From positions 1 to 64,000 of the forward strand of contig CADCIP010000012.1 of the NCBI GenBank assembly GCA_902801485.1: a stretch of DNA of 64,000 nt, given 5' to 3'. The position numbers were made by a program, and so were the translations under genes. Below are positions 1-64,000 of the stretch, in pieces; position 1 is the stretch's first letter; each line of letters begins with the position of its first letter. The notes beneath the pieces were generated by a model. That model was not told the DNA's origin and made no database searches. It saw nothing but the letters and a program-made list of their open reading frames with translations. The DNA is from an uncultured Bacteroidales bacterium (GTDB lineage Bacteria > Bacteroidota > Bacteroidia > Bacteroidales > Bacteroidaceae).

Positions 1-334
1 GGGAAATATTTTGACAATATTCGAGCCTGCCAAAAGAAGCAAACATGCTCTTTAACACAAGAATTTTTACTGCCACACTAGGCGGCAAAAATTTCCTAGT
101 TAGGGAGTAAGTTTTTTCTAACTGGGCTGCAAAAAGAGGCGTTTAACGAAGTTTGGAAAAATATTTACACACTTCAATATAAAACAAGGAAATCTTCAAA
201 ACGCAAAAAGAAAACTGCTGTTTTTCTTGTAAGATAATGCAAAAAAAATCGTTAATTTTGTATCGTGAAAGCCAAAAAACAACACAAAAGAAGCAAAAAA
301 CTGACTATTTTCAACTGATAAATCATTGATTACT
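1..334. other. Left-edge intergenic region with two possible hairpins
   Basis: No convincing gene is seen here. Two imperfect hairpins can be drawn: one pairs AATTTTT (62-68) and GCC (72-74) with GGC-AAAAATT (84-93); the other pairs CCTAGTTAG (95-103) with CTAACTGGG (118-126), with one G-U pair. They could be the 3' end of a transcript that starts outside the window. The right part is AT-rich and holds the promoter of the following oxidoreductase gene. Confidence 0.4.
227..260 (+). promoter_or_regulatory. Bacteroidetes-type promoter of the Gfo/Idh gene
   Basis: A TTG box (227-229) lies 23 bp before TAATTTTG (253-260), which matches the Bacteroidetes -7 consensus TAnnTTTG. It would give a leader of about 70 nt before the ATG at 335. 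Confidence 0.55.
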
Positions 335-1702
335 ATGACTAAAAAGAACGCTAAAACAGAGAAGAAATCCATGTCGCGCCGCCAGTTTCTGGCTACATCG
401 GCTACTGGCATTGCCGGATTTATGATTCTGCCCAGTTTTACCATCGACGGGGTTAGGATTGCCCCAAGCGACAGAGTGGTACTTGGCTTTGTTGGACTGG
501 GCCAACAGGGATGCAGCGACTTCCGCAGCTTTACCGAATGTCCAGGAGTACAGGTTGCAGCCTGTTGCGATGTTGACAGCATCAAACGCGAACGTTTCCG
601 CAGGTATGTAACAAAATGGCAAAAGGAAAAGAAAATGCCCGTACGCTGCGATGTTTACGAGGAATATGAGCGTTTACTGGAGCGTAAGGACATAGATGCC
701 ATCGAGATTGCTACACCCGACCATTGGCACGCTCTGGTTGCCATTCATTCGCTACAGGCAGGAAAGGATGTGTATGTGCAGAAACCCCTTGCATACACCA
801 TTACAGAAGGTCTGGCTATTCAGCGTGCCGTACGTGCCAACAACCGCATCCTGCAGATGGGTAGCCAGCAGCGTAGCAGCGGGGAATTCCAGACGGCCAT
901 AGCGCTGGTACAAAGTGGAGCGATAGGAGACATTAAGGAAATACATGTTCGCGTGGGCGATCCTCCAAAGCCATTGGACTTGCCAGAGATGCCTGTGCCT
1001 GACAATCTGAACTTCAACCTATGGATGGGTCCGCTGAATGATCCTAAGATTCATTACCACTCAGACCTTTGCCCTGTGGTGACACTCGACCCCGACAAGA
1101 ACGAGCAACTGTGGGGCGCTTGGCGCTGGTACTCGGAAACGGGTAACGGTTTTCCTGCCGACTGGGGAGCTCACATGTACGACATCGCTCAGGCTGCCAT
1201 CGGAATGGACGGACTGGGGCCTGTAGAGTTCATTCCTCAGGGATACAACGGAGCCGAATACGCTACTATGAAGTATGCCAACGGCATTATTATGCAGGAA
1301 CGCCCGTTCACAGACAACGCGAACGACAAAGGTATCAAGTTCATTGGCGACAAAGGATGGCTGAAGGTGGCACGCGGTTACATAGAATGCTCTGACAGCA
1401 AGCAATTGAAGAAGCAACAAGAGACTATCGCTGCTGGACAGTATGAGGTTAGCGCTCCACACATGCAAAACTTCATTGATGCTATACGTGAGCACAAAGA
1501 TCCTATTGCTCCTGTTGAGTACGGTTGCAGTACCAACACGCTGTGCTGCATATTCAACATAGCTCGCGAGCTGAATCGTCCTGTGCATTGGAATCCTGCC
1601 ACGCTGAGTTTTGGCGACGACAAGGAGGCCTTTGCTCATCGCCTTTACTACTACGATTACCGCCGTCCTTACAAACTTCCCTATCTGGAACGTCGAGGAT
1701 AA
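335..1702 (+). CDS. Gfo/Idh/MocA family oxidoreductase with Tat-type signal
   Basis: This is a 455-residue NAD(P)-dependent oxidoreductase of the Gfo/Idh/MocA family, probably exported and acting on a sugar or sugar derivative. The N-terminus carries a twin-arginine motif (SRRQFLATSA) and a hydrophobic stretch. A Rossmann fold follows with GLGQQG. The segment AGKDVYVQKP corresponds to the family's EKP motif and keeps the Lys. A C-terminal substrate-domain region is present. I chose ATG 335; a TTG at 326 is in frame but adds only three residues, and ATG 371 directly before the SRRQF motif is also possible. The gene stands alone between its own promoter and a terminator. The substrate cannot be read from the sequence. 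Confidence 0.88.
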   Translation: MTKKNAKTEKKSMSRRQFLATSATGIAGFMILPSFTIDGVRIAPSDRVVLGFVGLGQQGCSDFRSFTECPGVQVAACCDVDSIKRERFRRYVTKWQKEKKMPVRCDVYEEYERLLERKDIDAIEIATPDHWHALVAIHSLQAGKDVYVQKPLAYTITEGLAIQRAVRANNRILQMGSQQRSSGEFQTAIALVQSGAIGDIKEIHVRVGDPPKPLDLPEMPVPDNLNFNLWMGPLNDPKIHYHSDLCPVVTLDPDKNEQLWGAWRWYSETGNGFPADWGAHMYDIAQAAIGMDGLGPVEFIPQGYNGAEYATMKYANGIIMQERPFTDNANDKGIKFIGDKGWLKVARGYIECSDSKQLKKQQETIAAGQYEVSAPHMQNFIDAIREHKDPIAPVEYGCSTNTLCCIFNIARELNRPVHWNPATLSFGDDKEAFAHRLYYYDYRRPYKLPYLERRG

Positions 1703-1716
1703 GAAAACAACAAGAA

Positions 1717-1745
1717 GGGGTGCCTATTTCAGACACCCCCTCTTT
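1717..1745. terminator. Probable bidirectional terminator
   Basis: GGGGTG (1717-1722) pairs with CACCCC (1734-1739) around an 11-nt loop. A T-rich run follows on the + strand and an A-rich run precedes it. It lies between the converging oxidoreductase and ackA genes and could serve both. Confidence 0.6.
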
Positions 1746-1771
1746 ATTATTAATAATGTATAAGCTATCTG

Positions 1772-2962
1772 TTAGCAGAGAGCTTGGGTATCGAGGGCAA
1801 TCATCAGCTCCTCATCCGTTGGGATGCAGCAAACGGTAACCTTACTGTCATCGGCACTGAGGATAGCCTCTGTAGCACGACAGGAACGGTTCTTCTGGTC
1901 GTCCAACTTAACGCCCATGAACTCGAGACCCTTTGTAGCACCTTCACGCACTTCCCACTGGTTCTCGCCTGCTCCACCGGTAAAGAGGATGATATCCACA
2001 CCACCCATAGCTGCAGCATACTGGCCAATGTACTTCTTGATGCGATAGGTGTACATTTCCTTAGCCAAACGAGCCTTATCGTTGCCAGCAGCAATACCGG
2101 CAAGGATGTCACGGAAGTCACTGCTACCTTCGCTTACGCCTGCCAGACCGCTCTGCTTGTTCAGCAGGTTGCTGATGCCCTTGGTATCGAGGTTGAGTTT
2201 ATCCATCAGGAAAGTTACGGCACCGGCATCGATATCACCACTACGGGTTCCCATGATAAGGCCTTCCAACGGAGTAAGACCCATGGAAGTATCTACACAC
2301 TTACCATCCTTTACGGCTGCTATGCTGGCTCCGTTTCCGATGTGGCAAGTGATAATTTTCTTACCCTCTGGCTTAACACCCAGGAACTCACATACACGCT
2401 GTGATACATAACGGTGACTGGTTCCGTGAAAGCCATAACGACGAACACCATACTCCTTATACAGATGATAAGGAAGAGCATACATGTATGCATAATCTGG
2501 CATTGTCTGATGGAAAGCAGTATCGAACACGCCTACCTGGGGAATGTTGGGAAGCAAAGCCGAAACGGCATTCACGCCCTTGATGTTGGCAGGATTGTGC
2601 AGAGGAGCCAAATCGTTGCAGGCAGCGAAAGCCTCCATTACTTCTGGAGTCAGGCGAACGCTCTTGTTGAACTTCTCGCCTCCGTGTACCATACGATGGC
2701 CTACAGCATCCAACTCTTCAAGGTTCTTCAGCACAGCGTAATCGCCTGTTGTCAGTACCTCGAATATCCACTGAACACCTGCTGTGTGTTCAGCAATGGG
2801 ACGCTCCATCTTATGCTTCTCACCATTCAGTTTTACGGTGATGAAGCTGTCAGGCAAACCGATCTTTTCTATACCACCACTTGTGATGACGCTCTTGTCA
2901 TCCATGTTGTACAATGCGTACTTAATGGAACTGCTCCCGCAGTTCAAGACTAATATCTTCAT
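1772..2962 (-). CDS. ackA: Acetate kinase
   Basis: A 396-residue acetate kinase that converts acetyl phosphate and ADP to acetate and ATP in the cytoplasm. The N-terminal NCGSSSIKYALY phosphate-binding motif, the FDTAFHQTMP segment, YGFHGTSHRYV and the C-terminal FTGGAGEN region are typical of the acetate/butyrate kinase family, and the length is normal. It is the last gene of a leftward run, 41 bp downstream of pta, so acetyl-CoA to acetate conversion is encoded as a unit. The short gap to pta is made of repeated words of the type AACTCTAAACTCT. Confidence 0.97.
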   Translation of the reverse strand: MKILVLNCGSSSIKYALYNMDDKSVITSGGIEKIGLPDSFITVKLNGEKHKMERPIAEHTAGVQWIFEVLTTGDYAVLKNLEELDAVGHRMVHGGEKFNKSVRLTPEVMEAFAACNDLAPLHNPANIKGVNAVSALLPNIPQVGVFDTAFHQTMPDYAYMYALPYHLYKEYGVRRYGFHGTSHRYVSQRVCEFLGVKPEGKKIITCHIGNGASIAAVKDGKCVDTSMGLTPLEGLIMGTRSGDIDAGAVTFLMDKLNLDTKGISNLLNKQSGLAGVSEGSSDFRDILAGIAAGNDKARLAKEMYTYRIKKYIGQYAAAMGGVDIILFTGGAGENQWEVREGATKGLEFMGVKLDDQKNRSCRATEAILSADDSKVTVCCIPTDEELMIALDTQALC

Positions 2963-2966
2963 GTTT

Positions 2967-3003
2967 CTCTAAACTATAAACTATCAACTCTAAACTCTAA
3001 ACT
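2967..3003. repeat. Short-word tandem repeat between pta and ackA
   Basis: The whole spacer between pta and ackA is built of variants of AAACTATC, AACTCT and AAACTCT. The array touches the pta stop codon (3004-3006). The same words recur at 32900-32931, 42276-42310 and inside purL at 48134-48161. Confidence 0.7.
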
Positions 3004-4014
3004 TTACTTAGCATCCATTGCCTGGCACGCTGTGATGGCAACCATCTTGTAGATGTCATCTACAGAGCAACCGCGAGAGAGGTCGTTCACGGGGTGAGCA
3101 ATACCCTGCAAGATGGGGCCTAAGGCATCGGCACCAGCCAGACGCTGTATCAGTTTATAACCAATGTTTCCCACCTCCAAACTGGGAGCCACCAATACGT
3201 TGGCATGACCGGCAATTTCTGAGCCTGGCGCCTTCTTCTCTCCCACTGAGGGAACCAAAGCGGCATCGGCCTGCAATTCGCCGTCCAGTTTCAAGGTAGG
3301 CTCCATCTTATGAGCAATCTTTGTTGCCTCTATAACCTTATCTACAACCTCGTGCTTAGCGCTTCCCTTGGTGCTGAAGCTTAGCATAGCCACACGCGGG
3401 TCAGCAAAACCGGCCACGCTGCGAGCTGTATGGGCTGTACAGATGGCTATCTGAGCCAACTGTGAAGCATCAGGAACGGGCGTTACAGCTACATCACCAA
3501 GGACTACTACGCCATCCTCGCCATACTGGGGTTTATCGGTAATGAGCAGCATAGCTCCACTTACACAGGTAATGCCAGGAGCACACTTGATAATCTGAAG
3601 GGCAGGACGCAGAGTGTCACCCGTTGTAGAGAGGGCACCGCTAATCTGACCGTCGGCATGTCCGCTCTTAATGATAAGGCAGCCAAAGTACAGAGGATCA
3701 TTCAGCACCTTGTCACGAGCTTCCTCCTTAGTCATACCTTTGCTCTTACGCAAATTATACAGCAATTCCACGTACTCGTCTGTTACATCACTTGTTGCAG
3801 GGTCGATAATCTCGGCCTTGTCCAAATGGGTGAGTCCCAGTTTTTTACCCAAAGCAAAAATCTCATCGGGATTGCCAATCAGGATAATCTCTGCCAGGTC
3901 GTCGGCAAGAGCCTTATCTGCGGCTGTCAATGTTCGCTCCTCCAGACTCTCAGGCAGCACAATGCGCTGCTTGTTGCTCTTGGCACGGGCGATGATTTTC
4001 TCCATTAATGTCAT
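3004..4014 (-). CDS. pta: Phosphate acetyltransferase
   Basis: A 336-residue phosphotransacetylase (acetyl-CoA + Pi to acetyl phosphate + CoA). Recognisable family segments include RIVLPESLEERTL near the N-terminus, GCLIIKSGHADGQISGA, SFSTKGSAKHE and LDGELQADAALVP, with GHANVLVAPSLEVGNIGYK near the C-terminus. It is the short, single-domain form that lacks the N-terminal P-loop and DRTGG domains of the long enterobacterial enzyme. It lies directly upstream of ackA and 85 bp downstream of cdaA on the same strand. Confidence 0.97.
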   Translation of the reverse strand: MTLMEKIIARAKSNKQRIVLPESLEERTLTAADKALADDLAEIILIGNPDEIFALGKKLGLTHLDKAEIIDPATSDVTDEYVELLYNLRKSKGMTKEEARDKVLNDPLYFGCLIIKSGHADGQISGALSTTGDTLRPALQIIKCAPGITCVSGAMLLITDKPQYGEDGVVVLGDVAVTPVPDASQLAQIAICTAHTARSVAGFADPRVAMLSFSTKGSAKHEVVDKVIEATKIAHKMEPTLKLDGELQADAALVPSVGEKKAPGSEIAGHANVLVAPSLEVGNIGYKLIQRLAGADALGPILQGIAHPVNDLSRGCSVDDIYKMVAITACQAMDAK

Positions 4015-4060
4015 AATACTATCTGTTTTTATATGTTTAAATTCAATCTATTCTTCACTT

Positions 4061-4087
4061 CCTCCACCCTAAAGGGGGTTGGGGGGG
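4061..4087. repeat. GC-rich imperfect palindrome upstream of pta
   Basis: A C-run and G-run element (CCTCCACCCT, AAAGGGGG, then TTGGGGGGG) lies in the cdaA-pta spacer. It resembles the C-rich/G-rich elements at 27117-27146, 42200-42232 and 62372-62397. It might act as an RNA hairpin between the two genes, but there is no clean U-tract. Confidence 0.5.
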
Positions 4088-4099
4088 TCTTTTTCACTT

Positions 4100-4879
4100 T
4101 CAGAACTTTCCCCTCATAAGCAGATGCTCTAACTCCTCTGCCGATATATGGGCCTTCAGCACATCGTTGTAGGCTGCGCTTATACTGCCCGTCTCTTCAC
4201 TGACCACAATAGCCAAAGCGTCTGTCTCCTGACTGATGCCTTTGGCTGCTCTGTGACGTAGGCCAAATTCTTTGGGAATATCCAAGTCATGACTGATGGG
4301 CAGGATACAGGCGGCAGCAGTAATCTTATTGTTAGATATAATCATGGCCCCATCATGCAACGGACTATTCTTAAAAAAAATATTCTCTATCAGACGCTGA
4401 CTAATCTTGGCATTTACTATCTCGCCAGTACGGACGAAGTCGTTCAGAGGAAGGTTGTTCTGCAACACAATCAAGGCTCCCACCCTTTGTTTGCTCATAT
4501 TCAGACATGCCATAACGATGGGGAAAATAGTCTCCCTCTCGTGAACGAACTCCGAGAAATCCTTCTTCCTGTCAGGACGGAAAAAATTAATAAATCTGTG
4601 GACCTTCCTTCGGGCTCCCATCCTATAGAAGAAATGTCTGATTTCCTCCTGAAACAGGATTATGATGGCTATAGCACCTACGTTAACCAATTTGTCAAGG
4701 ATGCCACCCACCAATTTCATCTCCAACACCTTGCTGACAATAATCCAGAAACTGATAAAGATCAACACTCCGTAGAAGATATTTACGGAACGTGATTGCT
4801 TCATGACCTTATAGCAATAGTAGAGACCAATTGCCACAAGCAGAATGTCAACCAAGTCTTTTATACCAAATTCTAACAT
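4100..4879 (-). CDS. cdaA: Diadenylate cyclase CdaA (c-di-AMP synthase)
   Basis: A 259-residue membrane-bound DisA_N-domain protein that makes c-di-AMP from two ATP. The first about 80 residues hold roughly three membrane segments. The catalytic domain shows both signature motifs, the DGA motif in SPLHDGAMII and the RHRAA motif in FGLRHRAAKGIS. Length and order match the CdaA/DacA class rather than DisA or CdaS. The start overlaps the folP end by 7 bp, so the two are probably translationally coupled. The YbbR-domain protein that regulates CdaA in Firmicutes is not adjacent here; one is encoded at 55141-56148. Confidence 0.95.
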   Translation of the reverse strand: MLEFGIKDLVDILLVAIGLYYCYKVMKQSRSVNIFYGVLIFISFWIIVSKVLEMKLVGGILDKLVNVGAIAIIILFQEEIRHFFYRMGARRKVHRFINFFRPDRKKDFSEFVHERETIFPIVMACLNMSKQRVGALIVLQNNLPLNDFVRTGEIVNAKISQRLIENIFFKNSPLHDGAMIISNNKITAAACILPISHDLDIPKEFGLRHRAAKGISQETDALAIVVSEETGSISAAYNDVLKAHISAEELEHLLMRGKF

Positions 4880-5721
4880 GCCAGCATCTTTTTAACTATC
4901 TGAACAACCTCAACAGCCGCCTTTACATCATGTACCCTGAGAATGCTTGCACCTTTAAGCAATGCCAAGGTATTCAGTACAGACGTTCCGTTAAGTGCTC
5001 CCTCTGGAGTACCGTCCAGCAACTTATATATCATGGATTTCCTGCTCACACCTACCAGTATAGGTAACTCTAGCACACTCAGGTCCTTCAAGCGGTTCAT
5101 CAGCTCATAGTTATGGTCCATTGTCTTAGCAAAACCGAAACCGGGGTCAAGAATGATATCCTTTACACCAAGTTCATACAATCGCTGTACTTTACTCCCG
5201 AAATACTGCAACATTTCCGTCAGTAAATCTTCATAGTGCGGTTCTTGCTGCATGGTCTGCGGATTACCTTTCATATGCATCAAAACATAAGGAACACCCA
5301 AGGCGGCAACCGTCTCAAACATCTGCGGATCCAACTGACCGCCGCTTATGTCGTTGATAATCTGCACGCCGTATTCCTCGACACACATTCGGGCAACATC
5401 AGCCCTGAACGTATCTACACTTACTACAGCCTCGGGAGCCGTCCTGCGCAAAATCTGCAACGCACCACGCAGGCGGTCTTTCTCTTCCTCTGCAGAAATA
5501 TTGTCGGCTCCAGGCCTGCTGCTATACGCACCAACATCTATTATCGATCCGCCTTCTGCCAATATAGCATTCACACGTCCGGCAATCTCTTCTTCGGTGT
5601 TCTTCCGACTTTCCGAATAAAAAGAATCTGGCGTGATGTTAAGGATACCCATGACCTGAGGTTCACTCAAATCCATAAGTTTTCCTCCCACATTTATCGT
5701 ATAAGGCAGCCGACCTCTCAT
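4873..5721 (-). CDS. folP: Dihydropteroate synthase
   Basis: A 282-residue dihydropteroate synthase that joins p-aminobenzoate to the pterin in folate synthesis; it is the sulfonamide target. Signatures are MGILNITPDSFY near the N-terminus, the second pterin-binding motif IIDVGAYSSRPGA, and ILDPGFGFAKT. I chose ATG 5721. The reading frame is open further to a TTG at 5745, but that codon falls inside the TAACTTTG promoter element and cannot be in the message. The gene heads the folP-cdaA-pta-ackA run. Confidence 0.95.
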   Translation of the reverse strand: MRGRLPYTINVGGKLMDLSEPQVMGILNITPDSFYSESRKNTEEEIAGRVNAILAEGGSIIDVGAYSSRPGADNISAEEEKDRLRGALQILRRTAPEAVVSVDTFRADVARMCVEEYGVQIINDISGGQLDPQMFETVAALGVPYVLMHMKGNPQTMQQEPHYEDLLTEMLQYFGSKVQRLYELGVKDIILDPGFGFAKTMDHNYELMNRLKDLSVLELPILVGVSRKSMIYKLLDGTPEGALNGTSVLNTLALLKGASILRVHDVKAAVEVVQIVKKMLAC

Positions 5722-5738
5722 ATATTTTTTGGTAATTT

Positions 5739-5794
5739 GGCACAAAGTTATACATTATTTATAAATTATCGGAAAAATGAGTTAACTTTGTGCC
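5739..5794. promoter_or_regulatory. Divergent folP/murF promoters formed by a 12-bp inverted repeat
   Basis: GGCACAAAGTTA (5739-5750) and TAACTTTGTGCC (5783-5794) are perfect inverted copies separated by 32 bp. Each contains a -7 element TAACTTTG, one firing left toward folP (leader about 20 nt), one right toward murF (leader about 27 nt). Neither has a convincing -33 TTG at the usual distance. Confidence 0.65.
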
Positions 5795-5819
5795 ATAAAA
5801 TGTAAAAAAAACAATTAAT

Positions 5820-7124
5820 ATGAAGACAGAACAAATATATGAAATCTTCCAACAGCATCCCATTATAACGACAGACAGCAGAGACTGCCCAGCAGGATCT
5901 CTTTTCTTTGCCTTGAAAGGAGCCTCTTTCAACGGTAACCATTATGCTGCTTCTGCATTGGAAAAAGGATGCTCGTATGCGGTAGTCGAAAAAGAATTTG
6001 CTCCAAAAGATGACAAACGGTTTATTGCTGTCGAGAATCCCGAGAAAGCACTTCAGGACCTTGCAGCCTATCATCGACAGCAACTCGATATTCCCATACT
6101 CCAAATAACTGGCACAAATGGGAAAACAACCACAAAGGAGCTGATAGCCTGTGTACTGGAGGAAGCCCATAATGTACTCTATACCCAAGGCAATCTGAAC
6201 AATCATCTGGGTGTTCCCCGTACAATACTCCGTATTACTAAAGAACACGACATAGCTATTATAGAGACAGGTGCCAATCATCCTGGTGAGATTGCATTTC
6301 TATGCAACATAGTAAAGGCTAACTACGGTCTGATTACTAATGTAGGTCGCGCTCATCTGGAAGGCTTTGGTTCCTTTCAGGGCGTAAAGAAAACAAAAGG
6401 AGAATTGTACGATGATTTACGTCAGCGCGAGGGAACCATTTTCATCAACGCAATGGACGAAGACTTGCTAGAGATGGCAGAAGAACGCGGGTTCCAGTTG
6501 CACAGCAACGCTATTCCTTACATCGAAGGCCGTGTCGAGGATTGTAATCCATTTGTAAAAATGAAGTGGAGAAGCGATGATGATGCACCTTGGCACACTA
6601 TACAGACACAGCTTATTGGTGCCTACAACATATCTAATCTGCGGGCGGCTGTAACCATTGGCTTGCATTTCGGCATAACCCCCGAACAGATCTGTCACGC
6701 TATCGAAAACTATAGGCCCAGCAATAGCAGAAGCGAGTTCCGTAACAGTGGAAAGAACTCTCTGATTGTGGATGCCTACAATGCCAATCCCAGCAGTATG
6801 ATTGCCGCGCTTACCAACTTCCAGTTTATAGACTCAAAACATAAGATGGTTATTCTTGGCGATATGCGCGAACTGGGAGCCGACAGTGAATTGGAGCACC
6901 GCAAGATTATGGATGTTTTAGCAGGAATGCCTTTGGAAGAAGTTTGGCTGGTTGGAGAGAACTTTGCTTCACTCAACTACCAGAACATACGTATCAGCCA
7001 CAGGTATTTCAAGGATGTGGAAGAAGTCAAAAAGGAACTTGCCAACAATCCCCTTTCGGGCAAAACCATCCTGATTAAAGGCAGCAACGGCACCAAGTTG
7101 TTCCAATTGCCCGAATATCTGTAA
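5820..7124 (+). CDS. murF: UDP-N-acetylmuramoyl-tripeptide--D-alanyl-D-alanine ligase
   Basis: A 434-residue Mur ligase that adds D-Ala-D-Ala to UDP-MurNAc-tripeptide, the last cytoplasmic step of the peptidoglycan precursor. It shows the ATP-binding loop ITGTNGKTTTKEL, NHLGVPRTIL, the IIETGANHPGEI segment, and the C-terminal ligase-domain motif VDAYNANPSSM. It is not in a dcw cluster; it stands alone on the + strand, divergent from folP and converging on an MscS gene only 8 bp away. Confidence 0.96.
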   Translation: MKTEQIYEIFQQHPIITTDSRDCPAGSLFFALKGASFNGNHYAASALEKGCSYAVVEKEFAPKDDKRFIAVENPEKALQDLAAYHRQQLDIPILQITGTNGKTTTKELIACVLEEAHNVLYTQGNLNNHLGVPRTILRITKEHDIAIIETGANHPGEIAFLCNIVKANYGLITNVGRAHLEGFGSFQGVKKTKGELYDDLRQREGTIFINAMDEDLLEMAEERGFQLHSNAIPYIEGRVEDCNPFVKMKWRSDDDAPWHTIQTQLIGAYNISNLRAAVTIGLHFGITPEQICHAIENYRPSNSRSEFRNSGKNSLIVDAYNANPSSMIAALTNFQFIDSKHKMVILGDMRELGADSELEHRKIMDVLAGMPLEEVWLVGENFASLNYQNIRISHRYFKDVEEVKKELANNPLSGKTILIKGSNGTKLFQLPEYL

Positions 7125-7132
7125 GGAGTGGC

Positions 7133-9781
7133 TTAGTTGTTCTTGATGTGAACATCCCGCTGGGGGAAAGGAATCTCTATATTGTTCGCGTTCAGCGTAT
7201 TATAGATAATTTCCTTTACACGGCCAGTCAACGCCACCTTCTCCTCTACCAACATCCAGATGCATACAGCCAAATCCACGCTGCTATCACCAAAATTCAC
7301 AAAGGTTACTTTCAGCGGTTGTTCCTCGACATTGGTAATGCTCTGCCCGTCGGCATTCTTCTCCTGACAAACAGGCATGAGTGCATCGGTAAGCATTTGG
7401 CGTACTTCTTCCACATTGCTTCCGTATGCCACACCGATAGGGATTTTAATCAGTTCATAACGGTGGTTGCGCGTCATATTCTTAAAGTTCTTACTGAAGA
7501 GAGCGCTGTTCATAAACGCTATTACGCAACCGTCAGCTGTTACAATCTGTGTACTCTGGTATGTAATGCTTTCAACCTTTCCGGCAATACCGTCGCATTC
7601 TATATAATCACCAACATGAATTCGTCCTGTCATCAGCGAGATACCATAGAAGAAGTTCTCCAGAATACTTTGCATGGCAAAACCAAGACCTGTAGCCAGA
7701 CCTGCTCCGACAATACTGATACCGCTCCTTGGTACATCCAGCACCACCAATACAATAATGAAATAGATACCCCAACATAGAATGCCTATGACATTACGCG
7801 CCAAGGTCAGGTTCAGCGTTTCATTCTCAGCGAGCAATTTACGTCTGTAATGACAATAGAATCCGCGAATTCCATAATTAAGATAACGGAACACAAACCA
7901 TAATGCAGCCACTGCACTCAGGCGATCCAGGGAAATACGAATCAGGTCCTTCTGATTAACAATATCCATACGGAAGAAAGACTCGCAGAGACTTGTCATC
8001 TCGAACACTCGGGAAGCCCAATAAATACTAAAGAAGACCGAAGCGACTGCGAAAACAGGAACCAAGGTAAGCTTAAAGAGATCATAAACCCATGTTTCGG
8101 ATATATAGTCGCCATGTTGGATTTTCTTCTTCAGTTCCTTCATCTCGTCAGCTATGTCTTCACCGTTTTCTTTCTTTTCCTTCAGGTCCGGACGTAACTT
8201 AGACAACAGAACACGTTCTTCGTACATCTCCATCAGATAGTATATGCACGTTACCGTCATAATAGCAGTCAACTGGAATGTCCACCAAATCATTATCTGC
8301 ACCGCAAACAGCGAGAAACCTACCCACGATGCCAAACAAGCCACAACCATAACCAAACTGGTTGCATGCATATACATGATGTCGAGCATGGGAAGATAAC
8401 CACGATGTTTCTTAGATACCCTCCATTGCCAAATGCAGAAGCCTAACAAGACAGGAGGAAATATAAGGTTAACCATCAAATTGGGAATCAGAACGATTCT
8501 GAACAGGATTACGACAAAAGAAAGGGACATCAGAGGCAGATAAATAATGGCCGCATGACGCATCTGCTCGCCCTTGAGACGTATATACAGACTCAGGAAG
8601 ATAACCTCCATCAACCAAGCCATATTAATTATCTGGGCCGTTCCCATCTGTATAAAATTCCGATGAATGGACGAACGGACAATCATTACAATAACAGCAA
8701 ACAAGGCTATACCAACAACATTATTCAGCATCTGACGCTTCAGTTTGAAAGCATCACTACGCCACCTCTTGGGTAACAGCCACCTGAGAACAACATAACT
8801 GACAGAAAGGGAAAGAGCCAGGTAGAATATCAGGAATACACTAATAAATAACACCGGGGCACCACGCCACTCAGAATAAGTCTTTTCATGCCCTTCAAAA
8901 GGCTTGTATTTAGAATCCATAGCACCCTTGGCCATCATCATCTGAATAGGAAAGGTCTTCAGAATCTTAAAGAAATTATCGCCTCCGTTCTTGAAGATGT
9001 TGTCCTGTAACAACTTATACCTGCTCCTTGCAAACTGATTCAGTTCCTCTACCTTGCCGCTCACACTCTTATAATAGGTGTTTTCTGCATCCAGTTTTTC
9101 AAGGAATTGCTGCAAGTTATCGCGTAAAGTTATCGAATACTTAAGGCAGGCTGCACGGTCTATCAGCTGTTGCCCTGACAGATACAGAGGTTCCGGGGTT
9201 CCCTTCCCGCCTTCTGCCTCGGCACGTTCTAACATCTTCAGATCTTTTTCCTGCATATTATCCCTGACTTCAAGCAGAGAATCTTTCTTTTCCGCAAGAG
9301 AATCAATAGCCTGCATCAGGATACTGTCATTCTCCGTCAGCACGCTGTCAGCATCCGACAGGCTTACAGGCGGCATGCTCTTTAGCGACTGAATCAATGC
9401 ATCGTATCTTTCTATTTCTTGCTTAACACGTGCAATAATCTTTTCGTATTGATGCATCTTGCTGTCACGGTTATGAAGGTCGTGAAACAAGTTGGTAGCC
9501 TGCTGACAGGCGTATGCCATATCAAAGGTATTGTCAGTTGTCTGCGAGTAGAGCATCAGACCTATCTGCTCGCACTGATGCATATAGCTTACCAACTGCT
9601 GATGCTGCTGTGTTCCTTGCTGTTCGTACATGGCCATAAAGGTCTGCTGCTGCTCGTATTTTGTTTGCAGCTCAGCCTTCAGCACACCCAAGGTGCGAGC
9701 TAAATCACGTTCTTTCAGCACAGCATTTGCCGGCATCAAACATACCAGCAACAATATCGTAAATAACAGTATTTTCTTCAT
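7133..9781 (-). CDS. Large MscS-family mechanosensitive channel
   Basis: An 882-residue inner-membrane channel. A signal peptide (ends near ANA, residue 20) is followed by a long, Gln/Glu-rich, probably coiled-coil periplasmic region (about 20-290), then many membrane segments (about 300-670). The MscS pore and beta domain follow, with GISIVGAGLATGLGFAMQSI and GRIHVGDYIECDGIAGKVE. A C-terminal cytoplasmic domain ends in IEIPFPQRDVHI, typical of MscS proteins. The size and extra helices resemble the MscK/YnaI-like large class. It is the last gene after mtaB and a glycosyltransferase; the gap to the latter is 13 bp. Confidence 0.9.
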   Translation of the reverse strand: MKKILLFTILLLVCLMPANAVLKERDLARTLGVLKAELQTKYEQQQTFMAMYEQQGTQQHQQLVSYMHQCEQIGLMLYSQTTDNTFDMAYACQQATNLFHDLHNRDSKMHQYEKIIARVKQEIERYDALIQSLKSMPPVSLSDADSVLTENDSILMQAIDSLAEKKDSLLEVRDNMQEKDLKMLERAEAEGGKGTPEPLYLSGQQLIDRAACLKYSITLRDNLQQFLEKLDAENTYYKSVSGKVEELNQFARSRYKLLQDNIFKNGGDNFFKILKTFPIQMMMAKGAMDSKYKPFEGHEKTYSEWRGAPVLFISVFLIFYLALSLSVSYVVLRWLLPKRWRSDAFKLKRQMLNNVVGIALFAVIVMIVRSSIHRNFIQMGTAQIINMAWLMEVIFLSLYIRLKGEQMRHAAIIYLPLMSLSFVVILFRIVLIPNLMVNLIFPPVLLGFCIWQWRVSKKHRGYLPMLDIMYMHATSLVMVVACLASWVGFSLFAVQIMIWWTFQLTAIMTVTCIYYLMEMYEERVLLSKLRPDLKEKKENGEDIADEMKELKKKIQHGDYISETWVYDLFKLTLVPVFAVASVFFSIYWASRVFEMTSLCESFFRMDIVNQKDLIRISLDRLSAVAALWFVFRYLNYGIRGFYCHYRRKLLAENETLNLTLARNVIGILCWGIYFIIVLVVLDVPRSGISIVGAGLATGLGFAMQSILENFFYGISLMTGRIHVGDYIECDGIAGKVESITYQSTQIVTADGCVIAFMNSALFSKNFKNMTRNHRYELIKIPIGVAYGSNVEEVRQMLTDALMPVCQEKNADGQSITNVEEQPLKVTFVNFGDSSVDLAVCIWMLVEEKVALTGRVKEIIYNTLNANNIEIPFPQRDVHIKNN

Positions 9782-9794
9782 AATTCTATAACTT

Positions 9795-10811
9795 TCAACT
9801 CACCAACTCATTATACGTCTTTTTCCCCTTGACATGATACTGCCACAAGAGACTCTTTTGGAAAAGGAATTCCCGGGAATGCACCACCGTAGCCTGCATA
9901 TTCTTCTCCCTATCCAAGCGGAAGCCGGCTCTTATCTTCCGGAAAGCCCAGCGGCCTCTCCATACAGCCAGACAACTGCCGAATTGTGCTGTAAGGAAGA
10001 AATACAGACATGCCAAAGCATCAAGCCAGAAGCGGCGGCGCATCACGTTCTTTAACTGGTCATCAGGCAGATTCTTATATAACAAAATCATATTGTTACG
10101 GAAGTTCAGAAACGTCTTACGGCTGTTTTGCTTAGGTAGCGAGGCACCTCCTACATGATATACCACACTCTTGGGTACACAGACTATCTTATACCCCCTC
10201 GCCCGTAAGCGCCAGCAAAGGTCTATTTCCTCCTGATGGGCAAAGAAACGGGCATCCAGTCCGCCTGCTTCCCAATACTGTTTGCTGCGTATCATCAATG
10301 CCGCCCCAGTAGCCCATACGACAGGAATTACCGTATCATATTGAGCCAAATCCTCCTCAACTGTATTAAAGACCCGTCCCCTACAAAAAGGATAACCCAG
10401 ATAGTCTATGTAACCGCCACAGGCACCGGCATATTCCAGCATGGAACGGTTCCATTCGCATCGTATCTTCGGTTGACAGGCAACAACATCCTTATGAGCA
10501 TCCATATACGAGAGCATGGGAGCCAACCAACCTTCTGTAACCTCCACATCACTGTTCAGCAGCAAATAGTATTCCGCTTCCACTTGTTTTAAAGCCTGAT
10601 TGTAACCCTCGGCAAACCCATAGTTCTTGTCAAGGGTTATGGTTCTGACCTCAGGAAACTCCGTCTCCATCACCTTCAGCGAATCATCTTTGCTGGCATT
10701 GTCGGCAACAATCACCTCAGCCTCCTGACTGTAATTCACCACAGAGGGCAGAAACTTACGAAGCATGCCTGCCCCATTCCAATTCAATATTACTATTGCA
10801 ATTCGATTCAT
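9795..10811 (-). CDS. Glycosyltransferase family 2
   Basis: A 338-residue GT-A glycosyltransferase. The N-terminus AIVILNWNGAGM, the nucleotide-binding NSDVEV (in place of DxD), ATGAALMIR, and HQEEIDLCWRLRARGYK are typical of the rhamnosyltransferase-like (WcaE/RfbF-type) GT2 branch. A C-terminal hydrophobic stretch suggests membrane association. Its start overlaps the mtaB end by 4 bp (ATGA), so the genes are coupled. The acceptor glycan cannot be told; no other polysaccharide genes are nearby. Confidence 0.9.
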   Translation of the reverse strand: MNRIAIVILNWNGAGMLRKFLPSVVNYSQEAEVIVADNASKDDSLKVMETEFPEVRTITLDKNYGFAEGYNQALKQVEAEYYLLLNSDVEVTEGWLAPMLSYMDAHKDVVACQPKIRCEWNRSMLEYAGACGGYIDYLGYPFCRGRVFNTVEEDLAQYDTVIPVVWATGAALMIRSKQYWEAGGLDARFFAHQEEIDLCWRLRARGYKIVCVPKSVVYHVGGASLPKQNSRKTFLNFRNNMILLYKNLPDDQLKNVMRRRFWLDALACLYFFLTAQFGSCLAVWRGRWAFRKIRAGFRLDREKNMQATVVHSREFLFQKSLLWQYHVKGKKTYNELVS

Positions 10812-12136
10812 ATCAATTCTGCTGTTAGCAGTTCTTCCTCACTGTCCCATTTTCCCAGACGTACGTTAACAATCTGGTTATCCAACTCATTTGCAGTATG
10901 GACTGCAACCTTTATATAATTATCCGTGAAACCATGCATAAGGCCTTTGGTCTTGCTGTGTTCCAACAATACGGGCCTCACCTGCCCGACAAACCGCTCA
11001 TAGAAGCCACGCAACTTCGCTTGGCTAAGTGCAATAATCTGCTGACTGCGTTCATGCTTCTGCTGGGCAGACACCACATAAGGAATCTGCAGAGCTTTTG
11101 TTCCGGGTCGCTCGCTGTAGCTGAAGACATGATACTGACTAACATCTATCTTCTCCATAAAGCCGAGTGCCTCACGGAACAACTCATCAGTCTCTCCCCG
11201 GGTTCCTACTATCACATCCACCCCGATAAACGCGTCCGGCATCAGTTCGCGCACGCGTGTAACCTTATTATAATATAATTGGGTATCGTACCGGCGATGC
11301 ATCAGACGCAACACCTCGTCACTTCCACTTTGCAGAGGGATATGGAAGTGAGGCATAAAGGCACGGCTTTGCGCACAAAACTGCAATACCTCGTCAGTCA
11401 GCAGATTGGGTTCAATGCTGCTGATACGGTAACGTTCAATTCCCTCTACCTTATCCAAGGCCTTTATCAGATCCAGGAAAGACTCACCGGTACTTTTGCC
11501 AAAGTCACCTATATTGACACCCGTTATCACAATTTCCTTTCCGCCCAGACGAGCAACCTCCTGCGCCTGTTCCACCATAGACTGTATGCTTCCGTTCCGG
11601 CTTCTGCCTCTTGCATAAGGTATGGTACAATAGGTACAGTAATAATCACAGCCGTCCTGTACCTTCAAGAAGTAACGCGTTCTGTCGCCACAAGAACAAC
11701 TGGGAACAAAGGTTCGAATATCTGCCGTCTTACTGGTATGATGCTCATGTGCCACCAAAGCCCTTTCCTCGGGCATCATAGGCAAGCGCTCAGCTATGAA
11801 CTGCAGGATTTGTCCCTTCTGTTCGCTCCCAAGAACCAAATCCACACCTTCCAAGGCCGAAACCTGATCTGGCTTCAATTGTGCATAACAACCAGTCACC
11901 ACAACCAAAGCACCGGGATGCCTGCGAACCATTTTACTAATGGCCTGCCTACACTTTGCATCAGCCACCTCAGTAACACTACAGGTATTGACAATGCAAA
12001 TGTCGGCCACTTCTCCCTTGCCAACAGTTTTCACGCCAGCCACCTGGAGTTGTTTACCGACAGTACTTGTCTCTGCAAAGTTCAGCTTGCAACCTAATGT
12101 AAAATATGCGGCTTTCTTGCCTTTAAAGTCATACAT
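10808..12136 (-). CDS. mtaB: tRNA t6A37 methylthiotransferase MtaB
   Basis: A 442-residue radical-SAM methylthiotransferase that converts t6A37 to ms2t6A37 in tRNAs. It has the MTTase N-terminal domain with three cluster cysteines (FTLGCKLNFAET, VNTCSVTE, VTGCYAQ) and the radical-SAM motif CDYYCTYC followed by IPYARGRSRNG. The class resembles Bacillus YqeV rather than MiaB. I chose ATG 12136 (MYDFKGKK); the frame is open upstream but the promoter TAACTTTG ends only 5 nt before this ATG. It heads a three-gene leftward operon. Confidence 0.93.
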   Translation of the reverse strand: MYDFKGKKAAYFTLGCKLNFAETSTVGKQLQVAGVKTVGKGEVADICIVNTCSVTEVADAKCRQAISKMVRRHPGALVVVTGCYAQLKPDQVSALEGVDLVLGSEQKGQILQFIAERLPMMPEERALVAHEHHTSKTADIRTFVPSCSCGDRTRYFLKVQDGCDYYCTYCTIPYARGRSRNGSIQSMVEQAQEVARLGGKEIVITGVNIGDFGKSTGESFLDLIKALDKVEGIERYRISSIEPNLLTDEVLQFCAQSRAFMPHFHIPLQSGSDEVLRLMHRRYDTQLYYNKVTRVRELMPDAFIGVDVIVGTRGETDELFREALGFMEKIDVSQYHVFSYSERPGTKALQIPYVVSAQQKHERSQQIIALSQAKLRGFYERFVGQVRPVLLEHSKTKGLMHGFTDNYIKVAVHTANELDNQIVNVRLGKWDSEEELLTAELI

Positions 12137-12141
12137 GGGTA

Positions 12142-12174
12142 CAAAGTTAAGAAAATTACAGATAATGAGCAAAA
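12142..12174 (-). promoter_or_regulatory. mtaB promoter abutting the start codon
   Basis: TTTTG (12174-12170, minus strand), a 20-bp spacer, then TAACTTTG (12149-12142). Only 5 nt separate the last G from the ATG at 12136, so transcription is expected to begin at or within about 2 nt of the start codon. Confidence 0.65.
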
Positions 12175-12375
12175 TCTTGTGTTTGTTTTTACAAAAAAAC
12201 CATTAGAAGGATAAATCAAGAACAAGACTTAAAGTGTGTTCGAACCATCAAAAAAGTATTTTATTCTGAAAATAGAGAAAAAACACATATGCTGATTTTC
12301 AGACAGTTAAGAAAAAAAATCAAAAAAAAGATAAAAAAAATAATAAAAAAAGATACAACGTATTGAAAAACTCCG

Positions 12376-12383
12376 TACCTTTG
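12376..12383 (+). promoter_or_regulatory. -7 element for the small lipoprotein gene
   Basis: TACCTTTG lies in a very A-rich region and is followed by an approximately 50-nt leader to the ATG at 12436. Confidence 0.55.
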
Positions 12384-12435
12384 CACCGTTTTAATAAGCA
12401 ATTGATTGTTTTACAGATTTAAAAAAGCAAAAAAA

Positions 12436-12624
12436 ATGAAAAAGTTAGCATTTTTGTTCGCAGCTGTAGTAGCTGTATCTTTCGCTTCTTGTGGTAACAC
12501 TACCGCTCAGAATGAGGAGACCGCCGATTCTACTATCGACTCTACCGCTGTTGAGACTTGTGACACAACTAGCTGCGCTGACACAACAGCATGTGATTCT
12601 GTTGCTGCTCCCGTAGCTGAGTAA
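12436..12624 (+). CDS. Small Thr/Asp/Cys-rich lipoprotein
   Basis: A 62-residue protein with a lipoprotein signal (MKKLAFLFAAVVAVSFASCG; lipobox FASC, Cys at residue 19). The mature part is short, acidic and repetitive (STIDSTAVETCDTTSCADTT), with three further cysteines and no hydrophobic core. I do not recognise a family. It is monocistronic, with its own -7 element upstream and a strong hairpin downstream. The frame opens 30 nt earlier, but that part lacks sense as a signal. Such proteins may be surface lipoproteins; function is unknown. Confidence 0.75.
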   Translation: MKKLAFLFAAVVAVSFASCGNTTAQNEETADSTIDSTAVETCDTTSCADTTACDSVAAPVAE

Positions 12625-12657
12625 TCAAGACTACAGAACAAAAAAAGTCTTAAAAAA

Positions 12658-12688
12658 GACGACATCCCAAGGATGCCGCCTTTTTTTT
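12658..12688. terminator. Bidirectional terminator after the lipoprotein and Nudix genes
   Basis: GACGACATCC (12658-12667) pairs with GGATGCCGCC (12671-12680). A T8 run follows on the + strand; read on the minus strand, G-U pairs make the stem complete and six Ts follow. It suits both converging genes. Confidence 0.75.
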
Positions 12689-12796
12689 ATTTATGAGGCA
12701 TTAGATAACCAAAGTCGTAAGTCCCTTATTGAATATAGGACAAAGATACTTCAGCCATACTTCTGGCCATATTCATGAGTATGCCTAGATGATGTC

Positions 12797-13240
12797 TCAA
12801 CTAATTTTAGCCAGTAAAACGGCATCCCGCATTATCTCCTCATGGTCGAAAGCTAATGGAGGCAAAGCCGACAGAGGGAACCATTTCGCCTTTGCCGCGT
12901 CATCCTGTGCCACGACAGCAACGGGTGCATCGACACGAGCCAAGTAAGCAACTGTGACAGTTCGTCCACGTGGATCTCTGTCCACTTTAGAATAAGCACC
13001 AATCTGCTGAAGTGACGACACTTTAAGGCCAGTTTCCTCTTCCAACTCGCGGATAGCACATTGCTCGGTAGTCTCATCCATATTCATGAAACCACCAGGA
13101 AAAGCCCAACAGCCCTTATAAGGCTCATTACCTCTCTGTACAAGCAGCACCTTTGGCTCTGACTCTTTTGATATTACAACACTATCGGCCGTAACTGCCG
13201 GCCTTGGATATTTATAAGTATATTCCATATTTTCAATCAT
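12797..13240 (-). CDS. Nudix hydrolase
   Basis: A 147-residue Nudix pyrophosphohydrolase. The Nudix box is complete (GG-FMNMDETTEQCAIRELEEETGL: Gly, x5, Glu, x7, REL-EE-TG). The upstream KGCWAFPGGF is typical of ADP-ribose/8-oxo-dGTP type enzymes; the substrate is not predictable. The ATG at 13240 overlaps the end of a 43-codon ORF by 8 bp; ATG 13228 is an alternative start. It is the last gene of the DUF4153 operon. Confidence 0.92.
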   Translation of the reverse strand: MIENMEYTYKYPRPAVTADSVVISKESEPKVLLVQRGNEPYKGCWAFPGGFMNMDETTEQCAIRELEEETGLKVSSLQQIGAYSKVDRDPRGRTVTVAYLARVDAPVAVVAQDDAAKAKWFPLSALPPLAFDHEEIMRDAVLLAKIS

Positions 13241-13364
13241 CTAAATCTTCGTCTAATTGAGCCCAATCTTCCTTTTCTCTCCATGAGTCACCTCCCCTCT
13301 TACCTGCATTATTCAAGGCACGAGCAAAAAAAAAGAATACTATTACAGCAATTATTATCCACAT
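13233..13364 (-). CDS. Small single-pass membrane protein (43 aa)
   Basis: An ORF of 43 codons begins at ATG 13364, 6 nt after the DUF4153 stop, and ends at TGA 13233-13235 inside the start of the Nudix gene. The product begins MWIIIAVIVFFFFARALNN (one membrane helix) and continues with a short charged, acidic tail ending in QLDEDLDD. The tight packing between two real genes and the 8-bp overlap support translation. I know no family for it. It may be a small membrane partner of the DUF4153 protein. Confidence 0.6.
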   Translation of the reverse strand: MWIIIAVIVFFFFARALNNAGKRGGDSWREKEDWAQLDEDLDD

Positions 13365-13370
13365 GATATT

Positions 13371-14978
13371 TCAAGAGCCTCTTTTATAGACATGAAAGTT
13401 ATAGCTGTCAACATACCAGACAACACTATCGTTGATACTGATATTATCGAGGACCAGCATTAGCGAGTCGTTCCGACAAGAGAATAATGGTTCGGGATTA
13501 TGCAGCAGCATAGTATCCTGGTGCAGGACGGCGTCGATGGGATATTCAAGAACAACGCTCCCGTCAGATTGCCTGACAGTAACACAACCATTTTTAAAGT
13601 CACATTTATATCCCTTTTCGGGAAGTAAGATATTGTATTCACCAAGATTCACCGGATTAATTCTTCTGTACATAATTTCGTTACCGGGATTCTGGGGATT
13701 CATATATCGGAAGTCGTACTCTGAGTAGGACCATTCGCCATATTGCTTATTAAACAGAACAGTTCCTGTTTCTTTCCGTACATAACTGATAACATTTGTA
13801 ACTTCCTTATATTTCTCGCATAACAGACTGTCCCGTGTAATGCTGCGCATATCTATCCGAGTATTCAGCTTGCCCGTTTTTGCATCTATCAGCTTCAGCT
13901 CGTCAGTTAATCCACAAAGTCTTTGCTTTTGGCAACTCAGACCGATGCGCTTGGCTGAGATGCCCGGAATATAGGTGAACAGGATTATGGCTGCACCTAA
14001 TAAAAAAGCCATCAACTGGTATCGGCGTGTGCACTTCCAGAACAGCATCAGCACAAAGAGTGTCATCAACATGCCTGCTACCATAAGATAGAACCGGCTC
14101 TCGGTAAAACTGTACATACGGATGCGATAGATGAAGCCGATCCAGTACATGATAAGCGCAGGAACGGCAATAAGTGAAAAATGACAGTAAAACCAGTCAT
14201 AGTACCTATGGCTGAGAATCGACTGTGCCATCCGACCAGCAAGCGCTACCGTAATAAAGCCCATTACCATCCAAGCCACACCGCCTTTGGGCAACTCCCA
14301 TAGAATAACAATCTTTATAAAGTAGATATAAAGGATGACTGTATAGATGATGATTGCCGGTGAAAGGATATAATTAAGAATGAGACGGATCACCTTTTCG
14401 GGCTCGCTCACATCATCCTCATCCTGCCGGACAAAGGTGAAGCAAACCTGAGGAGCCATCACAAACCAAATAAACATGAATATATATTCGAACAAACGTC
14501 CATCGCCCTTGACACCGAAAATATAAAGGAAAGAAGAAACGACAGCCATCACCGCCAAATTGAGGATGCCTGTTACAAGCAGGCCGGAAAACACCTGCGT
14601 GACAACATGAAGGGCATGGGCTGCAAAGGAACGGTTATCCATCCTTCTGTTACCAAGAACCAACAGAATGGCTGCCAGGACATAGGTGAACCCGAAACCG
14701 AAGGTCCACAGGAAGGGTTTCAGGTTTAAACACATCAGGGGTAGACAAAGGAAGAAAGAAGCCAGATAAGCCCAGCGGTTAACTCGCTGGAGCCAAAAAG
14801 AAAAAACTACCAGCGGAGCAAACAGCCACAGAATGTCTGCATTTAGTGGAGCAAGCAAGTTTTTATTCAGATCCAAGACTCCAATGATAAAAAACACCAA
14901 GCCCAGGGCGGCTTCTACTGGGAATCTGCGTGGGCTCTGCAACAGTTGCTGAAACAGGTTTTTCAGTTTTGTATTCAT
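13371..14978 (-). CDS. DUF4153-like polytopic membrane protein
   Basis: A 535-residue protein with about ten to twelve membrane segments over residues 20-345 and a soluble C-terminal domain (about 350-535) rich in beta-type sequence. It matches my memory of the Bacteroidales DUF4153 family; that assignment is by general pattern and not by a signature motif. The function is unknown. A -7 element (TACTTTTG, 15008-15001) precedes it. A small membrane protein gene and a Nudix gene follow on the same strand with tight spacing. Confidence 0.75.
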   Translation of the reverse strand: MNTKLKNLFQQLLQSPRRFPVEAALGLVFFIIGVLDLNKNLLAPLNADILWLFAPLVVFSFWLQRVNRWAYLASFFLCLPLMCLNLKPFLWTFGFGFTYVLAAILLVLGNRRMDNRSFAAHALHVVTQVFSGLLVTGILNLAVMAVVSSFLYIFGVKGDGRLFEYIFMFIWFVMAPQVCFTFVRQDEDDVSEPEKVIRLILNYILSPAIIIYTVILYIYFIKIVILWELPKGGVAWMVMGFITVALAGRMAQSILSHRYYDWFYCHFSLIAVPALIMYWIGFIYRIRMYSFTESRFYLMVAGMLMTLFVLMLFWKCTRRYQLMAFLLGAAIILFTYIPGISAKRIGLSCQKQRLCGLTDELKLIDAKTGKLNTRIDMRSITRDSLLCEKYKEVTNVISYVRKETGTVLFNKQYGEWSYSEYDFRYMNPQNPGNEIMYRRINPVNLGEYNILLPEKGYKCDFKNGCVTVRQSDGSVVLEYPIDAVLHQDTMLLHNPEPLFSCRNDSLMLVLDNISINDSVVWYVDSYNFHVYKRGS

Positions 14979-15000
14979 AAGGCTTTATTTTTATCGTACA

Positions 15001-15008
15001 CAAAAGTA
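15001..15008 (-). promoter_or_regulatory. -7 element of the DUF4153 operon
   Basis: TACTTTTG on the minus strand, 22 nt before the ATG at 14978. Confidence 0.5.
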
Positions 15009-15114
15009 TGCTTATTTTTCAGATTAAAATAAATAATAATGTTAATTAGTCTTTCTCTTAAGTTTCTTTAAGTATAGACAATCTGATTTCGGGCTTGCAG
15101 ACCTATCGTCGAAA

Positions 15115-15271
15115 ACACTTCCGCTCGGAAATAAAAAAAAACGATTTTTATTTTTGCATTCCGCTCGATTTGCACTACCTTTAAAACAAAAATCTCGAAG
15201 ATAGGCTGCACCTCGGGAATAAAAATAAAATCTGTTTTATTTTGTATTCCGCTCGATTTGCACTACCTTTG
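15115..15271 (+). repeat. Two tandem palindromic promoter-bearing repeats
   Basis: The 25-bp sequence from ATTCCGCTCG to CACTACCTTT occurs identically at 15158-15182 and 15246-15270. Each copy is the right arm of an AT-rich hairpin: GGAAATAAAAA with TTTTTATTTTTGCATTCC in unit 1, and GGGAATAAAAATAAAA (15215-15230) with TTTTATTTTGTATTCC (15235-15250) in unit 2. Unit 2 carries a full promoter (TTTTG 15240-15244, 19-bp spacer, TACCTTTG 15264-15271) for the metallophosphatase gene. Unit 1 has lost the final G of its -7 element (TACCTTTA). The TTTTGTATTCCGCTC part recurs at 26974-27108. Confidence 0.75.
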
Positions 15272-15302
15272 CCCCAGAAGAAGAACTTAATCTGACATAC
15301 TT

Positions 15303-16340
15303 ATGAAAAGAAGAGATTTTATCCGCACAGCAGCAATTGCTGTTCCTGCCATTGCAACAGCCAATGTTACGGCAGCACCCAAACGTAAGGTTACAGAACC
15401 ACAAAAGCCTAAAGAAGAAGAGATTGCTTCCTTGCCCTTCCGCAACGGGAAGTTTAAAATCGTGCAGCTTACCGACACGCACTTTATCGGAGGTGATGCA
15501 CGCTCGCAAAGAGCATTTGATAATGTGGCTGAGGTGCTGGATGCAGAAAAGCCCGACTTGGTGATTCATACAGGCGACATAATCTTTGCAAAACCCGCAC
15601 GCGAGAACCTTACACAGATTCTTTCGCTGATAACAGAACGCCACATTCCCTTTGCCGTTGCTTTGGGTAATCACGACGAGGAGTTCGGGCTTACGCGCAT
15701 AGAAGTCCTTGAACACATTCGCCAAATGCCGGGATGCCTGAACACAGCTGTCAAGCCTATACACGGCGCTTCCAACGATGTGATTACCATCAACAGTGCC
15801 GACGGGAAAAAGCAATGGGCCCTCTACCTGTTCGACACAGGCAACAAGGCCAAGGAGTTCCCCGAACTGAAATCCTACGATTATATCCATGCCGACCAGC
15901 TTGACTGGTACCGTCAGACAAGCAAGAAGCTAAAAGCCGGGAACGACGGTTCTCCCCTACCCTCGCTGGCCTTTATGCACATTCCTATAATGGAATATCT
16001 GGAGGGACTCTCTGACTCACGTCGTCAGATACGCGGTAATCTGGGCGAGAACCCCTGTTCTCCCATCATAAACAGCGGCGTCTTTGTAGCGATGCGCGAA
16101 GAGGGGGATATAAAGGCTGTCAGTTGCGGACATGATCATGACGACGACTACGTAATGAAGTGGCGCGGCCTATATATGATGTACGGCAGATATAGTGGCG
16201 GAGATACGGTATATAACAACCTGAAACCCAACGGTGCCCGCATCTTTGAGCTGACAGAAGGCAGTTCTTCCTTTAAGACCTGGATCCGGCTTAAAGGAGG
16301 TCGTATAGAACAAGTGCTGACCTTGCCCGAAGAATTCTAA
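15303..16340 (+). CDS. Exported calcineurin-like metallophosphatase
   Basis: A 345-residue phosphoesterase. The N-terminus MKRRDFIRTAAIAVPAIATA is a twin-arginine-type signal, followed by a Pro/Lys-rich linker. All metal motifs of the calcineurin-like fold are present: LTDTHF (D-x-H), HTGDII (GD), LGNHDEE (GNHD), a mid-chain His in FMHIPIMEY, and CGHDHDDDY (GHxH-like). It fits the purple-acid-phosphatase-like (Dcr2/Siw-type) bacterial group. The last 4 bp overlap the end of the converging MscS gene. Its promoter is the second palindromic repeat unit. Confidence 0.9.
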   Translation: MKRRDFIRTAAIAVPAIATANVTAAPKRKVTEPQKPKEEEIASLPFRNGKFKIVQLTDTHFIGGDARSQRAFDNVAEVLDAEKPDLVIHTGDIIFAKPARENLTQILSLITERHIPFAVALGNHDEEFGLTRIEVLEHIRQMPGCLNTAVKPIHGASNDVITINSADGKKQWALYLFDTGNKAKEFPELKSYDYIHADQLDWYRQTSKKLKAGNDGSPLPSLAFMHIPIMEYLEGLSDSRRQIRGNLGENPCSPIINSGVFVAMREEGDIKAVSCGHDHDDDYVMKWRGLYMMYGRYSGGDTVYNNLKPNGARIFELTEGSSSFKTWIRLKGGRIEQVLTLPEEF

Positions 16341-18106
16341 GATTTCTCAGGATAAAGATAGTCAGCCGGCATCTGGGTATCTATTCCGTCGCGACGTGCA
16401 AAAATGTGAGGCGACATAATCTCTACGCCTGACTCGAAGAACCGTTTCAGAAGATTCTGGTGCAGTTCAGAATAGACCCGAGGCATAGCTGCGGAATTGT
16501 CTGTGTAGGCATTAATTTCGTACTCAACGTAGAAATCATCCAAAGCCGTTATCAACATGAAGGGCTTGGGATTCTTCTTGATGCCCTGGGTATCAAGTGC
16601 GGCATTTTCCATAATCTCCTTAATCTGCTGCCAGGGAACGTCATAGCCGATAGTCACCTTGGTATGAACTATAATGCCAAATTCTTTGGCAGCCTCTGTG
16701 TAGTTGGACGTCTGCGCACTGAGCATGTTAGAGTTCTGGATAGTAACAATCTCGTTCTTACGGGTTCGGATGCGAGTAACAAGGACATTTTTCTCGATAA
16801 CTTCCCCGACGATATCGCCTACCTTTATGTAGTCACCAATACGGAAGGGACGCATGTATGTCATTACCATGCCTGCCATAACATTACCTATTATAGAGGT
16901 GGAACCCAGCGAAACGATAAGACCCATGAAAACAGAGACGCCTTGAAAGACAGCCGAGTTAGAACTGGGCAGCAAAGGCCAGATCATCACCAGCATAAGT
17001 GCGTAGCATAACACCCTGAGGATAACAAATGTAGGTGGTGCCCAGTCGGGATAGAAACCGTTTATCTTAAGTCGGCCAGAGGCAATCTCAACAGAGAAAT
17101 ACTTCAGGACACGCACCAGGTACCGGAAACAGATAATGATAATGACAATCTTGAACAAATTGGGCAGGAAGCCCACTATGGAAGAAAGAATATCCTTCAC
17201 AGGATTCAAGATATATCCGATGATGGTGTCAACAAAGGTCTTGGTTTCCGGAAAGATAGAAAATAAGACGGGAACAGAGATGAGCAACTGGAAGAGAATG
17301 AAAAGTATGCGCAGCACCCTATAGAAGAACATAATGACACGCCCCTGACGGTGTACATCAAAAAGTTCATAATCCTTGATATTGATAGGCTTTAGCCAAT
17401 CCAAAACTCTGTGCATCACCTTGGAACGCCATCTGTCAAACAGCCAGATGGTCAGCTTAATGAGTATCAGCTGTACAACAATCAACAGAACGGCAAAGAA
17501 AAGCCTCAGCAACTTCTTCTGTAAACCGTAGGTTTCGTGCAGTTCGATAATTTTATGCTGGATAACAGCCATATACTCATTAGCCAGTTGCGAACGCGGT
17601 TTACCTTGCCAGAGGCCATCGGTATCCGTAACACTCATCACAACGGTATTGCCAGCCATGATATCCGTGGTAAACTCGCCTTCGAAGGTATAGAGGGTAT
17701 CTACTTTAAATACCAACTTATGTGCCAGCGACTCTATAATTTCTCTGGTTGCCTTTACTCTTGTTTCTGGCAGCATACCACCCCTGCGGGCATAGAGAAC
17801 AAGCAGCGTATCATCCTCGACAATGAGTGGAGAGCCCGTTGTAACCTTACGGAGCGAGTCTATACGCTGCTGACGCTGCACTTTTGCTATGGAGTCCATA
17901 CGGGCATTCTGACCGGAACGCTCCAATTGTTCTTGCAGCATAATACGTTGCAACTGCAACTCCTGTACCTGCGAGGTAAGTTCCCGTACCATAGAGTCCG
18001 ATGCTGCAGTTAGGGAATCTGCAAGAGAGCTCTTCTGCTCCTGTGCAGAAAGAGGAATAAAGAAACCTCCAACAAGGCATATAAGAATGGCTGTATATAT
18101 CTTCAT
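16337..18106 (-). CDS. MscS-family mechanosensitive channel (second)
   Basis: A 589-residue channel with a signal peptide (MKIYTAILICLVGGFFIPLSAQ), a Gln-rich coiled-coil segment (about 30-80), several membrane segments (about 190-410) and an MscS domain (about 415-565). The domain contains GSTSIIGNVMAGMVMTYMRP and FRIGDYIKVGDIVGEV. I chose ATG 18106: the frame extends to 18196 but the -7 element TATCTTTG (18141-18134) lies inside that extension. It is shorter than the 882-residue channel encoded at 7133-9781 and differs in sequence. Confidence 0.9.
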   Translation of the reverse strand: MKIYTAILICLVGGFFIPLSAQEQKSSLADSLTAASDSMVRELTSQVQELQLQRIMLQEQLERSGQNARMDSIAKVQRQQRIDSLRKVTTGSPLIVEDDTLLVLYARRGGMLPETRVKATREIIESLAHKLVFKVDTLYTFEGEFTTDIMAGNTVVMSVTDTDGLWQGKPRSQLANEYMAVIQHKIIELHETYGLQKKLLRLFFAVLLIVVQLILIKLTIWLFDRWRSKVMHRVLDWLKPINIKDYELFDVHRQGRVIMFFYRVLRILFILFQLLISVPVLFSIFPETKTFVDTIIGYILNPVKDILSSIVGFLPNLFKIVIIIICFRYLVRVLKYFSVEIASGRLKINGFYPDWAPPTFVILRVLCYALMLVMIWPLLPSSNSAVFQGVSVFMGLIVSLGSTSIIGNVMAGMVMTYMRPFRIGDYIKVGDIVGEVIEKNVLVTRIRTRKNEIVTIQNSNMLSAQTSNYTEAAKEFGIIVHTKVTIGYDVPWQQIKEIMENAALDTQGIKKNPKPFMLITALDDFYVEYEINAYTDNSAAMPRVYSELHQNLLKRFFESGVEIMSPHIFARRDGIDTQMPADYLYPEKS

Positions 18107-18133
18107 AATCGGTCTATACTGTTTTACAGGAGC

Positions 18134-18141
18134 CAAAGATA
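18134..18141 (-). promoter_or_regulatory. -7 element of the second MscS gene
   Basis: TATCTTTG on the minus strand, 27 nt before the ATG at 18106. It also lies just past the rpsF-rpsR-rplI terminator. Confidence 0.55.
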
Positions 18142-18193
18142 GTAATAATTTTGTTTTAAACCGAAAAAAAACGGTTAATTTTGAAACATGAAT

Positions 18194-18224
18194 CAAAAAA
18201 AGCGTAACTCAACAGAGTTACGCT
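18194..18224 (-). terminator. Terminator of the rpsF-rpsR-rplI operon
   Basis: A perfect 10-bp stem, AGCGTAACTC (18201-18210) with GAGTTACGCT (18215-18224), has a 4-nt loop. On the minus strand it is followed by seven Ts (18200-18194). It is a textbook intrinsic terminator 24 bp past the rplI stop. Confidence 0.92.
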
Positions 18225-18247
18225 TTCTTTATGATAGAATGCAAATA

Positions 18248-18769
18248 TTATGCTTCTTCTGCGGGAGTTTCAGCTACAGGAGCCTCAACTGCGGGAGCTT
18301 CAACAGCAGGAGTTTCTTCAACAGGAGCACCCTCGGCAATTACCTTGAAGGGAACCTGAGCAGATACCTCTTTGTGAAGCTTTACGGTAGCAACATAGTC
18401 GCCAACGCTCTTAACATCCTTTACAACGATAATCTTGCGGTCAACGTCGAAGCCAAGCTTCTGCAACTCGTCAGCAATCTGCAAGCTGTTTACACTGCCA
18501 TAGATAACACCAGAGGTGCTAACCTTAGTAGCAATGACAAGAGATACAGCATTCAACTTCTCAGCCTTAGCCTCAGCCTCAGCCTTGATCTTAGCCAACT
18601 TAACAGCTTTCTGCTTCAGTGTTTCAGCCAACTGCTTCTTAGCACTCTCACTGGCAATTACGCCTTTTCCGTAAGGAATGAGATAGTTACGACCGTAACC
18701 AGACTTTACGTTTACAATGTCATTCTTGTAACCCAAGCCAATAACGTCTTCTTTCAGTATAATTTCCAT
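18248..18769 (-). CDS. rplI: 50S ribosomal protein L9
   Basis: A 173-residue L9. The N-terminal RNA-binding domain is intact (MEIILKEDVIGLGYKNDIV, VKSGYGRNYLIPYGKG), followed by the long connecting helix and the C-terminal domain. About 28 extra residues follow at the C-terminus, low-complexity Glu/Pro/Ala/Val repeats (ETPAVEAPAVEAPVAETP), absent from the E. coli protein. It is last in the rpsF-rpsR-rplI operon. Confidence 0.98.
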   Translation of the reverse strand: MEIILKEDVIGLGYKNDIVNVKSGYGRNYLIPYGKGVIASESAKKQLAETLKQKAVKLAKIKAEAEAKAEKLNAVSLVIATKVSTSGVIYGSVNSLQIADELQKLGFDVDRKIIVVKDVKSVGDYVATVKLHKEVSAQVPFKVIAEGAPVEETPAVEAPAVEAPVAETPAEEA

Positions 18770-18786
18770 ATCTATTCCTCCTTTTT

Positions 18787-19053
18787 TTACTTCATCAAGT
18801 CTGTTACGAAGGGCAGCAAAGCCAAATGGCGAGCACGCTTAACAGCCTGAGCCACACGACGCTGATACTTCAGAGAGGTACCGGTGATACGACGGGGAAG
18901 AATCTTACCCTGCTCGTTCAGGAACTTCTTCAGGAATTCAGGATCCTTGTAGTCAATGTACTTAATACCGCTTTTCTTGAAACGGCAATACTTCTTCTTT
19001 TTGACATCAATTGCAGGAGCGGTCAAATAACGGATTTCTGATTGCTGTGTCAT
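18787..19053 (-). CDS. rpsR: 30S ribosomal protein S18
   Basis: An 88-residue S18, with [33 protein letters not shown] and [18 protein letters not shown]. No ssb gene lies between it and rpsF, unlike in Firmicutes. The gap to rpsF is 3 bp and to rplI 17 bp. Confidence 0.98.
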
Positions 19054-19056
19054 AGA

Positions 19057-19401
19057 TTAAGCCTCCTTACTACTTGATTTGTTGTTTCTTCTCTTCTCAG
19101 CATATTCTGCTGCGTACTTCTCCATCTTTACTGTCAGGTAACGAAGTACTCTCTCATCACGACGGTATGCAACCTCCAACTTCTTAATGGTCTCAGGTGC
19201 AGCCTTGAACTCTACGAGCTCGTAGAAACCCGTACTCTTCTTCTCGATGGGGTAAGCCAGTTTCTTCAAGCCCCAGTTCTCCTCGCTGATGATTTCTGCA
19301 CCAGCCTTAACAAGAACGTCTTTGAACTTGTTTACCGCTTCCTTCATCTGATCGTCAGACAAAACGGGAGTTAAAATGAAAACGGTTTCGTATTGATTCA
19401 T
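19057..19401 (-). CDS. rpsF: 30S ribosomal protein S6
   Basis: A 114-residue S6. [16 protein letters not shown] at the N-terminus, [22 protein letters not shown] in the core and a Lys/Arg/Ser-rich C-terminal tail are typical. It heads the operon with rpsR and rplI; a good promoter with both elements is found about 50 bp upstream. Confidence 0.98.
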
Positions 19402-19447
19402 AATACGTTAAATAAATTAATTAATACTATTTTGCAAAAATGCGGTG

Positions 19448-19479
19448 CAAAGGTACTGCTTTTAAACGAAACTGCCAAA
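19448..19479 (-). promoter_or_regulatory. rpsF operon promoter
   Basis: On the minus strand TTTGG (19479-19475), then about 20 bp, then TACCTTTG (19455-19448). Spacing and both boxes fit the Bacteroidetes housekeeping promoter well. The leader to rpsF is about 43 nt. Confidence 0.75.
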
Positions 19480-19593
19480 GATTTGCATCATTTTTGCATT
19501 TTTTACCCCAAAACATTTCGTTACTTCAAGAAAAATCATTTACTTTGTATCAGAAAAAGTTTAAACGTTCAAAAAAATAAAAACATTACTATT

Positions 19594-19785
19594 ATGAAAA
19601 AACAGAGTTTAGGTATAACCCTGATTGTTTTAGGTGCATTAATGCTTATTATCAGCTATTTTGCAGCCAGACTTAACCTCGGATTCCTGGCAGAGCTGGT
19701 CGATTACAACTGGTACCAGATGATTGCCTTGCTGATTATCATTGCCGGCATCGTTGCGCATATTGTCATTGCAAAACGTTCTTAA
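19594..19785 (+). CDS. Small two-helix membrane protein
   Basis: A 63-residue protein with two hydrophobic helices (LGITLIVLGALMLIISYF and MIALLIIIAGIVAHIVIA) joined by a short loop, and a basic C-terminus. No known motif. I chose ATG 19594; upstream in-frame sequence is promoter-like and unlikely to be coding. It is 26 bp ahead of an outer-membrane-type protein on the same strand and may be co-transcribed with it. Confidence 0.7.
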   Translation: MKKQSLGITLIVLGALMLIISYFAARLNLGFLAELVDYNWYQMIALLIIIAGIVAHIVIAKRS

Positions 19786-19811
19786 GTATCCATTTACATT
19801 CCTAACGCCTA

Positions 19812-20423
19812 ATGAAATCATTCCGAAAAAACATCGGAACCATTCTGTTCTTGTGCATATGTTCCAACACCTATGCACAATACGACAATTATGATTCCGT
19901 TGAAGATTGGACGTTGGAAGATGTAGAAGAAGAAGCTCCCAAGCCGCAGCACAAAGAATACAAGAACGCCCTTTACGTTCATTATTCACCCAGCAGATAC
20001 TTCACGGATGACTACAAGCAGAAATTCCATGAATTTTCTGTAGGTTATGCCCGTTCCATCCAAATTATGGAAGATATGCCCTATTTCCTTGAAGTAGGAG
20101 CAAATGTCAAATACTCACACGCCAAAGACAATGGCATTAAGTACGACCTGCTCACTTTCAGGATTCCCGTGAATGCTGTATATAAGCTTTATCTTTCCAA
20201 AACGAAGGATATAGCGCTGGCACCCTATGCCGGTGTACATATACGTGCCATAGCAGCGGGAAAGGAAGACGACTGGAAAAGTTTCCAGATAGGGTGGCAA
20301 ACAGGCTTAAGGTTCTATTATAATAAGGTATATTTAGGAGTCTCTTATTCACGTGACTTCCCTGACAAGGAAAAGAATCCCCACGTGCATGAGTGCAGTG
20401 TTCATGTAGGATATTGCTTCTGA
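19812..20423 (+). CDS. Predicted outer-membrane beta-barrel protein
   Basis: A 203-residue protein with a signal peptide (ends near SNTYAQ, residue 23), an acidic stretch (EDWTLEDVEEEAP) and then alternating amphipathic strands with aromatic residues, ending in CSVHVGYCF. A terminal Phe after a beta strand is usual for outer-membrane barrels. I recognise no specific family. The gene is followed by a strong terminator. Confidence 0.65.
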   Translation: MKSFRKNIGTILFLCICSNTYAQYDNYDSVEDWTLEDVEEEAPKPQHKEYKNALYVHYSPSRYFTDDYKQKFHEFSVGYARSIQIMEDMPYFLEVGANVKYSHAKDNGIKYDLLTFRIPVNAVYKLYLSKTKDIALAPYAGVHIRAIAAGKEDDWKSFQIGWQTGLRFYYNKVYLGVSYSRDFPDKEKNPHVHECSVHVGYCF

Positions 20424-20443
20424 GCAGAAGAACAGGAAACAGA

Positions 20444-20484
20444 ACAAAGAGCGGGGCTCCAGGAAATGGAACCCCGCTCTTTGT
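20444..20484. terminator. Strong bidirectional terminator
   Basis: ACAAAGAGCGGGG (20444-20456) pairs perfectly with CCCCGCTCTTTGT (20472-20484). It lies between the barrel gene and the converging response-regulator gene. Confidence 0.85.
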
Positions 20485-20486
20485 AT

Positions 20487-21191
20487 TTACTCTGCCATCA
20501 GATTAGGAACAATCAAACGGTAACCCTTACCATGAACATTGTTAATCTCGATAGAGGGATCATCCTTCAGATGTTTACGCAACTTGGTGATATAGACATC
20601 CATGCTTCGGGCATTAAAGTAATTATCGTCAATCCAGATAGTCTTAAGAGCTAATTCACGCTCCAGGACATCATTGGAATGGGCACACAGCATGGTAAGC
20701 AACTCACACTCCTTTGTGGTAAGCTTGGTTTGTTTGTCACCTATGGAAAGAATCTGACGCTGTGTGTCGAATGTAAACTTACCTAACTGATACTGGGTAA
20801 CAGCACGTGTTGACTTTACCTTTACACGACGCAAAATTGCTTCCATACGATACACCAGTTCATCCATTGAGAAAGGCTTGGTCAGATAATCATCTGCTCC
20901 CAATTTAAAACCTTCCAGAATATCGTCCTTAAGATTCTTTGCTGTCAGGAAGATGATGGGTACCTCAGCATTTACCATACGTATCTCGCGTGCCAATGTA
21001 AAGCCGTCCATCTTGGGCATCATTACATCAAGCAGACACATATCGAACTTGGTTCTCATAAAAGCCTTATAGCCAGCCTCTCCATCAAGATACAGCTCTG
21101 CTTCATAACCTTTGGCCTGCAAATACTCGCGAACCAACATGCCCAGACTCTCTTCGTCCTCGCATAACAGAATGTGCAATTTGTTCTCCAT
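20487..21191 (-). CDS. rprY: OmpR-family response regulator (RprY-like)
   Basis: A 234-residue two-component regulator. The receiver domain has the acidic pair (CEDEES), the phosphorylation Asp in CLLDVMMPKMDGF (about residue 54), the Thr of FLTAKN and the Lys of LTKPFSMDE. The C-terminal winged helix contains LTTKECELL and ARSMDVYITKLRKHLKDD. It is 3 bp downstream of a histidine kinase gene. Overall it resembles Bacteroides RprY; the symbol is by resemblance only. Confidence 0.85.
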   Translation of the reverse strand: MENKLHILLCEDEESLGMLVREYLQAKGYEAELYLDGEAGYKAFMRTKFDMCLLDVMMPKMDGFTLAREIRMVNAEVPIIFLTAKNLKDDILEGFKLGADDYLTKPFSMDELVYRMEAILRRVKVKSTRAVTQYQLGKFTFDTQRQILSIGDKQTKLTTKECELLTMLCAHSNDVLERELALKTIWIDDNYFNARSMDVYITKLRKHLKDDPSIEINNVHGKGYRLIVPNLMAE

Positions 21192-21194
21192 AAC

Positions 21195-22727
21195 TTAATC
21201 TTTTACTATTGGTAATGTTATCATAAATTTAGTCCCTTGTCCTACCTCGCTGCTCACCTTTATAGTGCCATGATGAAGGTCTATCATCTTCTTTACATAC
21301 GCCAGGCCTAAGCCAAAACCTTTTACATTATGCGTATTACCGGTATGAACACGGTAGAACTTATCAAAAATACGTTTCAAATCATCTTTCTGCATACCGA
21401 TGCCATTATCCTTGATGGTTATAATGATATAGTCTTCACCTTGGTTCCTGGTTGAAACTTCAAGATGGAGAGGGGCATCATCACGCTTGTACTTAACAGC
21501 ATTGTCGAGAAGATTAAAGATAATGTTTGTGAAGTGCATCTCGTCAACATTCACGAAAGGATTAAAAGCCTCCAGTCGGGTATCTAAAGTGCCTCCGTTC
21601 TGAGTTACCTTGAGAGAGAATGTCTGAACCACATTATCTATTAGTTCATTGGCATCCAACTCCTGCAGCTTGAGCGCAATATTATTATGGTCGAAAAGAC
21701 TCATCTGCAAGACTTTCTCCACCTGGAAACGAAGTCGTCGGGTCTCGTTGTTAATCACATCTCCCAAACGTTCATAGGTTCCTGCATCCTTGTTGACGCT
21801 CTTATCAGACAACATCTGGGCAGCAAGGGAAATGGTGGAGATGGGGGTCTTGAACTCATGCGTCATATTGTGAACGAAATCGTTCTTCATCTCACTGATC
21901 TTTCTCTGTCGGACGATAAGGTAAACTGTTACCAGGAACGTGACAAACAGGATGAAAGTGAAAATCATAGCAGGCAGCACATACTTGGCCACGCCACTCA
22001 CATATTTCTGGCGGTCAGGGAAATGGACATTAACATAACCCATCTGACCGGTGGGATCACTACGGAACAGGACAATCGGATAATTTGAAGAATTACCTTC
22101 ATCGGTATAGTCGGCACAACGGTACACTTCTCTTCCGTCGGCAGTATAGACAATATAGTGAAAGTCCAGGTTTATACCGTTCCTGACCAATGCACCACGC
22201 AAATAATTTTCCAGTTCGGCCTTTTTAATACGGTCCTGGAAACGTAAGTCGCTGGCTGTGTACATTACAGCATAAATCACTTCATCGAGTACACCACGCT
22301 CGTACAGATAAGCATCCTCGACCTGTTTGCGAAGTTGTTTCATCGCCTGCACCATACGGTTTGGCCGGGAAAAAGTCAAGGTATTAGGGAACTGACCGGG
22401 ATGACGGCCAACCTGCTGCATAACGCTATTATATTTCCTTGTTATTGTATCAAGACCTATCGGAGACGAAACGGAATATGACGACTGCAAATCCATCCTG
22501 TCGCGTTTTTCCTGCTCATGGTGATTCAATACGGTTTGCAAATAACGGTATGTCTCTGAACGCTCCAAATCCCGTGAAGCCTGATCAAGACTACGGTTCA
22601 CATTCTCATCAAATTGCTCCTCACGCATCCTCACCATGGCCGAAGCATACATTCCTTGCAAATATAGCAATACCAGGAAGGATATGCCCACCAACATGCA
22701 GATTATAAAAATGTACGTCCTTTTCAT
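21195..22727 (-). CDS. rprX: Sensor histidine kinase (RprX-like)
   Basis: A 510-residue membrane histidine kinase. It has one N-terminal membrane helix, a periplasmic sensor region (about 30-255), a second helix, and the H-box HNMTHEFKTPISTI with the phospho-acceptor His. The N box (IIFNLLDNAVKY) and G boxes (IKDNGIGM, GFGLGLAYVKKMI) complete the ATPase domain. I chose ATG 22727. A promoter ends 5 nt before it, so the longer frame to 22778 is not transcribed from it. The partner regulator gene follows immediately. Confidence 0.9.
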   Translation of the reverse strand: MKRTYIFIICMLVGISFLVLLYLQGMYASAMVRMREEQFDENVNRSLDQASRDLERSETYRYLQTVLNHHEQEKRDRMDLQSSYSVSSPIGLDTITRKYNSVMQQVGRHPGQFPNTLTFSRPNRMVQAMKQLRKQVEDAYLYERGVLDEVIYAVMYTASDLRFQDRIKKAELENYLRGALVRNGINLDFHYIVYTADGREVYRCADYTDEGNSSNYPIVLFRSDPTGQMGYVNVHFPDRQKYVSGVAKYVLPAMIFTFILFVTFLVTVYLIVRQRKISEMKNDFVHNMTHEFKTPISTISLAAQMLSDKSVNKDAGTYERLGDVINNETRRLRFQVEKVLQMSLFDHNNIALKLQELDANELIDNVVQTFSLKVTQNGGTLDTRLEAFNPFVNVDEMHFTNIIFNLLDNAVKYKRDDAPLHLEVSTRNQGEDYIIITIKDNGIGMQKDDLKRIFDKFYRVHTGNTHNVKGFGLGLAYVKKMIDLHHGTIKVSSEVGQGTKFMITLPIVKD

Positions 22728-22732
22728 ACTGG

Positions 22733-22768
22733 CAAAGGTAATGGGTTTCCTTAAAGAAAACAAAAAAA
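22733..22768 (-). promoter_or_regulatory. rprX promoter abutting the start codon
   Basis: The minus-strand TTTTTTTG (22768-22761) is followed by 20 bp and then TACCTTTG (22740-22733), with only 5 nt to the ATG at 22727. The T-run of the -33 box is also the U-tract of the EF-G2 terminator. Confidence 0.65.
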
Positions 22769-22793
22769 GCCGGCACAAAACGCACCAGCTTTT
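22762..22793 (-). terminator. Terminator of the EF-G2 gene
   Basis: CCAGCTT (22785-22791) pairs with AAGCCGG (22767-22773), and outer A-T pairs extend the stem; on the minus strand one pair is U-G. Seven Ts follow (22768-22762). Confidence 0.7.
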
Positions 22794-22838
22794 AGTATAT
22801 TTAACAATACTATATACAAATAGTTGTCAAAATGTAAA

Positions 22839-24998
22839 CTACTTCTCCTCTGCTTGTGTAGCTTGATATGCTGCAATAAGCTTAGCCTGTACATCGCCAG
22901 GAACCAATTCGTAAGAAGCAAACTTTGTAATAAAGCTGGCGCGTCCGCCTGTGAGGCTGCTGAGTGCCGTACTGTAATTCAACATTTCCTTCTGAGGAGC
23001 CTTTGCCGTAAGTTTCTCGTAACCGTTCTCACTGGTCATACCAGTAATCATAGCACGACGTCCCTGCAAGTCACTCATCACATCACCCATCTTATCACTG
23101 GGGACAAAGACCTCAACATCATTGATTGGCTCAAGAATCTTCGGACCGGCCTCCTTGAATGCCAATGCAAATGCCTGGCGACCTGCCAACATGAAAGAAA
23201 GTTCGTTGCTATCTACCGGGTGCATCTTACCATCGTAAACAATCACACGAACGTCACGGGCATAGCATCCAGTCAGAGGACCTTGCTCCATACGTTGCAT
23301 AACACCCTTCAGGATGGCAGGCATGAAACGTGCATCAATAGAACCACCAACGATACTGTTTATAAAGACAAGTTTGCCGCCCCACTCCAAATCAATAGTC
23401 TCGGTTCCCTTCACATTGATACGATATTCCTGACCGCCGAAAGTATAAACTTCAGGAGCGGGCATACCTTCGTAATAAGGCTCTACAATAAGGTGAACCT
23501 CACCAAACTGACCGGCACCACCAGACTGTTTCTTATGGCGATAGTCTGCACGTGCAGCCTTGGTAATGGTCTCGCGATAAGGAATCTTCGGCTCGTCATA
23601 GACAATCTGTATCTTCTCGTTATTCTCCATACGCCATTTCAGGGTACGCAGGTGGAACTCACCCTGACCGTGAACAAGAATCTGGCGTAACTCCTTACTC
23701 TGTTCAATAACCCATGTTGGATCTTCCTCGCGCATCTTCTGCAGAGCATTCATCATCTTCTCTGTCTCACTCTCGTTGACTGCACGGATAGCACGGCTAT
23801 ATTTCGAGTTAGGATATTTTATAAAGTTGAAACGATTATCACAATCCTTGCCGTTAAGGGTATTACCAGTCTTAACGTCCTTCAACTTAACAGTACAACC
23901 AATATCGCCTGCTACCAGCTCATCAACCTTGATACGGTTGGCACCGGCACAGACAAAAAGCTGAGCCATACGCTCCTTACTACCACGATCCGCATTGGTA
24001 AGGTCATCACCTTCCTTAACGGTTCCGCTCATTACCTTGAAGTACTGAACCTCACCGATATGGGGTTCAACAGCCGTCTTGAAGAAGAACAGACTGGTAG
24101 GACCTGCGGAATCCGGCGTAATCTCTTCGCCACGGGTATTGAAGACCTTGGGCATCTCATCTACGAAAGGAACCACATTACCCAAGAACTCCATCAGACG
24201 GCGAACACCCATATCCTTTACAGCATCTACGCAGAATACGGGGAACATACCACGTGAAGCCAAGCCCTTACGGATGCCTTCACGCATTTCATCCTCTGTA
24301 AGTTCCTCGCTCTCGAAGAATTTTTCCATCAGAGTCTCGTCGTGCTCGGCAGCAGCCTCAACCAATGCTCTGTGCATCTCGGTAGCCTTATCCAACTGGT
24401 CGGCAGGAATGTCTTCAATGGTAGGAGCACCACCTTCAGGGCCCCACGAGTACTTCTTCATCAGCAGCACGTCAATCAAGGCATTGAAGTTCGGACCTGT
24501 AGCAATAGGATACTGGACGGGAACGACCTTAGGACCATAAATCGACTTCAGTTGCTCCAACAGATTATCGTAATCGCAATTCTCATCGTCCAACTGATTA
24601 ACGAGGAAAATAACGGGCTTATTTAATTTCTCCGTATAACGGAAATGGTTTTGCGTTCCAACCTCTACGCCAGCACCGCCCTTAATAAGGATAACTGTGG
24701 TATCCGTTACGTTCAGCGCTGTAATAGCAGAACCAACAAAGTCATCACTGCCTGGGCAGTCGATAAAATTCAGCTTTTTACCATTCCACTCTGTATGGAA
24801 GACAGTAGAGAATACAGAATAGCCGTACTCCTGTTCTACCGGAAAATAATCACTAACAGTGTTCTTCTGGGTAATACGACCCCTTCTTTTGATAATGCCT
24901 GCCTCGAAAAGCAAAGCCTCTGTCAGGGTTGTCTTACCCGCACCATCATTGCCCATCAGCGCAATGTTTTTAATCTCATTTGTTTTGTAAACTTTCAT
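22839..24998 (-). CDS. fusA2: EF-G paralogue (EF-G2 type) with altered G domain
   Basis: A 719-residue elongation-factor-G-like protein with all five EF-G domains. The P-loop is GNDGAGKTT (16-24). The G2/switch I region keeps no RGITI motif. G3 reads DCPGSDDF (80-87), so the catalytic His of the normal DTPGHVDF is Ser84. G4 reads NQLD (134-137) in place of NKMD. Domain IV (GGAGQFGEVHLIVEP) and domain V are well kept. Bacteroides thetaiotaomicron EF-G2 is reported to support translocation without GTPase activity; these changes fit that class. It has a terminator and a separate upstream region. It is not the main fusA, which lies elsewhere. Confidence 0.9.
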   Translation of the reverse strand: MKVYKTNEIKNIALMGNDGAGKTTLTEALLFEAGIIKRRGRITQKNTVSDYFPVEQEYGYSVFSTVFHTEWNGKKLNFIDCPGSDDFVGSAITALNVTDTTVILIKGGAGVEVGTQNHFRYTEKLNKPVIFLVNQLDDENCDYDNLLEQLKSIYGPKVVPVQYPIATGPNFNALIDVLLMKKYSWGPEGGAPTIEDIPADQLDKATEMHRALVEAAAEHDETLMEKFFESEELTEDEMREGIRKGLASRGMFPVFCVDAVKDMGVRRLMEFLGNVVPFVDEMPKVFNTRGEEITPDSAGPTSLFFFKTAVEPHIGEVQYFKVMSGTVKEGDDLTNADRGSKERMAQLFVCAGANRIKVDELVAGDIGCTVKLKDVKTGNTLNGKDCDNRFNFIKYPNSKYSRAIRAVNESETEKMMNALQKMREEDPTWVIEQSKELRQILVHGQGEFHLRTLKWRMENNEKIQIVYDEPKIPYRETITKAARADYRHKKQSGGAGQFGEVHLIVEPYYEGMPAPEVYTFGGQEYRINVKGTETIDLEWGGKLVFINSIVGGSIDARFMPAILKGVMQRMEQGPLTGCYARDVRVIVYDGKMHPVDSNELSFMLAGRQAFALAFKEAGPKILEPINDVEVFVPSDKMGDVMSDLQGRRAMITGMTSENGYEKLTAKAPQKEMLNYSTALSSLTGGRASFITKFASYELVPGDVQAKLIAAYQATQAEEK

Positions 24999-25144
24999 AT
25001 TATTTGATATTAATGCTATTAGTTTTAGTTTTCAGGGGTTAAAATTAGCAATAATATTTGAACTGACAATAGGAAAATAACATGTTAAACAACATGTTTT
25101 GAAGATAAGCAAAAAGAGCAAAAACAAAGGTGGAAAAAATGGGC
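24999..25144 (-). promoter_or_regulatory. EF-G2 upstream region with paired AACATGTT palindromes
   Basis: Two copies of the self-complementary octamer AACATGTT (25079-25086 and 25091-25098) start 12 bp apart. They could form an operator for a dimeric regulator or a hairpin in a long leader. A possible promoter, TTG then about 21 bp then CACCTTTG on the minus strand near 25130, lies at the end of hemW. Confidence 0.4.
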
Positions 25145-26266
25145 TTAATACATCAAGTCGCTGATGACACTGTTCGAGACAAAAATTCCTTTTCTCGAAA
25201 GACGCAAGACATTATCTTCCCTCACCAGATTACCATTAAGTAAATGCTGTTCCGCCATCTGCAGACAATGGGATCTCTGCTCATCTGTCAGGATATCGAG
25301 CGGAAGACCGGAAACAGTACGTAAGCGAGTCATAACAGTTTCGTCATACCGTTCCTGAGGGGTAAGAGTCTCCGTCTGGTGGGGCACATCCGCTGTTGCC
25401 TGGACATACTCTTTCAGCGATGTGTTATTAGACCTGCGGACATGATTGCCGTCATAGGAATGCGCTCCAGGACCCAATCCAAGGTATGGAGAGCCATCCC
25501 AATAACTGCTGTTATGCCTGGCACGCTTGCCAGGAAAGGCAAAATTCGATATCTCGTAATGTTCTATTCCCGCAGCAGCCGTTTTGTCCGTCAGATACCC
25601 GTACATCTGCCAGGACAACTCATCCGGAGCCTCCTCAACGAGTCCTTCTTCCTGCATTTTATGCAAAGCAGTACCTTCTTCATAGGACAATGCGTAAGCA
25701 CTTAGATGAGGTACACCAAGGTTAACCGCCACATCTACATCATGTTTCCAACTCTCTAACGATTGGTTGGGAAGTCCATATATCAGATCAATGCTTATAT
25801 TCTCATAGCCTGCGCGCCTGAAAAGCTGAACAGCTTCCAAAGCCTGACTCGATGTATGCCGTCGATTAAGAAGACGAAGCAGAGAATCGGAAAATGTCTG
25901 CACGCCCATACTTATACGGTTCACAGGCGTTTGGTATAATGCATCAATCAAACTTTGCGTAACATCATCCGGATTAACCTCGATGGTAATCTCTGCATCT
26001 TCTGCAAACGTAAAGCATCCCCCAATTGCCTGAAACATCTCCAACAATAACGATACAGGTAATTGACTGGGGGTGCCACCTCCTATATATAAAGAAGGTA
26101 CGCGCGAAGGATCTATTTCCAAACGTCGCAACTGCATCTCGCGCTTAAGGGCAGATACATACAAACGTTTCCATTCCAACCCATAGGTAGTAGAATAGAA
26201 ATCGCAATAGATGCAACGTTTCTGGCAAAAAGGAACGTGAATGTATATACCGCCTGTGTTAGTCAC
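25145..26266 (-). CDS. hemW: HemW-like radical SAM protein
   Basis: A 373-residue radical-SAM protein of the HemN/HemW family. The cluster motif is CQKRCIYCDF in the context GIYIHVPFCQKRC. The residue two after the third Cys is Phe, as in HemW (a heme chaperone); HemN has a fourth Cys there. GGGTPSQL, ISMGVQTFSDS and LGLGPGAHSY are further family marks. The start is uncertain: GTG 26266 gives the usual HemW N-terminus and an 8-bp overlap with the upstream gene; ATG 26308 would overlap it by 50 bp. Confidence 0.88.
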   Translation of the reverse strand: MTNTGGIYIHVPFCQKRCIYCDFYSTTYGLEWKRLYVSALKREMQLRRLEIDPSRVPSLYIGGGTPSQLPVSLLLEMFQAIGGCFTFAEDAEITIEVNPDDVTQSLIDALYQTPVNRISMGVQTFSDSLLRLLNRRHTSSQALEAVQLFRRAGYENISIDLIYGLPNQSLESWKHDVDVAVNLGVPHLSAYALSYEEGTALHKMQEEGLVEEAPDELSWQMYGYLTDKTAAAGIEHYEISNFAFPGKRARHNSSYWDGSPYLGLGPGAHSYDGNHVRRSNNTSLKEYVQATADVPHQTETLTPQERYDETVMTRLRTVSGLPLDILTDEQRSHCLQMAEQHLLNGNLVREDNVLRLSRKGIFVSNSVISDLMY

Positions 26267-26954
26267 GACATTCCTGATAAAGGATTTCGTAGAAACAGGG
26301 ATATACATTTGTGGCAGCATTGCTCTGTCCTGCTGTATGAGGTACGATTAATCTTACTTTTGCAATTTCTCCCTCGGCTGTTGACTGTCGGCCGATACGG
26401 ATATAAGGAAGTGGGGCCATCCATCCTTCCAGCACCTTTTCTTCGCCATAAGTCTGATACATGGCTCCAGCCTGCGTTCCCGTAACAAACCTGCCAGAGA
26501 AAGTGCCGGAAGTATTGGTTACAGCCAAGATATCCGGATTGGGATGCCAATAGCTTACATCGTTACGCAACTGCAAGCTATCGCCTAATATATTAAATTC
26601 GACAAAACGGCAGGCTATCTGACGAGTCTCACCCTTGGCAATTTTCCCGCCAACACCTTTTCTGATAATCTGCATGTATATACCATTATTGGCAAAAAGC
26701 ACGTACTCGTTATTCTCAAGATTTGTTGTTGAGTCCTGCGCTTGGAACTCCTGTTCCGTAATCACCTTGATAACGCCTACATTGCAAATAGTATCACCAG
26801 AGGGGCCTACTATTGTTACGTCACGTTTCAAGAACGCATCAACAGCCTTGCGTTCCTTATCCTTCTGTTGTGCATAAGTCTGATCATCCGAACAAGACAC
26901 AAAGCCCGCAACGGCTACCATCAAACCAAGGAATGTATAAAAGACTTTTTTCAT
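26259..26954 (-). CDS. DUF4827-like lipoprotein
   Basis: A 231-residue lipoprotein with signal MKKVFYTFLGLMVAVAGF and lipobox VSCS (Cys about residue 21). The body has segments such as RKAVDAFLKRDVTIVGP and EGWMAPLPYIRIGR that I associate with the Bacteroidales DUF4827 family. It may be related to FKBP-like envelope proteins, but no catalytic motif is obvious. It overlaps the hemW start by 8 bp and is preceded by two copies of a promoter repeat. Confidence 0.72.
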   Translation of the reverse strand: MKKVFYTFLGLMVAVAGFVSCSDDQTYAQQKDKERKAVDAFLKRDVTIVGPSGDTICNVGVIKVITEQEFQAQDSTTNLENNEYVLFANNGIYMQIIRKGVGGKIAKGETRQIACRFVEFNILGDSLQLRNDVSYWHPNPDILAVTNTSGTFSGRFVTGTQAGAMYQTYGEEKVLEGWMAPLPYIRIGRQSTAEGEIAKVRLIVPHTAGQSNAATNVYPCFYEILYQECRD

Positions 26955-26973
26955 AAACTTTCTATTTTGGGCA

Positions 26974-27026
26974 CAAAAATACGAATAAGTGAGCGGAATA
27001 CAAAATTAATTCATTTATTTTAACTC
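26974..27026 (-). repeat. Promoter repeat, copy A (53 bp)
   Basis: This copy is identical over 53 bp to 27056-27108. On the minus strand it contains TTTTG, a 19-bp spacer and TATTTTTG (26981-26974), which makes a complete promoter for the DUF4827 gene (leader about 15 nt). Its TTTTGTATTCCGCTC part is shared with 15240-15254 and its CTCACTTATTCGTA part with the fmt promoter. Confidence 0.8.
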
Positions 27027-27055
27027 CCGAACGAAAGTATTTTAGAGACGAGTCT

Positions 27056-27108
27056 CAAAAATACGAATAAGTGAGCGGAATACAAAATTAATTCATTTAT
27101 TTTAACTC
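27056..27108 (-). repeat. Promoter repeat, copy B (53 bp)
   Basis: This is the second perfect copy, 82 bp from the first. It also has TTTTG-N19-TATTTTTG, so it could be a second promoter. Its outer end supplies the nrnA stop codon (27102-27104). Confidence 0.8.
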
Positions 27109-28175
27109 ATTAAGGCTTTCCCCTTTGGGGAGCGGGGAGAGGGGCCATTTAACAAATGAGAGTAAGATTTTATGGCCTCACGAACCTTCTGAACAGCCTC
27201 TTCCATTCCACAATAGAGCCGTCCGCCACTGGCATTCTTATGACCTCCTCCGTTAAAGTACTGGGCCGACAGCTCATTACATGGGAAATCATCAACACTG
27301 CGCAGACTTACCTTTACCACTCCGTCATGCTCTGTATCCTCGCTAAGAAAAACGCTCAGTCTCATGCCAGCTATCTGCAAAGGCATATTAACGATTCCCT
27401 CCGTATCACCATTCTTAACACTGAACATCTTGCGCTCTTGGTTGGTAAGCGTGATGATGCTGGCATGCAGTTCGGGAAGGACCTCCATCTTTACATAAAG
27501 CATATAGCCGGTAAGTCGCATCCTTGCAAGGGAATAGGTCCAGAAAACATTCCTATATATCTTGTCCTTGTCGATACCGCGATCTAGCAGAAAGGAGATA
27601 CACTCATATACAACAGCCCTGTTAGAATTAAAGGTGAAAGCTCCCGTATCACACATCATGGCAGCATATAGGCAGGTAGCCTCATCGGATGTTATCTTTT
27701 CCAACTCGCCCAACTGATGCAACAAATGGCAAATCACCTCGGCAGAAGCACACATATCCGGACGGGATATCACCAACTGACAAAAATCCGTAGGATTCAG
27801 ATGGTGGTCTATCATAATCTTAGGTGCAGGATTGGCCAATACACAAGCTTCCAGTTCCTGCATCCTGGAAGAATCGTTCAGGTCCGTTATCAGGAACAGG
27901 TCCGCTTCAGCCACAATGGGTGCAACCGTTTCCTCATGCTTCATATAAACCATTATATCCAAGGCGCCAGGCATCCAGTGCAGGAAATCCGGAAAGAAAT
28001 TCGGCATCACTACCGTCACTTGCTTACCTTTCCGAGTCAGCCAATGCTTTAATGCCAACGTAGAACCTATGGCATCGCCATCCGGAGACACATGGGCACA
28101 AATCACCACCTTCGTGGCATTATCTGTCAAGTCTGAGAATCTCCTCAGTCCTTCCTCTGTTAATATCTTTTCCAT
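27102..28175 (-). CDS. nrnA: DHH-family oligoribonuclease/PAP phosphatase (NrnA type)
   Basis: A 357-residue DHH/DHHA1 phosphoesterase that degrades nano-RNAs and 3'-phosphoadenosine 5'-phosphate. Motifs are HVSPDGDAIGS (metal site), MIDHHLNP (DHH), and FNGGGHKNASGG (DHHA1). I chose ATG 28175 (MEKILTEEGL). Upstream in-frame sequence to 28313 includes the promoter TACCTTTG (28192-28185). The last about 15 residues after KSYSHLL (NGPSPRSPKGKALMS) are unlike the family. They are encoded by a GC-rich palindrome and the edge of a promoter repeat, so the C-terminus was probably made by repeat insertion. Confidence 0.92.
   Translation of the reverse strand: MEKILTEEGLRRFSDLTDNATKVVICAHVSPDGDAIGSTLALKHWLTRKGKQVTVVMPNFFPDFLHWMPGALDIMVYMKHEETVAPIVAEADLFLITDLNDSSRMQELEACVLANPAPKIMIDHHLNPTDFCQLVISRPDMCASAEVICHLLHQLGELEKITSDEATCLYAAMMCDTGAFTFNSNRAVVYECISFLLDRGIDKDKIYRNVFWTYSLARMRLTGYMLYVKMEVLPELHASIITLTNQERKMFSVKNGDTEGIVNMPLQIAGMRLSVFLSEDTEHDGVVKVSLRSVDDFPCNELSAQYFNGGGHKNASGGRLYCGMEEAVQKVREAIKSYSHLLNGPSPRSPKGKALMS
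27117..27146. repeat. GC-rich palindromic element inside the nrnA 3' end
   Basis: CCCC-TTT-GGGG (about 27120-27130) followed by GCGGGGAGAGGGG encodes the SPRSPKG tail on the minus strand. It belongs with the similar elements at 4061-4087, 42200-42232 and 62372-62397. Confidence 0.55.
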
Positions 28176-28184
28176 ATTGTTGTG

Positions 28185-28192
28185 CAAAGGTA
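28185..28192 (-). promoter_or_regulatory. nrnA -7 element
   Basis: TACCTTTG on the minus strand ends 9 nt before the ATG at 28175, giving a very short leader. Confidence 0.55.
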
Positions 28193-28224
28193 CCACGTTT
28201 TTTTCAATTATCAGTGTCTCACAC

Positions 28225-28298
28225 TTGAAAAAGTTGACACAACTGCTACTTTTCAACAGCCAGGTACTGACACCCTGTTCTGCGAAGGACAGGGTGTC
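28225..28298. other. Two adjacent hairpins of unknown role
   Basis: TTGAAAAAGT (28225-28234) pairs with ACTTTTCAA (28248-28256) with one bulged A. GACACCCTGT (28269-28278) pairs perfectly with ACAGGGTGTC (28289-28298) around a 10-nt loop. They lie in the 340-bp gap between the divergent nrnA and DUF2023 genes, outside both promoters. There is no U-tract, so they do not look like terminators. Confidence 0.5.
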
Positions 28299-28500
28299 TG
28301 CACTTTCAGTCATTCAGATAGGATTGACTTATTCCGTACACGTCACATTTTTCAACTTGATTACGAGCTAAAAACAAGTTAAATAAATAGGTTTTCAGAT
28401 AATAATGATTTTTGATTAATCATTTTCTCGTACTTTATGAGAAAATATGTAGTAAGAAAAACACTCTGTTTTGGGTATTGTGTGCTTTTACTTTTCACCG

Positions 28501-28508
28501 TACCTTTG
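28501..28508 (+). promoter_or_regulatory. DUF2023-flavodoxin promoter
   Basis: TACCTTTG, with a TTG box about 20 bp upstream in TATTGTGTG. The leader to ATG 28532 is about 20 nt. Confidence 0.65.
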
Positions 28509-28531
28509 CCATCGAAAAAAAACAATCAAAA

Positions 28532-28903
28532 ATGACTACGACAAGAATGACTATTCCACAAGAGATGAAGGTGCTGATGAACCATATTTATGAACTTCAT
28601 AAGGGTGTTCGTCAGATGATTCTGTTTACCTGTAACAAGAAATATAAAGAGCTGGCCGTATCACGACTGGAGAGTCAAGGCATACATTACGTGTTGCAAC
28701 CAGCCGGTCAGAAAAATCTGAATGTATATTTTGGCCGCACTGAATGCCTTGAGGCCATTCGTCTCTTTGTTACTCGTCCGCTTAACGAACTTACACCTGA
28801 AGAAGATTTCATTCTTGGTGCCATGCTTGGCTACGACATCTGTGCACAGTGTCAGCGCTATTGCAAGCGTAAGTGCAACGAGAAGTGTCTCAGGAAGAAT
28901 TAA
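28532..28903 (+). CDS. DUF2023 family protein, Cys-rich tail
   Basis: A 123-residue protein with the body HIYELHKGVRQMILFTCNKK and a C-terminal cysteine cluster (CAQCQRYCKRKCNEKC, six Cys). It fits DUF2023 as I remember that family, found in Bacteroidetes next to flavodoxin. The Cys spacing could bind a metal or an Fe-S cluster. It lies 24 bp ahead of the flavodoxin gene, so a joint redox role is likely; no activity is known to me. Start ATG 28532 follows the promoter. Confidence 0.8.
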   Translation: MTTTRMTIPQEMKVLMNHIYELHKGVRQMILFTCNKKYKELAVSRLESQGIHYVLQPAGQKNLNVYFGRTECLEAIRLFVTRPLNELTPEEDFILGAMLGYDICAQCQRYCKRKCNEKCLRKN

Positions 28904-28927
28904 ACACATTATTATATTTATTTGGAA

Positions 28928-29422
28928 ATGAATACTACAATTGTTATTTATGGTTCCTCTACAGGAACCTGTGAGACCATCGCAGAGAAGATTGCCTCTA
29001 AGTTGGGCTGCAAGGCCCTGAATGTTCAAGAATTGAATGATGCCATCGTGGAAGAAAACCAAAACCTTATCCTTGGTACATCTACATGGGGGGCCGGAGA
29101 AATGCAGGACGACTGGTACGATGGTCTGAAAACATTGCAGAATGCCGACCTTAAAGGTAAGACAATAGCTTTCTTTGGCTGTGGCGATGCCTGGTCATAC
29201 AGCGATACTTTTGTAGGCGGCATGGGTGAACTGTATAAAGGCATCAAGGAAAGTGGTGCTCGTTTTATCGGCAGCGTTGATACCACCGACTACAAGTTTG
29301 ATGATTCTGAAGCTGTCATCGACGGAAAATTTATCGGTTTGCCCCTAGATGATATTAACGAGGACGACAAGACGGACAGTCGCATAGATGCCTGGCTCAA
29401 TGTTATCAACCCCGAATTGTAA
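28928..29422 (+). CDS. fldA: Flavodoxin (long chain)
   Basis: A 164-residue flavodoxin. The FMN phosphate loop is YGSSTGTCETIA, the 50s loop is GTSTWGAGEMQDDW, the 90s loop GCGDAWSYSDTF, with the long-chain insertion in the last strand region. Electron carrier of the cytoplasm. A TTG at 28922 is in frame, but ATG 28928 is the natural start. Followed 6 bp later by a methyltransferase gene. Confidence 0.97.
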   Translation: MNTTIVIYGSSTGTCETIAEKIASKLGCKALNVQELNDAIVEENQNLILGTSTWGAGEMQDDWYDGLKTLQNADLKGKTIAFFGCGDAWSYSDTFVGGMGELYKGIKESGARFIGSVDTTDYKFDDSEAVIDGKFIGLPLDDINEDDKTDSRIDAWLNVINPEL

Positions 29423-29428
29423 ACTATT

Positions 29429-30043
29429 ATGGCAAGTTTTCTTAAATCATTATTCACAAACTGTGCTTGTCCGCAAGGGCGGATGGGCCGTCTAATGCTA
29501 AAGTTCATGAACCTATGTCATGCACCGCTGACAAATTGGGGGCTGAATATAGCTGGTATCCAAGACGGATGGACAATGCTCGACATTGGCTGCGGTGGTG
29601 GAGCCACCTTACAACGCCTGCTCAAACGAAGCAAAGGAGCCTGCGTTTATGGTATTGATATCTCTGAGGAGAGCGTGGCGAAAGCCAAAAAAGTGAATGC
29701 CAAAGTGCTTGACAAGCAGGTGTTTGTCTGTCAAGGCTCTGCCGAGAAGCTTCCATACGAGGATGGGGAGTTCAATCTTGTAACAGCGGTAGAGACCGTT
29801 TATTTCTGGCCCGATCTGCCTGACTGCCTACAAGAGGTGAAACGCGTACTGAAGCCCAGAGGCAAATTCGTAATTATGGTAGAGGTTGTTGACAGAAATT
29901 CTATGTGGACAAATGTTGTGGAAGGTATGACAGCATATCAGCCCATACAACTTCAGCAAATGCTCATTGAAGCTGGGTTCACGCAAACGGAGATACATCT
30001 TAAAAAACCGTCCTACGCAACTGTCATTGGTATTAAGAAATGA
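29429..30043 (+). CDS. Class I SAM-dependent methyltransferase
   Basis: A 204-residue methyltransferase of the Methyltransf_11 type. Motif I is MLDIGCGGGATLQRL (about 50-65), motif II acidic residue is in VYGIDISEES, post-motif segment LVTAVETVYFWPDL. The substrate is not predictable. A CACPQGRMGRLM segment near the N-terminus and the flavodoxin upstream are notable. It is the third gene of the DUF2023-fldA operon and converges on the GH66 gene with a 12-bp gap. Confidence 0.88.
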   Translation: MASFLKSLFTNCACPQGRMGRLMLKFMNLCHAPLTNWGLNIAGIQDGWTMLDIGCGGGATLQRLLKRSKGACVYGIDISEESVAKAKKVNAKVLDKQVFVCQGSAEKLPYEDGEFNLVTAVETVYFWPDLPDCLQEVKRVLKPRGKFVIMVEVVDRNSMWTNVVEGMTAYQPIQLQQMLIEAGFTQTEIHLKKPSYATVIGIKK

Positions 30044-30055
30044 AAGTCCCACAAA

Positions 30056-32707
30056 TCACTTGAATACCTTCCGGCCTCCACCTATCAGGATGCCACGGGC
30101 ATGTTTCGAAGCCGGCAAACCCGCCGGAGTAAAGAAAATGTCATCACCCACCCTGAAAGGCAGAACCACAGCATCCTCTTCATCCCGCTGCAGTATAAGC
30201 GATCCGGCAGGTATATCAACATGTGCCTTGAGTACCTCCTCTTCGAGTTGCAGGTTCCACATATTCCTGACTGTAGGACTTGACACGAAGGAAGATACAC
30301 GTCCAGGTTCCAGAACCTCACCATCAGTGGCGGGGGCATAGCTGACATTATCCTTGGCAGTCACCGCTTCAGGCTCTATCACAATCATAGTCCAATACTG
30401 CAACGAAGGCAAGGTCAGCGTAATGATGCCGCCGGAGGAATAATAATCGTAATCCGTCAGTTCCTGCATGGCACCGCCGCAATAATCCGGTGATGCCACC
30501 CAGATGCGCCGTACCTTACCCATACCCGTCAGTCCTGTCAGACGCAGGGACAGGTTCTCGAAGCGTTTCGGCCAGGGGCGCACAGCCTGATTGTCGTGCC
30601 AGCAAAGCATATAGTTATCATCAATAACTGCCGCACTCTCTTCGTGTGTGAAGTTGAGCAGATGCACCACCTGACGACCATTCAACTCACGCGCCACAAG
30701 TGTCACCTGATTAGCCACAGGCTCCCAGTTATTGATGGTCACATCAGGACAGGTAGCCTTCACGTTTGTCCTCTCAGCCCAGTTGTCACGCAGCAGGTTC
30801 TCGTAGGCAGTCATAAAATCATAATACCGTGTCATCCAGTCTTCAATCTGGTTGTGCCACTTCATTCCGCTATAGGGGAAGTATTCGCGACAAAGCATGT
30901 GATCGCCGCCCAGTTCCAGATGCGAGCCGCCCAGGGCAAATATCACCGCATCCGCCATCACAACACCAGGCGTATTGAAATTCCTGTTATCACTCGCATA
31001 GTTCATGTAGGCAGCCAGGACAGAACGCAGGACAGGATTGCAGTTCAGGTTCCCGTCAATAACCTTCTTGATGTTCGAGAAGCGCCCCTCACCGCCAGTC
31101 AGACTGCTTCCCGCCTTATTCCCCCACACCTCAGAGTACAGGAAATCCACCTTGCCCGTCCCTGCAATCTGATCCGCGCCCCATTGCGATACGGCATTCA
31201 TCACAAGACGCTTCTCCGGGTGTCGGTTCTTCATATAGCTGATGAATGCAGAATAGCCTTCAGGAAGACTGACGCTGCCCCCGTTGTAGTCATATACTTT
31301 GCCACGCGACCCCAATTGATCTATCTGGTAGCCGTCGAAGTCGAGGAAGGAATAAACCTCATCATTTCGCTCTGCCAGGTAAACAAGCCATTCCTCATTG
31401 GCAGGGTTAACCAAATAGATATTGCTCTTCCACGAAGGGGGCAGTTCATGCCTGTCCACCATATTATGGTTCTTGTCCTTGTAGATGAACCATTCCTGCT
31501 TTACACCGCGTCCTTCCCAACCGTCCAGCACGCCGAAGCACAGATTGTAGAAGATGCTCTTCATTCCCCGCTCATGCTGTGCTTTAATGTAGTTCCTGAC
31601 AGCAGAAGTATAGATAGTACGGTTAGCAATATCCTTGTATGTGGTCCACAATCCCTCTTCCCGTGTACCGCCCAACGGCCAGTCGTGGCAGTAGTGCCAG
31701 TCCTGAAACTGCACGCCGTTGATATGGCAGCGGTTCAGCCACTTCATCTCCGTCCTCGTCTTGCTCTGCGTCTTGTCATTCCCAAAGGCAGCCACGAAGC
31801 CGTAACGCGGGAAGTGCGTCCAGTCAGAACTCACATCGATGCCAATCGTAGCACAGATATGATCTCCCTCATCATCGCTTCTATATACCTCTGCCATATA
31901 TCCCCGGAAGTCCTCAGCTGGCGGCACCCAGGTCCATGTCTTTGACGAAAGAAGCGTATCGGCAATGATATCACCCAGATAACGGTATCGAACGTGCATA
32001 CCGTCCGTTGCCGTTGCAGAGAGGGTAAGCCGCACCGTATCGCCAGGGGCATAGCAACACTTGTCCGTTTCCATGCTATAACGCAATTTAGGCAGTTTGT
32101 CCGATGCCCCCGAAGCCAGTACAGGAATAACCGTCCGAACACGGTTCACCTTCTGGTAGGGTTTACTGTGTAGTGCCAGTGTACCGGAAGTCAGCCTTAA
32201 CAGACCACTGTAAGTTCCGGCATCCGCAGCATCCTCGTGCAGGGCATAATCGTTCTTGTCCGACAGATCCGTATTCACAGCGGATCCCACAGGATAGAGA
32301 CAAGGCGGATAAAGGCGTTGCACGGGCAACTCACCCTCGCTGGTGGCAACCTGTATCTGCTTTGCATTCACGTCCACCGTCACCCTGCACAGCCCTATGT
32401 TATCAATGCGATACTTATAGTCACCGCTTGTATGCAGCGCTATCTTCTGTGTCCCCATACCAAGCAATGTATTGGCAGCCGACGGTCCCCAGTGGCTGCC
32501 CCATCCCGTAGCCTCCTTCATAAACTTCAGCTCACCGCCATGGAACAGGTAACCCTGCCATGTGTAAAGACCCTCGGCCTGCTCCGTCATTGCCTGACGG
32601 TTCCAACCGGTACTGATAGCAGAGCCAACAATATAGAGCGATGCCCGGACTGACAGACTCCAAACAAGAGCCAGAAAGACAAGTATGTAATATAGATGAC
32701 GTTTCAT
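30056..32707 (-). CDS. Glycoside hydrolase family 66 (dextranase-type)
   Basis: An 883-residue secreted protein: signal peptide (1-22), an N-terminal domain (about 24-120) resembling the SusE/SusF starch-binding fold (LYIVGSAISTGWNRQAM), a linker domain, the GH66 catalytic barrel (about 300-650) and C-terminal beta domains. GH66 enzymes cut alpha-1,6-glucan or form cycloisomaltooligosaccharides. FDGYQIDQLG (Asp near 459) and FLYSEVWG (Glu near 523) match the expected nucleophile and acid/base regions; SHLELGGDHMLCREYFP is strongly family-like. No susC/D genes are adjacent. Promoter TAACTTTG at 32740-32733. Confidence 0.88.
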   Translation of the reverse strand: MKRHLYYILVFLALVWSLSVRASLYIVGSAISTGWNRQAMTEQAEGLYTWQGYLFHGGELKFMKEATGWGSHWGPSAANTLLGMGTQKIALHTSGDYKYRIDNIGLCRVTVDVNAKQIQVATSEGELPVQRLYPPCLYPVGSAVNTDLSDKNDYALHEDAADAGTYSGLLRLTSGTLALHSKPYQKVNRVRTVIPVLASGASDKLPKLRYSMETDKCCYAPGDTVRLTLSATATDGMHVRYRYLGDIIADTLLSSKTWTWVPPAEDFRGYMAEVYRSDDEGDHICATIGIDVSSDWTHFPRYGFVAAFGNDKTQSKTRTEMKWLNRCHINGVQFQDWHYCHDWPLGGTREEGLWTTYKDIANRTIYTSAVRNYIKAQHERGMKSIFYNLCFGVLDGWEGRGVKQEWFIYKDKNHNMVDRHELPPSWKSNIYLVNPANEEWLVYLAERNDEVYSFLDFDGYQIDQLGSRGKVYDYNGGSVSLPEGYSAFISYMKNRHPEKRLVMNAVSQWGADQIAGTGKVDFLYSEVWGNKAGSSLTGGEGRFSNIKKVIDGNLNCNPVLRSVLAAYMNYASDNRNFNTPGVVMADAVIFALGGSHLELGGDHMLCREYFPYSGMKWHNQIEDWMTRYYDFMTAYENLLRDNWAERTNVKATCPDVTINNWEPVANQVTLVARELNGRQVVHLLNFTHEESAAVIDDNYMLCWHDNQAVRPWPKRFENLSLRLTGLTGMGKVRRIWVASPDYCGGAMQELTDYDYYSSGGIITLTLPSLQYWTMIVIEPEAVTAKDNVSYAPATDGEVLEPGRVSSFVSSPTVRNMWNLQLEEEVLKAHVDIPAGSLILQRDEEDAVVLPFRVGDDIFFTPAGLPASKHARGILIGGGRKVFK

Positions 32708-32732
32708 ATTCTATATAACAATGTTCCGCTTG

Positions 32733-32740
32733 CAAAGTTA
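32733..32740 (-). promoter_or_regulatory. GH66 gene -7 element
   Basis: TAACTTTG on the minus strand, 25 nt before the ATG at 32707. Confidence 0.55.
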
Positions 32741-32804
32741 TACCATTTCAGCACAACAAAAAAGTTTTTGCGCTGAAAAAACAACTTCGTTGAAAAACAA
32801 AAAC

Positions 32805-33052
32805 CTCTAAAACCCTCTCATTTACCATTTAGCCATTTACCATTTACGGTCTGGGGTCTGGGGTCGAGAGTCAAGAGTCTCTAACCACTAACCGCTAACA
32901 GTTGAGAGTTTAGAGTGTAGAGTTGAGAGTCAGTGTTTGAAGTTTAAGAAGTTTAAAGGTTTAAGAAGTTTAAGAACTTTGGCCAACGGCCAATAGCCAA
33001 AGTGTCTCTAGCCGCTAACCGCTAACCCTTAACCCTTAACCCTTAACCTTGA
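32805..33052. repeat. Composite block of many short tandem repeats
   Basis: About 250 bp is a patchwork of distinct short words. These are CCATTTA (32818-32847), GGTCTGG (32848-32865), CTAACCACTAACCGC (32881-32899), GAGAGTTTAGAGT (32900-32931), AAGAAGTTT (32939-32976), TTGGCCAACGGCCAA (around 32979-32993), and CCGCTAACC followed by CCCTTAA repeated three times (33012-33048). No coding potential is seen. The gap lies between the GH66 gene start and a small ORF. Confidence 0.8.
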
Positions 33053-33180
33053 CGAAAAAGGGACATACTACCTCCGGAGTACCTCCCGGTTCTGAAATCG
33101 AAGCTAAAAAGGCCCTGACTGCTGGGTAAGAAGAGAGTAAAACAGTGTCCCCCTGTTCCTGATTAAAAAGACCTCATAGG
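33053..33180. other. Unassigned 120-bp segment
   Basis: More GC-rich than its surroundings. GGGACA (33060-33065) and TGTCCC (near 33146) are short inverted ends about 80 bp apart. No gene or known RNA is recognised. Confidence 0.3.
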
Positions 33181-33366
33181 TTATCTTTTCTTTCTAAACT
33201 CAGAGAAAGCGAGGATTGCAAGGATAACAGCAACAATAACGTCCACAATATTCCATAACGTCCTGCCAAGAGCCACTCTAAGAGAGAAGTACGTATGGGA
33301 CTTGGCATCACTACGGCAGGCCCCGTATTGAGCCTTATAAACAAGGAAGGATATGGTCCCAGACAA
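33181..33366 (-). CDS. Possible small membrane protein (61 aa or 31 aa)
   Basis: The frame runs from ATG 33366, inside the end of the serine hydrolase gene (32-bp overlap), to TAA at 33181. The C-terminal half (TLWNIVDVIVAVILAILAFS, then EFRKKR) looks like a real single membrane helix with a basic end, while the N-terminal half does not look protein-like. A GTG near codon 31 would give a compact 31-residue protein. No family recognised; it could be non-coding. Confidence 0.35.
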   Translation of the reverse strand: MSGTISFLVYKAQYGACRSDAKSHTYFSLRVALGRTLWNIVDVIVAVILAILAFSEFRKKR

Positions 33367-34417
33367 GATTCAGTTCGGCCTGCATGTCACGCAGGTCTGC
33401 CGTATTGATGATAACGGCATCCTTCTCTGGAATGACGATGATATACTGACCGCCGGCACCGTCGGCACGGAAAGCATTGTGCCTGCAGCGCCATACCTGA
33501 TAGCCGTACCCCTGTACCCAGTCGCTGTTCTCGGGCGTAAGTCCGCTCTCAGCGACTTTGTCGGCCCTTACCCATGAGGGCTGGCAAGGAACCTGTGCAC
33601 GTGTTGCCTCGGTAACATAGGATTCAGGCAGCACTTGTTTGCCGTTCCATTTTCCCTTTTGCAACAACAACTGGCCCATTTTGGCCAGATCCTCTGTCTT
33701 GAGGTAAAGTCCCCATCCGCCACAGTTGATGCCCTGCGGACTCTCGTCCCAACGGGGTGCTTCGATACCCAGAGGGTCAAAGAGGCGGGGTTGCAGATAA
33801 TCCACAACTTTCTGTCCGGTAACCTTCTGCACAATGGCCGAAAGCATATAAGTTCCCATGCTGTTGTAACAATAGTATGTTCCCGGTTCATGCTGCACAG
33901 GCCAGGAGAGGAAAGTCCGTACCCATGTGTCCGTATCATTCCTGCGTGAGGGTTCCGAGTCGTGTCCGCAGTTCATTGTCAGCAAATGACGGATGGTAAC
34001 CTTCTGCAGATTCTCGGAAGGAGAAGGCGGCAGGTCGTCGGGGAAGAAGGAAACCAGCTTATCGTCCAGCGAAAGCAAGCCTTCGCTTATTGCCAGTCCC
34101 ACGGCAGCTGAAGTGAATGTCTTGCTGACACTGTTCAGCACATGCGGCAGCTGAGGTTCACCACCGTTCAGCCACTTTTCATACAGTACCTTTCCATGCT
34201 GCAGCACCATCACACTCTGGATGTTAAGTTCCTGTTCACGGGCATCCTTAAGGTATGCTTCCATAGCAGTTTGAAGACAGCCCTTTGGTTTAGTACGCTT
34301 AAGGGAAACTGCTTTGGCAGTTGACGGTTGGAGAAGATCGTGTGTTTCTGCATTGCAGCAAAGGCAGCAAAGGCTGAGCAGAACGGAAAGACCGTAACGG
34401 CAGGCTGAATGTTTCAT
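33335..34417 (-). CDS. Exported serine hydrolase (class C beta-lactamase family)
   Basis: A 360-residue Beta-lactamase-family (PF00144) protein with a signal peptide (YGLSVLLSLCCLCCNA). The active-site SxxK is in LNSVSKTFTSAA (about residue 95), the YxN motif is YCYNSMG, and a late GxG-like GAGGQYI segment stands where HxG/KTG is expected. Such proteins are esterases or peptidases as often as beta-lactamases; resistance should not be assumed. Promoter TAACTTTG at 34456-34449. Confidence 0.87.
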   Translation of the reverse strand: MKHSACRYGLSVLLSLCCLCCNAETHDLLQPSTAKAVSLKRTKPKGCLQTAMEAYLKDAREQELNIQSVMVLQHGKVLYEKWLNGGEPQLPHVLNSVSKTFTSAAVGLAISEGLLSLDDKLVSFFPDDLPPSPSENLQKVTIRHLLTMNCGHDSEPSRRNDTDTWVRTFLSWPVQHEPGTYYCYNSMGTYMLSAIVQKVTGQKVVDYLQPRLFDPLGIEAPRWDESPQGINCGGWGLYLKTEDLAKMGQLLLQKGKWNGKQVLPESYVTEATRAQVPCQPSWVRADKVAESGLTPENSDWVQGYGYQVWRCRHNAFRADGAGGQYIIVIPEKDAVIINTADLRDMQAELNLVWDHILPCL

Positions 34418-34448
34418 AAAAGATAAGTTTTTTGTTAAGTTTGACTCA

Positions 34449-34456
34449 CAAAGTTA
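34449..34456 (-). promoter_or_regulatory. Serine hydrolase gene -7 element
   Basis: TAACTTTG on the minus strand, 31 nt before the ATG at 34417. It is divergent from the fmt promoter. Confidence 0.5.
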
Positions 34457-34495
34457 GGCATTTTTGCGAAGCGGTGTGAAAGAACCGCGCATTTA

Positions 34496-34527
34496 TTTTG
34501 TTTATCTCTCACTTATTCGTAATTTTG
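34496..34527 (+). promoter_or_regulatory. fmt promoter
   Basis: TTTTG (34496-34500), 19-bp spacer, TAATTTTG (34520-34527). The spacer ends CTCACTTATTCG, the same as in the duplicated promoter repeats at 26974-27108. Confidence 0.75.
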
Positions 34528-34547
34528 TCCCTGCAAATTTGAAAAGA

Positions 34548-35507
34548 ATGAAGAAAGAGCTGAGAATTGTGTTTATGGGAACGCCCGACTTTGCCGTTCC
34601 CTCATTAGCAAAGCTGGTGGAGAACGGATATAACGTAGTGGGAGTTGTTACGATGCCCGACAAGGCTATAGGCAGACATCATGATGTGTTGCAGTCAAGT
34701 CCGGTGAAACAATATGCCGTCTGCCATGACATCCCTGTACTTCAGCCCGAGAAGCTGAAAGACGAGGCTTTCCTGAAGGAACTGAGTGAGCTGAAAGCCG
34801 ACCTGCAGATTGTTGTTGCTTTTAGGATGCTTCCCCAGGTGGTATGGGGAATGCCACGTTTGGGTACCTTCAACCTGCATGCCGCCCTACTTCCGCAATA
34901 CCGTGGTGCGGCTCCCATCAACTGGGCTATCATCAATGGCGACAAAGAAACAGGTATTACCACATTCTTCCTGGACGAAGACATAGACACAGGCCGGATT
35001 ATTCTTCAGGAACGTATTCCCATTGGAGAAGAAGACTGCCTGGAAGATATTCATGACCGCATGATGGTGCAAGGGGCCGACTTAGTTCAAAAAACAGTTG
35101 ACTTAATAGCAGAAGGAAAAGCAGAGGCTACAGATCAGAGTCAGTTCATGACAGAAGAGCCGCTCCGACCCGCACCCAAGATCTTCAAGGAAACATGCGA
35201 GATTCAATGGACAAATACCGCGCAGGTTTACAATTTCGTAAGAGGCCTTAGTCCCTACCCTGCAGCCTGGACAACACTACATACGCAGGAGGGGAAAGAA
35301 TTGGTGATGAAAATCTTTAAAACCAGAAAAGAGACAGCTTTGACAGACGTCAAAGAACCCACCCTTCAAACCGACGGAAAGACATTCCTGCGAGTAGCTT
35401 TACCTGATGGGTACCTTTATCTGGCAGAAGTGCAGATTTCGGGTAAAAAACGTATGCAGATAGCCGACTTTCTACGTGGTGCACATATAGAAGGATGGAC
35501 GTTATAA
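34548..35507 (+). CDS. fmt: Methionyl-tRNA formyltransferase
   Basis: A 319-residue formyltransferase that makes fMet-tRNA for translation initiation. RIVFMGTPDFAVPSL at the N-terminus and the catalytic FNLHAALLPQYRGAAPINWA (Asn and His) with the Asp of DEDIDTG are typical; the C-terminal tRNA-binding domain is complete. I chose ATG 34548. The frame is open back to 34464, but the promoter lies inside that stretch. Confidence 0.96.
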   Translation: MKKELRIVFMGTPDFAVPSLAKLVENGYNVVGVVTMPDKAIGRHHDVLQSSPVKQYAVCHDIPVLQPEKLKDEAFLKELSELKADLQIVVAFRMLPQVVWGMPRLGTFNLHAALLPQYRGAAPINWAIINGDKETGITTFFLDEDIDTGRIILQERIPIGEEDCLEDIHDRMMVQGADLVQKTVDLIAEGKAEATDQSQFMTEEPLRPAPKIFKETCEIQWTNTAQVYNFVRGLSPYPAAWTTLHTQEGKELVMKIFKTRKETALTDVKEPTLQTDGKTFLRVALPDGYLYLAEVQISGKKRMQIADFLRGAHIEGWTL

Positions 35508-35641
35508 TAAAAAAAATGACAAAAAATTTGGCAGATTGATTAAAAAGTGTTTCCTTTGCACAAGTAAACTCGTAAAATAACTGTTTTAAACATCATTGCC
35601 TATAGAGAAAACATTACACCAAAACTTTTAAAACAAGCGTA

Positions 35642-36232
35642 ATGAAGAATCTAAGTACAAGCACCGACTATGAGTTGGTGGAATTGTATGAGAATGGTAA
35701 TGATAATGCTTTTGACGAGTTGTTACAGCGTCATCAGAGTTATGTATATTCTTATATCCTCTTTCTGGTAAAAGAAGAGGAACGTGCTGATGATATCTTT
35801 CAGGAGACCTTCACACGTGCCATTATGGCTATCCGTAGCCATAAGTACCAGACTACAGGAAAATTCAGTGCATGGCTTATTCGCATAGCACACAATCTGA
35901 TAATCGACACCACACGTGAAACAGAATCGGGAAAGTTGATTACGCAGGAAAAGTTTACCCCCGGCATTCTCAATGACATTCGTTTGAGCGAAGGTGGGAT
36001 CGAAAATAATATCATTGAGGAGCAGAAAGCCAGCCAGATTCGCAAAATGCTGGATTACCTGCCAGACGTCCAGCGCGAAGTTATCCTTCTCCGCTTTTAT
36101 GAAGACCTGAGTTTTAAAGAGATTGCAGAAAAGACAGGTGTCAGCATCAACACGTCTCTGGGCCGTATGAGATATGCACTCATTAATCTCAGAAAAATGG
36201 TTCAGCAGCATAATATAGCATTGGTAGGATAA
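35642..36232 (+). CDS. ECF-type sigma-70 family sigma factor
   Basis: A 196-residue sigma factor with only regions 2 and 4. Region 2 contains DDIFQETFTRAI and SAWLIRIAHNLIIDTTRE; region 4 contains REVILLRFYEDLSFKEIAEKTG and the recognition-helix VSINTSLGRMRYAL. No anti-sigma gene follows, so control is unclear. A 38-codon ORF and rpe follow. A palindrome 25 bp downstream of the stop may be a regulatory site. Confidence 0.93.
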   Translation: MKNLSTSTDYELVELYENGNDNAFDELLQRHQSYVYSYILFLVKEEERADDIFQETFTRAIMAIRSHKYQTTGKFSAWLIRIAHNLIIDTTRETESGKLITQEKFTPGILNDIRLSEGGIENNIIEEQKASQIRKMLDYLPDVQREVILLRFYEDLSFKEIAEKTGVSINTSLGRMRYALINLRKMVQQHNIALVG

Positions 36233-36257
36233 AAATATCACTTTTTATACAATAATT

Positions 36258-36314
36258 TACCGATTCGGTACGTTTTATTTGTAAAGACAGTAAACAAATA
36301 AATCTACCGAATCG
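36258..36314. promoter_or_regulatory. Palindrome and inverted repeat between the sigma gene and rpe
   Basis: TACCGATTCGGTA (36258-36270) is itself a perfect palindrome. Its right half, CGATTCGGTA, is repeated in inverse as TACCGAATCG at 36305-36314, so either a hairpin with a 34-nt loop or two binding half-sites could form. It lies just upstream of a short ORF. Confidence 0.5.
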
Positions 36315-36319
36315 CGCCT

Positions 36320-36436
36320 ATGGAACAAGTTCTACCTTTACCCTACATTCAACCCAGTACTGCCGTATTGGCACGCATCCGCCAATTTGCGCGGACATAT
36401 CGTCCCCAGTTCCTAACAACCATTAAGCTATATTGA
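36320..36436 (+). CDS. Possible 38-residue peptide upstream of rpe
   Basis: ATG 36320 to TGA 36434-36436 encodes a basic peptide starting MEQVLPLPYIQPS and containing LARIRQFARTYRP. The stop lies 2 nt before the rpe ATG, a spacing typical of coupled genes. No family is known to me. It could be a leader peptide for rpe or a small independent protein. Confidence 0.5.
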   Translation: MEQVLPLPYIQPSTAVLARIRQFARTYRPQFLTTIKLY

Positions 36437-36438
36437 AT

Positions 36439-37083
36439 ATGATGGTGTCACCCTCGCTTTTGGCGGCAAATTTTGCCGACCTGAGGAGCGAAATGGAATG
36501 GTTCAACCAAAGCACCGCCGACTGGTTGCATCTGGATATTATGGATGGTGTTTTTGTCCCCAACATATCATTTGGCTTTCCTGTCCTGAAACATGTGGCA
36601 AAACTTTGCAAGAAGCCATTGGATGTACACCTGATGATTGTACAGCCCGAGAAGTTTGTTCAGGAGGTAAAGGATCTGGGTGCTTATCTCATGAATGTTC
36701 ACTATGAGGCATGCACCCATCTGCACCGTGTGGTAGGTCAGATTCATGAGGCCGGTATGAAGGCCGGCGTAACGCTGAACCCCGCCACCCCGGTAAGTGT
36801 ACTCAAAGATATCATACAAGACGTAGATCTGGTCTTGCTGATGAGCGTAAATCCCGGCTTTGGCGGTCAGAAGTTCATCCCTCACACAATAGAGAAAGTG
36901 AAGGAGCTGCGGAAGTTGATTAACGAAACAGGAAGCAAGGCTCTGATAGAGATTGACGGTGGTGTTAACCAGGAAACAGGCAAACAGCTAAAAGATGCCG
37001 GTGCAGATGTTTTGGTTGCAGGAAGCTACGTCTTTAAGGCACCCGACCCATCTGATGCCTGCACTCGTTTAAAAGCCTTATGA
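36439..37083 (+). CDS. rpe: Ribulose-phosphate 3-epimerase
   Basis: A 214-residue TIM-barrel epimerase of the pentose phosphate pathway (ribulose-5-P to xylulose-5-P). Typical segments are VSPSLLAANFADL, HLDIMDGVFVPNISFG (metal His and Asp), VHLMIVQPE, MSVNPGFGGQKFIP and IEIDGGVN. ATG 36439 and 36442 are adjacent; I use the first. The end overlaps the comEC-like gene by 4 bp. Confidence 0.96.
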   Translation: MMVSPSLLAANFADLRSEMEWFNQSTADWLHLDIMDGVFVPNISFGFPVLKHVAKLCKKPLDVHLMIVQPEKFVQEVKDLGAYLMNVHYEACTHLHRVVGQIHEAGMKAGVTLNPATPVSVLKDIIQDVDLVLLMSVNPGFGGQKFIPHTIEKVKELRKLINETGSKALIEIDGGVNQETGKQLKDAGADVLVAGSYVFKAPDPSDACTRLKAL

Positions 37084-38228
37084 TTATCCGACAGCCCATA
37101 ATCTGGGCTACGCCCTTATATATAACAGGTATATTGCTGGGGAGTTCTCTCTCCGGCATTTATTTTATATTTGTCTCGTTGGCCCTACTGATAGCAAGCA
37201 TACTTTTAAGGAAAAAGACATTCGTTGCAGATATGCTGCTCTTTGCTTTCTGGATAACTCTGGGAATGGCACGCATAGGGACGGAAAAGGAAAAGCCATC
37301 CGATAACACATTCTATAAGGTTGTCTGCAAAAAGGCGCAGGAACAGCAGAAAGTAATGACGGAACGACTGCGTGAAGCAGGTCTTGAAGAAGAGGCTCTA
37401 TCTGTCTGTTCTGCCTTACTGTTAGGAGAGAAGTCAGGTTTAGACAAAGAAACACGGAAAAAATATGCCCATGCGGGCGCATCTCATCTCTTAGCCTTAA
37501 GCGGCATGCATCTGGGCATTTTATACGGAATCCTGTATATGCTCTTTATCAGGAGAATCCGATTCAGCGAATGGAAATGGTTCTGGCTGCCGCCCATTCT
37601 GCTCACCATCTGGGGCTATGCTTTCATTGCAGGAATGCCCATATCATTGGTCAGAGCCAGCATTATGTTCTCTATAGCCACCATAGCAACGCTGGCACAA
37701 AACGACACGCCGCCCCTTCATATTCTGGCCCTGAGTGCTTTAGTCATATTGCTGTTTAGTCCCACCGCCCTTTACACCATAGGTTTCCAACTATCCTTTC
37801 TGGCCGTATTTTTCATTTTAGTTCTGTATCATCCCCTAAAGGAAAAGCTAAAGTTGGGCAACTTCATTACGGAGATGTTTGTGCTTTCAGTCGTAGCTCA
37901 GCTGGGAACAGCACCATTAAGCATCTTCTATTTCCACACCCTTCCCTTAACAGGCTTTTTTATCAGCGTGATACTGATTCCACTCACCACCATCATTATT
38001 TATCTGGGCATACTTTTACTGCTTGTTCCTATAGAAGGCATAGCATGGATGCTGACCATTGTCATAAAAGCACAGGAATGGCTGGCAGATACCATAGCGA
38101 GCATTCCTTATTCCACCATAACCGATCTTTACCCCACATGGTGGCAAGTATTGTTGGTCTATCTGCTATTGTTATGCCTAACAGCAAAAAGTCTTATCCT
38201 ATGGAATCGGGAGGATTTTAATCCGTAG
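37080..38228 (+). CDS. Short ComEC/Rec2 family protein
   Basis: A 382-residue polytopic membrane protein with the ComEC core competence domain: HLLALSGMHLGILYG and the following membrane helices. Usual ComEC proteins of 650-750 residues also have an N-terminal OB-type DUF4131 domain and a C-terminal metallo-beta-lactamase domain; here only about 100 residues precede the core and nothing follows it. Coupled to rpe by an ATGA overlap and overlapping the converging CLC gene end by 11 bp. DNA uptake is the family role but is not certain for this form. Confidence 0.85.
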   Translation: MIIRQPIIWATPLYITGILLGSSLSGIYFIFVSLALLIASILLRKKTFVADMLLFAFWITLGMARIGTEKEKPSDNTFYKVVCKKAQEQQKVMTERLREAGLEEEALSVCSALLLGEKSGLDKETRKKYAHAGASHLLALSGMHLGILYGILYMLFIRRIRFSEWKWFWLPPILLTIWGYAFIAGMPISLVRASIMFSIATIATLAQNDTPPLHILALSALVILLFSPTALYTIGFQLSFLAVFFILVLYHPLKEKLKLGNFITEMFVLSVVAQLGTAPLSIFYFHTLPLTGFFISVILIPLTTIIIYLGILLLLVPIEGIAWMLTIVIKAQEWLADTIASIPYSTITDLYPTWWQVLLVYLLLLCLTAKSLILWNREDFNP

Positions 38229-40008
38229 AGAAATCCGCCAAGGTCTGTCTGTAAACAGTCAAGACAGAACTTTTACGGATAAAGCCCACAAAAACGCCAT
38301 CGTCATCCACGACGGGAAGTGTCCAGGCATGCGTGCTGTCGAATGTTGCCACAACAACATCCATGGAATCATTAACCGTCAGAATCCCCTCCGGCTGTTT
38401 CATTAGCTGAGATACAGTAAACTGCCTATATAGCTCAGAACGGAAAATAAGATGGCGGATATCATCCAGATATACGGCTGCAACAAACTGCATCTGCCTG
38501 TTGACAACAGGGAACACATGATTCTTGCTGTTGCTGACCTGACTGGCCACATCGCCCAACGTCATCTCTGGATACAGAACCTGGTCGTAATGCTGGATAA
38601 CACTGTCCATGCTCATCAGCGTAAGAATCGACTTATCCGTATGATGTGTGAGCAGTTCTCCGCGCTGAGCCAGACGCATGGCATAGATGCTATGCGGTTC
38701 GAAGGATTTTATTGTTAAGTATGCCATTACGGAAACCACCATCAAGGGCATGAAAAGCTGGTAACCACCCGTCAACTCGGCAATCAGGAAGATACCTGTT
38801 AAAGGGGCATGCATAACACCGCTCATAAGTCCGCACATTCCCAACATAGCAAAGTTACGCTCAGGAATCTGGAAGCCAAGCAGATCATACATGTTCCACA
38901 GACGGCAGAAGATAAAACCGCAGATACAGCCAAGGAACAGACTGGGTGCAAAGATACCGCCACAACCACCACCGCCATTGGTTGCAGTAGAGGCAAACAC
39001 CTTAAAGACGATTATCAGGAACAGATAAACCAACAGATGGTTGCTGCCGTAAAACAGAGATCGGTCCATTGCCGTATTCCAGTCAGCCTCACCGGTTCCA
39101 TTCAGCAGCAACGTAATAAGATCGTAACCTTCTCCGTAAAGCGAAGGAAACAGATATATGAGCAAGCTCAGCATGATGGCACCAAGAGCAAGCTTCTTGT
39201 AACGTCCGTTAAGTTTCCGGAACACGCCTTCCAGCATATTCATCGTTCTGGTAAAATAAAGTGCGACCAAACCGCATACACCACCCAAAGCAAGGTAAGC
39301 CGGAAGTCTTTCTTCCACAAAAGCATCCTGGAGATGAAACTCAAAGATGGGATTCATACCTGATACGGCAAAAGTAAGAGCTGCTGCCGTTACGCAACTG
39401 ACAAGCAAAGGCAGAAGACTGGTCATGGTAAGGTCAATCATCAGAACTTCCAACACAAAGACAAGTCCGGCTATAGGTGCCTTGAAGATACCTGCCACAG
39501 CACCGGCTGCTCCGCATCCCACCAACAGCATCATCTGTTTACCGCTCAAATGGAACAGGCGTCCCAGTGTACTGCCGATAGCACTTCCCGTCAAGACAAT
39601 TGGAGCCTCAGCTCCCACACTACCTCCGAAGCCGATGGTTATGGCACTGGCAACTACCGACGACCACGTATTATGGGCTTTTATCCGACTCTGTTTTCTG
39701 GCTATGGCAAAGAGAATCTTGGTTACACCGTGACTGATGTCATCACGCACCACATAACGGATAAAGAGCATAGTAAGCCAGATTCCCACTACAGGATAAA
39801 CCAGATAAAGCCAGTTGGCTGTTGATGCGTCAAAACTGTGTGTTAACAGATCTTCAATCTGACCGATAAGCCACTTCAGCAGCAATCCGGCACAAGCCGT
39901 AAAGATACCGACAAAGAAACTAATGACAAGTATAAATTGATTGTCATTCAGGTGTTTGCGTCGCCAGCGCAACACGAAAGCCAAAGTATCTCTACATATC
40001 TGCTCCAT
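38218..40008 (-). CDS. CLC-family chloride channel/antiporter with CBS domains
   Basis: A 596-residue membrane protein with about ten helices (25-430) and two C-terminal CBS domains (about 445-590). GFGGSVGAEAPIVLTG keeps the gating Glu (E134) of the GxEGP motif, although Pro and Gly are shifted to AEAP. GGGGCGGIFAPSLFLG is the second pore motif. The GSGIP filter sequence is replaced by SHGVT. Whether it is a channel or H+/Cl- exchanger cannot be fixed. Last gene of the LysE-DUF4924-prfC-tsaC run, 2 bp after tsaC. Confidence 0.93.
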   Translation of the reverse strand: MEQICRDTLAFVLRWRRKHLNDNQFILVISFFVGIFTACAGLLLKWLIGQIEDLLTHSFDASTANWLYLVYPVVGIWLTMLFIRYVVRDDISHGVTKILFAIARKQSRIKAHNTWSSVVASAITIGFGGSVGAEAPIVLTGSAIGSTLGRLFHLSGKQMMLLVGCGAAGAVAGIFKAPIAGLVFVLEVLMIDLTMTSLLPLLVSCVTAAALTFAVSGMNPIFEFHLQDAFVEERLPAYLALGGVCGLVALYFTRTMNMLEGVFRKLNGRYKKLALGAIMLSLLIYLFPSLYGEGYDLITLLLNGTGEADWNTAMDRSLFYGSNHLLVYLFLIIVFKVFASTATNGGGGCGGIFAPSLFLGCICGFIFCRLWNMYDLLGFQIPERNFAMLGMCGLMSGVMHAPLTGIFLIAELTGGYQLFMPLMVVSVMAYLTIKSFEPHSIYAMRLAQRGELLTHHTDKSILTLMSMDSVIQHYDQVLYPEMTLGDVASQVSNSKNHVFPVVNRQMQFVAAVYLDDIRHLIFRSELYRQFTVSQLMKQPEGILTVNDSMDVVVATFDSTHAWTLPVVDDDGVFVGFIRKSSVLTVYRQTLADFSTD

Positions 40009-40010
40009 CC

Positions 40011-40580
40011 TTATCCTCTTATAATCTTCACTTCTCCGTCTTTTGTCAACTTGATAATCTGACTGGGTTGAGCCTTTGCTTTTTCTCCTCTGCGGAAGCT
40101 GACAATATAATCCACCTGATTCTTTATCTCGTCCGAGATATCATAGAAGTTCTGGGGCGAAGGCTCTCCGCTTATATTGGCACTAGTGCTCACGATAGCC
40201 TTCTGGAACCTATAGCAAATCTGTCGGCTGAACTCCTCGTGCGTCACCCTGATACCTAAGCTGCCATCTTCGGCCAGCAGATTGGGAGCGATATTTACTG
40301 CATCATCCAGAATCAACGTCAGCGGTTTGGTGGCATAGTCCACCAAGTCCCAAGCCACATCAGGAACTTTCCTGAAGTAACGCTGCATACGGTCGGCACT
40401 ATCTACCAGACAGATAAGTGCCTTGCTGTCCTCACGCTTCTTTATTTCATAAACACGACGCACGGCATCCGCATTTGTGGCATCACAACCTATTCCCCAG
40501 ATCGTATCTGTAGGATAAAGAATCACACCACCCTTGCGTAATACCTCAACAGCATTCTTTATGTCTATCTCGCAATTCAT
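40011..40580 (-). CDS. tsaC: Threonylcarbamoyl-AMP synthase (Sua5/YrdC/YciO family)
   Basis: A 189-residue YrdC-fold protein. RKGGVILYPTDTIWGIGCDA, the KKREDSKALI substrate loop, TKPLTLIL and STSANISGEPSP are characteristic. It makes threonylcarbamoyl-AMP for t6A37 in tRNA; MtaB encoded at 10808-12136 modifies the same base further. Length equals the short TsaC form without the Sua5 domain. It is 1 bp from prfC and 2 bp from the CLC gene. Confidence 0.92.
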   Translation of the reverse strand: MNCEIDIKNAVEVLRKGGVILYPTDTIWGIGCDATNADAVRRVYEIKKREDSKALICLVDSADRMQRYFRKVPDVAWDLVDYATKPLTLILDDAVNIAPNLLAEDGSLGIRVTHEEFSRQICYRFQKAIVSTSANISGEPSPQNFYDISDEIKNQVDYIVSFRRGEKAKAQPSQIIKLTKDGEVKIIRG

Positions 40581-40581
40581 G

Positions 40582-42183
40582 TCAAAACTCGCTTGTAAAA
40601 TGGAACCTTATGTGCTCAAAATCCTGCTGAGCCATAGTAAGCACATAACCGCTGTCAGCCAGGAACACATCCCTGCCCTCACGGTCCTTAGCCAAGTACT
40701 GGTATTTACGTTTCTTGAACTGCTCCAGTTCTGCTTCATAGCCTGGCTCACATTCAATCCAACAAGCTTTGTACAGGCTGACTGGCTCCCAACGGCACTT
40801 GGCATTGTATTCGTTCTCCAGTCGGTACTGGATAACCTCGAACTGCAACTGTCCCACTGTGCCGATAATCTTACGGTTGTTGAACTGATTCACAAAGAGC
40901 TGGGCTACACCCTCGTCCATCAACTGGCTGATACCCTTCTCCAACTGCTTCGTTTTCATGGGGTCGGCATTCTCGATGTACTTAAACATCTCGGGCGAGA
41001 AAGAAGGCAGTCCTCGGAAATGCAACTGTTCGCCCTCGGTAAGTGTATCGCCAATCTTAAAGATGCCGTTGTCGGGCAAACCCACGATATCTCCGGGCCA
41101 AGCTTCATCGATGGTTTCCTTACGCTGTGCCATGAACTGAGTAGGACTGCTGAAACGCACCGTCTTACCGTTACGCACATGCAGATATGGAGCATTACGG
41201 ACAAACTTGCCCGAACAAACCTTGCAGAAGGCAATACAACTGCGATGGTTGGGGTCGATGTTGGCCGTTATCTTGAAGATAAAACCTGTGAATTTATTCT
41301 CTTCGGGTTTCACCTCACGCTCCTCCGCTTTCGTAGGACGTGGGTAAGGCGCAATCTTCACAAAGCAGTCCAGCAGTTCCTGAACACCAAAGTTGTTAAG
41401 GGCTGAACCAAAGAATACCGGAGCCACTTCAGCATCCAGATAAGCCGATGTTCCTTCTTCATTAGTTCCAATCACCTCTTCTACCGTTGGATATACGCCC
41501 TCTATCATCTCCAGATCTTCACGCAGCTTAGCTGCATCATCTTCGCCCACGTTTTCTTCGAGTTCAACGGAATTGAGCTCAACACTGATTTTTTCTGTAA
41601 CCTTCTGCTTGTCTGGGCGGAACAGGTTCAGGTTCTGCTCGTAGATATTATAAACGCCCTTGAAACGCATGCCCTGATTGATGGGCCAACTCAGGGGGCG
41701 AACCTTTATCTTCAGTTCTTCCTCCAATTCGTCCAAAAGATCGAAGGGATCCTTTCCTTCACGGTCCATCTTATTTACAAAGATGATAACAGGTGTCTTG
41801 CGCATACGGCAGACCGTCATCAGCTTACGTGTCTGTGCCTCAACACCTTTGGCTCCGTCCACAACGATGATGGCGCTATCTACAGCCGTAAGTGTGCGGA
41901 AAGTATCTTCGGCAAAGTCCTGGTGACCCGGGGTATCCAGAATATTCACCTTATATCCCTCGTAGTCGAATTCCATCACACTGGTAGTAACAGAGATACC
42001 ACGTTGTTTCTCAATCTCCATCCAGTCGCTGGTGGCCGTCTTCTTTATCTTATTGCTTTTTACTGCGCCTGCCACCTGAATCTGACCTCCGAAGAGCAAC
42101 AGTTTCTCCGTAAGTGTCGTCTTACCCGCATCAGGGTGCGAGATAATGGCAAACGTCCTTCTTCTTTCTATTTCCGTGTTCAT
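40582..42183 (-). CDS. prfC: Peptide chain release factor 3
   Basis: A 533-residue translational GTPase that recycles RF1/RF2. G1 is [10 protein letters not shown]2 [12 protein letters not shown]3 DTPGHQDF (His kept), G4 FVNKMDRE. The C-terminal half shows RF3-specific segments such as [23 protein letters not shown] 42183 is chosen over a TTG at 42189. It lies between DUF4924 and tsaC; a 125-bp repeat-filled gap separates it from DUF4924. Confidence 0.96.
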
Positions 42184-42189
42184 AATCAA

Positions 42190-42310
42190 AAACGTTAACA
42201 GCCTCTCCCCTAACCCCTCTCCGAGGAGAGGGAGAACTTAAATCTTTAAACTCCTTAAACTCCTTAAACCCTTTAAACTATCAACTATCAACTATCAACT
42301 ATCAACTATC
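42190..42310. repeat. Short tandem repeats and GC-rich element upstream of prfC
   Basis: The gap holds a GC-rich piece with CTCTCC and GGAGAG (about 42200-42232), then CTTTAAACTC-type 10-bp words, then five perfect 7-bp units AACTATC (42276-42310). The last unit forms part of the DUF4924 stop codon (42309-42311). Confidence 0.8.
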
Positions 42311-42833
42311 AGCTCTCAGGAGAATACAACTTGCCGAGCATTTCCAGCAGATGCGTGATGGGCTGCAAAGCCTGTTTGGTCTCATCTGAGAGTTCGCGTC
42401 CCTGCATCTTCAGAACCGTAGCACCATACAGTGCATCCACACAGTTTTCTATCTCGTCTTTCTCCTTGTTGCGGCCCTTGCTCCTCAGTTCCACGATGTA
42501 AGGCAAAGCCTTGTAATAGGCTGCACTGTAGAAGGGTTGGTTGGAATCGGCAAGCAGCTCCCTATGACGGTCGGCCATCAGCAGCAAGGTATTCTTCACC
42601 ACCTGGACATGTCCGTTCTCCTTCACGCCCTCTTCCTGCATCATTCTTATCAGACCGGCATACCAGTCGCGCTGTTCGGCTATCTGCTCCTCTGTATATT
42701 GGAACTTTGGAAGATACTCCTTGCAGATGCGGTCCACATCCAATCCGTAGGCACGGATAATGTCCTCCACCTGGAACATATATATAATGTATGCAGTAAT
42801 GTTCTGTTTTCTGAGTTTCCGGGCAACTATCAT
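42309..42833 (-). CDS. DUF4924 family protein
   Basis: A 174-residue, mainly helical, probably cytoplasmic protein. The N-terminus IVARKLRKQNITAYIIYMFQVEDIIRAY and the segment CVDALYGATVLKMQ match my recollection of the Bacteroidales DUF4924 family. No function is known. It overlaps the LysE gene end by 4 bp (ATGA) and ends inside a tandem repeat. Confidence 0.8.
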   Translation of the reverse strand: MIVARKLRKQNITAYIIYMFQVEDIIRAYGLDVDRICKEYLPKFQYTEEQIAEQRDWYAGLIRMMQEEGVKENGHVQVVKNTLLLMADRHRELLADSNQPFYSAAYYKALPYIVELRSKGRNKEKDEIENCVDALYGATVLKMQGRELSDETKQALQPITHLLEMLGKLYSPES

Positions 42834-43483
42834 AATTTACCTATCATTGTCAAAACAAACATGATTCCAGAAACGCACATCACCAAGGCACCCAGAAGAC
42901 GGTTAAAGAAATTCAGCGTCTCGATTTGCAGGCGAGCCTTCATACTTTTCAGTGCACCTGTCAGACAGGCCCACCAGAGCAGAGCCCCGCAGAAGATGGC
43001 GGCGTAACCCAAAGTCTGCTCCCACACATGGTTAGGAACCACAAAATTCAATCGTGCATAAAGTGCGACAAACAGGAATATAATCAGCGGATTACTGAGC
43101 GTAAGCAGAAAACCCGTTATGCCATTATGCGTGAAAGAACCCAATTTCCCGCTTGATGAATGCGGTGCAGGCGGTTTTGTGTTAAACATCCACAATCCGA
43201 AAAAGAACAGCATGATACTACCAATAAGGCGCAGGTAAAGCATGGTTGAAGGTTTTTCAATAAAATCAAACACCAAGCTCATACCCAAGCCTGTGACGAT
43301 AGCATAGACTATATCACTCAATGCGGCCCCAACTCCTGTTGCAAAGCCATACCAGCGCCCTTTCTTCAGGGTTCGCTGCACAACCAAGATACCAATCGGT
43401 CCCATCGGAGCACTTGCAATAATCCCGATCGTAAGGCCTTTTAGTATCAGGTCTATAACATCTACTGAATGTCCGAACATCAT
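42830..43483 (-). CDS. LysE-family transporter
   Basis: A 217-residue membrane protein with about six helices. The N-terminal GIIASAPMGPIGILVVQRTL with its Pro-Gly pattern is the LysE/RhtB exporter signature, and FLLTLSNPLIIFLF is the second repeat. Likely an amino-acid exporter; the substrate is unknown. First gene of the leftward run toward the CLC gene, and divergent from glk. Confidence 0.9.
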   Translation of the reverse strand: MMFGHSVDVIDLILKGLTIGIIASAPMGPIGILVVQRTLKKGRWYGFATGVGAALSDIVYAIVTGLGMSLVFDFIEKPSTMLYLRLIGSIMLFFFGLWMFNTKPPAPHSSSGKLGSFTHNGITGFLLTLSNPLIIFLFVALYARLNFVVPNHVWEQTLGYAAIFCGALLWWACLTGALKSMKARLQIETLNFFNRLLGALVMCVSGIMFVLTMIGKL

Positions 43484-43539
43484 AAACGCTGCAAATTTCG
43501 TACATTTTATTGACTTTTCATAGATTTTAGCTGTAAAAA

Positions 43540-43571
43540 TTGTGTTACTCGGCAGAAAATGCCTATCTTTG
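43540..43571 (+). promoter_or_regulatory. glk promoter
   Basis: TTG (43540-43542), 21 bp, TATCTTTG (43564-43571). The leader to ATG 43614 is about 40 nt. Confidence 0.65.
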
Positions 43572-43613
43572 TCGTAAACTTATTAACTCATAAACTTATA
43601 AACAAACAACCTT

Positions 43614-44585
43614 ATGGACAAAGTAAAACCTTATGTTATTGGTGTTGACCTGGGTGGTACAAACACCGTTTTCGGAGTCGTTAATGCTCGTGGCGAAGTT
43701 GTAGGTGAGAACTCTATCAAGACACAGCAGTACAAAACTGCAGAAGAGTTTGTCGAGGCAGGCGTAGAGTGCCTGAAGCCTCTTCTTGCCCAGATTGGCG
43801 GAACAGAACAGGTTCAGGGTATGGGAATCGGTGCGCCCAACGGTAACTATTATAATGGTACCATCGAGTTTGCTCCCAACCTTCCTTGGGCTCATGACGG
43901 TGTTGTGCCCTTGGCAGAGATGTTCAAAGCAAAGACGGGCATTCCCGTTAAGCTGACAAACGATGCCAATGCTGCTGCTATGGGCGAAATGGCTTATGGT
44001 GCTGCCCGCGGTATGAAGAACTTCATCGTTATCACCCTGGGAACTGGTGTTGGTAGCGGTATAGTCATCAACGGTCAGTTGGTTTATGGTAGTGACGGTT
44101 TTGCCGGTGAGTTGGGTCATGTCATCATGGACCGCACTCCCAGTGGTCGTCCTTGCGGTTGCGGTCGTAAGGGTTGCTTAGAGGCATACTGCTCTGCCAC
44201 AGGTGTTGCACGTACTGCTCGCGAGATTCTGAGCAATACAGACCGTCCTTCTCTGCTGCGCGAGAAGCCCATCGAGGAAATCGAGTCTCTGGATGTCAGC
44301 ATTGCTGCCAGCAAGGGCGACGAGGTTGCCAACGAGATTTTCCAGTTCACAGGTAAGATGTTGGGCGAGGCTTGTGCCGACTTTGCTGCTTTCTCCAGCC
44401 CCGAGGCATTTATTTTCTTCGGCGGTCTCTGCAAGGCTGGCGACCTGATTATGAAGCCCATCAAGGAAGCATACGACAATGCCGTCCTGAAGATTTTCAA
44501 GGACAAGGCTAAGTTCCTGGTTTCCGGCCTTATGAACGCCAACGCTGCCGTTCTTGGCGCCAGCGCCCTGGGTTGGGAAGACTAA
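43614..44585 (+). CDS. glk: ROK-family glucokinase
   Basis: A 323-residue ROK kinase. The ATP loop is GVDLGGTNTVFGVVN, the sugar-binding segment TNDANAAAMGE, and the zinc motif GELGHV with CGCGRKGCLEAYCSA (CxCGxxGCxE). It phosphorylates glucose to glucose-6-phosphate by analogy to Bacteroides ROK kinases; related sugars are possible. There is no N-terminal DNA-binding domain, so it is an enzyme, not a repressor. It stands alone with its own promoter and terminator. Confidence 0.93.
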   Translation: MDKVKPYVIGVDLGGTNTVFGVVNARGEVVGENSIKTQQYKTAEEFVEAGVECLKPLLAQIGGTEQVQGMGIGAPNGNYYNGTIEFAPNLPWAHDGVVPLAEMFKAKTGIPVKLTNDANAAAMGEMAYGAARGMKNFIVITLGTGVGSGIVINGQLVYGSDGFAGELGHVIMDRTPSGRPCGCGRKGCLEAYCSATGVARTAREILSNTDRPSLLREKPIEEIESLDVSIAASKGDEVANEIFQFTGKMLGEACADFAAFSSPEAFIFFGGLCKAGDLIMKPIKEAYDNAVLKIFKDKAKFLVSGLMNANAAVLGASALGWED

Positions 44586-44613
44586 GATTCCTCATCCATA
44601 AAATAATACAAGA

Positions 44614-44655
44614 AAAGATGTGCAGGAAATTGCTCCTGCACATCTTTCTTTTTTT
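44614..44655 (+). terminator. glk terminator
   Basis: A perfect 14-bp stem, AAAGATGTGCAGGA (44614-44627) with TCCTGCACATCTTT (44634-44647), followed by CTTTTTTTT. Confidence 0.93.
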
Positions 44656-44659
44656 TGCC

Positions 44660-44947
44660 TTACTTCACCTTCAGATAACTCTTTAGAGCCTTCACATAAG
44701 CCTCGAAAGCCTGCCTTCCAGTATCAGTAATCCTGCAGATGGTACAAGGGCGCTTACCCTTGAAAGTCTTTTCCACCTCGATATAACCTGCTGCCGACAG
44801 CTTATCCACCTGCACACTCAGATTACCTGCCGTAGCTCCCGTCTGCTCCTTGATATAGGGGAACTCCGCTTCGTCGGCACTTATGAGCAACGACATAATA
44901 GCCAGTCGCAACTCAGAGTGCAATAGTGGGTCTAATGGCTGAAACAT
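44660..44947 (-). CDS. Winged-helix transcriptional regulator
   Basis: A 95-residue winged-helix protein of the small HTH_34-like type. SELRLAIMSLLIS, then TGATAGNLSVQVDKLSAAGYIEVEKTFKGKR forms the recognition helix and wing. There is no cofactor-binding domain. It sits 13 bp downstream of a membrane-protein gene on the same strand; in Bacteroidetes such pairs are common, and it may control its own operon. Confidence 0.88.
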   Translation of the reverse strand: MFQPLDPLLHSELRLAIMSLLISADEAEFPYIKEQTGATAGNLSVQVDKLSAAGYIEVEKTFKGKRPCTICRITDTGRQAFEAYVKALKSYLKVK

Positions 44948-44960
44948 ATTTACGTCCTCC

Positions 44961-45587
44961 TTATTTCTGGTTCTGTAATTGAATCAGTACTCCGGGAACT
45001 ACAAGACCGATAACTGCCACGGCTGCCATCACATAAAGTTGTTCGTGACCAGGGAAATGCAAAGCACAGAAGAAGCCGCCCAAGCCAGCGATGAGGCCAC
45101 AAACCTGAATGATTCGGTTACGGATGATGAGCCCTGTGATGGTCGTTCCCATACCGAAACACAGGGAAATAACGCTCGTAATACAACCAAAAGCATACAC
45201 TTTGGGCATAATCAATTCTAAAGGCAGGATTCCGTTGCCGATGAAGCAAAACATAAAGCCGATTCCTCCGCAGAATATACCGAATGTAGTCCAAACATAA
45301 CTGATGGACTTGCCGACGAATGTCGTTGGAACGGTTTCGTTCTTCTTGTCAATCATCCAGTTGCCCACATAGCCAACCAACCACATGACTGCCCATAGAG
45401 CATTCCATGCAGGTCCGCCGTGATTTTTCCACAGGTAGGCAATGATGAATGAAAATATGACAACACAAACACCCCACCATATCATCGGCAATGCAGAATT
45501 ACGGGTGATCGTGCGCTGACTGCGTTCAATTGACTCGCGAATAATTTCCAGACTGCGCTCAGCAGTCAAGTTGCTGTTTTCTTCCAT
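44961..45587 (-). CDS. Conserved membrane protein paired with a winged-helix regulator
   Basis: A 208-residue protein with a charged N-terminal helix (RSLEIIRESIERSQRTITRN) and about six membrane helices. No catalytic motif is seen and I do not recognise a named family. It is co-transcribed with the winged-helix gene. Its promoter lies about 140 bp upstream, giving an unusually long leader. Confidence 0.8.
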   Translation of the reverse strand: MEENSNLTAERSLEIIRESIERSQRTITRNSALPMIWWGVCVVIFSFIIAYLWKNHGGPAWNALWAVMWLVGYVGNWMIDKKNETVPTTFVGKSISYVWTTFGIFCGGIGFMFCFIGNGILPLELIMPKVYAFGCITSVISLCFGMGTTITGLIIRNRIIQVCGLIAGLGGFFCALHFPGHEQLYVMAAVAVIGLVVPGVLIQLQNQK

Positions 45588-45722
45588 TTTTGTTTTCAGT
45601 TAGATGATAAATAGAATAATGTTCATTTTTCTCAACGGTCAATGTTCTATGACCTTCAGCACTTCCCCCTTCCTTTCTGCAGCAAGGTCGGAAAAAGACG
45701 CCTTTTCATCCGGATTGCGCTG

Positions 45723-45754
45723 CAAAGGTAAACAGGTTTATAATATAAACCAAA
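45723..45754 (-). promoter_or_regulatory. Promoter of the membrane protein/regulator pair
   Basis: On the minus strand TTTGG, about 20 bp, TACCTTTG (45730-45723). It predicts a leader of about 130 nt before ATG 45587, within which nothing is identified. Confidence 0.65.
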
Positions 45755-45906
45755 TTATTTTGTAGATTATTTTCTGCATATTACATTTTTTAACATTCGA
45801 AAGCATTTAGAAGCCTTGTCTGCCAAGACAGAAAAAAGACAATCCCAACCCGACAAAAAGATTTTACTAAGGGAAAGAAAGAAGTGTAACACGGGCAATA
45901 AAACTA

Positions 45907-45986
45907 TTTTCAAGGCTTGATAATATATTTTCAAGGCTTGGTTATTTATTTTCAAAGCTTGGTTATAAATTTTCAAGCCTTGAAAA
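45907..45986. repeat. Four-unit repeat with exact 21-bp period
   Basis: TTTTCAAGGCTTG occurs at 45907, 45928 and (with one change, TTTTCAAAGCTTG) 45949; at 45970 the variant TTTTCAAGCCTTGAAAA occurs. Starts are exactly 21 bp apart, two turns of DNA, so sites face the same side. Read on the minus strand the array encodes a heptapeptide repeat (NQALKI-type) but only from a TTG. Confidence 0.8.
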
Positions 45987-46095
45987 TAATTCTTACACGG
46001 CTATTAGCATATTATATTATTGGCATCAGAATGTTTTCAGACAGTTTATATGGTTATTCTGCAATTTAGTTGAAATGTGGGATATTTAAAGTTAT

Positions 46096-46250
46096 TGTCT
46101 TTGTTTTTCGGTTCTGTTGCTCAAGCCGTAAGGCTGTATTCGGTTTATGAAACAGTGAAGGCAAGCTTAATTTGGATTCGATGATTCACAAACTGAATAC
46201 GAATGGGTGAAAACCATGAGCAACAGAAACGGGTTTTATGGGTTTTCTTT
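46096..46250 (+). ncRNA. Candidate structured RNA upstream of purL
   Basis: Helices can be drawn by hand. P1 pairs TTCTGTTGCTCA (46112-46123) with TGAGCAACAGAA (46217-46228), 12 of 12. Directly after comes hairpin AGCC-GTAA-GGCT (46124-46135), with a GNRA loop. Directly after that, P2 pairs GTATTCGGTTT (46136-46146) with AAACTGAATAC (46190-46200), 11 pairs with one G-U. P3 pairs GTGAA (46155-46159) with TTCAC (46185-46189). A 3-bp hairpin TGG/CCA (46204-46216) abuts P1. A -7-like TGTCTTTG (46096-46103) precedes it, and a U-rich tail follows (46235-46256). No known class is recognised. Confidence 0.5.
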
Positions 46251-46347
46251 TATTTTGGCAACATTTCAACGAAATTGACGAAGACCCACTTATACCGGTA
46301 ATTATGTTAATACAGAAAATTTTATTCAAACATAGTGGGTGAACCCG

Positions 46348-46378
46348 TTGGTTACCTCATTATTTTTTTGTACCTTTG
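46348..46378 (+). promoter_or_regulatory. purL promoter
   Basis: TTG (46348-46350), 20 bp, TACCTTTG (46371-46378). The leader to ATG 46409 is about 25 nt. Confidence 0.75.
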
Positions 46379-46408
46379 TCGCAAAAATAAAAAAACGTAT
46401 TTGAAGAG

Positions 46409-49400
46409 ATGGCAATTACATTCTTTAAGACACCACAGGAGAGCATCATCGCTACTGCCTGTGACCACAAATTCACAAGCGAAGATATAGAAAAACTTTG
46501 CTGGCTCTACGACGGAGCTACTGTACTTGACGGAGAGACCCTGAGCGGATTCTTCATCGGTCCACGTAGGGAAATGATCACTCCCTGGAGCACCAATGCC
46601 GTGGAGATTACCCAGAATATGGCAGTCAAGGGCATTAGCCGTATCGAGGAATACTATCCCGTAGCCGACGAGAAGGCTGAATACGACCCAATGCTGCAAC
46701 GCATGTACAAGGGCCTCGACCAGGAGATCTTTACCATCAACATGAAGCCTGCTGCCATCCAGCACATCGAGAATCTGGAGGAGTACAACGAGCAGGAGGG
46801 TCTGGCACTCTCGCCAGAAGAGATTGAGTACCTGCACGATGTGGAGAAGCAGTTGGACCGCAAACTTACAGACAGCGAGGTGTTCGGCTTCGCACAGATC
46901 AACAGTGAGCATTGCCGCCACAAGATTTTCGGCGGCACCTTCATCATCGACGGCGAAGAGAAGGAGAGCAGCCTCTTCAAGATGATTAAGAAGACTACGC
47001 AGGAGAATCCCCATAAGATAATCTCTGCCTATAAAGATAATGTAGCATTTGCACAGGGTCCCGTTGTGGAGCAGTTTGCCCCGCAGGACCACAGCACGAG
47101 CGACTATTTCGTTATCCGCGACATAGAGAGTGTTATCAGCATCAAGGCTGAGACACATAACTTCCCCACAACGGTAGAGCCTTTCAACGGCGCCTCTACA
47201 GGTACAGGCGGTGAGATCCGCGACCGTATGGGCGGTGGTGTAGGTTCCTGGCCTATAGCTGGTACTGCCGTTTATATGACCAGCTACCCCCGTACTCAGG
47301 AGGAACGTGACTGGGAGAAGATTCTGCCCGTTCGTGATTGGCTGTACCAGACACCCGAGCAGATTCTTATCAAGGCATCCAACGGTGCCAGCGACTTCGG
47401 CAACAAGTTCGGCCAGCCTCTGATCTGCGGATCTGTGCTGACTTTCGAGCATCAGGAAAAGGACGAGAAATACGCCTACGACAAGGTTATCATGCTGGCC
47501 GGCGGTGTGGGTTACGGTACCAAGCGCGACTGCCTGAAGGGTACTCCCCAGAAGGGTAACAAGGTGGTTGTCGTAGGTGGTGATAACTACCGTATCGGTC
47601 TGGGCGGCGGCTCTGTATCATCTGTTGAGACAGGCCGTTACAGCAGCGGCATCGAGCTGAATGCCGTTCAGCGTGCCAATCCTGAGATGCAGAAACGTGC
47701 CTACAACCTTATCCGCTCCCTTTGCGAGGAGAAAGTGAATCCCGTTGTCAGCATCCACGACCACGGAAGTGCCGGACACGTAAACTGCCTGTCGGAGTTG
47801 GTTGAGGAATGCGGCGGTCACATTGATATGACCAAACTGCCCATTGGCGACCCCACCCTATCGGCAAAGGAAATTATTGCCAACGAGAGTCAGGAACGTA
47901 TGGGACTGCTTATCGACGAGAAGCACATCGACCATGTACGTCAGATTGCCGAGCGTGAACGCGCTCCGCTGTATGTAGTGGGTGAGACCACAGGCGATGC
48001 ACACTTCAGCTTCGAGCAGGGCGACGGTGTCCGTCCCTTCGACCTGGAGGTAAGCCAGATGTTCGGTCACTCTCCCAAGACCATCATGCGCGACAATACC
48101 GTAGAGCGTAAATACGAGAATGTAGAGTATGACAACTCTAAACTCTCAACTCTAAACTCTCAACTTGAAAAGGTTCTGCAGCTGGAGGCTGTTGCCTGCA
48201 AGGACTGGCTGACCAACAAGGTGGACCGCTCCGTAACAGGTAAGGTGGCACGCCAGCAATGTCAGGGCGAGTTGCAGTTGCCGCTGAGCGACTGCGGTGT
48301 GGTTGCCCTCGACTATCGTGGAGAGAAGGGTATTGCTACAGCACTGGGTCATGCACCTCAGGCAGCCCTGGCAGACCCCGCAGCAGGTTCCGTACTCTCT
48401 GTTGCCGAGTCTCTGACAAATATTGTTTGGGCTCCCCTGGAGGAAGGGCTGGACAGCGTAAGCCTGAGTGCCAACTGGATGTGGCCCTGTCGTGCCCAGG
48501 AGGGTGAGGATGCCCGTCTCTATACTGCCGTCAAGGCTCTCTCCGATTTCTGCTGCGAGTTGCAGATTAACGTTCCCACAGGTAAGGACTCGCTGAGTAT
48601 GACACAGAAGTACCCCAACGGCGAGAAGATTATCTCTCCGGGTACCGTCATCGTAACCAGCGGCGGACAGGTAAGCGACATCAAGAAGGTTGTTTCTCCT
48701 GTTGTTCAGAACGTACCTTCTACACTTTACCATATCGACTTCTCTTTCGATGAGCTCCGTCTGGGCGGTTCTGCCTTTGCTCAGGTTCACAACAAGGTAG
48801 GCAGCGATGTTCCTACCGTTAAGAACAGCGAGTATTTCCGCGATTGCTTCAATGCCATCCAGACCCTGATTCAGAAGGGCCTCATTCTGGCTGGTCACGA
48901 CATCAGCGCCGGTGGTCTTATCACTACCCTGCTGGAGATGACCTTCGCCAACACCAAGGGCGGTTTGAACATCAATCTGGACAAGATAAAGACCGACGAC
49001 CTGACAAAGATTCTCTTTGCCGAGAACCCCGGTGTTGTTATCCAGGTTGCTAACGGCAACCGTACAGAGGTAAAGAAGTTCCTGGAGGACGAAGGCATAG
49101 GCTACATTAATATAGGGGAGCCAGCCGAAGGCCGCACCCTTGCTATCCAGAAGAACGGACAGACATTCGACTTCGACATCGATGCCCTGCGCGATGTCTG
49201 GTACAAGAGCAGCTTCCTGCTGGATCAGAAGCAGAGCTTCCACGGCAAGGCTGCCGAGCGTTACCAGAACTACAAGCAGCAGCCTCTGCAGTGGAATATT
49301 CTTTCCAACTTTACAGGCAAGCTGAGCCAGTTCAGCCTGAACCCCGACCGTCGCGAGAAGAGCGGTCTGCGCGCTGCTATTATCCGCGAAAAGGGAACAA

Positions 49401-50125
49401 ACGGCGAACGCGAGATGGCTTATATGCTGTATCTGGCAGGCTTCGACGTAAAGGATGTGATGATGACCGACCTTATCACAGGTCGCGAGACACTGGACGA
49501 CATCAACTTCATCGTCTTCTGCGGCGGATTCTCCAACAGCGACGTATTGGGAAGTGCCAAGGGATGGGCAGGTGCCTTCCTTTACAACCCCAAGGCCAAG
49601 GAAGCCCTCGACCGTTTCTATGCCCGCAAGGACACACTTTCACTGGGTGTCTGCAACGGTTGCCAGCTGATGGTGGAGTTGGGATTAATAGGGGGAGAAA
49701 TGGTAAATGGCAAATCCCCTAAGATGTTGCACAACGACAGCCACAAGTTCGAGTCGAACTTCCTTGGTCTGACCGTTCAGCCCAACAAGAGCGTGCTGAT
49801 GGGAAGCCTCAGCGGAAGCAAGTTAGGTATCTGGGTGGCTCACGGAGAAGGCAAGTTCTCTCTGCCCGGCAAAGAGGATGATTACAACATCGTACTGAAA
49901 TACAGTTACGACGGTTATCCTGCCAACCCCAACGGTAGCGACTTCTCTGCTGCCGGTATCTGCAGCGCCGACGGTCGCCATCTGGCTATGATGCCTCACC
50001 TGGAACGTGCCTTCTTCCCCTGGCAGTGCGGCTACTATCCTGCTGACCGCAAGGAGCAGGATCAGGTGACACCTTGGATTGAAGCATTCGTAAACGCAAG
50101 GGAATGGATAAAAAATAATGTTTGA
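46409..50125 (+). CDS. purL: Phosphoribosylformylglycinamidine synthase (single chain)
   Basis: A 1238-residue FGAM synthase of purine synthesis, the long form with fused synthase and glutaminase. INSEHCRHKIFGG and ETHNFPTTVEPFNGASTGTGGEIRD mark the first catalytic half. The glutaminase domain is at the C-terminus, with SLGVCNGCQLMVELG (nucleophile Cys) and a late His/Glu region. Two variable loops carry repeat-type DNA: about residues 575-586 (NSKLSTLNSQL) and about 1094-1104 (GGEMVNGKSP). The end overlaps a CHR transporter gene by 8 bp. Confidence 0.97.
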   Translation: MAITFFKTPQESIIATACDHKFTSEDIEKLCWLYDGATVLDGETLSGFFIGPRREMITPWSTNAVEITQNMAVKGISRIEEYYPVADEKAEYDPMLQRMYKGLDQEIFTINMKPAAIQHIENLEEYNEQEGLALSPEEIEYLHDVEKQLDRKLTDSEVFGFAQINSEHCRHKIFGGTFIIDGEEKESSLFKMIKKTTQENPHKIISAYKDNVAFAQGPVVEQFAPQDHSTSDYFVIRDIESVISIKAETHNFPTTVEPFNGASTGTGGEIRDRMGGGVGSWPIAGTAVYMTSYPRTQEERDWEKILPVRDWLYQTPEQILIKASNGASDFGNKFGQPLICGSVLTFEHQEKDEKYAYDKVIMLAGGVGYGTKRDCLKGTPQKGNKVVVVGGDNYRIGLGGGSVSSVETGRYSSGIELNAVQRANPEMQKRAYNLIRSLCEEKVNPVVSIHDHGSAGHVNCLSELVEECGGHIDMTKLPIGDPTLSAKEIIANESQERMGLLIDEKHIDHVRQIAERERAPLYVVGETTGDAHFSFEQGDGVRPFDLEVSQMFGHSPKTIMRDNTVERKYENVEYDNSKLSTLNSQLEKVLQLEAVACKDWLTNKVDRSVTGKVARQQCQGELQLPLSDCGVVALDYRGEKGIATALGHAPQAALADPAAGSVLSVAESLTNIVWAPLEEGLDSVSLSANWMWPCRAQEGEDARLYTAVKALSDFCCELQINVPTGKDSLSMTQKYPNGEKIISPGTVIVTSGGQVSDIKKVVSPVVQNVPSTLYHIDFSFDELRLGGSAFAQVHNKVGSDVPTVKNSEYFRDCFNAIQTLIQKGLILAGHDISAGGLITTLLEMTFANTKGGLNINLDKIKTDDLTKILFAENPGVVIQVANGNRTEVKKFLEDEGIGYINIGEPAEGRTLAIQKNGQTFDFDIDALRDVWYKSSFLLDQKQSFHGKAAERYQNYKQQPLQWNILSNFTGKLSQFSLNPDRREKSGLRAAIIREKGTNGEREMAYMLYLAGFDVKDVMMTDLITGRETLDDINFIVFCGGFSNSDVLGSAKGWAGAFLYNPKAKEALDRFYARKDTLSLGVCNGCQLMVELGLIGGEMVNGKSPKMLHNDSHKFESNFLGLTVQPNKSVLMGSLSGSKLGIWVAHGEGKFSLPGKEDDYNIVLKYSYDGYPANPNGSDFSAAGICSADGRHLAMMPHLERAFFPWQCGYYPADRKEQDQVTPWIEAFVNAREWIKNNV
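48134..48166 (+). repeat. 14-bp tandem repeat in frame inside purL
   Basis: AACTCTAAACTCTC occurs twice in a row (48134-48147, 48148-48161) and then AACTT. These are the same words as in the intergenic arrays at 2967-3003 and 32900-32931. The reading frame is kept through a stretch that is variable in the family. Confidence 0.8.
49690..49719 (+). repeat. Repeat-like insert in the purL glutaminase domain
   Basis: GGGGGA and TCCCCT flank AATGGTAAATGGCAAA. The inner word is the reverse complement of the TTTACCATT words at 32818-32847. It encodes part of GGEMVNGKSPKM. Confidence 0.55.
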
Positions 50126-50648
50126 TCTCTTTAAGACATTCTTTCAGATAGGACTTTTCACCTTCGGCGGCGGCTATGCCATGATACCGCTCATTGAGCA
50201 GAAGGTGGTAGATGAAAAGCATTGGGTCGGCCACGAAGAGTTGGTCGATCTGATTGCTGTAGCCCAGAGTTGTCCCGGTGTCTTTGCCGTGAACATCAGT
50301 ATCTTCATAGGCTACAAGCAGAAAGGTGTTTGGGGTGCTTTCCTAAGTACCTTGGGTGCCTGCCTGCCCTCTTTCATCATCATCCTGCTCATAGCCTTTG
50401 CCTTCATGCAGTTCAGGGACAATCCCTGGGTGGAGAAGTTCTTCAAAGGTCTGCGTCCTGCCGTAGTAGCCCTGATAGCTGCTCCTGTATTCCGTATGGC
50501 CAAGAGTTCCCACATCAACCGCTACAACGTATGGATTCCTGTTATGGCAGCCCTTGCCATCTGGCTGATGGGTGTTAGTCCTATATACATTATATTAATA
50601 GCCGGACTGGGCGGTTACGCATACGGGCAATACTTGAAGGAGAGTTGA
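50118..50648 (+). CDS. CHR-family (chromate) transporter, half-size
   Basis: A 176-residue single CHR domain: LFKTFFQIGLFTFGGGYAMIPLI (FGGG motif), then AQSCPGVFAVNISIFIGY and several membrane helices. Half-size CHR proteins usually act as pairs; a second copy follows at 50708. The annotation 'chromate' is historical, and the physiological substrate here is unknown. ATG 50118 lies 8 bp inside the purL end. Confidence 0.9.
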   Translation: MFDLFKTFFQIGLFTFGGGYAMIPLIEQKVVDEKHWVGHEELVDLIAVAQSCPGVFAVNISIFIGYKQKGVWGAFLSTLGACLPSFIIILLIAFAFMQFRDNPWVEKFFKGLRPAVVALIAAPVFRMAKSSHINRYNVWIPVMAALAIWLMGVSPIYIILIAGLGGYAYGQYLKES

Positions 50649-50700
50649 GAGATTAGAACTGAGAGATTAGAGATTACAGTAAACGGTAAACGGTAAACAA
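50640..50700. repeat. Short repeats between the two CHR genes
   Basis: GAGAGATTAGA and GGTAAAC words fill the 59-bp spacer. The array begins in the last codons of the first CHR gene and includes its stop codon (GAG-AGT-TGA). Confidence 0.65.
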
Positions 50701-50707
50701 ATTTATC

Positions 50708-51286
50708 ATGGTTGTACTGATACTAAGATTATTCTGGACGTTTTTCCTCATCGGACTTTTCGGATTCGGTGGAGGATATGCCATGATATCCATGATTCAG
50801 ACTGAGGTGGTTACGCATCAGCACTGGATGACAATGGGACAGTTTACGGATATTGTGGCCATCAGTCAGAGTACGCCTGGCCCTATCGGTATCAACAGTG
50901 CCACTTACGTAGGATATACAGCTATGGTGAATGCCGGGTACGATCCTGCCTGGGGTATTCTGGGCAGTTTTATTGCCACCTTTGCCGTTGTCTTTCCCAG
51001 CTTTGTTCTTATGCTTATCATCAGCAGGTTCCTGATGAAGTACAAAAACCACAGTGCAGTAGAGAGCACCTTCCAAGGTCTGCGTCCTGCCGTAGTAGGT
51101 CTTCTGGCAGCTGCAGCCCTGTTGCTCATGAACGAGGAGAACTTTGGCAACATCTCCGAAACACCCTGGCAGTTCTGGATAAGCGTAGGGATTTTCTGCT
51201 TTGCCATGATAGCCCACCGCGTTTACAAAACAAGCCCCATACTTATTATTCTGTTATGCGGAATAACAGGAATGCTCCTGTTCTAA
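50708..51286 (+). CDS. CHR-family (chromate) transporter, half-size partner
   Basis: A 192-residue single CHR domain: LFWTFFLIGLFGFGGGYAMISMI, then ISQSTPGPIGINSATYVGY and four or five further helices. Sequence is clearly paralogous to the preceding gene. Together they make the paired short-chain CHR transporter. Confidence 0.9.
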   Translation: MVVLILRLFWTFFLIGLFGFGGGYAMISMIQTEVVTHQHWMTMGQFTDIVAISQSTPGPIGINSATYVGYTAMVNAGYDPAWGILGSFIATFAVVFPSFVLMLIISRFLMKYKNHSAVESTFQGLRPAVVGLLAAAALLLMNEENFGNISETPWQFWISVGIFCFAMIAHRVYKTSPILIILLCGITGMLLF

Positions 51287-51327
51287 TAACAGAAGCATTC
51301 CACAATATCTACCTATAAGATTTTGGC

Positions 51328-54036
51328 TTACAACTTCACCTTACGCGAACGGGTGTGTCCGTTTACTGTCCACTTAACCAGGTAAACGCCACCTGGTAAC
51401 ATAGAAGCATCAACAGCCTTTGACACACTGCCGGATGCCAGCATACGTCCGTTCAAATCATATACGGCAATGGTTCCCTGTACATTCTCAACATCGTTGG
51501 GGATTCGAATATGGATTTGCCTGTTGCTATCCATAGTGATGCGGTAGTCGAAGTCCTCCTTCCACATAGAAGCAATACCATCCACCATGCTTTCATCAGC
51601 CTTAACAATGTACCACTGACGTGTCGGCTTCGAGGCATTATCGGCATTATTGGTCCAACTGATAACCGGGTTACCATCTTCACTGCCCCCATTGGAATTG
51701 TTCCAGGCCAACCCGGTTTCCCTGTTCTCAATGGCCCAGTTCTCACCAGCCTTTACAAAGCGCCATAGCTGACGGTCGTTCCCCTCTTCGAGAGGTGTTA
51801 CCTGCAACTGACTTCCTGTAGCATACATGCCATCGGAGCCTACGGCCATATCCGTAATAGCCAGATTGCTCTCACGACTCACAAACTGGTAGTAATCTTC
51901 CGTAACAGGGCGTATCTGCCAATGCTGTGACATATATCTTTCGGGAGTCATACTCCAAGTTGCCAAACAGTCGCCCCCGTCACCTATGTCAACAGGATGA
52001 TCTACCCCTACATTATATATATAATAGTAAGCGTCTTTGTCTATACCCATGGGATTGGCAGGTACAGGGTCGACAGGTTTTATATCGTCTGGATTGGGAA
52101 AGACAGAAGACAGGTAAGTTGCGTGTTCAACCAGGAAAGTCTTCAGATAGTCTATGCTCTCCTGATACGTACTGAAGAGTTGCAACTCGTCCCAAGTACG
52201 CTCGTCGATAGGCCATATCATATAGTTTAGCCGCTGACTCTCGTCTATCTCGGCAGCTAAGCTATCTACGAAGGCAAGTGTCTTCTCGACAAGATGCTCC
52301 TGCATAACAGCCTTATGCCATCTGCGGCCTATGAGGTTCTTGAACCAGGGGTCGTTATACATTCGTTTAAACCACTGCCTTTCGTTACTGCTATATCCGT
52401 TATCCAGCATTAGCTTATCGGTCATCTCACCTAAACGGTAGCAGTTGTTGAAGGCTATGTCGTAATCCCAGATGGGTCCCATATACAAGCGGTCGTCTGC
52501 CTGGTTCTTATAACAGTAGATGCTGTACAATCCGTCGCAGTTCGCAGTATATTCTACCGTCAGATACCATGATGCAAGAGCGAGGCTGTCAAAAAGCTGA
52601 CGATATCCCCTTTCCGGGTCTCTGTAACTTGAAGAGAAAATACGCGACTCCACGTTGTTCATATACTTCTGGAGATAGTAAATCTGACTATATGTTATAA
52701 CATCCTCGTCAGGCGACTTTATTCCAACGGCGACACCCCTGTTGGTGGTGAAATTTTTTTCCTGGTCATAAGCAGGAGAACCCAGCTCCATAAAGTAACC
52801 GCCGGAGATGTCTGCGTCTCCAGCAGGACTCTCCTCTTGTTCCACAATATCGATACGGTGAGGCCGTATATCTATATGGTCACTAATCTGGTAATTACCA
52901 ACGAAGTAACCATTCAAAGACAAATCCACAAACTTAGCAGCAGGAACGAAAGACTGTCCCAGTTCCTTTCCGATGAAACTGGCTACCGCATTACGGATAA
53001 GTGTCTTATCGACAGCATTCGCCAACAACGTCCAGTTGCGGGCCTTGGCATAGCCTTTTCCAAGGAATTTCTCTTTCTCCTTGAATTTTATACGATAAGG
53101 TTTCTTGGGGACGCCCCATGTACTATTACCACGGCCACGGATCTCCAAAGAGTCGATAAACTCCGTCTCCCCGTCTTGAATACGCCACAACTTGGCATAT
53201 TTGTAATCGGTCTTACTGGAAATGCCCGAGCCGTCGTATGTGTTGATGTAAAGGGCCGGCAGATTGGTAAGCTGCTTCACGTAGGTGGGAGATCCGCCGT
53301 TTTCCAGGTTTTCCAGCTCTACGCAGAACGTATCATAAGCTTCCTGTAACACTTGCAAATCATCAGCGGAGATTTCGTCATCTTCCAGTTTCTCTCCTTC
53401 CTCTATCAGTATCTTCAAATACGTGGCAGTAAATCCCAAGTCGGCTATATAGGAGGGTCCGTAAACAGTTACGTGAATAGGATGGAACTCAGCAAAATGG
53501 CCAAAGGTATTACCGTTTGTATTGGCAAGTATGGTAAAACGCAACGAGTTATATGTTTTATCTCCCAAGGATATGGGATCGGAGGTGAACTCCTCTCCGT
53601 AACTTGCATTGCCCAATTTTATTTCACCCAGGTCATCCCATTGTGTTTTGTTATTGCTACCCAAGACACCCATCAGCGTCACATGGTTGTTGGGTTCCCT
53701 ACGACGAAGGACATAAAGGCCTATATTACCACCTACAGGCTCATCAAAATCTACCTGAATGTAGTGCGTTTCATGTACAAGGTTATGCCAATCACTATGC
53801 CAGAAGGTATTGGGATTTTCGTCAACCAGATATTCTATGTGCTGTCCTTCTTGCCAATCGTTGGCATTACTACTCAGTTGATCTCCGGAAATAGGAATAA
53901 TTTCTGTTTCCCTTCCTACGGCTTGCTTATAAATCTCCTGAGATTTTGCAAGCAATTCATGGTATTGCTCTGCTATTGTCTGTGCTCCCAAAGTAAGGGA
54001 GCACAAACTTAGCAGCGCTGCATAAAGCAGTCGCAT
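51328..54036 (-). CDS. Secreted CotH-domain protein with T9SS-type tail
   Basis: A 902-residue secreted protein: signal peptide (1-18), an F5/8-type (discoidin-like) domain (about 45-195), a CotH domain (about 255-600; GRGNSTWGVPKKPYRIKF at 301-318), a region resembling a ricin-type lectin (about 660-810, with QHWQIRPV and QLWRFVKAG), and a C-terminal tail (about 825-902). The tail, with YDLNGRMLASG and GGVYLVKWTVNGHTRSRKV, has the pattern of type IX secretion sorting domains. CotH proteins are protein kinases in Bacillus spores; activity here is unproven. Last gene after DUF5606, gap 18 bp. Confidence 0.87.
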   Translation of the reverse strand: MRLLYAALLSLCSLTLGAQTIAEQYHELLAKSQEIYKQAVGRETEIIPISGDQLSSNANDWQEGQHIEYLVDENPNTFWHSDWHNLVHETHYIQVDFDEPVGGNIGLYVLRRREPNNHVTLMGVLGSNNKTQWDDLGEIKLGNASYGEEFTSDPISLGDKTYNSLRFTILANTNGNTFGHFAEFHPIHVTVYGPSYIADLGFTATYLKILIEEGEKLEDDEISADDLQVLQEAYDTFCVELENLENGGSPTYVKQLTNLPALYINTYDGSGISSKTDYKYAKLWRIQDGETEFIDSLEIRGRGNSTWGVPKKPYRIKFKEKEKFLGKGYAKARNWTLLANAVDKTLIRNAVASFIGKELGQSFVPAAKFVDLSLNGYFVGNYQISDHIDIRPHRIDIVEQEESPAGDADISGGYFMELGSPAYDQEKNFTTNRGVAVGIKSPDEDVITYSQIYYLQKYMNNVESRIFSSSYRDPERGYRQLFDSLALASWYLTVEYTANCDGLYSIYCYKNQADDRLYMGPIWDYDIAFNNCYRLGEMTDKLMLDNGYSSNERQWFKRMYNDPWFKNLIGRRWHKAVMQEHLVEKTLAFVDSLAAEIDESQRLNYMIWPIDERTWDELQLFSTYQESIDYLKTFLVEHATYLSSVFPNPDDIKPVDPVPANPMGIDKDAYYYIYNVGVDHPVDIGDGGDCLATWSMTPERYMSQHWQIRPVTEDYYQFVSRESNLAITDMAVGSDGMYATGSQLQVTPLEEGNDRQLWRFVKAGENWAIENRETGLAWNNSNGGSEDGNPVISWTNNADNASKPTRQWYIVKADESMVDGIASMWKEDFDYRITMDSNRQIHIRIPNDVENVQGTIAVYDLNGRMLASGSVSKAVDASMLPGGVYLVKWTVNGHTRSRKVKL

Positions 54037-54054
54037 TATCTTTTAGCTTTAAGA

Positions 54055-54474
54055 TTATTCTTCTGTATTTTCTGTCTTAGGCTCTTCAAAATCGGTGATC
54101 TCATTCTCTATAAGAATGTTGTACCACTGAGCCAGTTTCTTCATATCTGCAGGATATACACGGTCTCTATCATAATTAGGAAGGGCTTCTCCCATAAAGG
54201 CAGCTAACTCATCCTTACTTGCTTTCTTATAATCAAGGCTTGTTTTCTTACCGCCTTCCTTCTCCAGAATGTTCTTGAATACACGACGCAAGGGTACCTC
54301 CTCGTCGTCGGTGTACATTGCTATATCAGCCAATGAGATTACCTTATCGGTACCAAACACAGGCATACGCTTCTTCTGGGCATCCAATGTTTCTACAATA
54401 AGACTATTGTTTCCACGAGATAATAACTTGTACAAACCGGGTTTGCCGGATATTGCCAAAATCTTTTCTAACAT
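54055..54474 (-). CDS. DUF5606 family protein
   Basis: A 139-residue cytoplasmic protein: KILAISGKPGLYKLLSRGNN at the N-terminus (SH3-like) and a helical C-terminal part with KKLAQWYNILIENEI. Matches my memory of DUF5606, a Bacteroidetes-wide family of unknown function. It lies between coaE and the CotH gene in an operon that starts at nusB. Confidence 0.82.
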   Translation of the reverse strand: MLEKILAISGKPGLYKLLSRGNNSLIVETLDAQKKRMPVFGTDKVISLADIAMYTDDEEVPLRRVFKNILEKEGGKKTSLDYKKASKDELAAFMGEALPNYDRDRVYPADMKKLAQWYNILIENEITDFEEPKTENTEE

Positions 54475-54522
54475 GTTTCTTTCTTTTTTATCTGATGTTT
54501 TGTTAATAATTACGTTTCTGTT

Positions 54523-55122
54523 CTATGTCTCAGTCTGATTGACTGTAATCTTTTTCAACATTCCTTGCAAGGCATCCAGCAAACCCTTCTTTCCCTCCGT
54601 ACCGTTATCTATAACGAAATCAGCCTTCTTCTGTTGCTGTTCAGACTGCTGCATGCCTATACGGGCCTCTACCTGCTCACGTGTACTGCCATCGCGCTTC
54701 ATGGATCGCTGAATGCGCAGTTCCAAAGGAGCTTTTACGAAAAGGACCTTATCGACAAGGGTATCAAATCCGCTCTCGTACAATATGGCACTCTCCACAG
54801 CGACCACTGGGGAATCCTGCTGTTTCACCCATTTGCCGATATCCTTTCTGACAGCCGGATGAACAATAGCATTCACCTGCTGCACATGCTGTTGGCTGGA
54901 AAACAGGTAATCGGCTAACACCTTTTTCTGCAACTCCCCATTCTTATATACAGATGCACCGGCCAATTCTGTCAACTTCTGCCTGATAGTGTCATCTTCG
55001 CAGATAAGGCGTTTCGCTTCAGTGTCACAATCATAGACGGGCACATTCATTTGCTTATGCAAAAGAGAAGAGATGTAACTCTTTCCGCTTCCTATCCCAC
55101 CTGTGATTCCCAGTATTACCAT
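54523..55122 (-). CDS. coaE: Dephospho-CoA kinase
   Basis: A 199-residue P-loop kinase for the last step of CoA synthesis. GITGGIGSGKSYIS is the Walker A motif; YDCDTEAKRL and VHPAVRKDIGKWV are family segments, along with the LID region RSMKRDGSTREQVEARI. ATG 55122 is preferred; GTG 55131 is in frame. CoA supply links loosely with pta encoded elsewhere in the window. Confidence 0.96.
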   Translation of the reverse strand: MVILGITGGIGSGKSYISSLLHKQMNVPVYDCDTEAKRLICEDDTIRQKLTELAGASVYKNGELQKKVLADYLFSSQQHVQQVNAIVHPAVRKDIGKWVKQQDSPVVAVESAILYESGFDTLVDKVLFVKAPLELRIQRSMKRDGSTREQVEARIGMQQSEQQQKKADFVIDNGTEGKKGLLDALQGMLKKITVNQTET

Positions 55123-55140
55123 ATTCTTCACTCACAGAAT

Positions 55141-56148
55141 CTATTGGATTCCCGTTTCCATCTCGGCCCTTTCTATCAAATAGTCCACCTCAAGCGGAGA
55201 AATTCGTGCATTGGTAACGCCATCTGGAAGAGACTTCAGGTGCAGCCGGTACTTGTCTGAGGGATTCTGCAACAGTTCCTCGTAAGTAACGGCCAATACA
55301 AAATTATCTGCCGTTATTCTCTGATATTGCCCCGACTCTACACGGAATGTGACTTTAGCTTTCGAAGGAAAAGTACGCAATTCCTTGTCTCCGGGGAAAT
55401 TCAGTCCTATGATGGGTACCTCAACCGTCTTTTCTGCATAATAGCCCACAAATGCCGTCATTTCTACCCTTTCCGGAACATACTTAACACCTTTCATTCG
55501 CTGGAACGAAATGCTTTGGGTTATGTTCTCCTTCAGACCCAACAGGCTGACTGCCTGTGTGTATGCATACTGCATGGTATCAAGCACACTATTGGGAGCA
55601 TACACCAATACACTATCCTCAGAAAGGTTCATAGACTGGATGTAATTCTGAGGCGATGCACCAACACTGCCGCAAATCTTAACAGGAAGTCTTTTTGCTA
55701 CACCTCTGTTATAGTAGTACTCCAAAGTATCGGGACGGACAGAAATAATATGGCTGGAAACTCCCAACTGACTCTGTATCATTCGCTGCACATCAGATAC
55801 AGGAACTTGCACACGGGCTGTGAGATGACCGGCATCATATTTTTCGAAATCCACCTCTACGGCATTCTGCACCGTATAGCGGAAGAAACGGAACAACGTT
55901 GTTCCTCTGTCCCTGATGGTAATATGAATCTGCGAAGGCAGTCCGGTAGTAATTTGCACCTTCTCCGGAACATTCTTCAATGCCAACGGGATAGAAATCT
56001 CCGTCTCGAACGTCTCGTCTAACGTCTGCAACAGCCAGAACCCCGCAGACACGACAAAGAAGAAGAGAAAGACAAAAAACTCATGGCTTTTCCTGCCAAA
56101 GAACACGTTTCTTATCCTCACCCAAAACTTTGCGAGTCCATATCCCAT
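55141..56148 (-). CDS. YbbR-domain membrane protein (CdaR-like)
   Basis: A 335-residue protein with one N-terminal membrane helix (FFVFLFFFVVSAGFWLLQ) and about two to three YbbR-like extracytoplasmic domains (about 50-320). In Firmicutes the YbbR protein CdaR binds and controls CdaA; here cdaA is about 50 kb away in this window, so any link is inference. It lies between yajC and coaE. Confidence 0.85.
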   Translation of the reverse strand: MGYGLAKFWVRIRNVFFGRKSHEFFVFLFFFVVSAGFWLLQTLDETFETEISIPLALKNVPEKVQITTGLPSQIHITIRDRGTTLFRFFRYTVQNAVEVDFEKYDAGHLTARVQVPVSDVQRMIQSQLGVSSHIISVRPDTLEYYYNRGVAKRLPVKICGSVGASPQNYIQSMNLSEDSVLVYAPNSVLDTMQYAYTQAVSLLGLKENITQSISFQRMKGVKYVPERVEMTAFVGYYAEKTVEVPIIGLNFPGDKELRTFPSKAKVTFRVESGQYQRITADNFVLAVTYEELLQNPSDKYRLHLKSLPDGVTNARISPLEVDYLIERAEMETGIQ

Positions 56149-56190
56149 AGTGCCGACTTTTGCTAAGGCAAAAGAAATGCCCTGAATAAC

Positions 56191-56463
56191 TTACTGGGCA
56201 GGTTGAGCCTGAGCATACACAGAGTTGCGGTCAACCTTGATACGTACACCATTGGCAACCTCAATTATCAGCGTATTGTCATTCTCGTCTATCTGCTTAA
56301 CCACACCATATATACCGCCTGCTGTTACAACAGCCTGTCCTATGGTAATACTGTTACGGAAATTCTGTATTTCCTTCTGCCTCTTCTGCTGAGGACGAAT
56401 CATGAAGAAATACATGATGGCAAAAAGAGCCACAATCATCAAAAGTCCACTGTATTGCTGCAT
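56191..56463 (-). CDS. yajC: Preprotein translocase subunit YajC
   Basis: A 90-residue YajC: one membrane helix ending in FFMIRPQQKRQKEIQ, then IGQAVVTAGGIYGVV and a small cytoplasmic domain. Accessory to SecDF in protein export. Between nusB and the YbbR gene, 12 bp after nusB. Confidence 0.96.
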   Translation of the reverse strand: MQQYSGLLMIVALFAIMYFFMIRPQQKRQKEIQNFRNSITIGQAVVTAGGIYGVVKQIDENDNTLIIEVANGVRIKVDRNSVYAQAQPAQ

Positions 56464-56475
56464 TGTTGTTCTTAT

Positions 56476-57405
56476 TTAAATATTTTTAATCAGTTTATTT
56501 TCCTCCATCAGCCTCTTGGATATATTATCCAGCGTAGCATTTATGTACTTACCACTCTTGCTGGTACTGTACATCTTGGCAATCTCGACATATTCATTAA
56601 TACTTACGCTAACGGGAATGCCGGGAAAAGAAATTATCTCTGCCAAAGCCAATTGCAGAATGATACGGTCCATAAGTGCCACACGCTTGATGTCCCAATT
56701 GCGGGTGGTTGATGCAATCAAATCATAATAATATTCTTTGTTGGCAATAGCTTTCTGCAACAGACGGATAGCAAACTCCTGATCCGCGGTATCCTTGTAC
56801 TCGGGCATCAAAGGTTGCTTGTCTGTGCTATCTTCTGTAAACCTGTTTATAGTCTTCAGCACAAAGGTGTCCACAATTACCTTATCGTCATTCCAATAAA
56901 GATCCATTTCCTCCAATACAGAATCCAGTTCTTCGTTGTTGCAAATCAGATGACGATAGATAAGACGCCAGACTTCCCTATCCTCTTCATAAGAGTTTTT
57001 GCCCGATGACATGTACTCCTTATAGTATTCGCTTTCCTCTATTTTATTATAAAGCGAACGCACATACTCTTCCTGGTCTGACCAGTCAAAGCGCTGGTTC
57101 TCTCTGTACTCACGCAACTGCTTATTTGACTCCAGTTGCAACATAAAACGGTTTTCTACAAACTTGGCACTTACGAAATCACTCTCGCCAAGACGTCTGG
57201 CCCGACTCTGGCGCATTTCCAGCATGCGCAATGCCATACGGTTCAATTCCACCATAAGGAGCAACATACTATTATACAAATCATAAGCTCTGGACAAACT
57301 CAGAAGCAGTTCTTTTTCTGCCACTGCAGGATTCTTGCTTCCATTCTGATAAAAAGAATAGGTAATTTGAACAAGTTTTAATCGAATTAATTCGCGATTT
57401 ATCAT
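56476..57405 (-). CDS. nusB: Transcription antitermination factor NusB (long form)
   Basis: A 309-residue protein. The NusB fold is in the C-terminal part (RNWDIKRVALMDRIILQLAL and SINEYVEIAKMYSTSKSGKYINATLDNI). E. coli NusB has about 140 residues; here, as usual in Bacteroidetes, about 170 extra N-terminal residues (INRELIRLKLVQITYSF and long helices) precede it. ATG 57405 chosen. It heads the run through yajC, ybbR, coaE, DUF5606 and CotH. Confidence 0.92.
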   Translation of the reverse strand: MINRELIRLKLVQITYSFYQNGSKNPAVAEKELLLSLSRAYDLYNSMLLLMVELNRMALRMLEMRQSRARRLGESDFVSAKFVENRFMLQLESNKQLREYRENQRFDWSDQEEYVRSLYNKIEESEYYKEYMSSGKNSYEEDREVWRLIYRHLICNNEELDSVLEEMDLYWNDDKVIVDTFVLKTINRFTEDSTDKQPLMPEYKDTADQEFAIRLLQKAIANKEYYYDLIASTTRNWDIKRVALMDRIILQLALAEIISFPGIPVSVSINEYVEIAKMYSTSKSGKYINATLDNISKRLMEENKLIKNI

Positions 57406-57429
57406 ACTATTACACTTAAAATGAGGGTA

Positions 57430-57437
57430 CAAAAGTA
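57430..57437 (-). promoter_or_regulatory. nusB operon -7 element
   Basis: TACTTTTG on the minus strand, 24 nt before ATG 57405. It is divergent from the promoter of the PUR-like gene. Confidence 0.55.
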
Positions 57438-57519
57438 CTCATTTTGCCCCATATAGGCAATTTTTCAGCGTTTTTTTTGGAAGATAAAGAAAATATGAAG
57501 AATTTTGGACCCGCTTTTA

Positions 57520-57527
57520 TATATTTG
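57520..57527 (+). promoter_or_regulatory. -7 element abutting the PUR-like start codon
   Basis: TATATTTG ends 5 nt before ATG 57533, the same spacing as at mtaB and rprX. No clear -33 box is found at 20 bp. Confidence 0.55.
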
Positions 57528-57532
57528 CAAAC

Positions 57533-57868
57533 ATGGAATCGAACAAAAAAACGCAAACCGAGGCCGAAAGCAACATATTGTTTTCCAAAGCTGTCAAAGC
57601 CGGCCAACGCATCTATTATGTAGATGTAAAGATGAATAAGAAGGAGGAGATGTACCTTAGTATTACCGAGAGTAAGAAACTGGTTTCGGGCACTACTGAG
57701 ATGCCTCAATACAATTATGAGAAACATAAGATATTCCTCTTCAAGGAAGACTTCCAGAAATTTCTGGATAGCCTGAACGAAGCCATCAATTATATCAACA
57801 GCCAGCAAGGACCAACAGAGCAAAGAACTCAGGAAGAAGGCGAAATAAACATAGATTTGGACTTCTGA
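57533..57868 (+). CDS. PUR-like nucleic-acid-binding protein (DUF3276)
   Basis: A 111-residue protein with a single PUR-alpha-like repeat: LFSKAVKAGQRIYYVDVKMNKKEEMYLSI, ITESKK and HKIFLFKEDFQKFLDSL. The Bacteroidetes family binds single-stranded nucleic acid. The acidic C-terminal tail (EEGEINIDLDF) is typical. It stands alone with a promoter that nearly touches the ATG. Confidence 0.9.
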   Translation: MESNKKTQTEAESNILFSKAVKAGQRIYYVDVKMNKKEEMYLSITESKKLVSGTTEMPQYNYEKHKIFLFKEDFQKFLDSLNEAINYINSQQGPTEQRTQEEGEINIDLDF

Positions 57869-57947
57869 TTACATCGTTAGAATACAAAATTGGTGCTTTT
57901 GGATAAAATAATTCGTTATTCCTACCGGGTAATCCATAATTATTTTA

Positions 57948-57955
57948 TACCTTTG
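57948..57955 (+). promoter_or_regulatory. rplY -7 element
   Basis: TACCTTTG, followed by an approximately 75-nt leader to ATG 58034. Confidence 0.6.
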
Positions 57956-58033
57956 CACCCGCTTTTGAAGCCGTGTGATGGTGAATTAAGCAAAATTTAA
58001 CTTAATTTAGAGTAACACAAAAACAAAAAAACA

Positions 58034-58633
58034 ATGAAAAGTATTGACGTAAAAGGTACTGCCCGTCCTGCCACAGGCAAAAAGGCAAGTCGTGACATCC
58101 GTAAGGCTGGAGCTGTTCCCTGTAACCTCTATGGTGAGGCTAAGGATGAGAAAGGTCTCCCCGTTGCAGTAAGTTTCTCCGCTACTCAGGAGGAGTTGCG
58201 CAAACTCGTTTACACTCCCGACATCTACAGTGTGAACCTGAGCATTGACGGTAAAGAATGCAAGGCTATCATGAAGGAACTTCAGTTCCACCCTGTGACA
58301 GACGCCCTGCTGCACGTAGATTTCTATGAGATCACAGAGACCAAGCCCATCGTTATGGAAGTGCCCATCAAGCTGAACGGTTTGGCAGAAGGTGTTAGAG
58401 CCGGTGGTAAGCTGGCTGCCAGCGTACGTAAGCTCAAGGTTAAAGCTCCTTATACCGCTATCCCTGAGAAACTGAACATTGATGTTACCAACTTGGGTCT
58501 GGGTAAGACCATCAAGGTAGGTGAGTTGAGTTTCGAGGGTCTCGAACTTGTTACCAGCCCCAGCGTTGTAGTTTGTCAGGTTAAGATGACACGTAGCGCA
58601 ATGAGTGCTGCAGCAAAGGCTTCCGAGGAGTAA
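58034..58633 (+). CDS. rplY: 50S ribosomal protein L25 (CTC form)
   Basis: A 199-residue L25/CTC protein. The N-terminal 5S rRNA-binding domain (GTARPATGKKASRDIRKAGAVPCNLYG) is followed by the longer C-terminal TL5-type domain (VMEVPIKLNGLAEGVRAGGKL). The E. coli protein has only the first domain. Its terminator separates it from pth. Confidence 0.97.
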   Translation: MKSIDVKGTARPATGKKASRDIRKAGAVPCNLYGEAKDEKGLPVAVSFSATQEELRKLVYTPDIYSVNLSIDGKECKAIMKELQFHPVTDALLHVDFYEITETKPIVMEVPIKLNGLAEGVRAGGKLAASVRKLKVKAPYTAIPEKLNIDVTNLGLGKTIKVGELSFEGLELVTSPSVVVCQVKMTRSAMSAAAKASEE

Positions 58634-58652
58634 TTCCTTACCATAGCATCAT

Positions 58653-58681
58653 AAAGGCGGCACACACTATGCCGCCTTTTA
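58653..58681 (+). terminator. rplY terminator
   Basis: AAAGGCGGCA (58653-58662) pairs with TGCCGCCTTT (58670-58679), followed by TATTTTT. Confidence 0.88.
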
Positions 58682-58771
58682 TTTTTCAAGACAATGAATC
58701 CTATAAAAACAATTATCTCCCTTTTGTTCCCTTCAAAAAGCAGGAAAAAGACCGACGAGGAGAATTCCGTT

Positions 58772-59335
58772 ATGAAATACCTGATTGTAGGACTGGGCAA
58801 TATCGGCCCTGAGTATGTAGGCACACGCCATAACATCGGCTTCCGCATTGTAGATGCGCTGGCAGAGTCGGCTAATGCCCAATGGGAGGACAAACGCTAC
58901 GGTTTCGTGGCCCGCATGAGGGTTAAGAACGCTCAGCTCATCCTTCTAAAGCCCAGCACATATATGAATCTGTCGGGCAATGCCGTCCGGTACTGGATGC
59001 AACAAGAGAAAATTGAATTGCAGAACCTGCTTGTTGTCGTTGACGATCTCAGTCTGCCCGTTGGTACCATCCGTATGAAACAGAACGGAAGCGCCGGGGG
59101 ACACAACGGACTGAAGCACATTGCCCAGATGCTGGGAACCGAGGGTTATAACCGATTGAAGTTTGGTATTGGCAACGACTTTCCCAAGGGCGCTCAGGTT
59201 GATTTCGTACTTAGCAAATTCAGTCCCGAAGACGAAAGCGTCATAGAAAAGAAAACACCCGTATGTGCCGATGCTATCAAAGCCTTTGCCCTCAGCGGCA
59301 TACAATTTGCCATGTGTAATTACAACAACAAATGA
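58772..59335 (+). CDS. pth: Peptidyl-tRNA hydrolase
   Basis: A 187-residue Pth that frees tRNA from stalled peptidyl-tRNA. [23 protein letters not shown] carries the conserved Asn and catalytic His. YMNLSGNAV, the Asp of [11 protein letters not shown] and [12 protein letters not shown] are also present. I chose ATG 58772, which has a GAGGAG motif 8 nt upstream and gives the usual N-terminus. ATG 58694 would add 26 residues ([16 protein letters not shown] and a charged stretch) and begins only 13 bp after the terminator. It overlaps the S4 gene by 4 bp. Confidence 0.93.
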
Positions 59336-59751
59336 ACACAGAAGCTCGTATAGATAAATGGCTCTGGGCAGCCCGCATCTTCAAAACACGTACCATAGCT
59401 GCCGCAGCTTGCAAGAAGGGGCAGGTTAGCCTGAAAGGCACTCCCGTTAAAGCCAGTCGAATGATTAAGGAAGGTGACGTAATAGATGTGCGTAAACCGC
59501 CCGTCACCTATTCCTTCCGTGTGCTGCAAGCCATAGAAAGGCGTGTAGGTGCCAAACTCATCCCTGAGATTCTGGAAAACATTACAGCTCCAGAACAGTA
59601 TGAGATCCTTGAGATGAGCAAGATTAGCGGATTTGTAAATCGCGCCAAGGGAACCGGTCGGCCCACCAAGAAGGACCGCCGCTCTCTGGATGAATTCCAA
59701 AGCGAAGTACCGGAGTTCTTTGCCGACTTCGATTTTGACCTTGACGATTAA
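59332..59751 (+). CDS. S4-domain RNA-binding protein (Hsp15-like)
   Basis: A 139-residue protein with an N-terminal S4 domain ([26 protein letters not shown], then [20 protein letters not shown]) and a basic-acidic tail ([14 protein letters not shown]). Resembles E. coli HslR, which binds stalled 50S-nascent-chain complexes; this fits the neighbour pth, with which it is coupled by an ATGA overlap. Confidence 0.92.
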
Positions 59752-59764
59752 AACAATTAACACC

Positions 59765-61273
59765 ATGAAATACTTTTGGTTACTGGTATTTACTACCATC
59801 GCAACGGTTAGTCGGGCTGCCGACTACATTATCGAAACAAGTCAACCCCGTCAGACCATCCGTCACTTTGGTGCTTCCGATGCCTGGTCCATGCAATTCA
59901 TCGGTCTATGGGACAACGAAGCAGAACAAGAAAAGATTGCCGACTGGCTCTTCTCGACGGAAAATGATTCACAAGGGCAACCCAAGGGAATCGGTCTCTC
60001 TGTCTGGCGATTTAATTTAGGAGCCGGAAGCGCTGAGCAAGGACGAGAATCCCAGATTAATCCTGGCACCCGTACTGAATGTTTCCTGACTAAGGACGGC
60101 ACTTACGACTGGACCAAGCAATCTGGTCAGCGCAAGTTCATCAGAATGGCCAAGCAAAGGGGTGTGCCCCATTTCCTGGCTTTTCTGAATTCGGCTCCCG
60201 TCTATTTCACACAGAACGGACTTGCCACTAATACAGGCAGGGACGGCACCATCAACCTGAAAGATGACTGCTATGACGACTTTGCCCGCTTTATGGCCAC
60301 TTCACTCAAAGGATTGGAGGAACAAGAAGGCATCCACTTTGATTATCTTTGTCCCGTGAACGAGCCAGACGGCCATTGGAACTGGTTAGGCCCCAAGCAA
60401 GAAGGTTCGCCGGCTACACACCGCGAAATAGCCCGATTGGCACGCGAGACCAGCAAGGCACTTACTGAACAAGGACTCAACACCCAGATTCTTATGGACG
60501 AGTCCAGCGACATCCGTTGCCTTTTGGGCATTCATGAGACCGACTGGCAACGCGGAAATGCCATCAGTACATTCTTCTCACCAGACAGCACACTGACATA
60601 CGTAGGCAACCTGCCAAATGTTCCTCATCTGGTGGCGGCTCACAGCTATTGGACAAATACACCTATACCTTATATGAAAAAGGTACGTGAGCAACTACGG
60701 GAGGAATGTAAGAAATATGGTATAAAATTCTGGCAGACGGAAATCTGCATCATGGGCAACGATACCGAAATTGGCGGAGGACAAGGGTATGACTTTACCA
60801 TGAAGACTGCCCTTTATGTGGCTCGCGTCATTCATCACGACCTTACATACGCCGATGCCGAAAGTTGGTCGTGGTGGCGTGCCTGCGGCGGTAATTACAG
60901 AGACGGGCTCATCCGTGTTTATGAACGCGAGCAACGGGCCCGAGACTCCAAGTTGCTTTGGGCATTGGGCAACTTCAGCCGTTTCGTCCGTCCTGGCGCT
61001 GTAAGATACGAGGTCAGCAGCCCTAAGCAGGAAGACCCATTCGGATTGATGGTTTCTGCCTATCAGAACGAAGACGGCAAGTGGGTTTGTGTTGCTATCA
61101 ACTATTCCGATAAGCCTCAGGACTTCAAGCTTAGCTTCTCCGATAAGAAAAAACACAGCTGGCAGATATACCGTACCAGCGATGCAGAAGGTGAAAACCT
61201 GAAACCTATTGGCATTTACAAAGGAAAAACGCAACTTTCTGCCCGCAGTATTTCCACCTTTGTAGAAAAATAA
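59765..61273 (+). CDS. Secreted glycoside hydrolase family 30
   Basis: A 502-residue secreted GH30 enzyme: signal peptide (1-18), barrel, and a C-terminal beta domain. HFGASDAWSMQFIG at the N-terminus, the acid/base Glu in PVNEPDGHWNW (near 199) and the nucleophile Glu in WQTEICIMG (near 326) are seen. The sequence looks closest to the endo-beta-1,6-galactanase branch, but glucanase or xylanase cannot be excluded. It is 13 bp after the S4 gene and 31 bp ahead of a GH35 beta-galactosidase, so both may trim galactan side chains. Confidence 0.85.
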   Translation: MKYFWLLVFTTIATVSRAADYIIETSQPRQTIRHFGASDAWSMQFIGLWDNEAEQEKIADWLFSTENDSQGQPKGIGLSVWRFNLGAGSAEQGRESQINPGTRTECFLTKDGTYDWTKQSGQRKFIRMAKQRGVPHFLAFLNSAPVYFTQNGLATNTGRDGTINLKDDCYDDFARFMATSLKGLEEQEGIHFDYLCPVNEPDGHWNWLGPKQEGSPATHREIARLARETSKALTEQGLNTQILMDESSDIRCLLGIHETDWQRGNAISTFFSPDSTLTYVGNLPNVPHLVAAHSYWTNTPIPYMKKVREQLREECKKYGIKFWQTEICIMGNDTEIGGGQGYDFTMKTALYVARVIHHDLTYADAESWSWWRACGGNYRDGLIRVYEREQRARDSKLLWALGNFSRFVRPGAVRYEVSSPKQEDPFGLMVSAYQNEDGKWVCVAINYSDKPQDFKLSFSDKKKHSWQIYRTSDAEGENLKPIGIYKGKTQLSARSISTFVEK

Positions 61274-61304
61274 TTACCTTTACACCAGAAAAACCCTTAA
61301 ACTA

Positions 61305-63740
61305 ATGATAAAGATGAAGAAAATTCTCTCCATTCTGACGCTGTTCGCATTGTTTTCTGCAACAGTTTTGGCTGACAACAAGCCCGGCACTTTTACCATA
61401 GGTAGTAAGACATTTCTCCTCAATGGCGAGCCCTTTGTAGTGAAGGCTGCCGAGATACATTATCCACGAATTCCCCGTCCCTACTGGGAGCACCGCATAC
61501 AGGTGTGTAAGTCGTTGGGAATGAATGCCGTATGCATTTATATATTCTGGAACATCCATGAGCAGCAAGAAGGACAGTTCAACTTCACCGATAACAACGA
61601 TATAGCTGAATTCTGCCGTATTGCCCAGAAGAACGGTATGTATGTGATTGTCCGTCCCGGCCCTTACGTTTGTGCTGAATGGGAGATGGGCGGTCTGCCT
61701 TGGTGGCTGCTGAAGAAGAAGGACATCAAGTTGCGCGAACGCGACCCCGATTTCATGGAGCGTGTAAAAATCTTCGAGGAAAAGGTGGGCGAGCAACTGA
61801 ACCCCCTAACTATTCAGAACGGCGGTCCTATTATCATGATGCAGGTAGAAAACGAATACGGAAGCTATGGCGAAGACAAGCCTTACGTTTCAGAAATCCG
61901 TGACTGTCTGCGCGGCATCTATGGCAAAGAGTTGGAGTTATTCCAGTGCGACTGGAGCAGCAACTTCGAGAAGAACGGTCTTGATGATCTCACCTGGACG
62001 ATGAACTTCGGTACAGGTGCCAACATCGACCAACAGTTCCGTCGACTGGGTGAGTTGCGTCCCAATGCCCCCAAGATGTGTTCCGAGTTCTGGAGCGGAT
62101 GGTTCGACAAGTGGGGAGCACGCCATGAGACACGTCCTGCCAAAGACATGGTGGAGGGTATGGATGAAATGCTCTCGAAGGGCATCAGTTTCTCGCTTTA
62201 TATGACACACGGAGGAACCAGCTTCGGTCATTGGGCAGGAGCAAACTCTCCCGGCTTTGCCCCCGATGTTACATCTTACGACTACGATGCACCCATCAAC
62301 GAATGGGGCCTTGCTACCCCCAAATTCTGGGAACTCCGCAAGATGATGCAAAAGTATGATGAAAGAGGTTTCCCCCTACAAGGAGGACGGAAGGGGGGCT
62401 TACCCGCTGTTCCCAAGGCTCCGATGCCAATCATCACTGTTCCCAAGTTCGAACTGACGGAGTTTGCCCCGCTCATGTCAGCTATGACCGAGCCTGTCAA
62501 GGGAAACCTGAAGACTTTTGAAGAGATGAATATGGGTTGGGGCACCATGATGTACTCCACCCGCTTGCCAGAAATCACTTCGCAGAGCGAGCTCACAGGA
62601 GAGTTCCACGACTTTGCACAGGTGTTCATCGACCAAAAGTATATCGGTAAGATTGACCGCGTGAAAAATGAGAAATCGCTCACGATTCCAGCCATTAAAA
62701 AGGGAGAAGATCTGATTATTATCGTCGAAGGCATGGGCCGCATCAACTTCGGTCGTGCCATCAAAGACTTCAAAGGGATCATCGGTAATGTTACGCTGAC
62801 CACAGAGACTGATGACGTGGAAATGGTGTTAACGCCCAAAAACTGGGCAAACGTGGCCATCCCAGATGACTATGAGACAGCAAAGAAAGTCCTTGATATG
62901 GTTAAGGGCGTTAATGATCGAGTGGCTTCTGGCGAGGTAAAAGGGTGTGTTCCTGCGCTTGCCTTAACACAGGGTTATGAAGGGTCAAAGAAACTTGGCG
63001 ACCTCCTGAAACCTGGCTATCATCGTGGCTACTTCAACCTGAAAAAGGTGGGTGATACCTTCCTAAACTTCGAGACCTGGGGCAAAGGACAAGTCTGGGT
63101 GAACGGTCACGCTATGGGACGTTTCTGGAGCATTGGCCCGCAGCAAACGCTCTATGTGCCAGGTTGTTGGCTGAAGAAGGGACAGAATGAGGTAATCGTC
63201 CTTGATATCGTAGGTCCCCGCGAAACGGTAGTATGGGGACAGGCAGAACCAGAACTGAACAAGTTGCAGTTAGAGAAGAGCAACAAACATAACAACATTG
63301 GCGACAAGCCAGACCTAAACAGCGCTACACCCGTAGCCACAGGCACCTTCAAGGCAGGCAACGGTTGGCAGACAGTCAAGTTCAATGCGCCGCAGAAAGG
63401 TCGCTATCTGGCTATCGAATGCCTCTCCACCCAAAAAGAGGGAGACCGTGTAGCTATTGCCGAACTGTATCTGCAAGGTGCCGATGGCAAGCGTCTGAGC
63501 CGTGAACCGTGGAAGACAAAGTACGCCAACTCGGAAGATGAGGCAGGCAACAATCTGGGTGATAAAGTTTTCGATCTTCAGGAGAGCACCTATTGGCAAA
63601 CAGAAAAGGGAGCCGCAGCTCCCCATCTGTTAGTAATCGATTTAGGTTCCGTCCAGAATGTCACAGCCTTAGAGTATCTGCCGCGTGCCGAGCAAGGTGC
63701 CCCCGGCAGTATCAAGGACTTCAAGATTTACCTTTATTAA
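61305..63740 (+). CDS. Secreted beta-galactosidase, GH35
   Basis: An 811-residue secreted enzyme: signal peptide (to about 23), GH35 catalytic barrel (about 30-350), beta-sandwich domains, and a C-terminal F5/8-type sugar-binding domain (about 675-811). The acid/base Glu is in CAEWEMGGLPWW (near 125) and the nucleophile Glu in MCSEFWSGWFDKWG (near 260). After the barrel the segment FPLQGGRKGGLPAVP (about 356-370) is encoded by a GC-rich palindrome and is unlike the rest of the protein. ATG 61305 and ATG 61314 are both possible. Works probably with the GH30 enzyme. Confidence 0.93.
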   Translation: MIKMKKILSILTLFALFSATVLADNKPGTFTIGSKTFLLNGEPFVVKAAEIHYPRIPRPYWEHRIQVCKSLGMNAVCIYIFWNIHEQQEGQFNFTDNNDIAEFCRIAQKNGMYVIVRPGPYVCAEWEMGGLPWWLLKKKDIKLRERDPDFMERVKIFEEKVGEQLNPLTIQNGGPIIMMQVENEYGSYGEDKPYVSEIRDCLRGIYGKELELFQCDWSSNFEKNGLDDLTWTMNFGTGANIDQQFRRLGELRPNAPKMCSEFWSGWFDKWGARHETRPAKDMVEGMDEMLSKGISFSLYMTHGGTSFGHWAGANSPGFAPDVTSYDYDAPINEWGLATPKFWELRKMMQKYDERGFPLQGGRKGGLPAVPKAPMPIITVPKFELTEFAPLMSAMTEPVKGNLKTFEEMNMGWGTMMYSTRLPEITSQSELTGEFHDFAQVFIDQKYIGKIDRVKNEKSLTIPAIKKGEDLIIIVEGMGRINFGRAIKDFKGIIGNVTLTTETDDVEMVLTPKNWANVAIPDDYETAKKVLDMVKGVNDRVASGEVKGCVPALALTQGYEGSKKLGDLLKPGYHRGYFNLKKVGDTFLNFETWGKGQVWVNGHAMGRFWSIGPQQTLYVPGCWLKKGQNEVIVLDIVGPRETVVWGQAEPELNKLQLEKSNKHNNIGDKPDLNSATPVATGTFKAGNGWQTVKFNAPQKGRYLAIECLSTQKEGDRVAIAELYLQGADGKRLSREPWKTKYANSEDEAGNNLGDKVFDLQESTYWQTEKGAAAPHLLVIDLGSVQNVTALEYLPRAEQGAPGSIKDFKIYLY
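62372..62397. repeat. GC-rich palindrome in frame inside the GH35 gene
   Basis: CCCCCT (62372-62377) and AGGGGG (62392-62397) flank ACAAGGAGGACGGA. The peptide PLQGGRKGG results. Similar C-run/G-run elements lie between genes at 4061-4087 and 42200-42232 and at the nrnA end. Confidence 0.65.
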
Positions 63741-64000
63741 TAACGGTATTTCTTTCCATTACGAATATATATGGATCCAGGTTGCAAGTTTGTGACCTGG
63801 ATTCCTTGTATATTATAAACAGGTGCTTCATCCTTATCCTCTACATGTTCCTCTTCGATGGATTCTATGTTGTCTATACAATCCTCCAAGTCGCCCACCA
63901 AGGTGCCGAACTTGGCCCAATTTGACGCCTGATACTTGGCAAGGGAACTGGCATAGACATGAATCACAGGTTTACTATTGAAGATATAATCTGCAATGCT
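63737..64000 (-). CDS. C-terminal part of a secreted protein (truncated by window edge)
   Basis: The frame is open to the right edge of the window, so only the last 87 codons are seen. A first stretch (DYIFNSKPVIHVYASSLAKY) is followed by a highly acidic linker (ESIEEEHVEDKDEAP). The tail is VYNIQGIQVTNLQPGSIYI and then RNGKKYRY. That tail has the pattern of Bacteroidetes C-terminal sorting or anchoring sequences. The function cannot be told. The stop overlaps the end of the converging GH35 gene by 4 bp. Confidence 0.65.
   Translation of the reverse strand, partial: SIADYIFNSKPVIHVYASSLAKYQASNWAKFGTLVGDLEDCIDNIESIEEEHVEDKDEAPVYNIQGIQVTNLQPGSIYIRNGKKYRY

Follow-up and report, generated by a model that had tools for sequence, protein, structure and literature searches.

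The window (the whole stretch of DNA analysed here, the first 64,000 nucleotides of contig CADCIP010000012.1 in assembly GCA_902801485.1, from an uncultured Bacteroidales bacterium of the family Bacteroidaceae) contains a gene-free stretch upstream of purL, with only doubtful ORFs between the gene ORFs that end at 45587 and start at 46409. Here the plus strand folds into a hairpin with a four-way junction (46112..46228). Its closing stem P1 has 12 bp, made up of a 5' arm at 46112..46123 and a 3' arm at 46217..46228, and P3 is a long arm with internal loops (46136..46200) that starts with 11 bp, including one G-U, and continues in shorter stems further in; both were assigned from the fold and the alignment of copies. 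P2 (46124..46135) is a hairpin in which 46124-46127 pair with 46132-46135 around a GTAA loop, seen likewise in fold and alignment. P4, at about 46204..46216, is assigned from the family model and the alignment; the model has a GAA loop there, and the window copy is mismatched. P1, the P2 hairpin and P3 follow one another with zero unpaired bases between them. The original prediction had drawn these paired segments, their contiguity on the 5' side and the gene-free setting from the letters alone, and sequence and fold confirm it on each point. Two T-rich motifs accompany the hairpin on the plus strand: a 5' foot GTTTTTC (46103..46109), frequent in the family according to an alignment of 24 copies, and an outer foot GGGTTTTNNNGGTTTT outside P1 (46231..46250), located by a pattern search with a reversed control. 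The folding energy is -52.2 kcal/mol on the plus strand (z -5.03) and -44.4 kcal/mol on the minus strand (z -7.32), and on neither strand did any of 200 shuffled sequences fold as well; the window copy, taken alone, has the more extreme z-score on the minus strand.

As had been supposed, the structure belongs to no class known to Rfam: a search of the window gave nothing at gathering score, and 15 related loci yielded a single tRNA and nothing else. At a permissive threshold the region 45900-46420 drew 19 matches, among them drum RNA with 14.2 bits against a cut-off of 43, which we dismissed as chance. At 45905-45994 lies an AT-rich array whose units resemble TTTTCAAGGCTTG and include an inverted copy; in Rfam it, too, gives microRNA matches by chance. 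Arrays of this kind occur upstream of purL in the related genomes G119, G159 and G123 as well.

The hairpin is part of an inserted element (46051..46288) that ends 120 bp upstream of purL. Its length of 238 bp follows from the imperfect 27-nt inverted repeats that bound the insert, the left one at 46051..46077 (plus strand, 3 mismatches in the pattern search) and the right one at 46262..46288 (minus strand, 1 mismatch); the pattern of this repeat has 10 matches in the element's own genome and none in the reversed control. The start region of purL was located in 129 of the 139 genomes of the genus, and 11 of the upstream regions were compared by eye, one of which (G007) was misplaced. By eye, G119 and G159 have the same flanks at purL, uninterrupted and without the element; the purL gene of G119 is 97% identical to that of the window. 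Comparison of the sequence with the empty site also reveals TTATA on both sides of the insert, at 46046..46050 and at 46290..46294, the latter one base outside the right inverted repeat, which suggests that a target duplication is possible. None is evident by eye in the 470-bp copies described below.

A position in front of purL might point to a conserved regulatory RNA of that gene, the more so as genome G047 also has a related hairpin upstream of purL. We give this reading practically no credence, and as a general role it is refuted. The hairpin stands at two of the 129 purL loci (counted from covariance-model matches in the genus against the purL coordinates), and by eye the one in G047 has a different position and a different neighbour gene, the same site being free of a hairpin in G045; the other copies lie beside other genes. 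The structure is not tied to purL, since it is present at so few purL loci and its site is empty in two relatives.

Copies, pairs and outer repeats

The genome to which the window belongs (3.6 Mb, 85 contigs) has two further close copies of the hairpin and a fourth, more distant one; the outer foot occurs 21 times in it, a few times without a hairpin, and not at all in the reversed control. A covariance model built from five copies matched in 12 of the 139 genomes of the genus, in varied gene neighbourhoods. With a stricter form of the foot we obtained 91 matches in 25 of these 139 genomes (reversed control, 7 in 5 genomes), and 92 matches across the family, in 33 of its 399 genomes (reversed control, 18 in 15 genomes); clearly above chance are the genomes with several foot matches, in the genera labelled g1, g52, g54, g59 and g70. 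A similar hairpin was recognised by eye in a locus of another genus (L260). The core pattern found 14 stretches in the GTDB genome collection, eight of them chance matches as judged by eye and six already-known copies; these six come from five Bacteroidaceae and one member of the Bacteroidales, from rumen or reticulum where a source is stated. The search of viral contigs, plasmids and phages gave no match. The folded sequence is one end of a small jumping element dispersed among rumen Bacteroidaceae. A mobile palindrome had been named as the alternative to a small RNA, and the further genomic copies and the empty purL site in two relatives bear it out; of the many copies with target duplications that were thought to mark such an element, the copies were found, and a duplication is suggested by the TTATA at purL.

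Complete elements consist of two divergent hairpins of about 125 nt each, mostly with 300-380 bp between the outer feet. Among the 104 strict feet for which 600 nt or more of inward sequence was available, 59 have a foot of opposite orientation at 150-600 nt (G140C31b, below the threshold, being excluded), and 38 of these 59 lie at 300-379 nt; convergent and same-direction neighbours are rare (2 and 7 of 161, respectively). The own genome has complete pairs on C27, C51 and C67, 450-470 bp long and bounded by repeats like those in the window, where a single hairpin, the right-hand one, is present. Because the folded strand of each end runs outward, the two folded strands are opposite DNA strands, an arrangement that suits either like recognition of both ends or two outward transcripts.

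Some loci show other arrangements. At about 4714-4855 of L106 (G000:C24) the inverted repeats and the T-rich foot occur without a hairpin, likely a deletion derivative. In L002 and L004 (G000:C41 and C1) a complete and a truncated copy have in common a longer repeat, which lies downstream of the hairpin; the own genome therefore has further interspersed repeat families. We also considered that two copies of like orientation (in G119 and G104) might carry a larger mobile element between them, and rejected this because the enclosed genes have, by eye, no common theme.

The outer repeats raise the question of what moves the element. Two of the three marks of a MITE that were tested were found, namely terminal inverted repeats and an empty site in relatives, and like a MITE the window element has no ORF of its own. 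It could simply be a MITE that belongs to an ISL3-like insertion sequence, with the hairpins as passengers, and with the gene described below, which lies between the hairpins of some longer relatives, as accidental cargo. The 27-nt repeats stand at the edges of the window insertion, and at contig ends of G127, G019, G044 and others they lie next to a C-terminus that resembles a transposase; a remnant matches PF01610 weakly, with E 0.0092 and 16.2 bits, below the cut-off of 23. We nevertheless consider a plain MITE unlikely. By eye, many hairpins bear other outer ends, the ends of the insertion sequence itself have no hairpin within the reach of the contig (often less than 120 nt), and what sets the element apart from a MITE is the conserved, strand-specific junction hairpin inside, which passengers would hardly retain across such divergent sequences.

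In these genomes many contigs end 22-115 nt from the start of a 27-nt repeat, a sign of a multi-copy insertion sequence that collapsed in assembly, and it is several of these ends that read as a transposase C-terminus. At 1159-1566 of L119 (G159:C10) lies the C-terminal portion of a TnpB-like protein, which overlaps an element with a hairpin pair at that element's left inverted repeat; the element thus seems to have inserted into a tnpB gene or next to one.

Conservation, strand and nature of the fold

Across 23 aligned copies, 22 of them distinct, 90.4% of the cells hold a standard pair and two-sided changes occur at 23 of the 46 pairs; in this alignment, which was fitted to the structure, covariation amounts to 0.268, against 0.133 after shuffling (500 shuffles, all lower than the alignment) and no more than 0.082 with slid partners. 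An unguided alignment of 24 copies (A5) gave 26 pairs in RNAalifold, mostly in P1, P2 and P4, 16 of them with two-sided changes. Homologues in which paired bases change together were the evidence proposed for a real structure, and both alignments supply it. The element is therefore structured and mobile at once, given its copies and empty site on the one hand and its conserved fold with compensatory changes on the other; both the insertion and the folding are well supported.

The size and topology of the hairpin are likewise kept. A P1 closing 110-140 nt was found for 73 of 93 distinct outer-foot instances, compared with 79 of 1500 positions drawn at random from these loci. The RNA lowest-energy fold of these 73 hairpins is a three-branched multiloop in 56 cases, plain in 14, and has two or four branches in 3; a strict four-way junction, with gaps of at most 2 nt, forms in 47 of the 73, against 11 of 1460 when the interior is shuffled. 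Other genera added 32 of 45 further instances, bringing the total to 105, and 75 representatives with an 8-mer overlap below 25% were taken; among these (gaps of at most 3 nt allowed) the strict junction is reached by 52 with RNA energies and by 61 with DNA energies. The folded shape, in short, outlives the sequence.

One strand is the folded one. The sense strand, which the foot defines independently of the fold, is the more stable in 74 of the 75 representatives, where about half would be expected of a palindrome without strand preference; since many representatives are variants of a few types, this is not equal to 75 independent trials. When the P1 arms are removed, the sense strand still folds better in 46 of 47 hairpins of the first set, with both energy sets. 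Because the sense strand prevails in this way, we take it that one strand is folded and selected.

Whether this strand acts as RNA or as DNA is a closer question. In an RNA element the hairpins would be transcribed outward, the stem with its T-rich foot serving as a terminator or protecting end or as a protein-binding small RNA. Folding that is specific to one strand fits such an element well, and so does the GGGTTTT that directly follows P1. G-U pairs occupy 56 cells and A-C 12, in an alignment that was itself fitted to the folded strand, and the tip of P3 is CTTG or CTCG in 31 of 52 hairpins; CTTG is a stable loop in RNA. A conserved promoter directly in front of the hairpins, however, is not seen across the family. 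TAnnTTTG is the -7 motif of Bacteroidetes, and the promoter-like TGTCTTTG that had been noted upstream of P1 is indeed present in the window, but within the 30-40 nt upstream TAnnTTTG occurs in none of the 75 representatives, 2.9 being expected by shuffling, and the looser TnnnTTTG in 16 of 75 against 18.4 expected. The motif is thus no commoner in front of the family than chance, and a separate small RNA with its own promoter, as originally favoured, is unlikely. Other points against an RNA are the absence of any Rfam match, in the window or in the 15 related loci (the tRNA apart), and the scarcity of GNRA loops, of which there are 3 in P2 and 1 in P4. GNA triloops, by contrast, account for 28 of 52 P2 and 22 of 52 P4 loops (raw counts, with no shuffled control), and PMC4686876 describes DNA mini-hairpins with GNA or GNNA loops on G-C pairs as extraordinarily stable; as an argument for DNA the loops are indirect. 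On balance we lean, by a modest degree, towards DNA as the folded form, and an RNA element appears to us rather unlikely as the explanation of the whole.

The GxxExxY gene between the hairpins

In genome G376 the ORF between two divergent hairpins encodes a GxxExxY protein (TIGR04256, PF13366), a member of the PD-(D/E)XK superfamily. The gene of L266/L300 scores 110.3 bits against TIGR04256 (cut-off 35) and 111.5 bits against PF13366. The 18 hairpin-bearing genomes gave 34 GxxExxY matches, all over cut-off, in 15 genomes, and loci were obtained for 30 of the 34; among the four without a locus, G269:C1:19503 has a strict foot beside it. Eight of the proteins form one clade with support 100/99 in a tree that does not include L277, and all eight clade genes lie between hairpins (L288, L296, L297, L298, L300, L301, L302 and L303). 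Folds were computed for 15 of their 16 flanking hairpins, 13 showing the junction and 2 lacking it, and the remaining one, the right hairpin of L298, is cut by the contig end; the hairpins of L297 have variant feet. The automatic scan overlooked the hairpins on both sides of L297 and L298, one side each of L301 and L302 (the second) and the left side of L303, all of which were recognised by eye. An automatic scan of the 22 other GxxExxY loci found none of them enclosed: four have a nearby hairpin pair that does not include the gene, and 18 have none. As these 22 were judged by the automatic scan alone, which may miss some enclosures, the Fisher value of 1.7e-7 is generous. Accidental cargo of a MITE would hardly be a single gene clade enclosed in eight loci; what accords with a MITE here is L298, where the 27-nt repeat of the window lies outside the left hairpin of an enclosed locus.

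The clade occurs in 7 of the 18 hairpin-bearing genomes; 11, the own genome among them, are without it among the matches. In the own genome (assembly 85% complete) the two GxxExxY genes both fall outside the clade, and no A7 match was obtained at E 1e-25. Enclosed genes are well over the cut-off of the GxxExxY family and yet form a clade separate from the rest of it. E74, D114, E124 and K126 are invariant in the eight clade proteins and are likely the catalytic set, the last three making up the D...ExK pattern. A search of the PDB by sequence with the enclosed protein gave one meaningless match (E 0.29) and no useful solved relative. The family name turned up in two papers only in a full-text literature search from which subscription journals are mostly absent; one of these, PMC8934634, mentions it in passing, and the search turned up no report of binding or cutting by a GxxExxY protein.

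Beyond the family, 393 genomes were sampled from the order; 21 of them match the clade at E 1e-25, and G702 alone has a close match (140 bits, the next having 110). The G702 gene (L334, from another family) is bounded, by eye, by inverted GTTTTG-rich ends with small hairpins, in which an automatic search for large palindromes picked up nothing; L334 may be a remote version of the element described here. In L288 an extra T-rich hairpin (about 1190-1335) separates the left hairpin from the GxxExxY gene, and the element is followed by a second hairpin pair (about 2094-2451), which indicates nested or tandem insertions. One other candidate partner, the four-helix-bundle protein of 23S intervening sequences (TIGR02436), had 83 matches in the 18 genomes and was rejected, a hairpin being present in 1 of the 30 loci read.

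Known systems and proposed mechanism

In its anatomy the element is most like the REPINs with their RAYT. Both are short mobile pairs of palindromes with many non-autonomous copies and a presumed nuclease partner (for REPINs and RAYT, or TnpA-REP, as mobile palindromes, see the accounts in PMC3116915 and PMC8266576). The palindromes of a REPIN pair in inverted orientation, which the divergent partners of 59 of the 104 ends resemble, the window copy itself being single. The differences are equally plain: REPs are given in PMC3733652 as 20-40 bp long with GTAG or CGTC feet, whereas the present hairpins are four-way junctions of about 125 nt with feet that by inspection are GTTTTTC and GGGTTTT, and the enclosed protein, assigned to PD-(D/E)XK, belongs to another fold class.

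Structured ends are shared with the IS200/IS605 family, whose ends fold on one strand, unlike the present ones, which fold on opposite strands, each outward. Recognition of subterminal secondary structures at the ends by the IS200/IS605 transposase is described in PMC6006769. ERIC and BOX are intergenic imperfect palindromes of about this size, but without divergent pairs of junctions, and we know of no gene partner for them. Bacteroidetes also have palindromic candidates for structured RNAs of 80-132 bp (PMC8040213); these may overlap with our element.

The reading that we find fairly probable takes the window copy for the right-hand end of a small REPIN-like element, non-autonomous, whose ends fold into junctions that a nuclease recognises. 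The folded ends are probably recognised as DNA, by the element's own nuclease. According to this scheme, a complete element would be a divergent pair of hairpins, each forming a four-way junction on the outward strand, and the window copy would have retained one of the two and have been inserted as a unit bounded by the 27-nt inverted repeats. The short pairs would be satellites of the longer relatives, which have the GxxExxY PD-(D/E)XK protein encoded between the hairpins. The presumed nuclease would recognise the folded ends by shape and not by sequence, much as a junction-resolving enzyme does, and recognition of shape would be the step under selection in the movement or maintenance of the element; a free sequence combined with a fixed size and topology is what such recognition would leave. 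In the lineage of the window, transposition proper may depend on the outer repeats, which an ISL3-like insertion sequence has as well; since they stand at the edges of the insert, the transposase of that sequence may have carried out its most recent move.

We infer that the protein is a cutting enzyme with these ends as its substrate, that single-stranded DNA and not RNA takes up the fold, and that this drives movement. Taken further, the elements could represent a novel class, in which single-stranded four-way-junction ends are cut by a self-encoded GxxExxY nuclease along a resolvase route, distinct from DDE, HUH and recombinase chemistry; this we put forward tentatively, as a possibility that is more doubtful than the REPIN-like reading itself. 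Our literature searches found no earlier description of such elements.

If the enclosed protein is the mover, the element would be categorically new, and if it acts on the junctions, this would be a transposition chemistry for which we know of no counterpart. The folded ends provide the first concrete candidate substrate for one clade of the GxxExxY family. They also amount to a natural collection of four-way junctions that keep their shape over divergent sequence, with which selection for the shape of DNA may be separated from selection for RNA.
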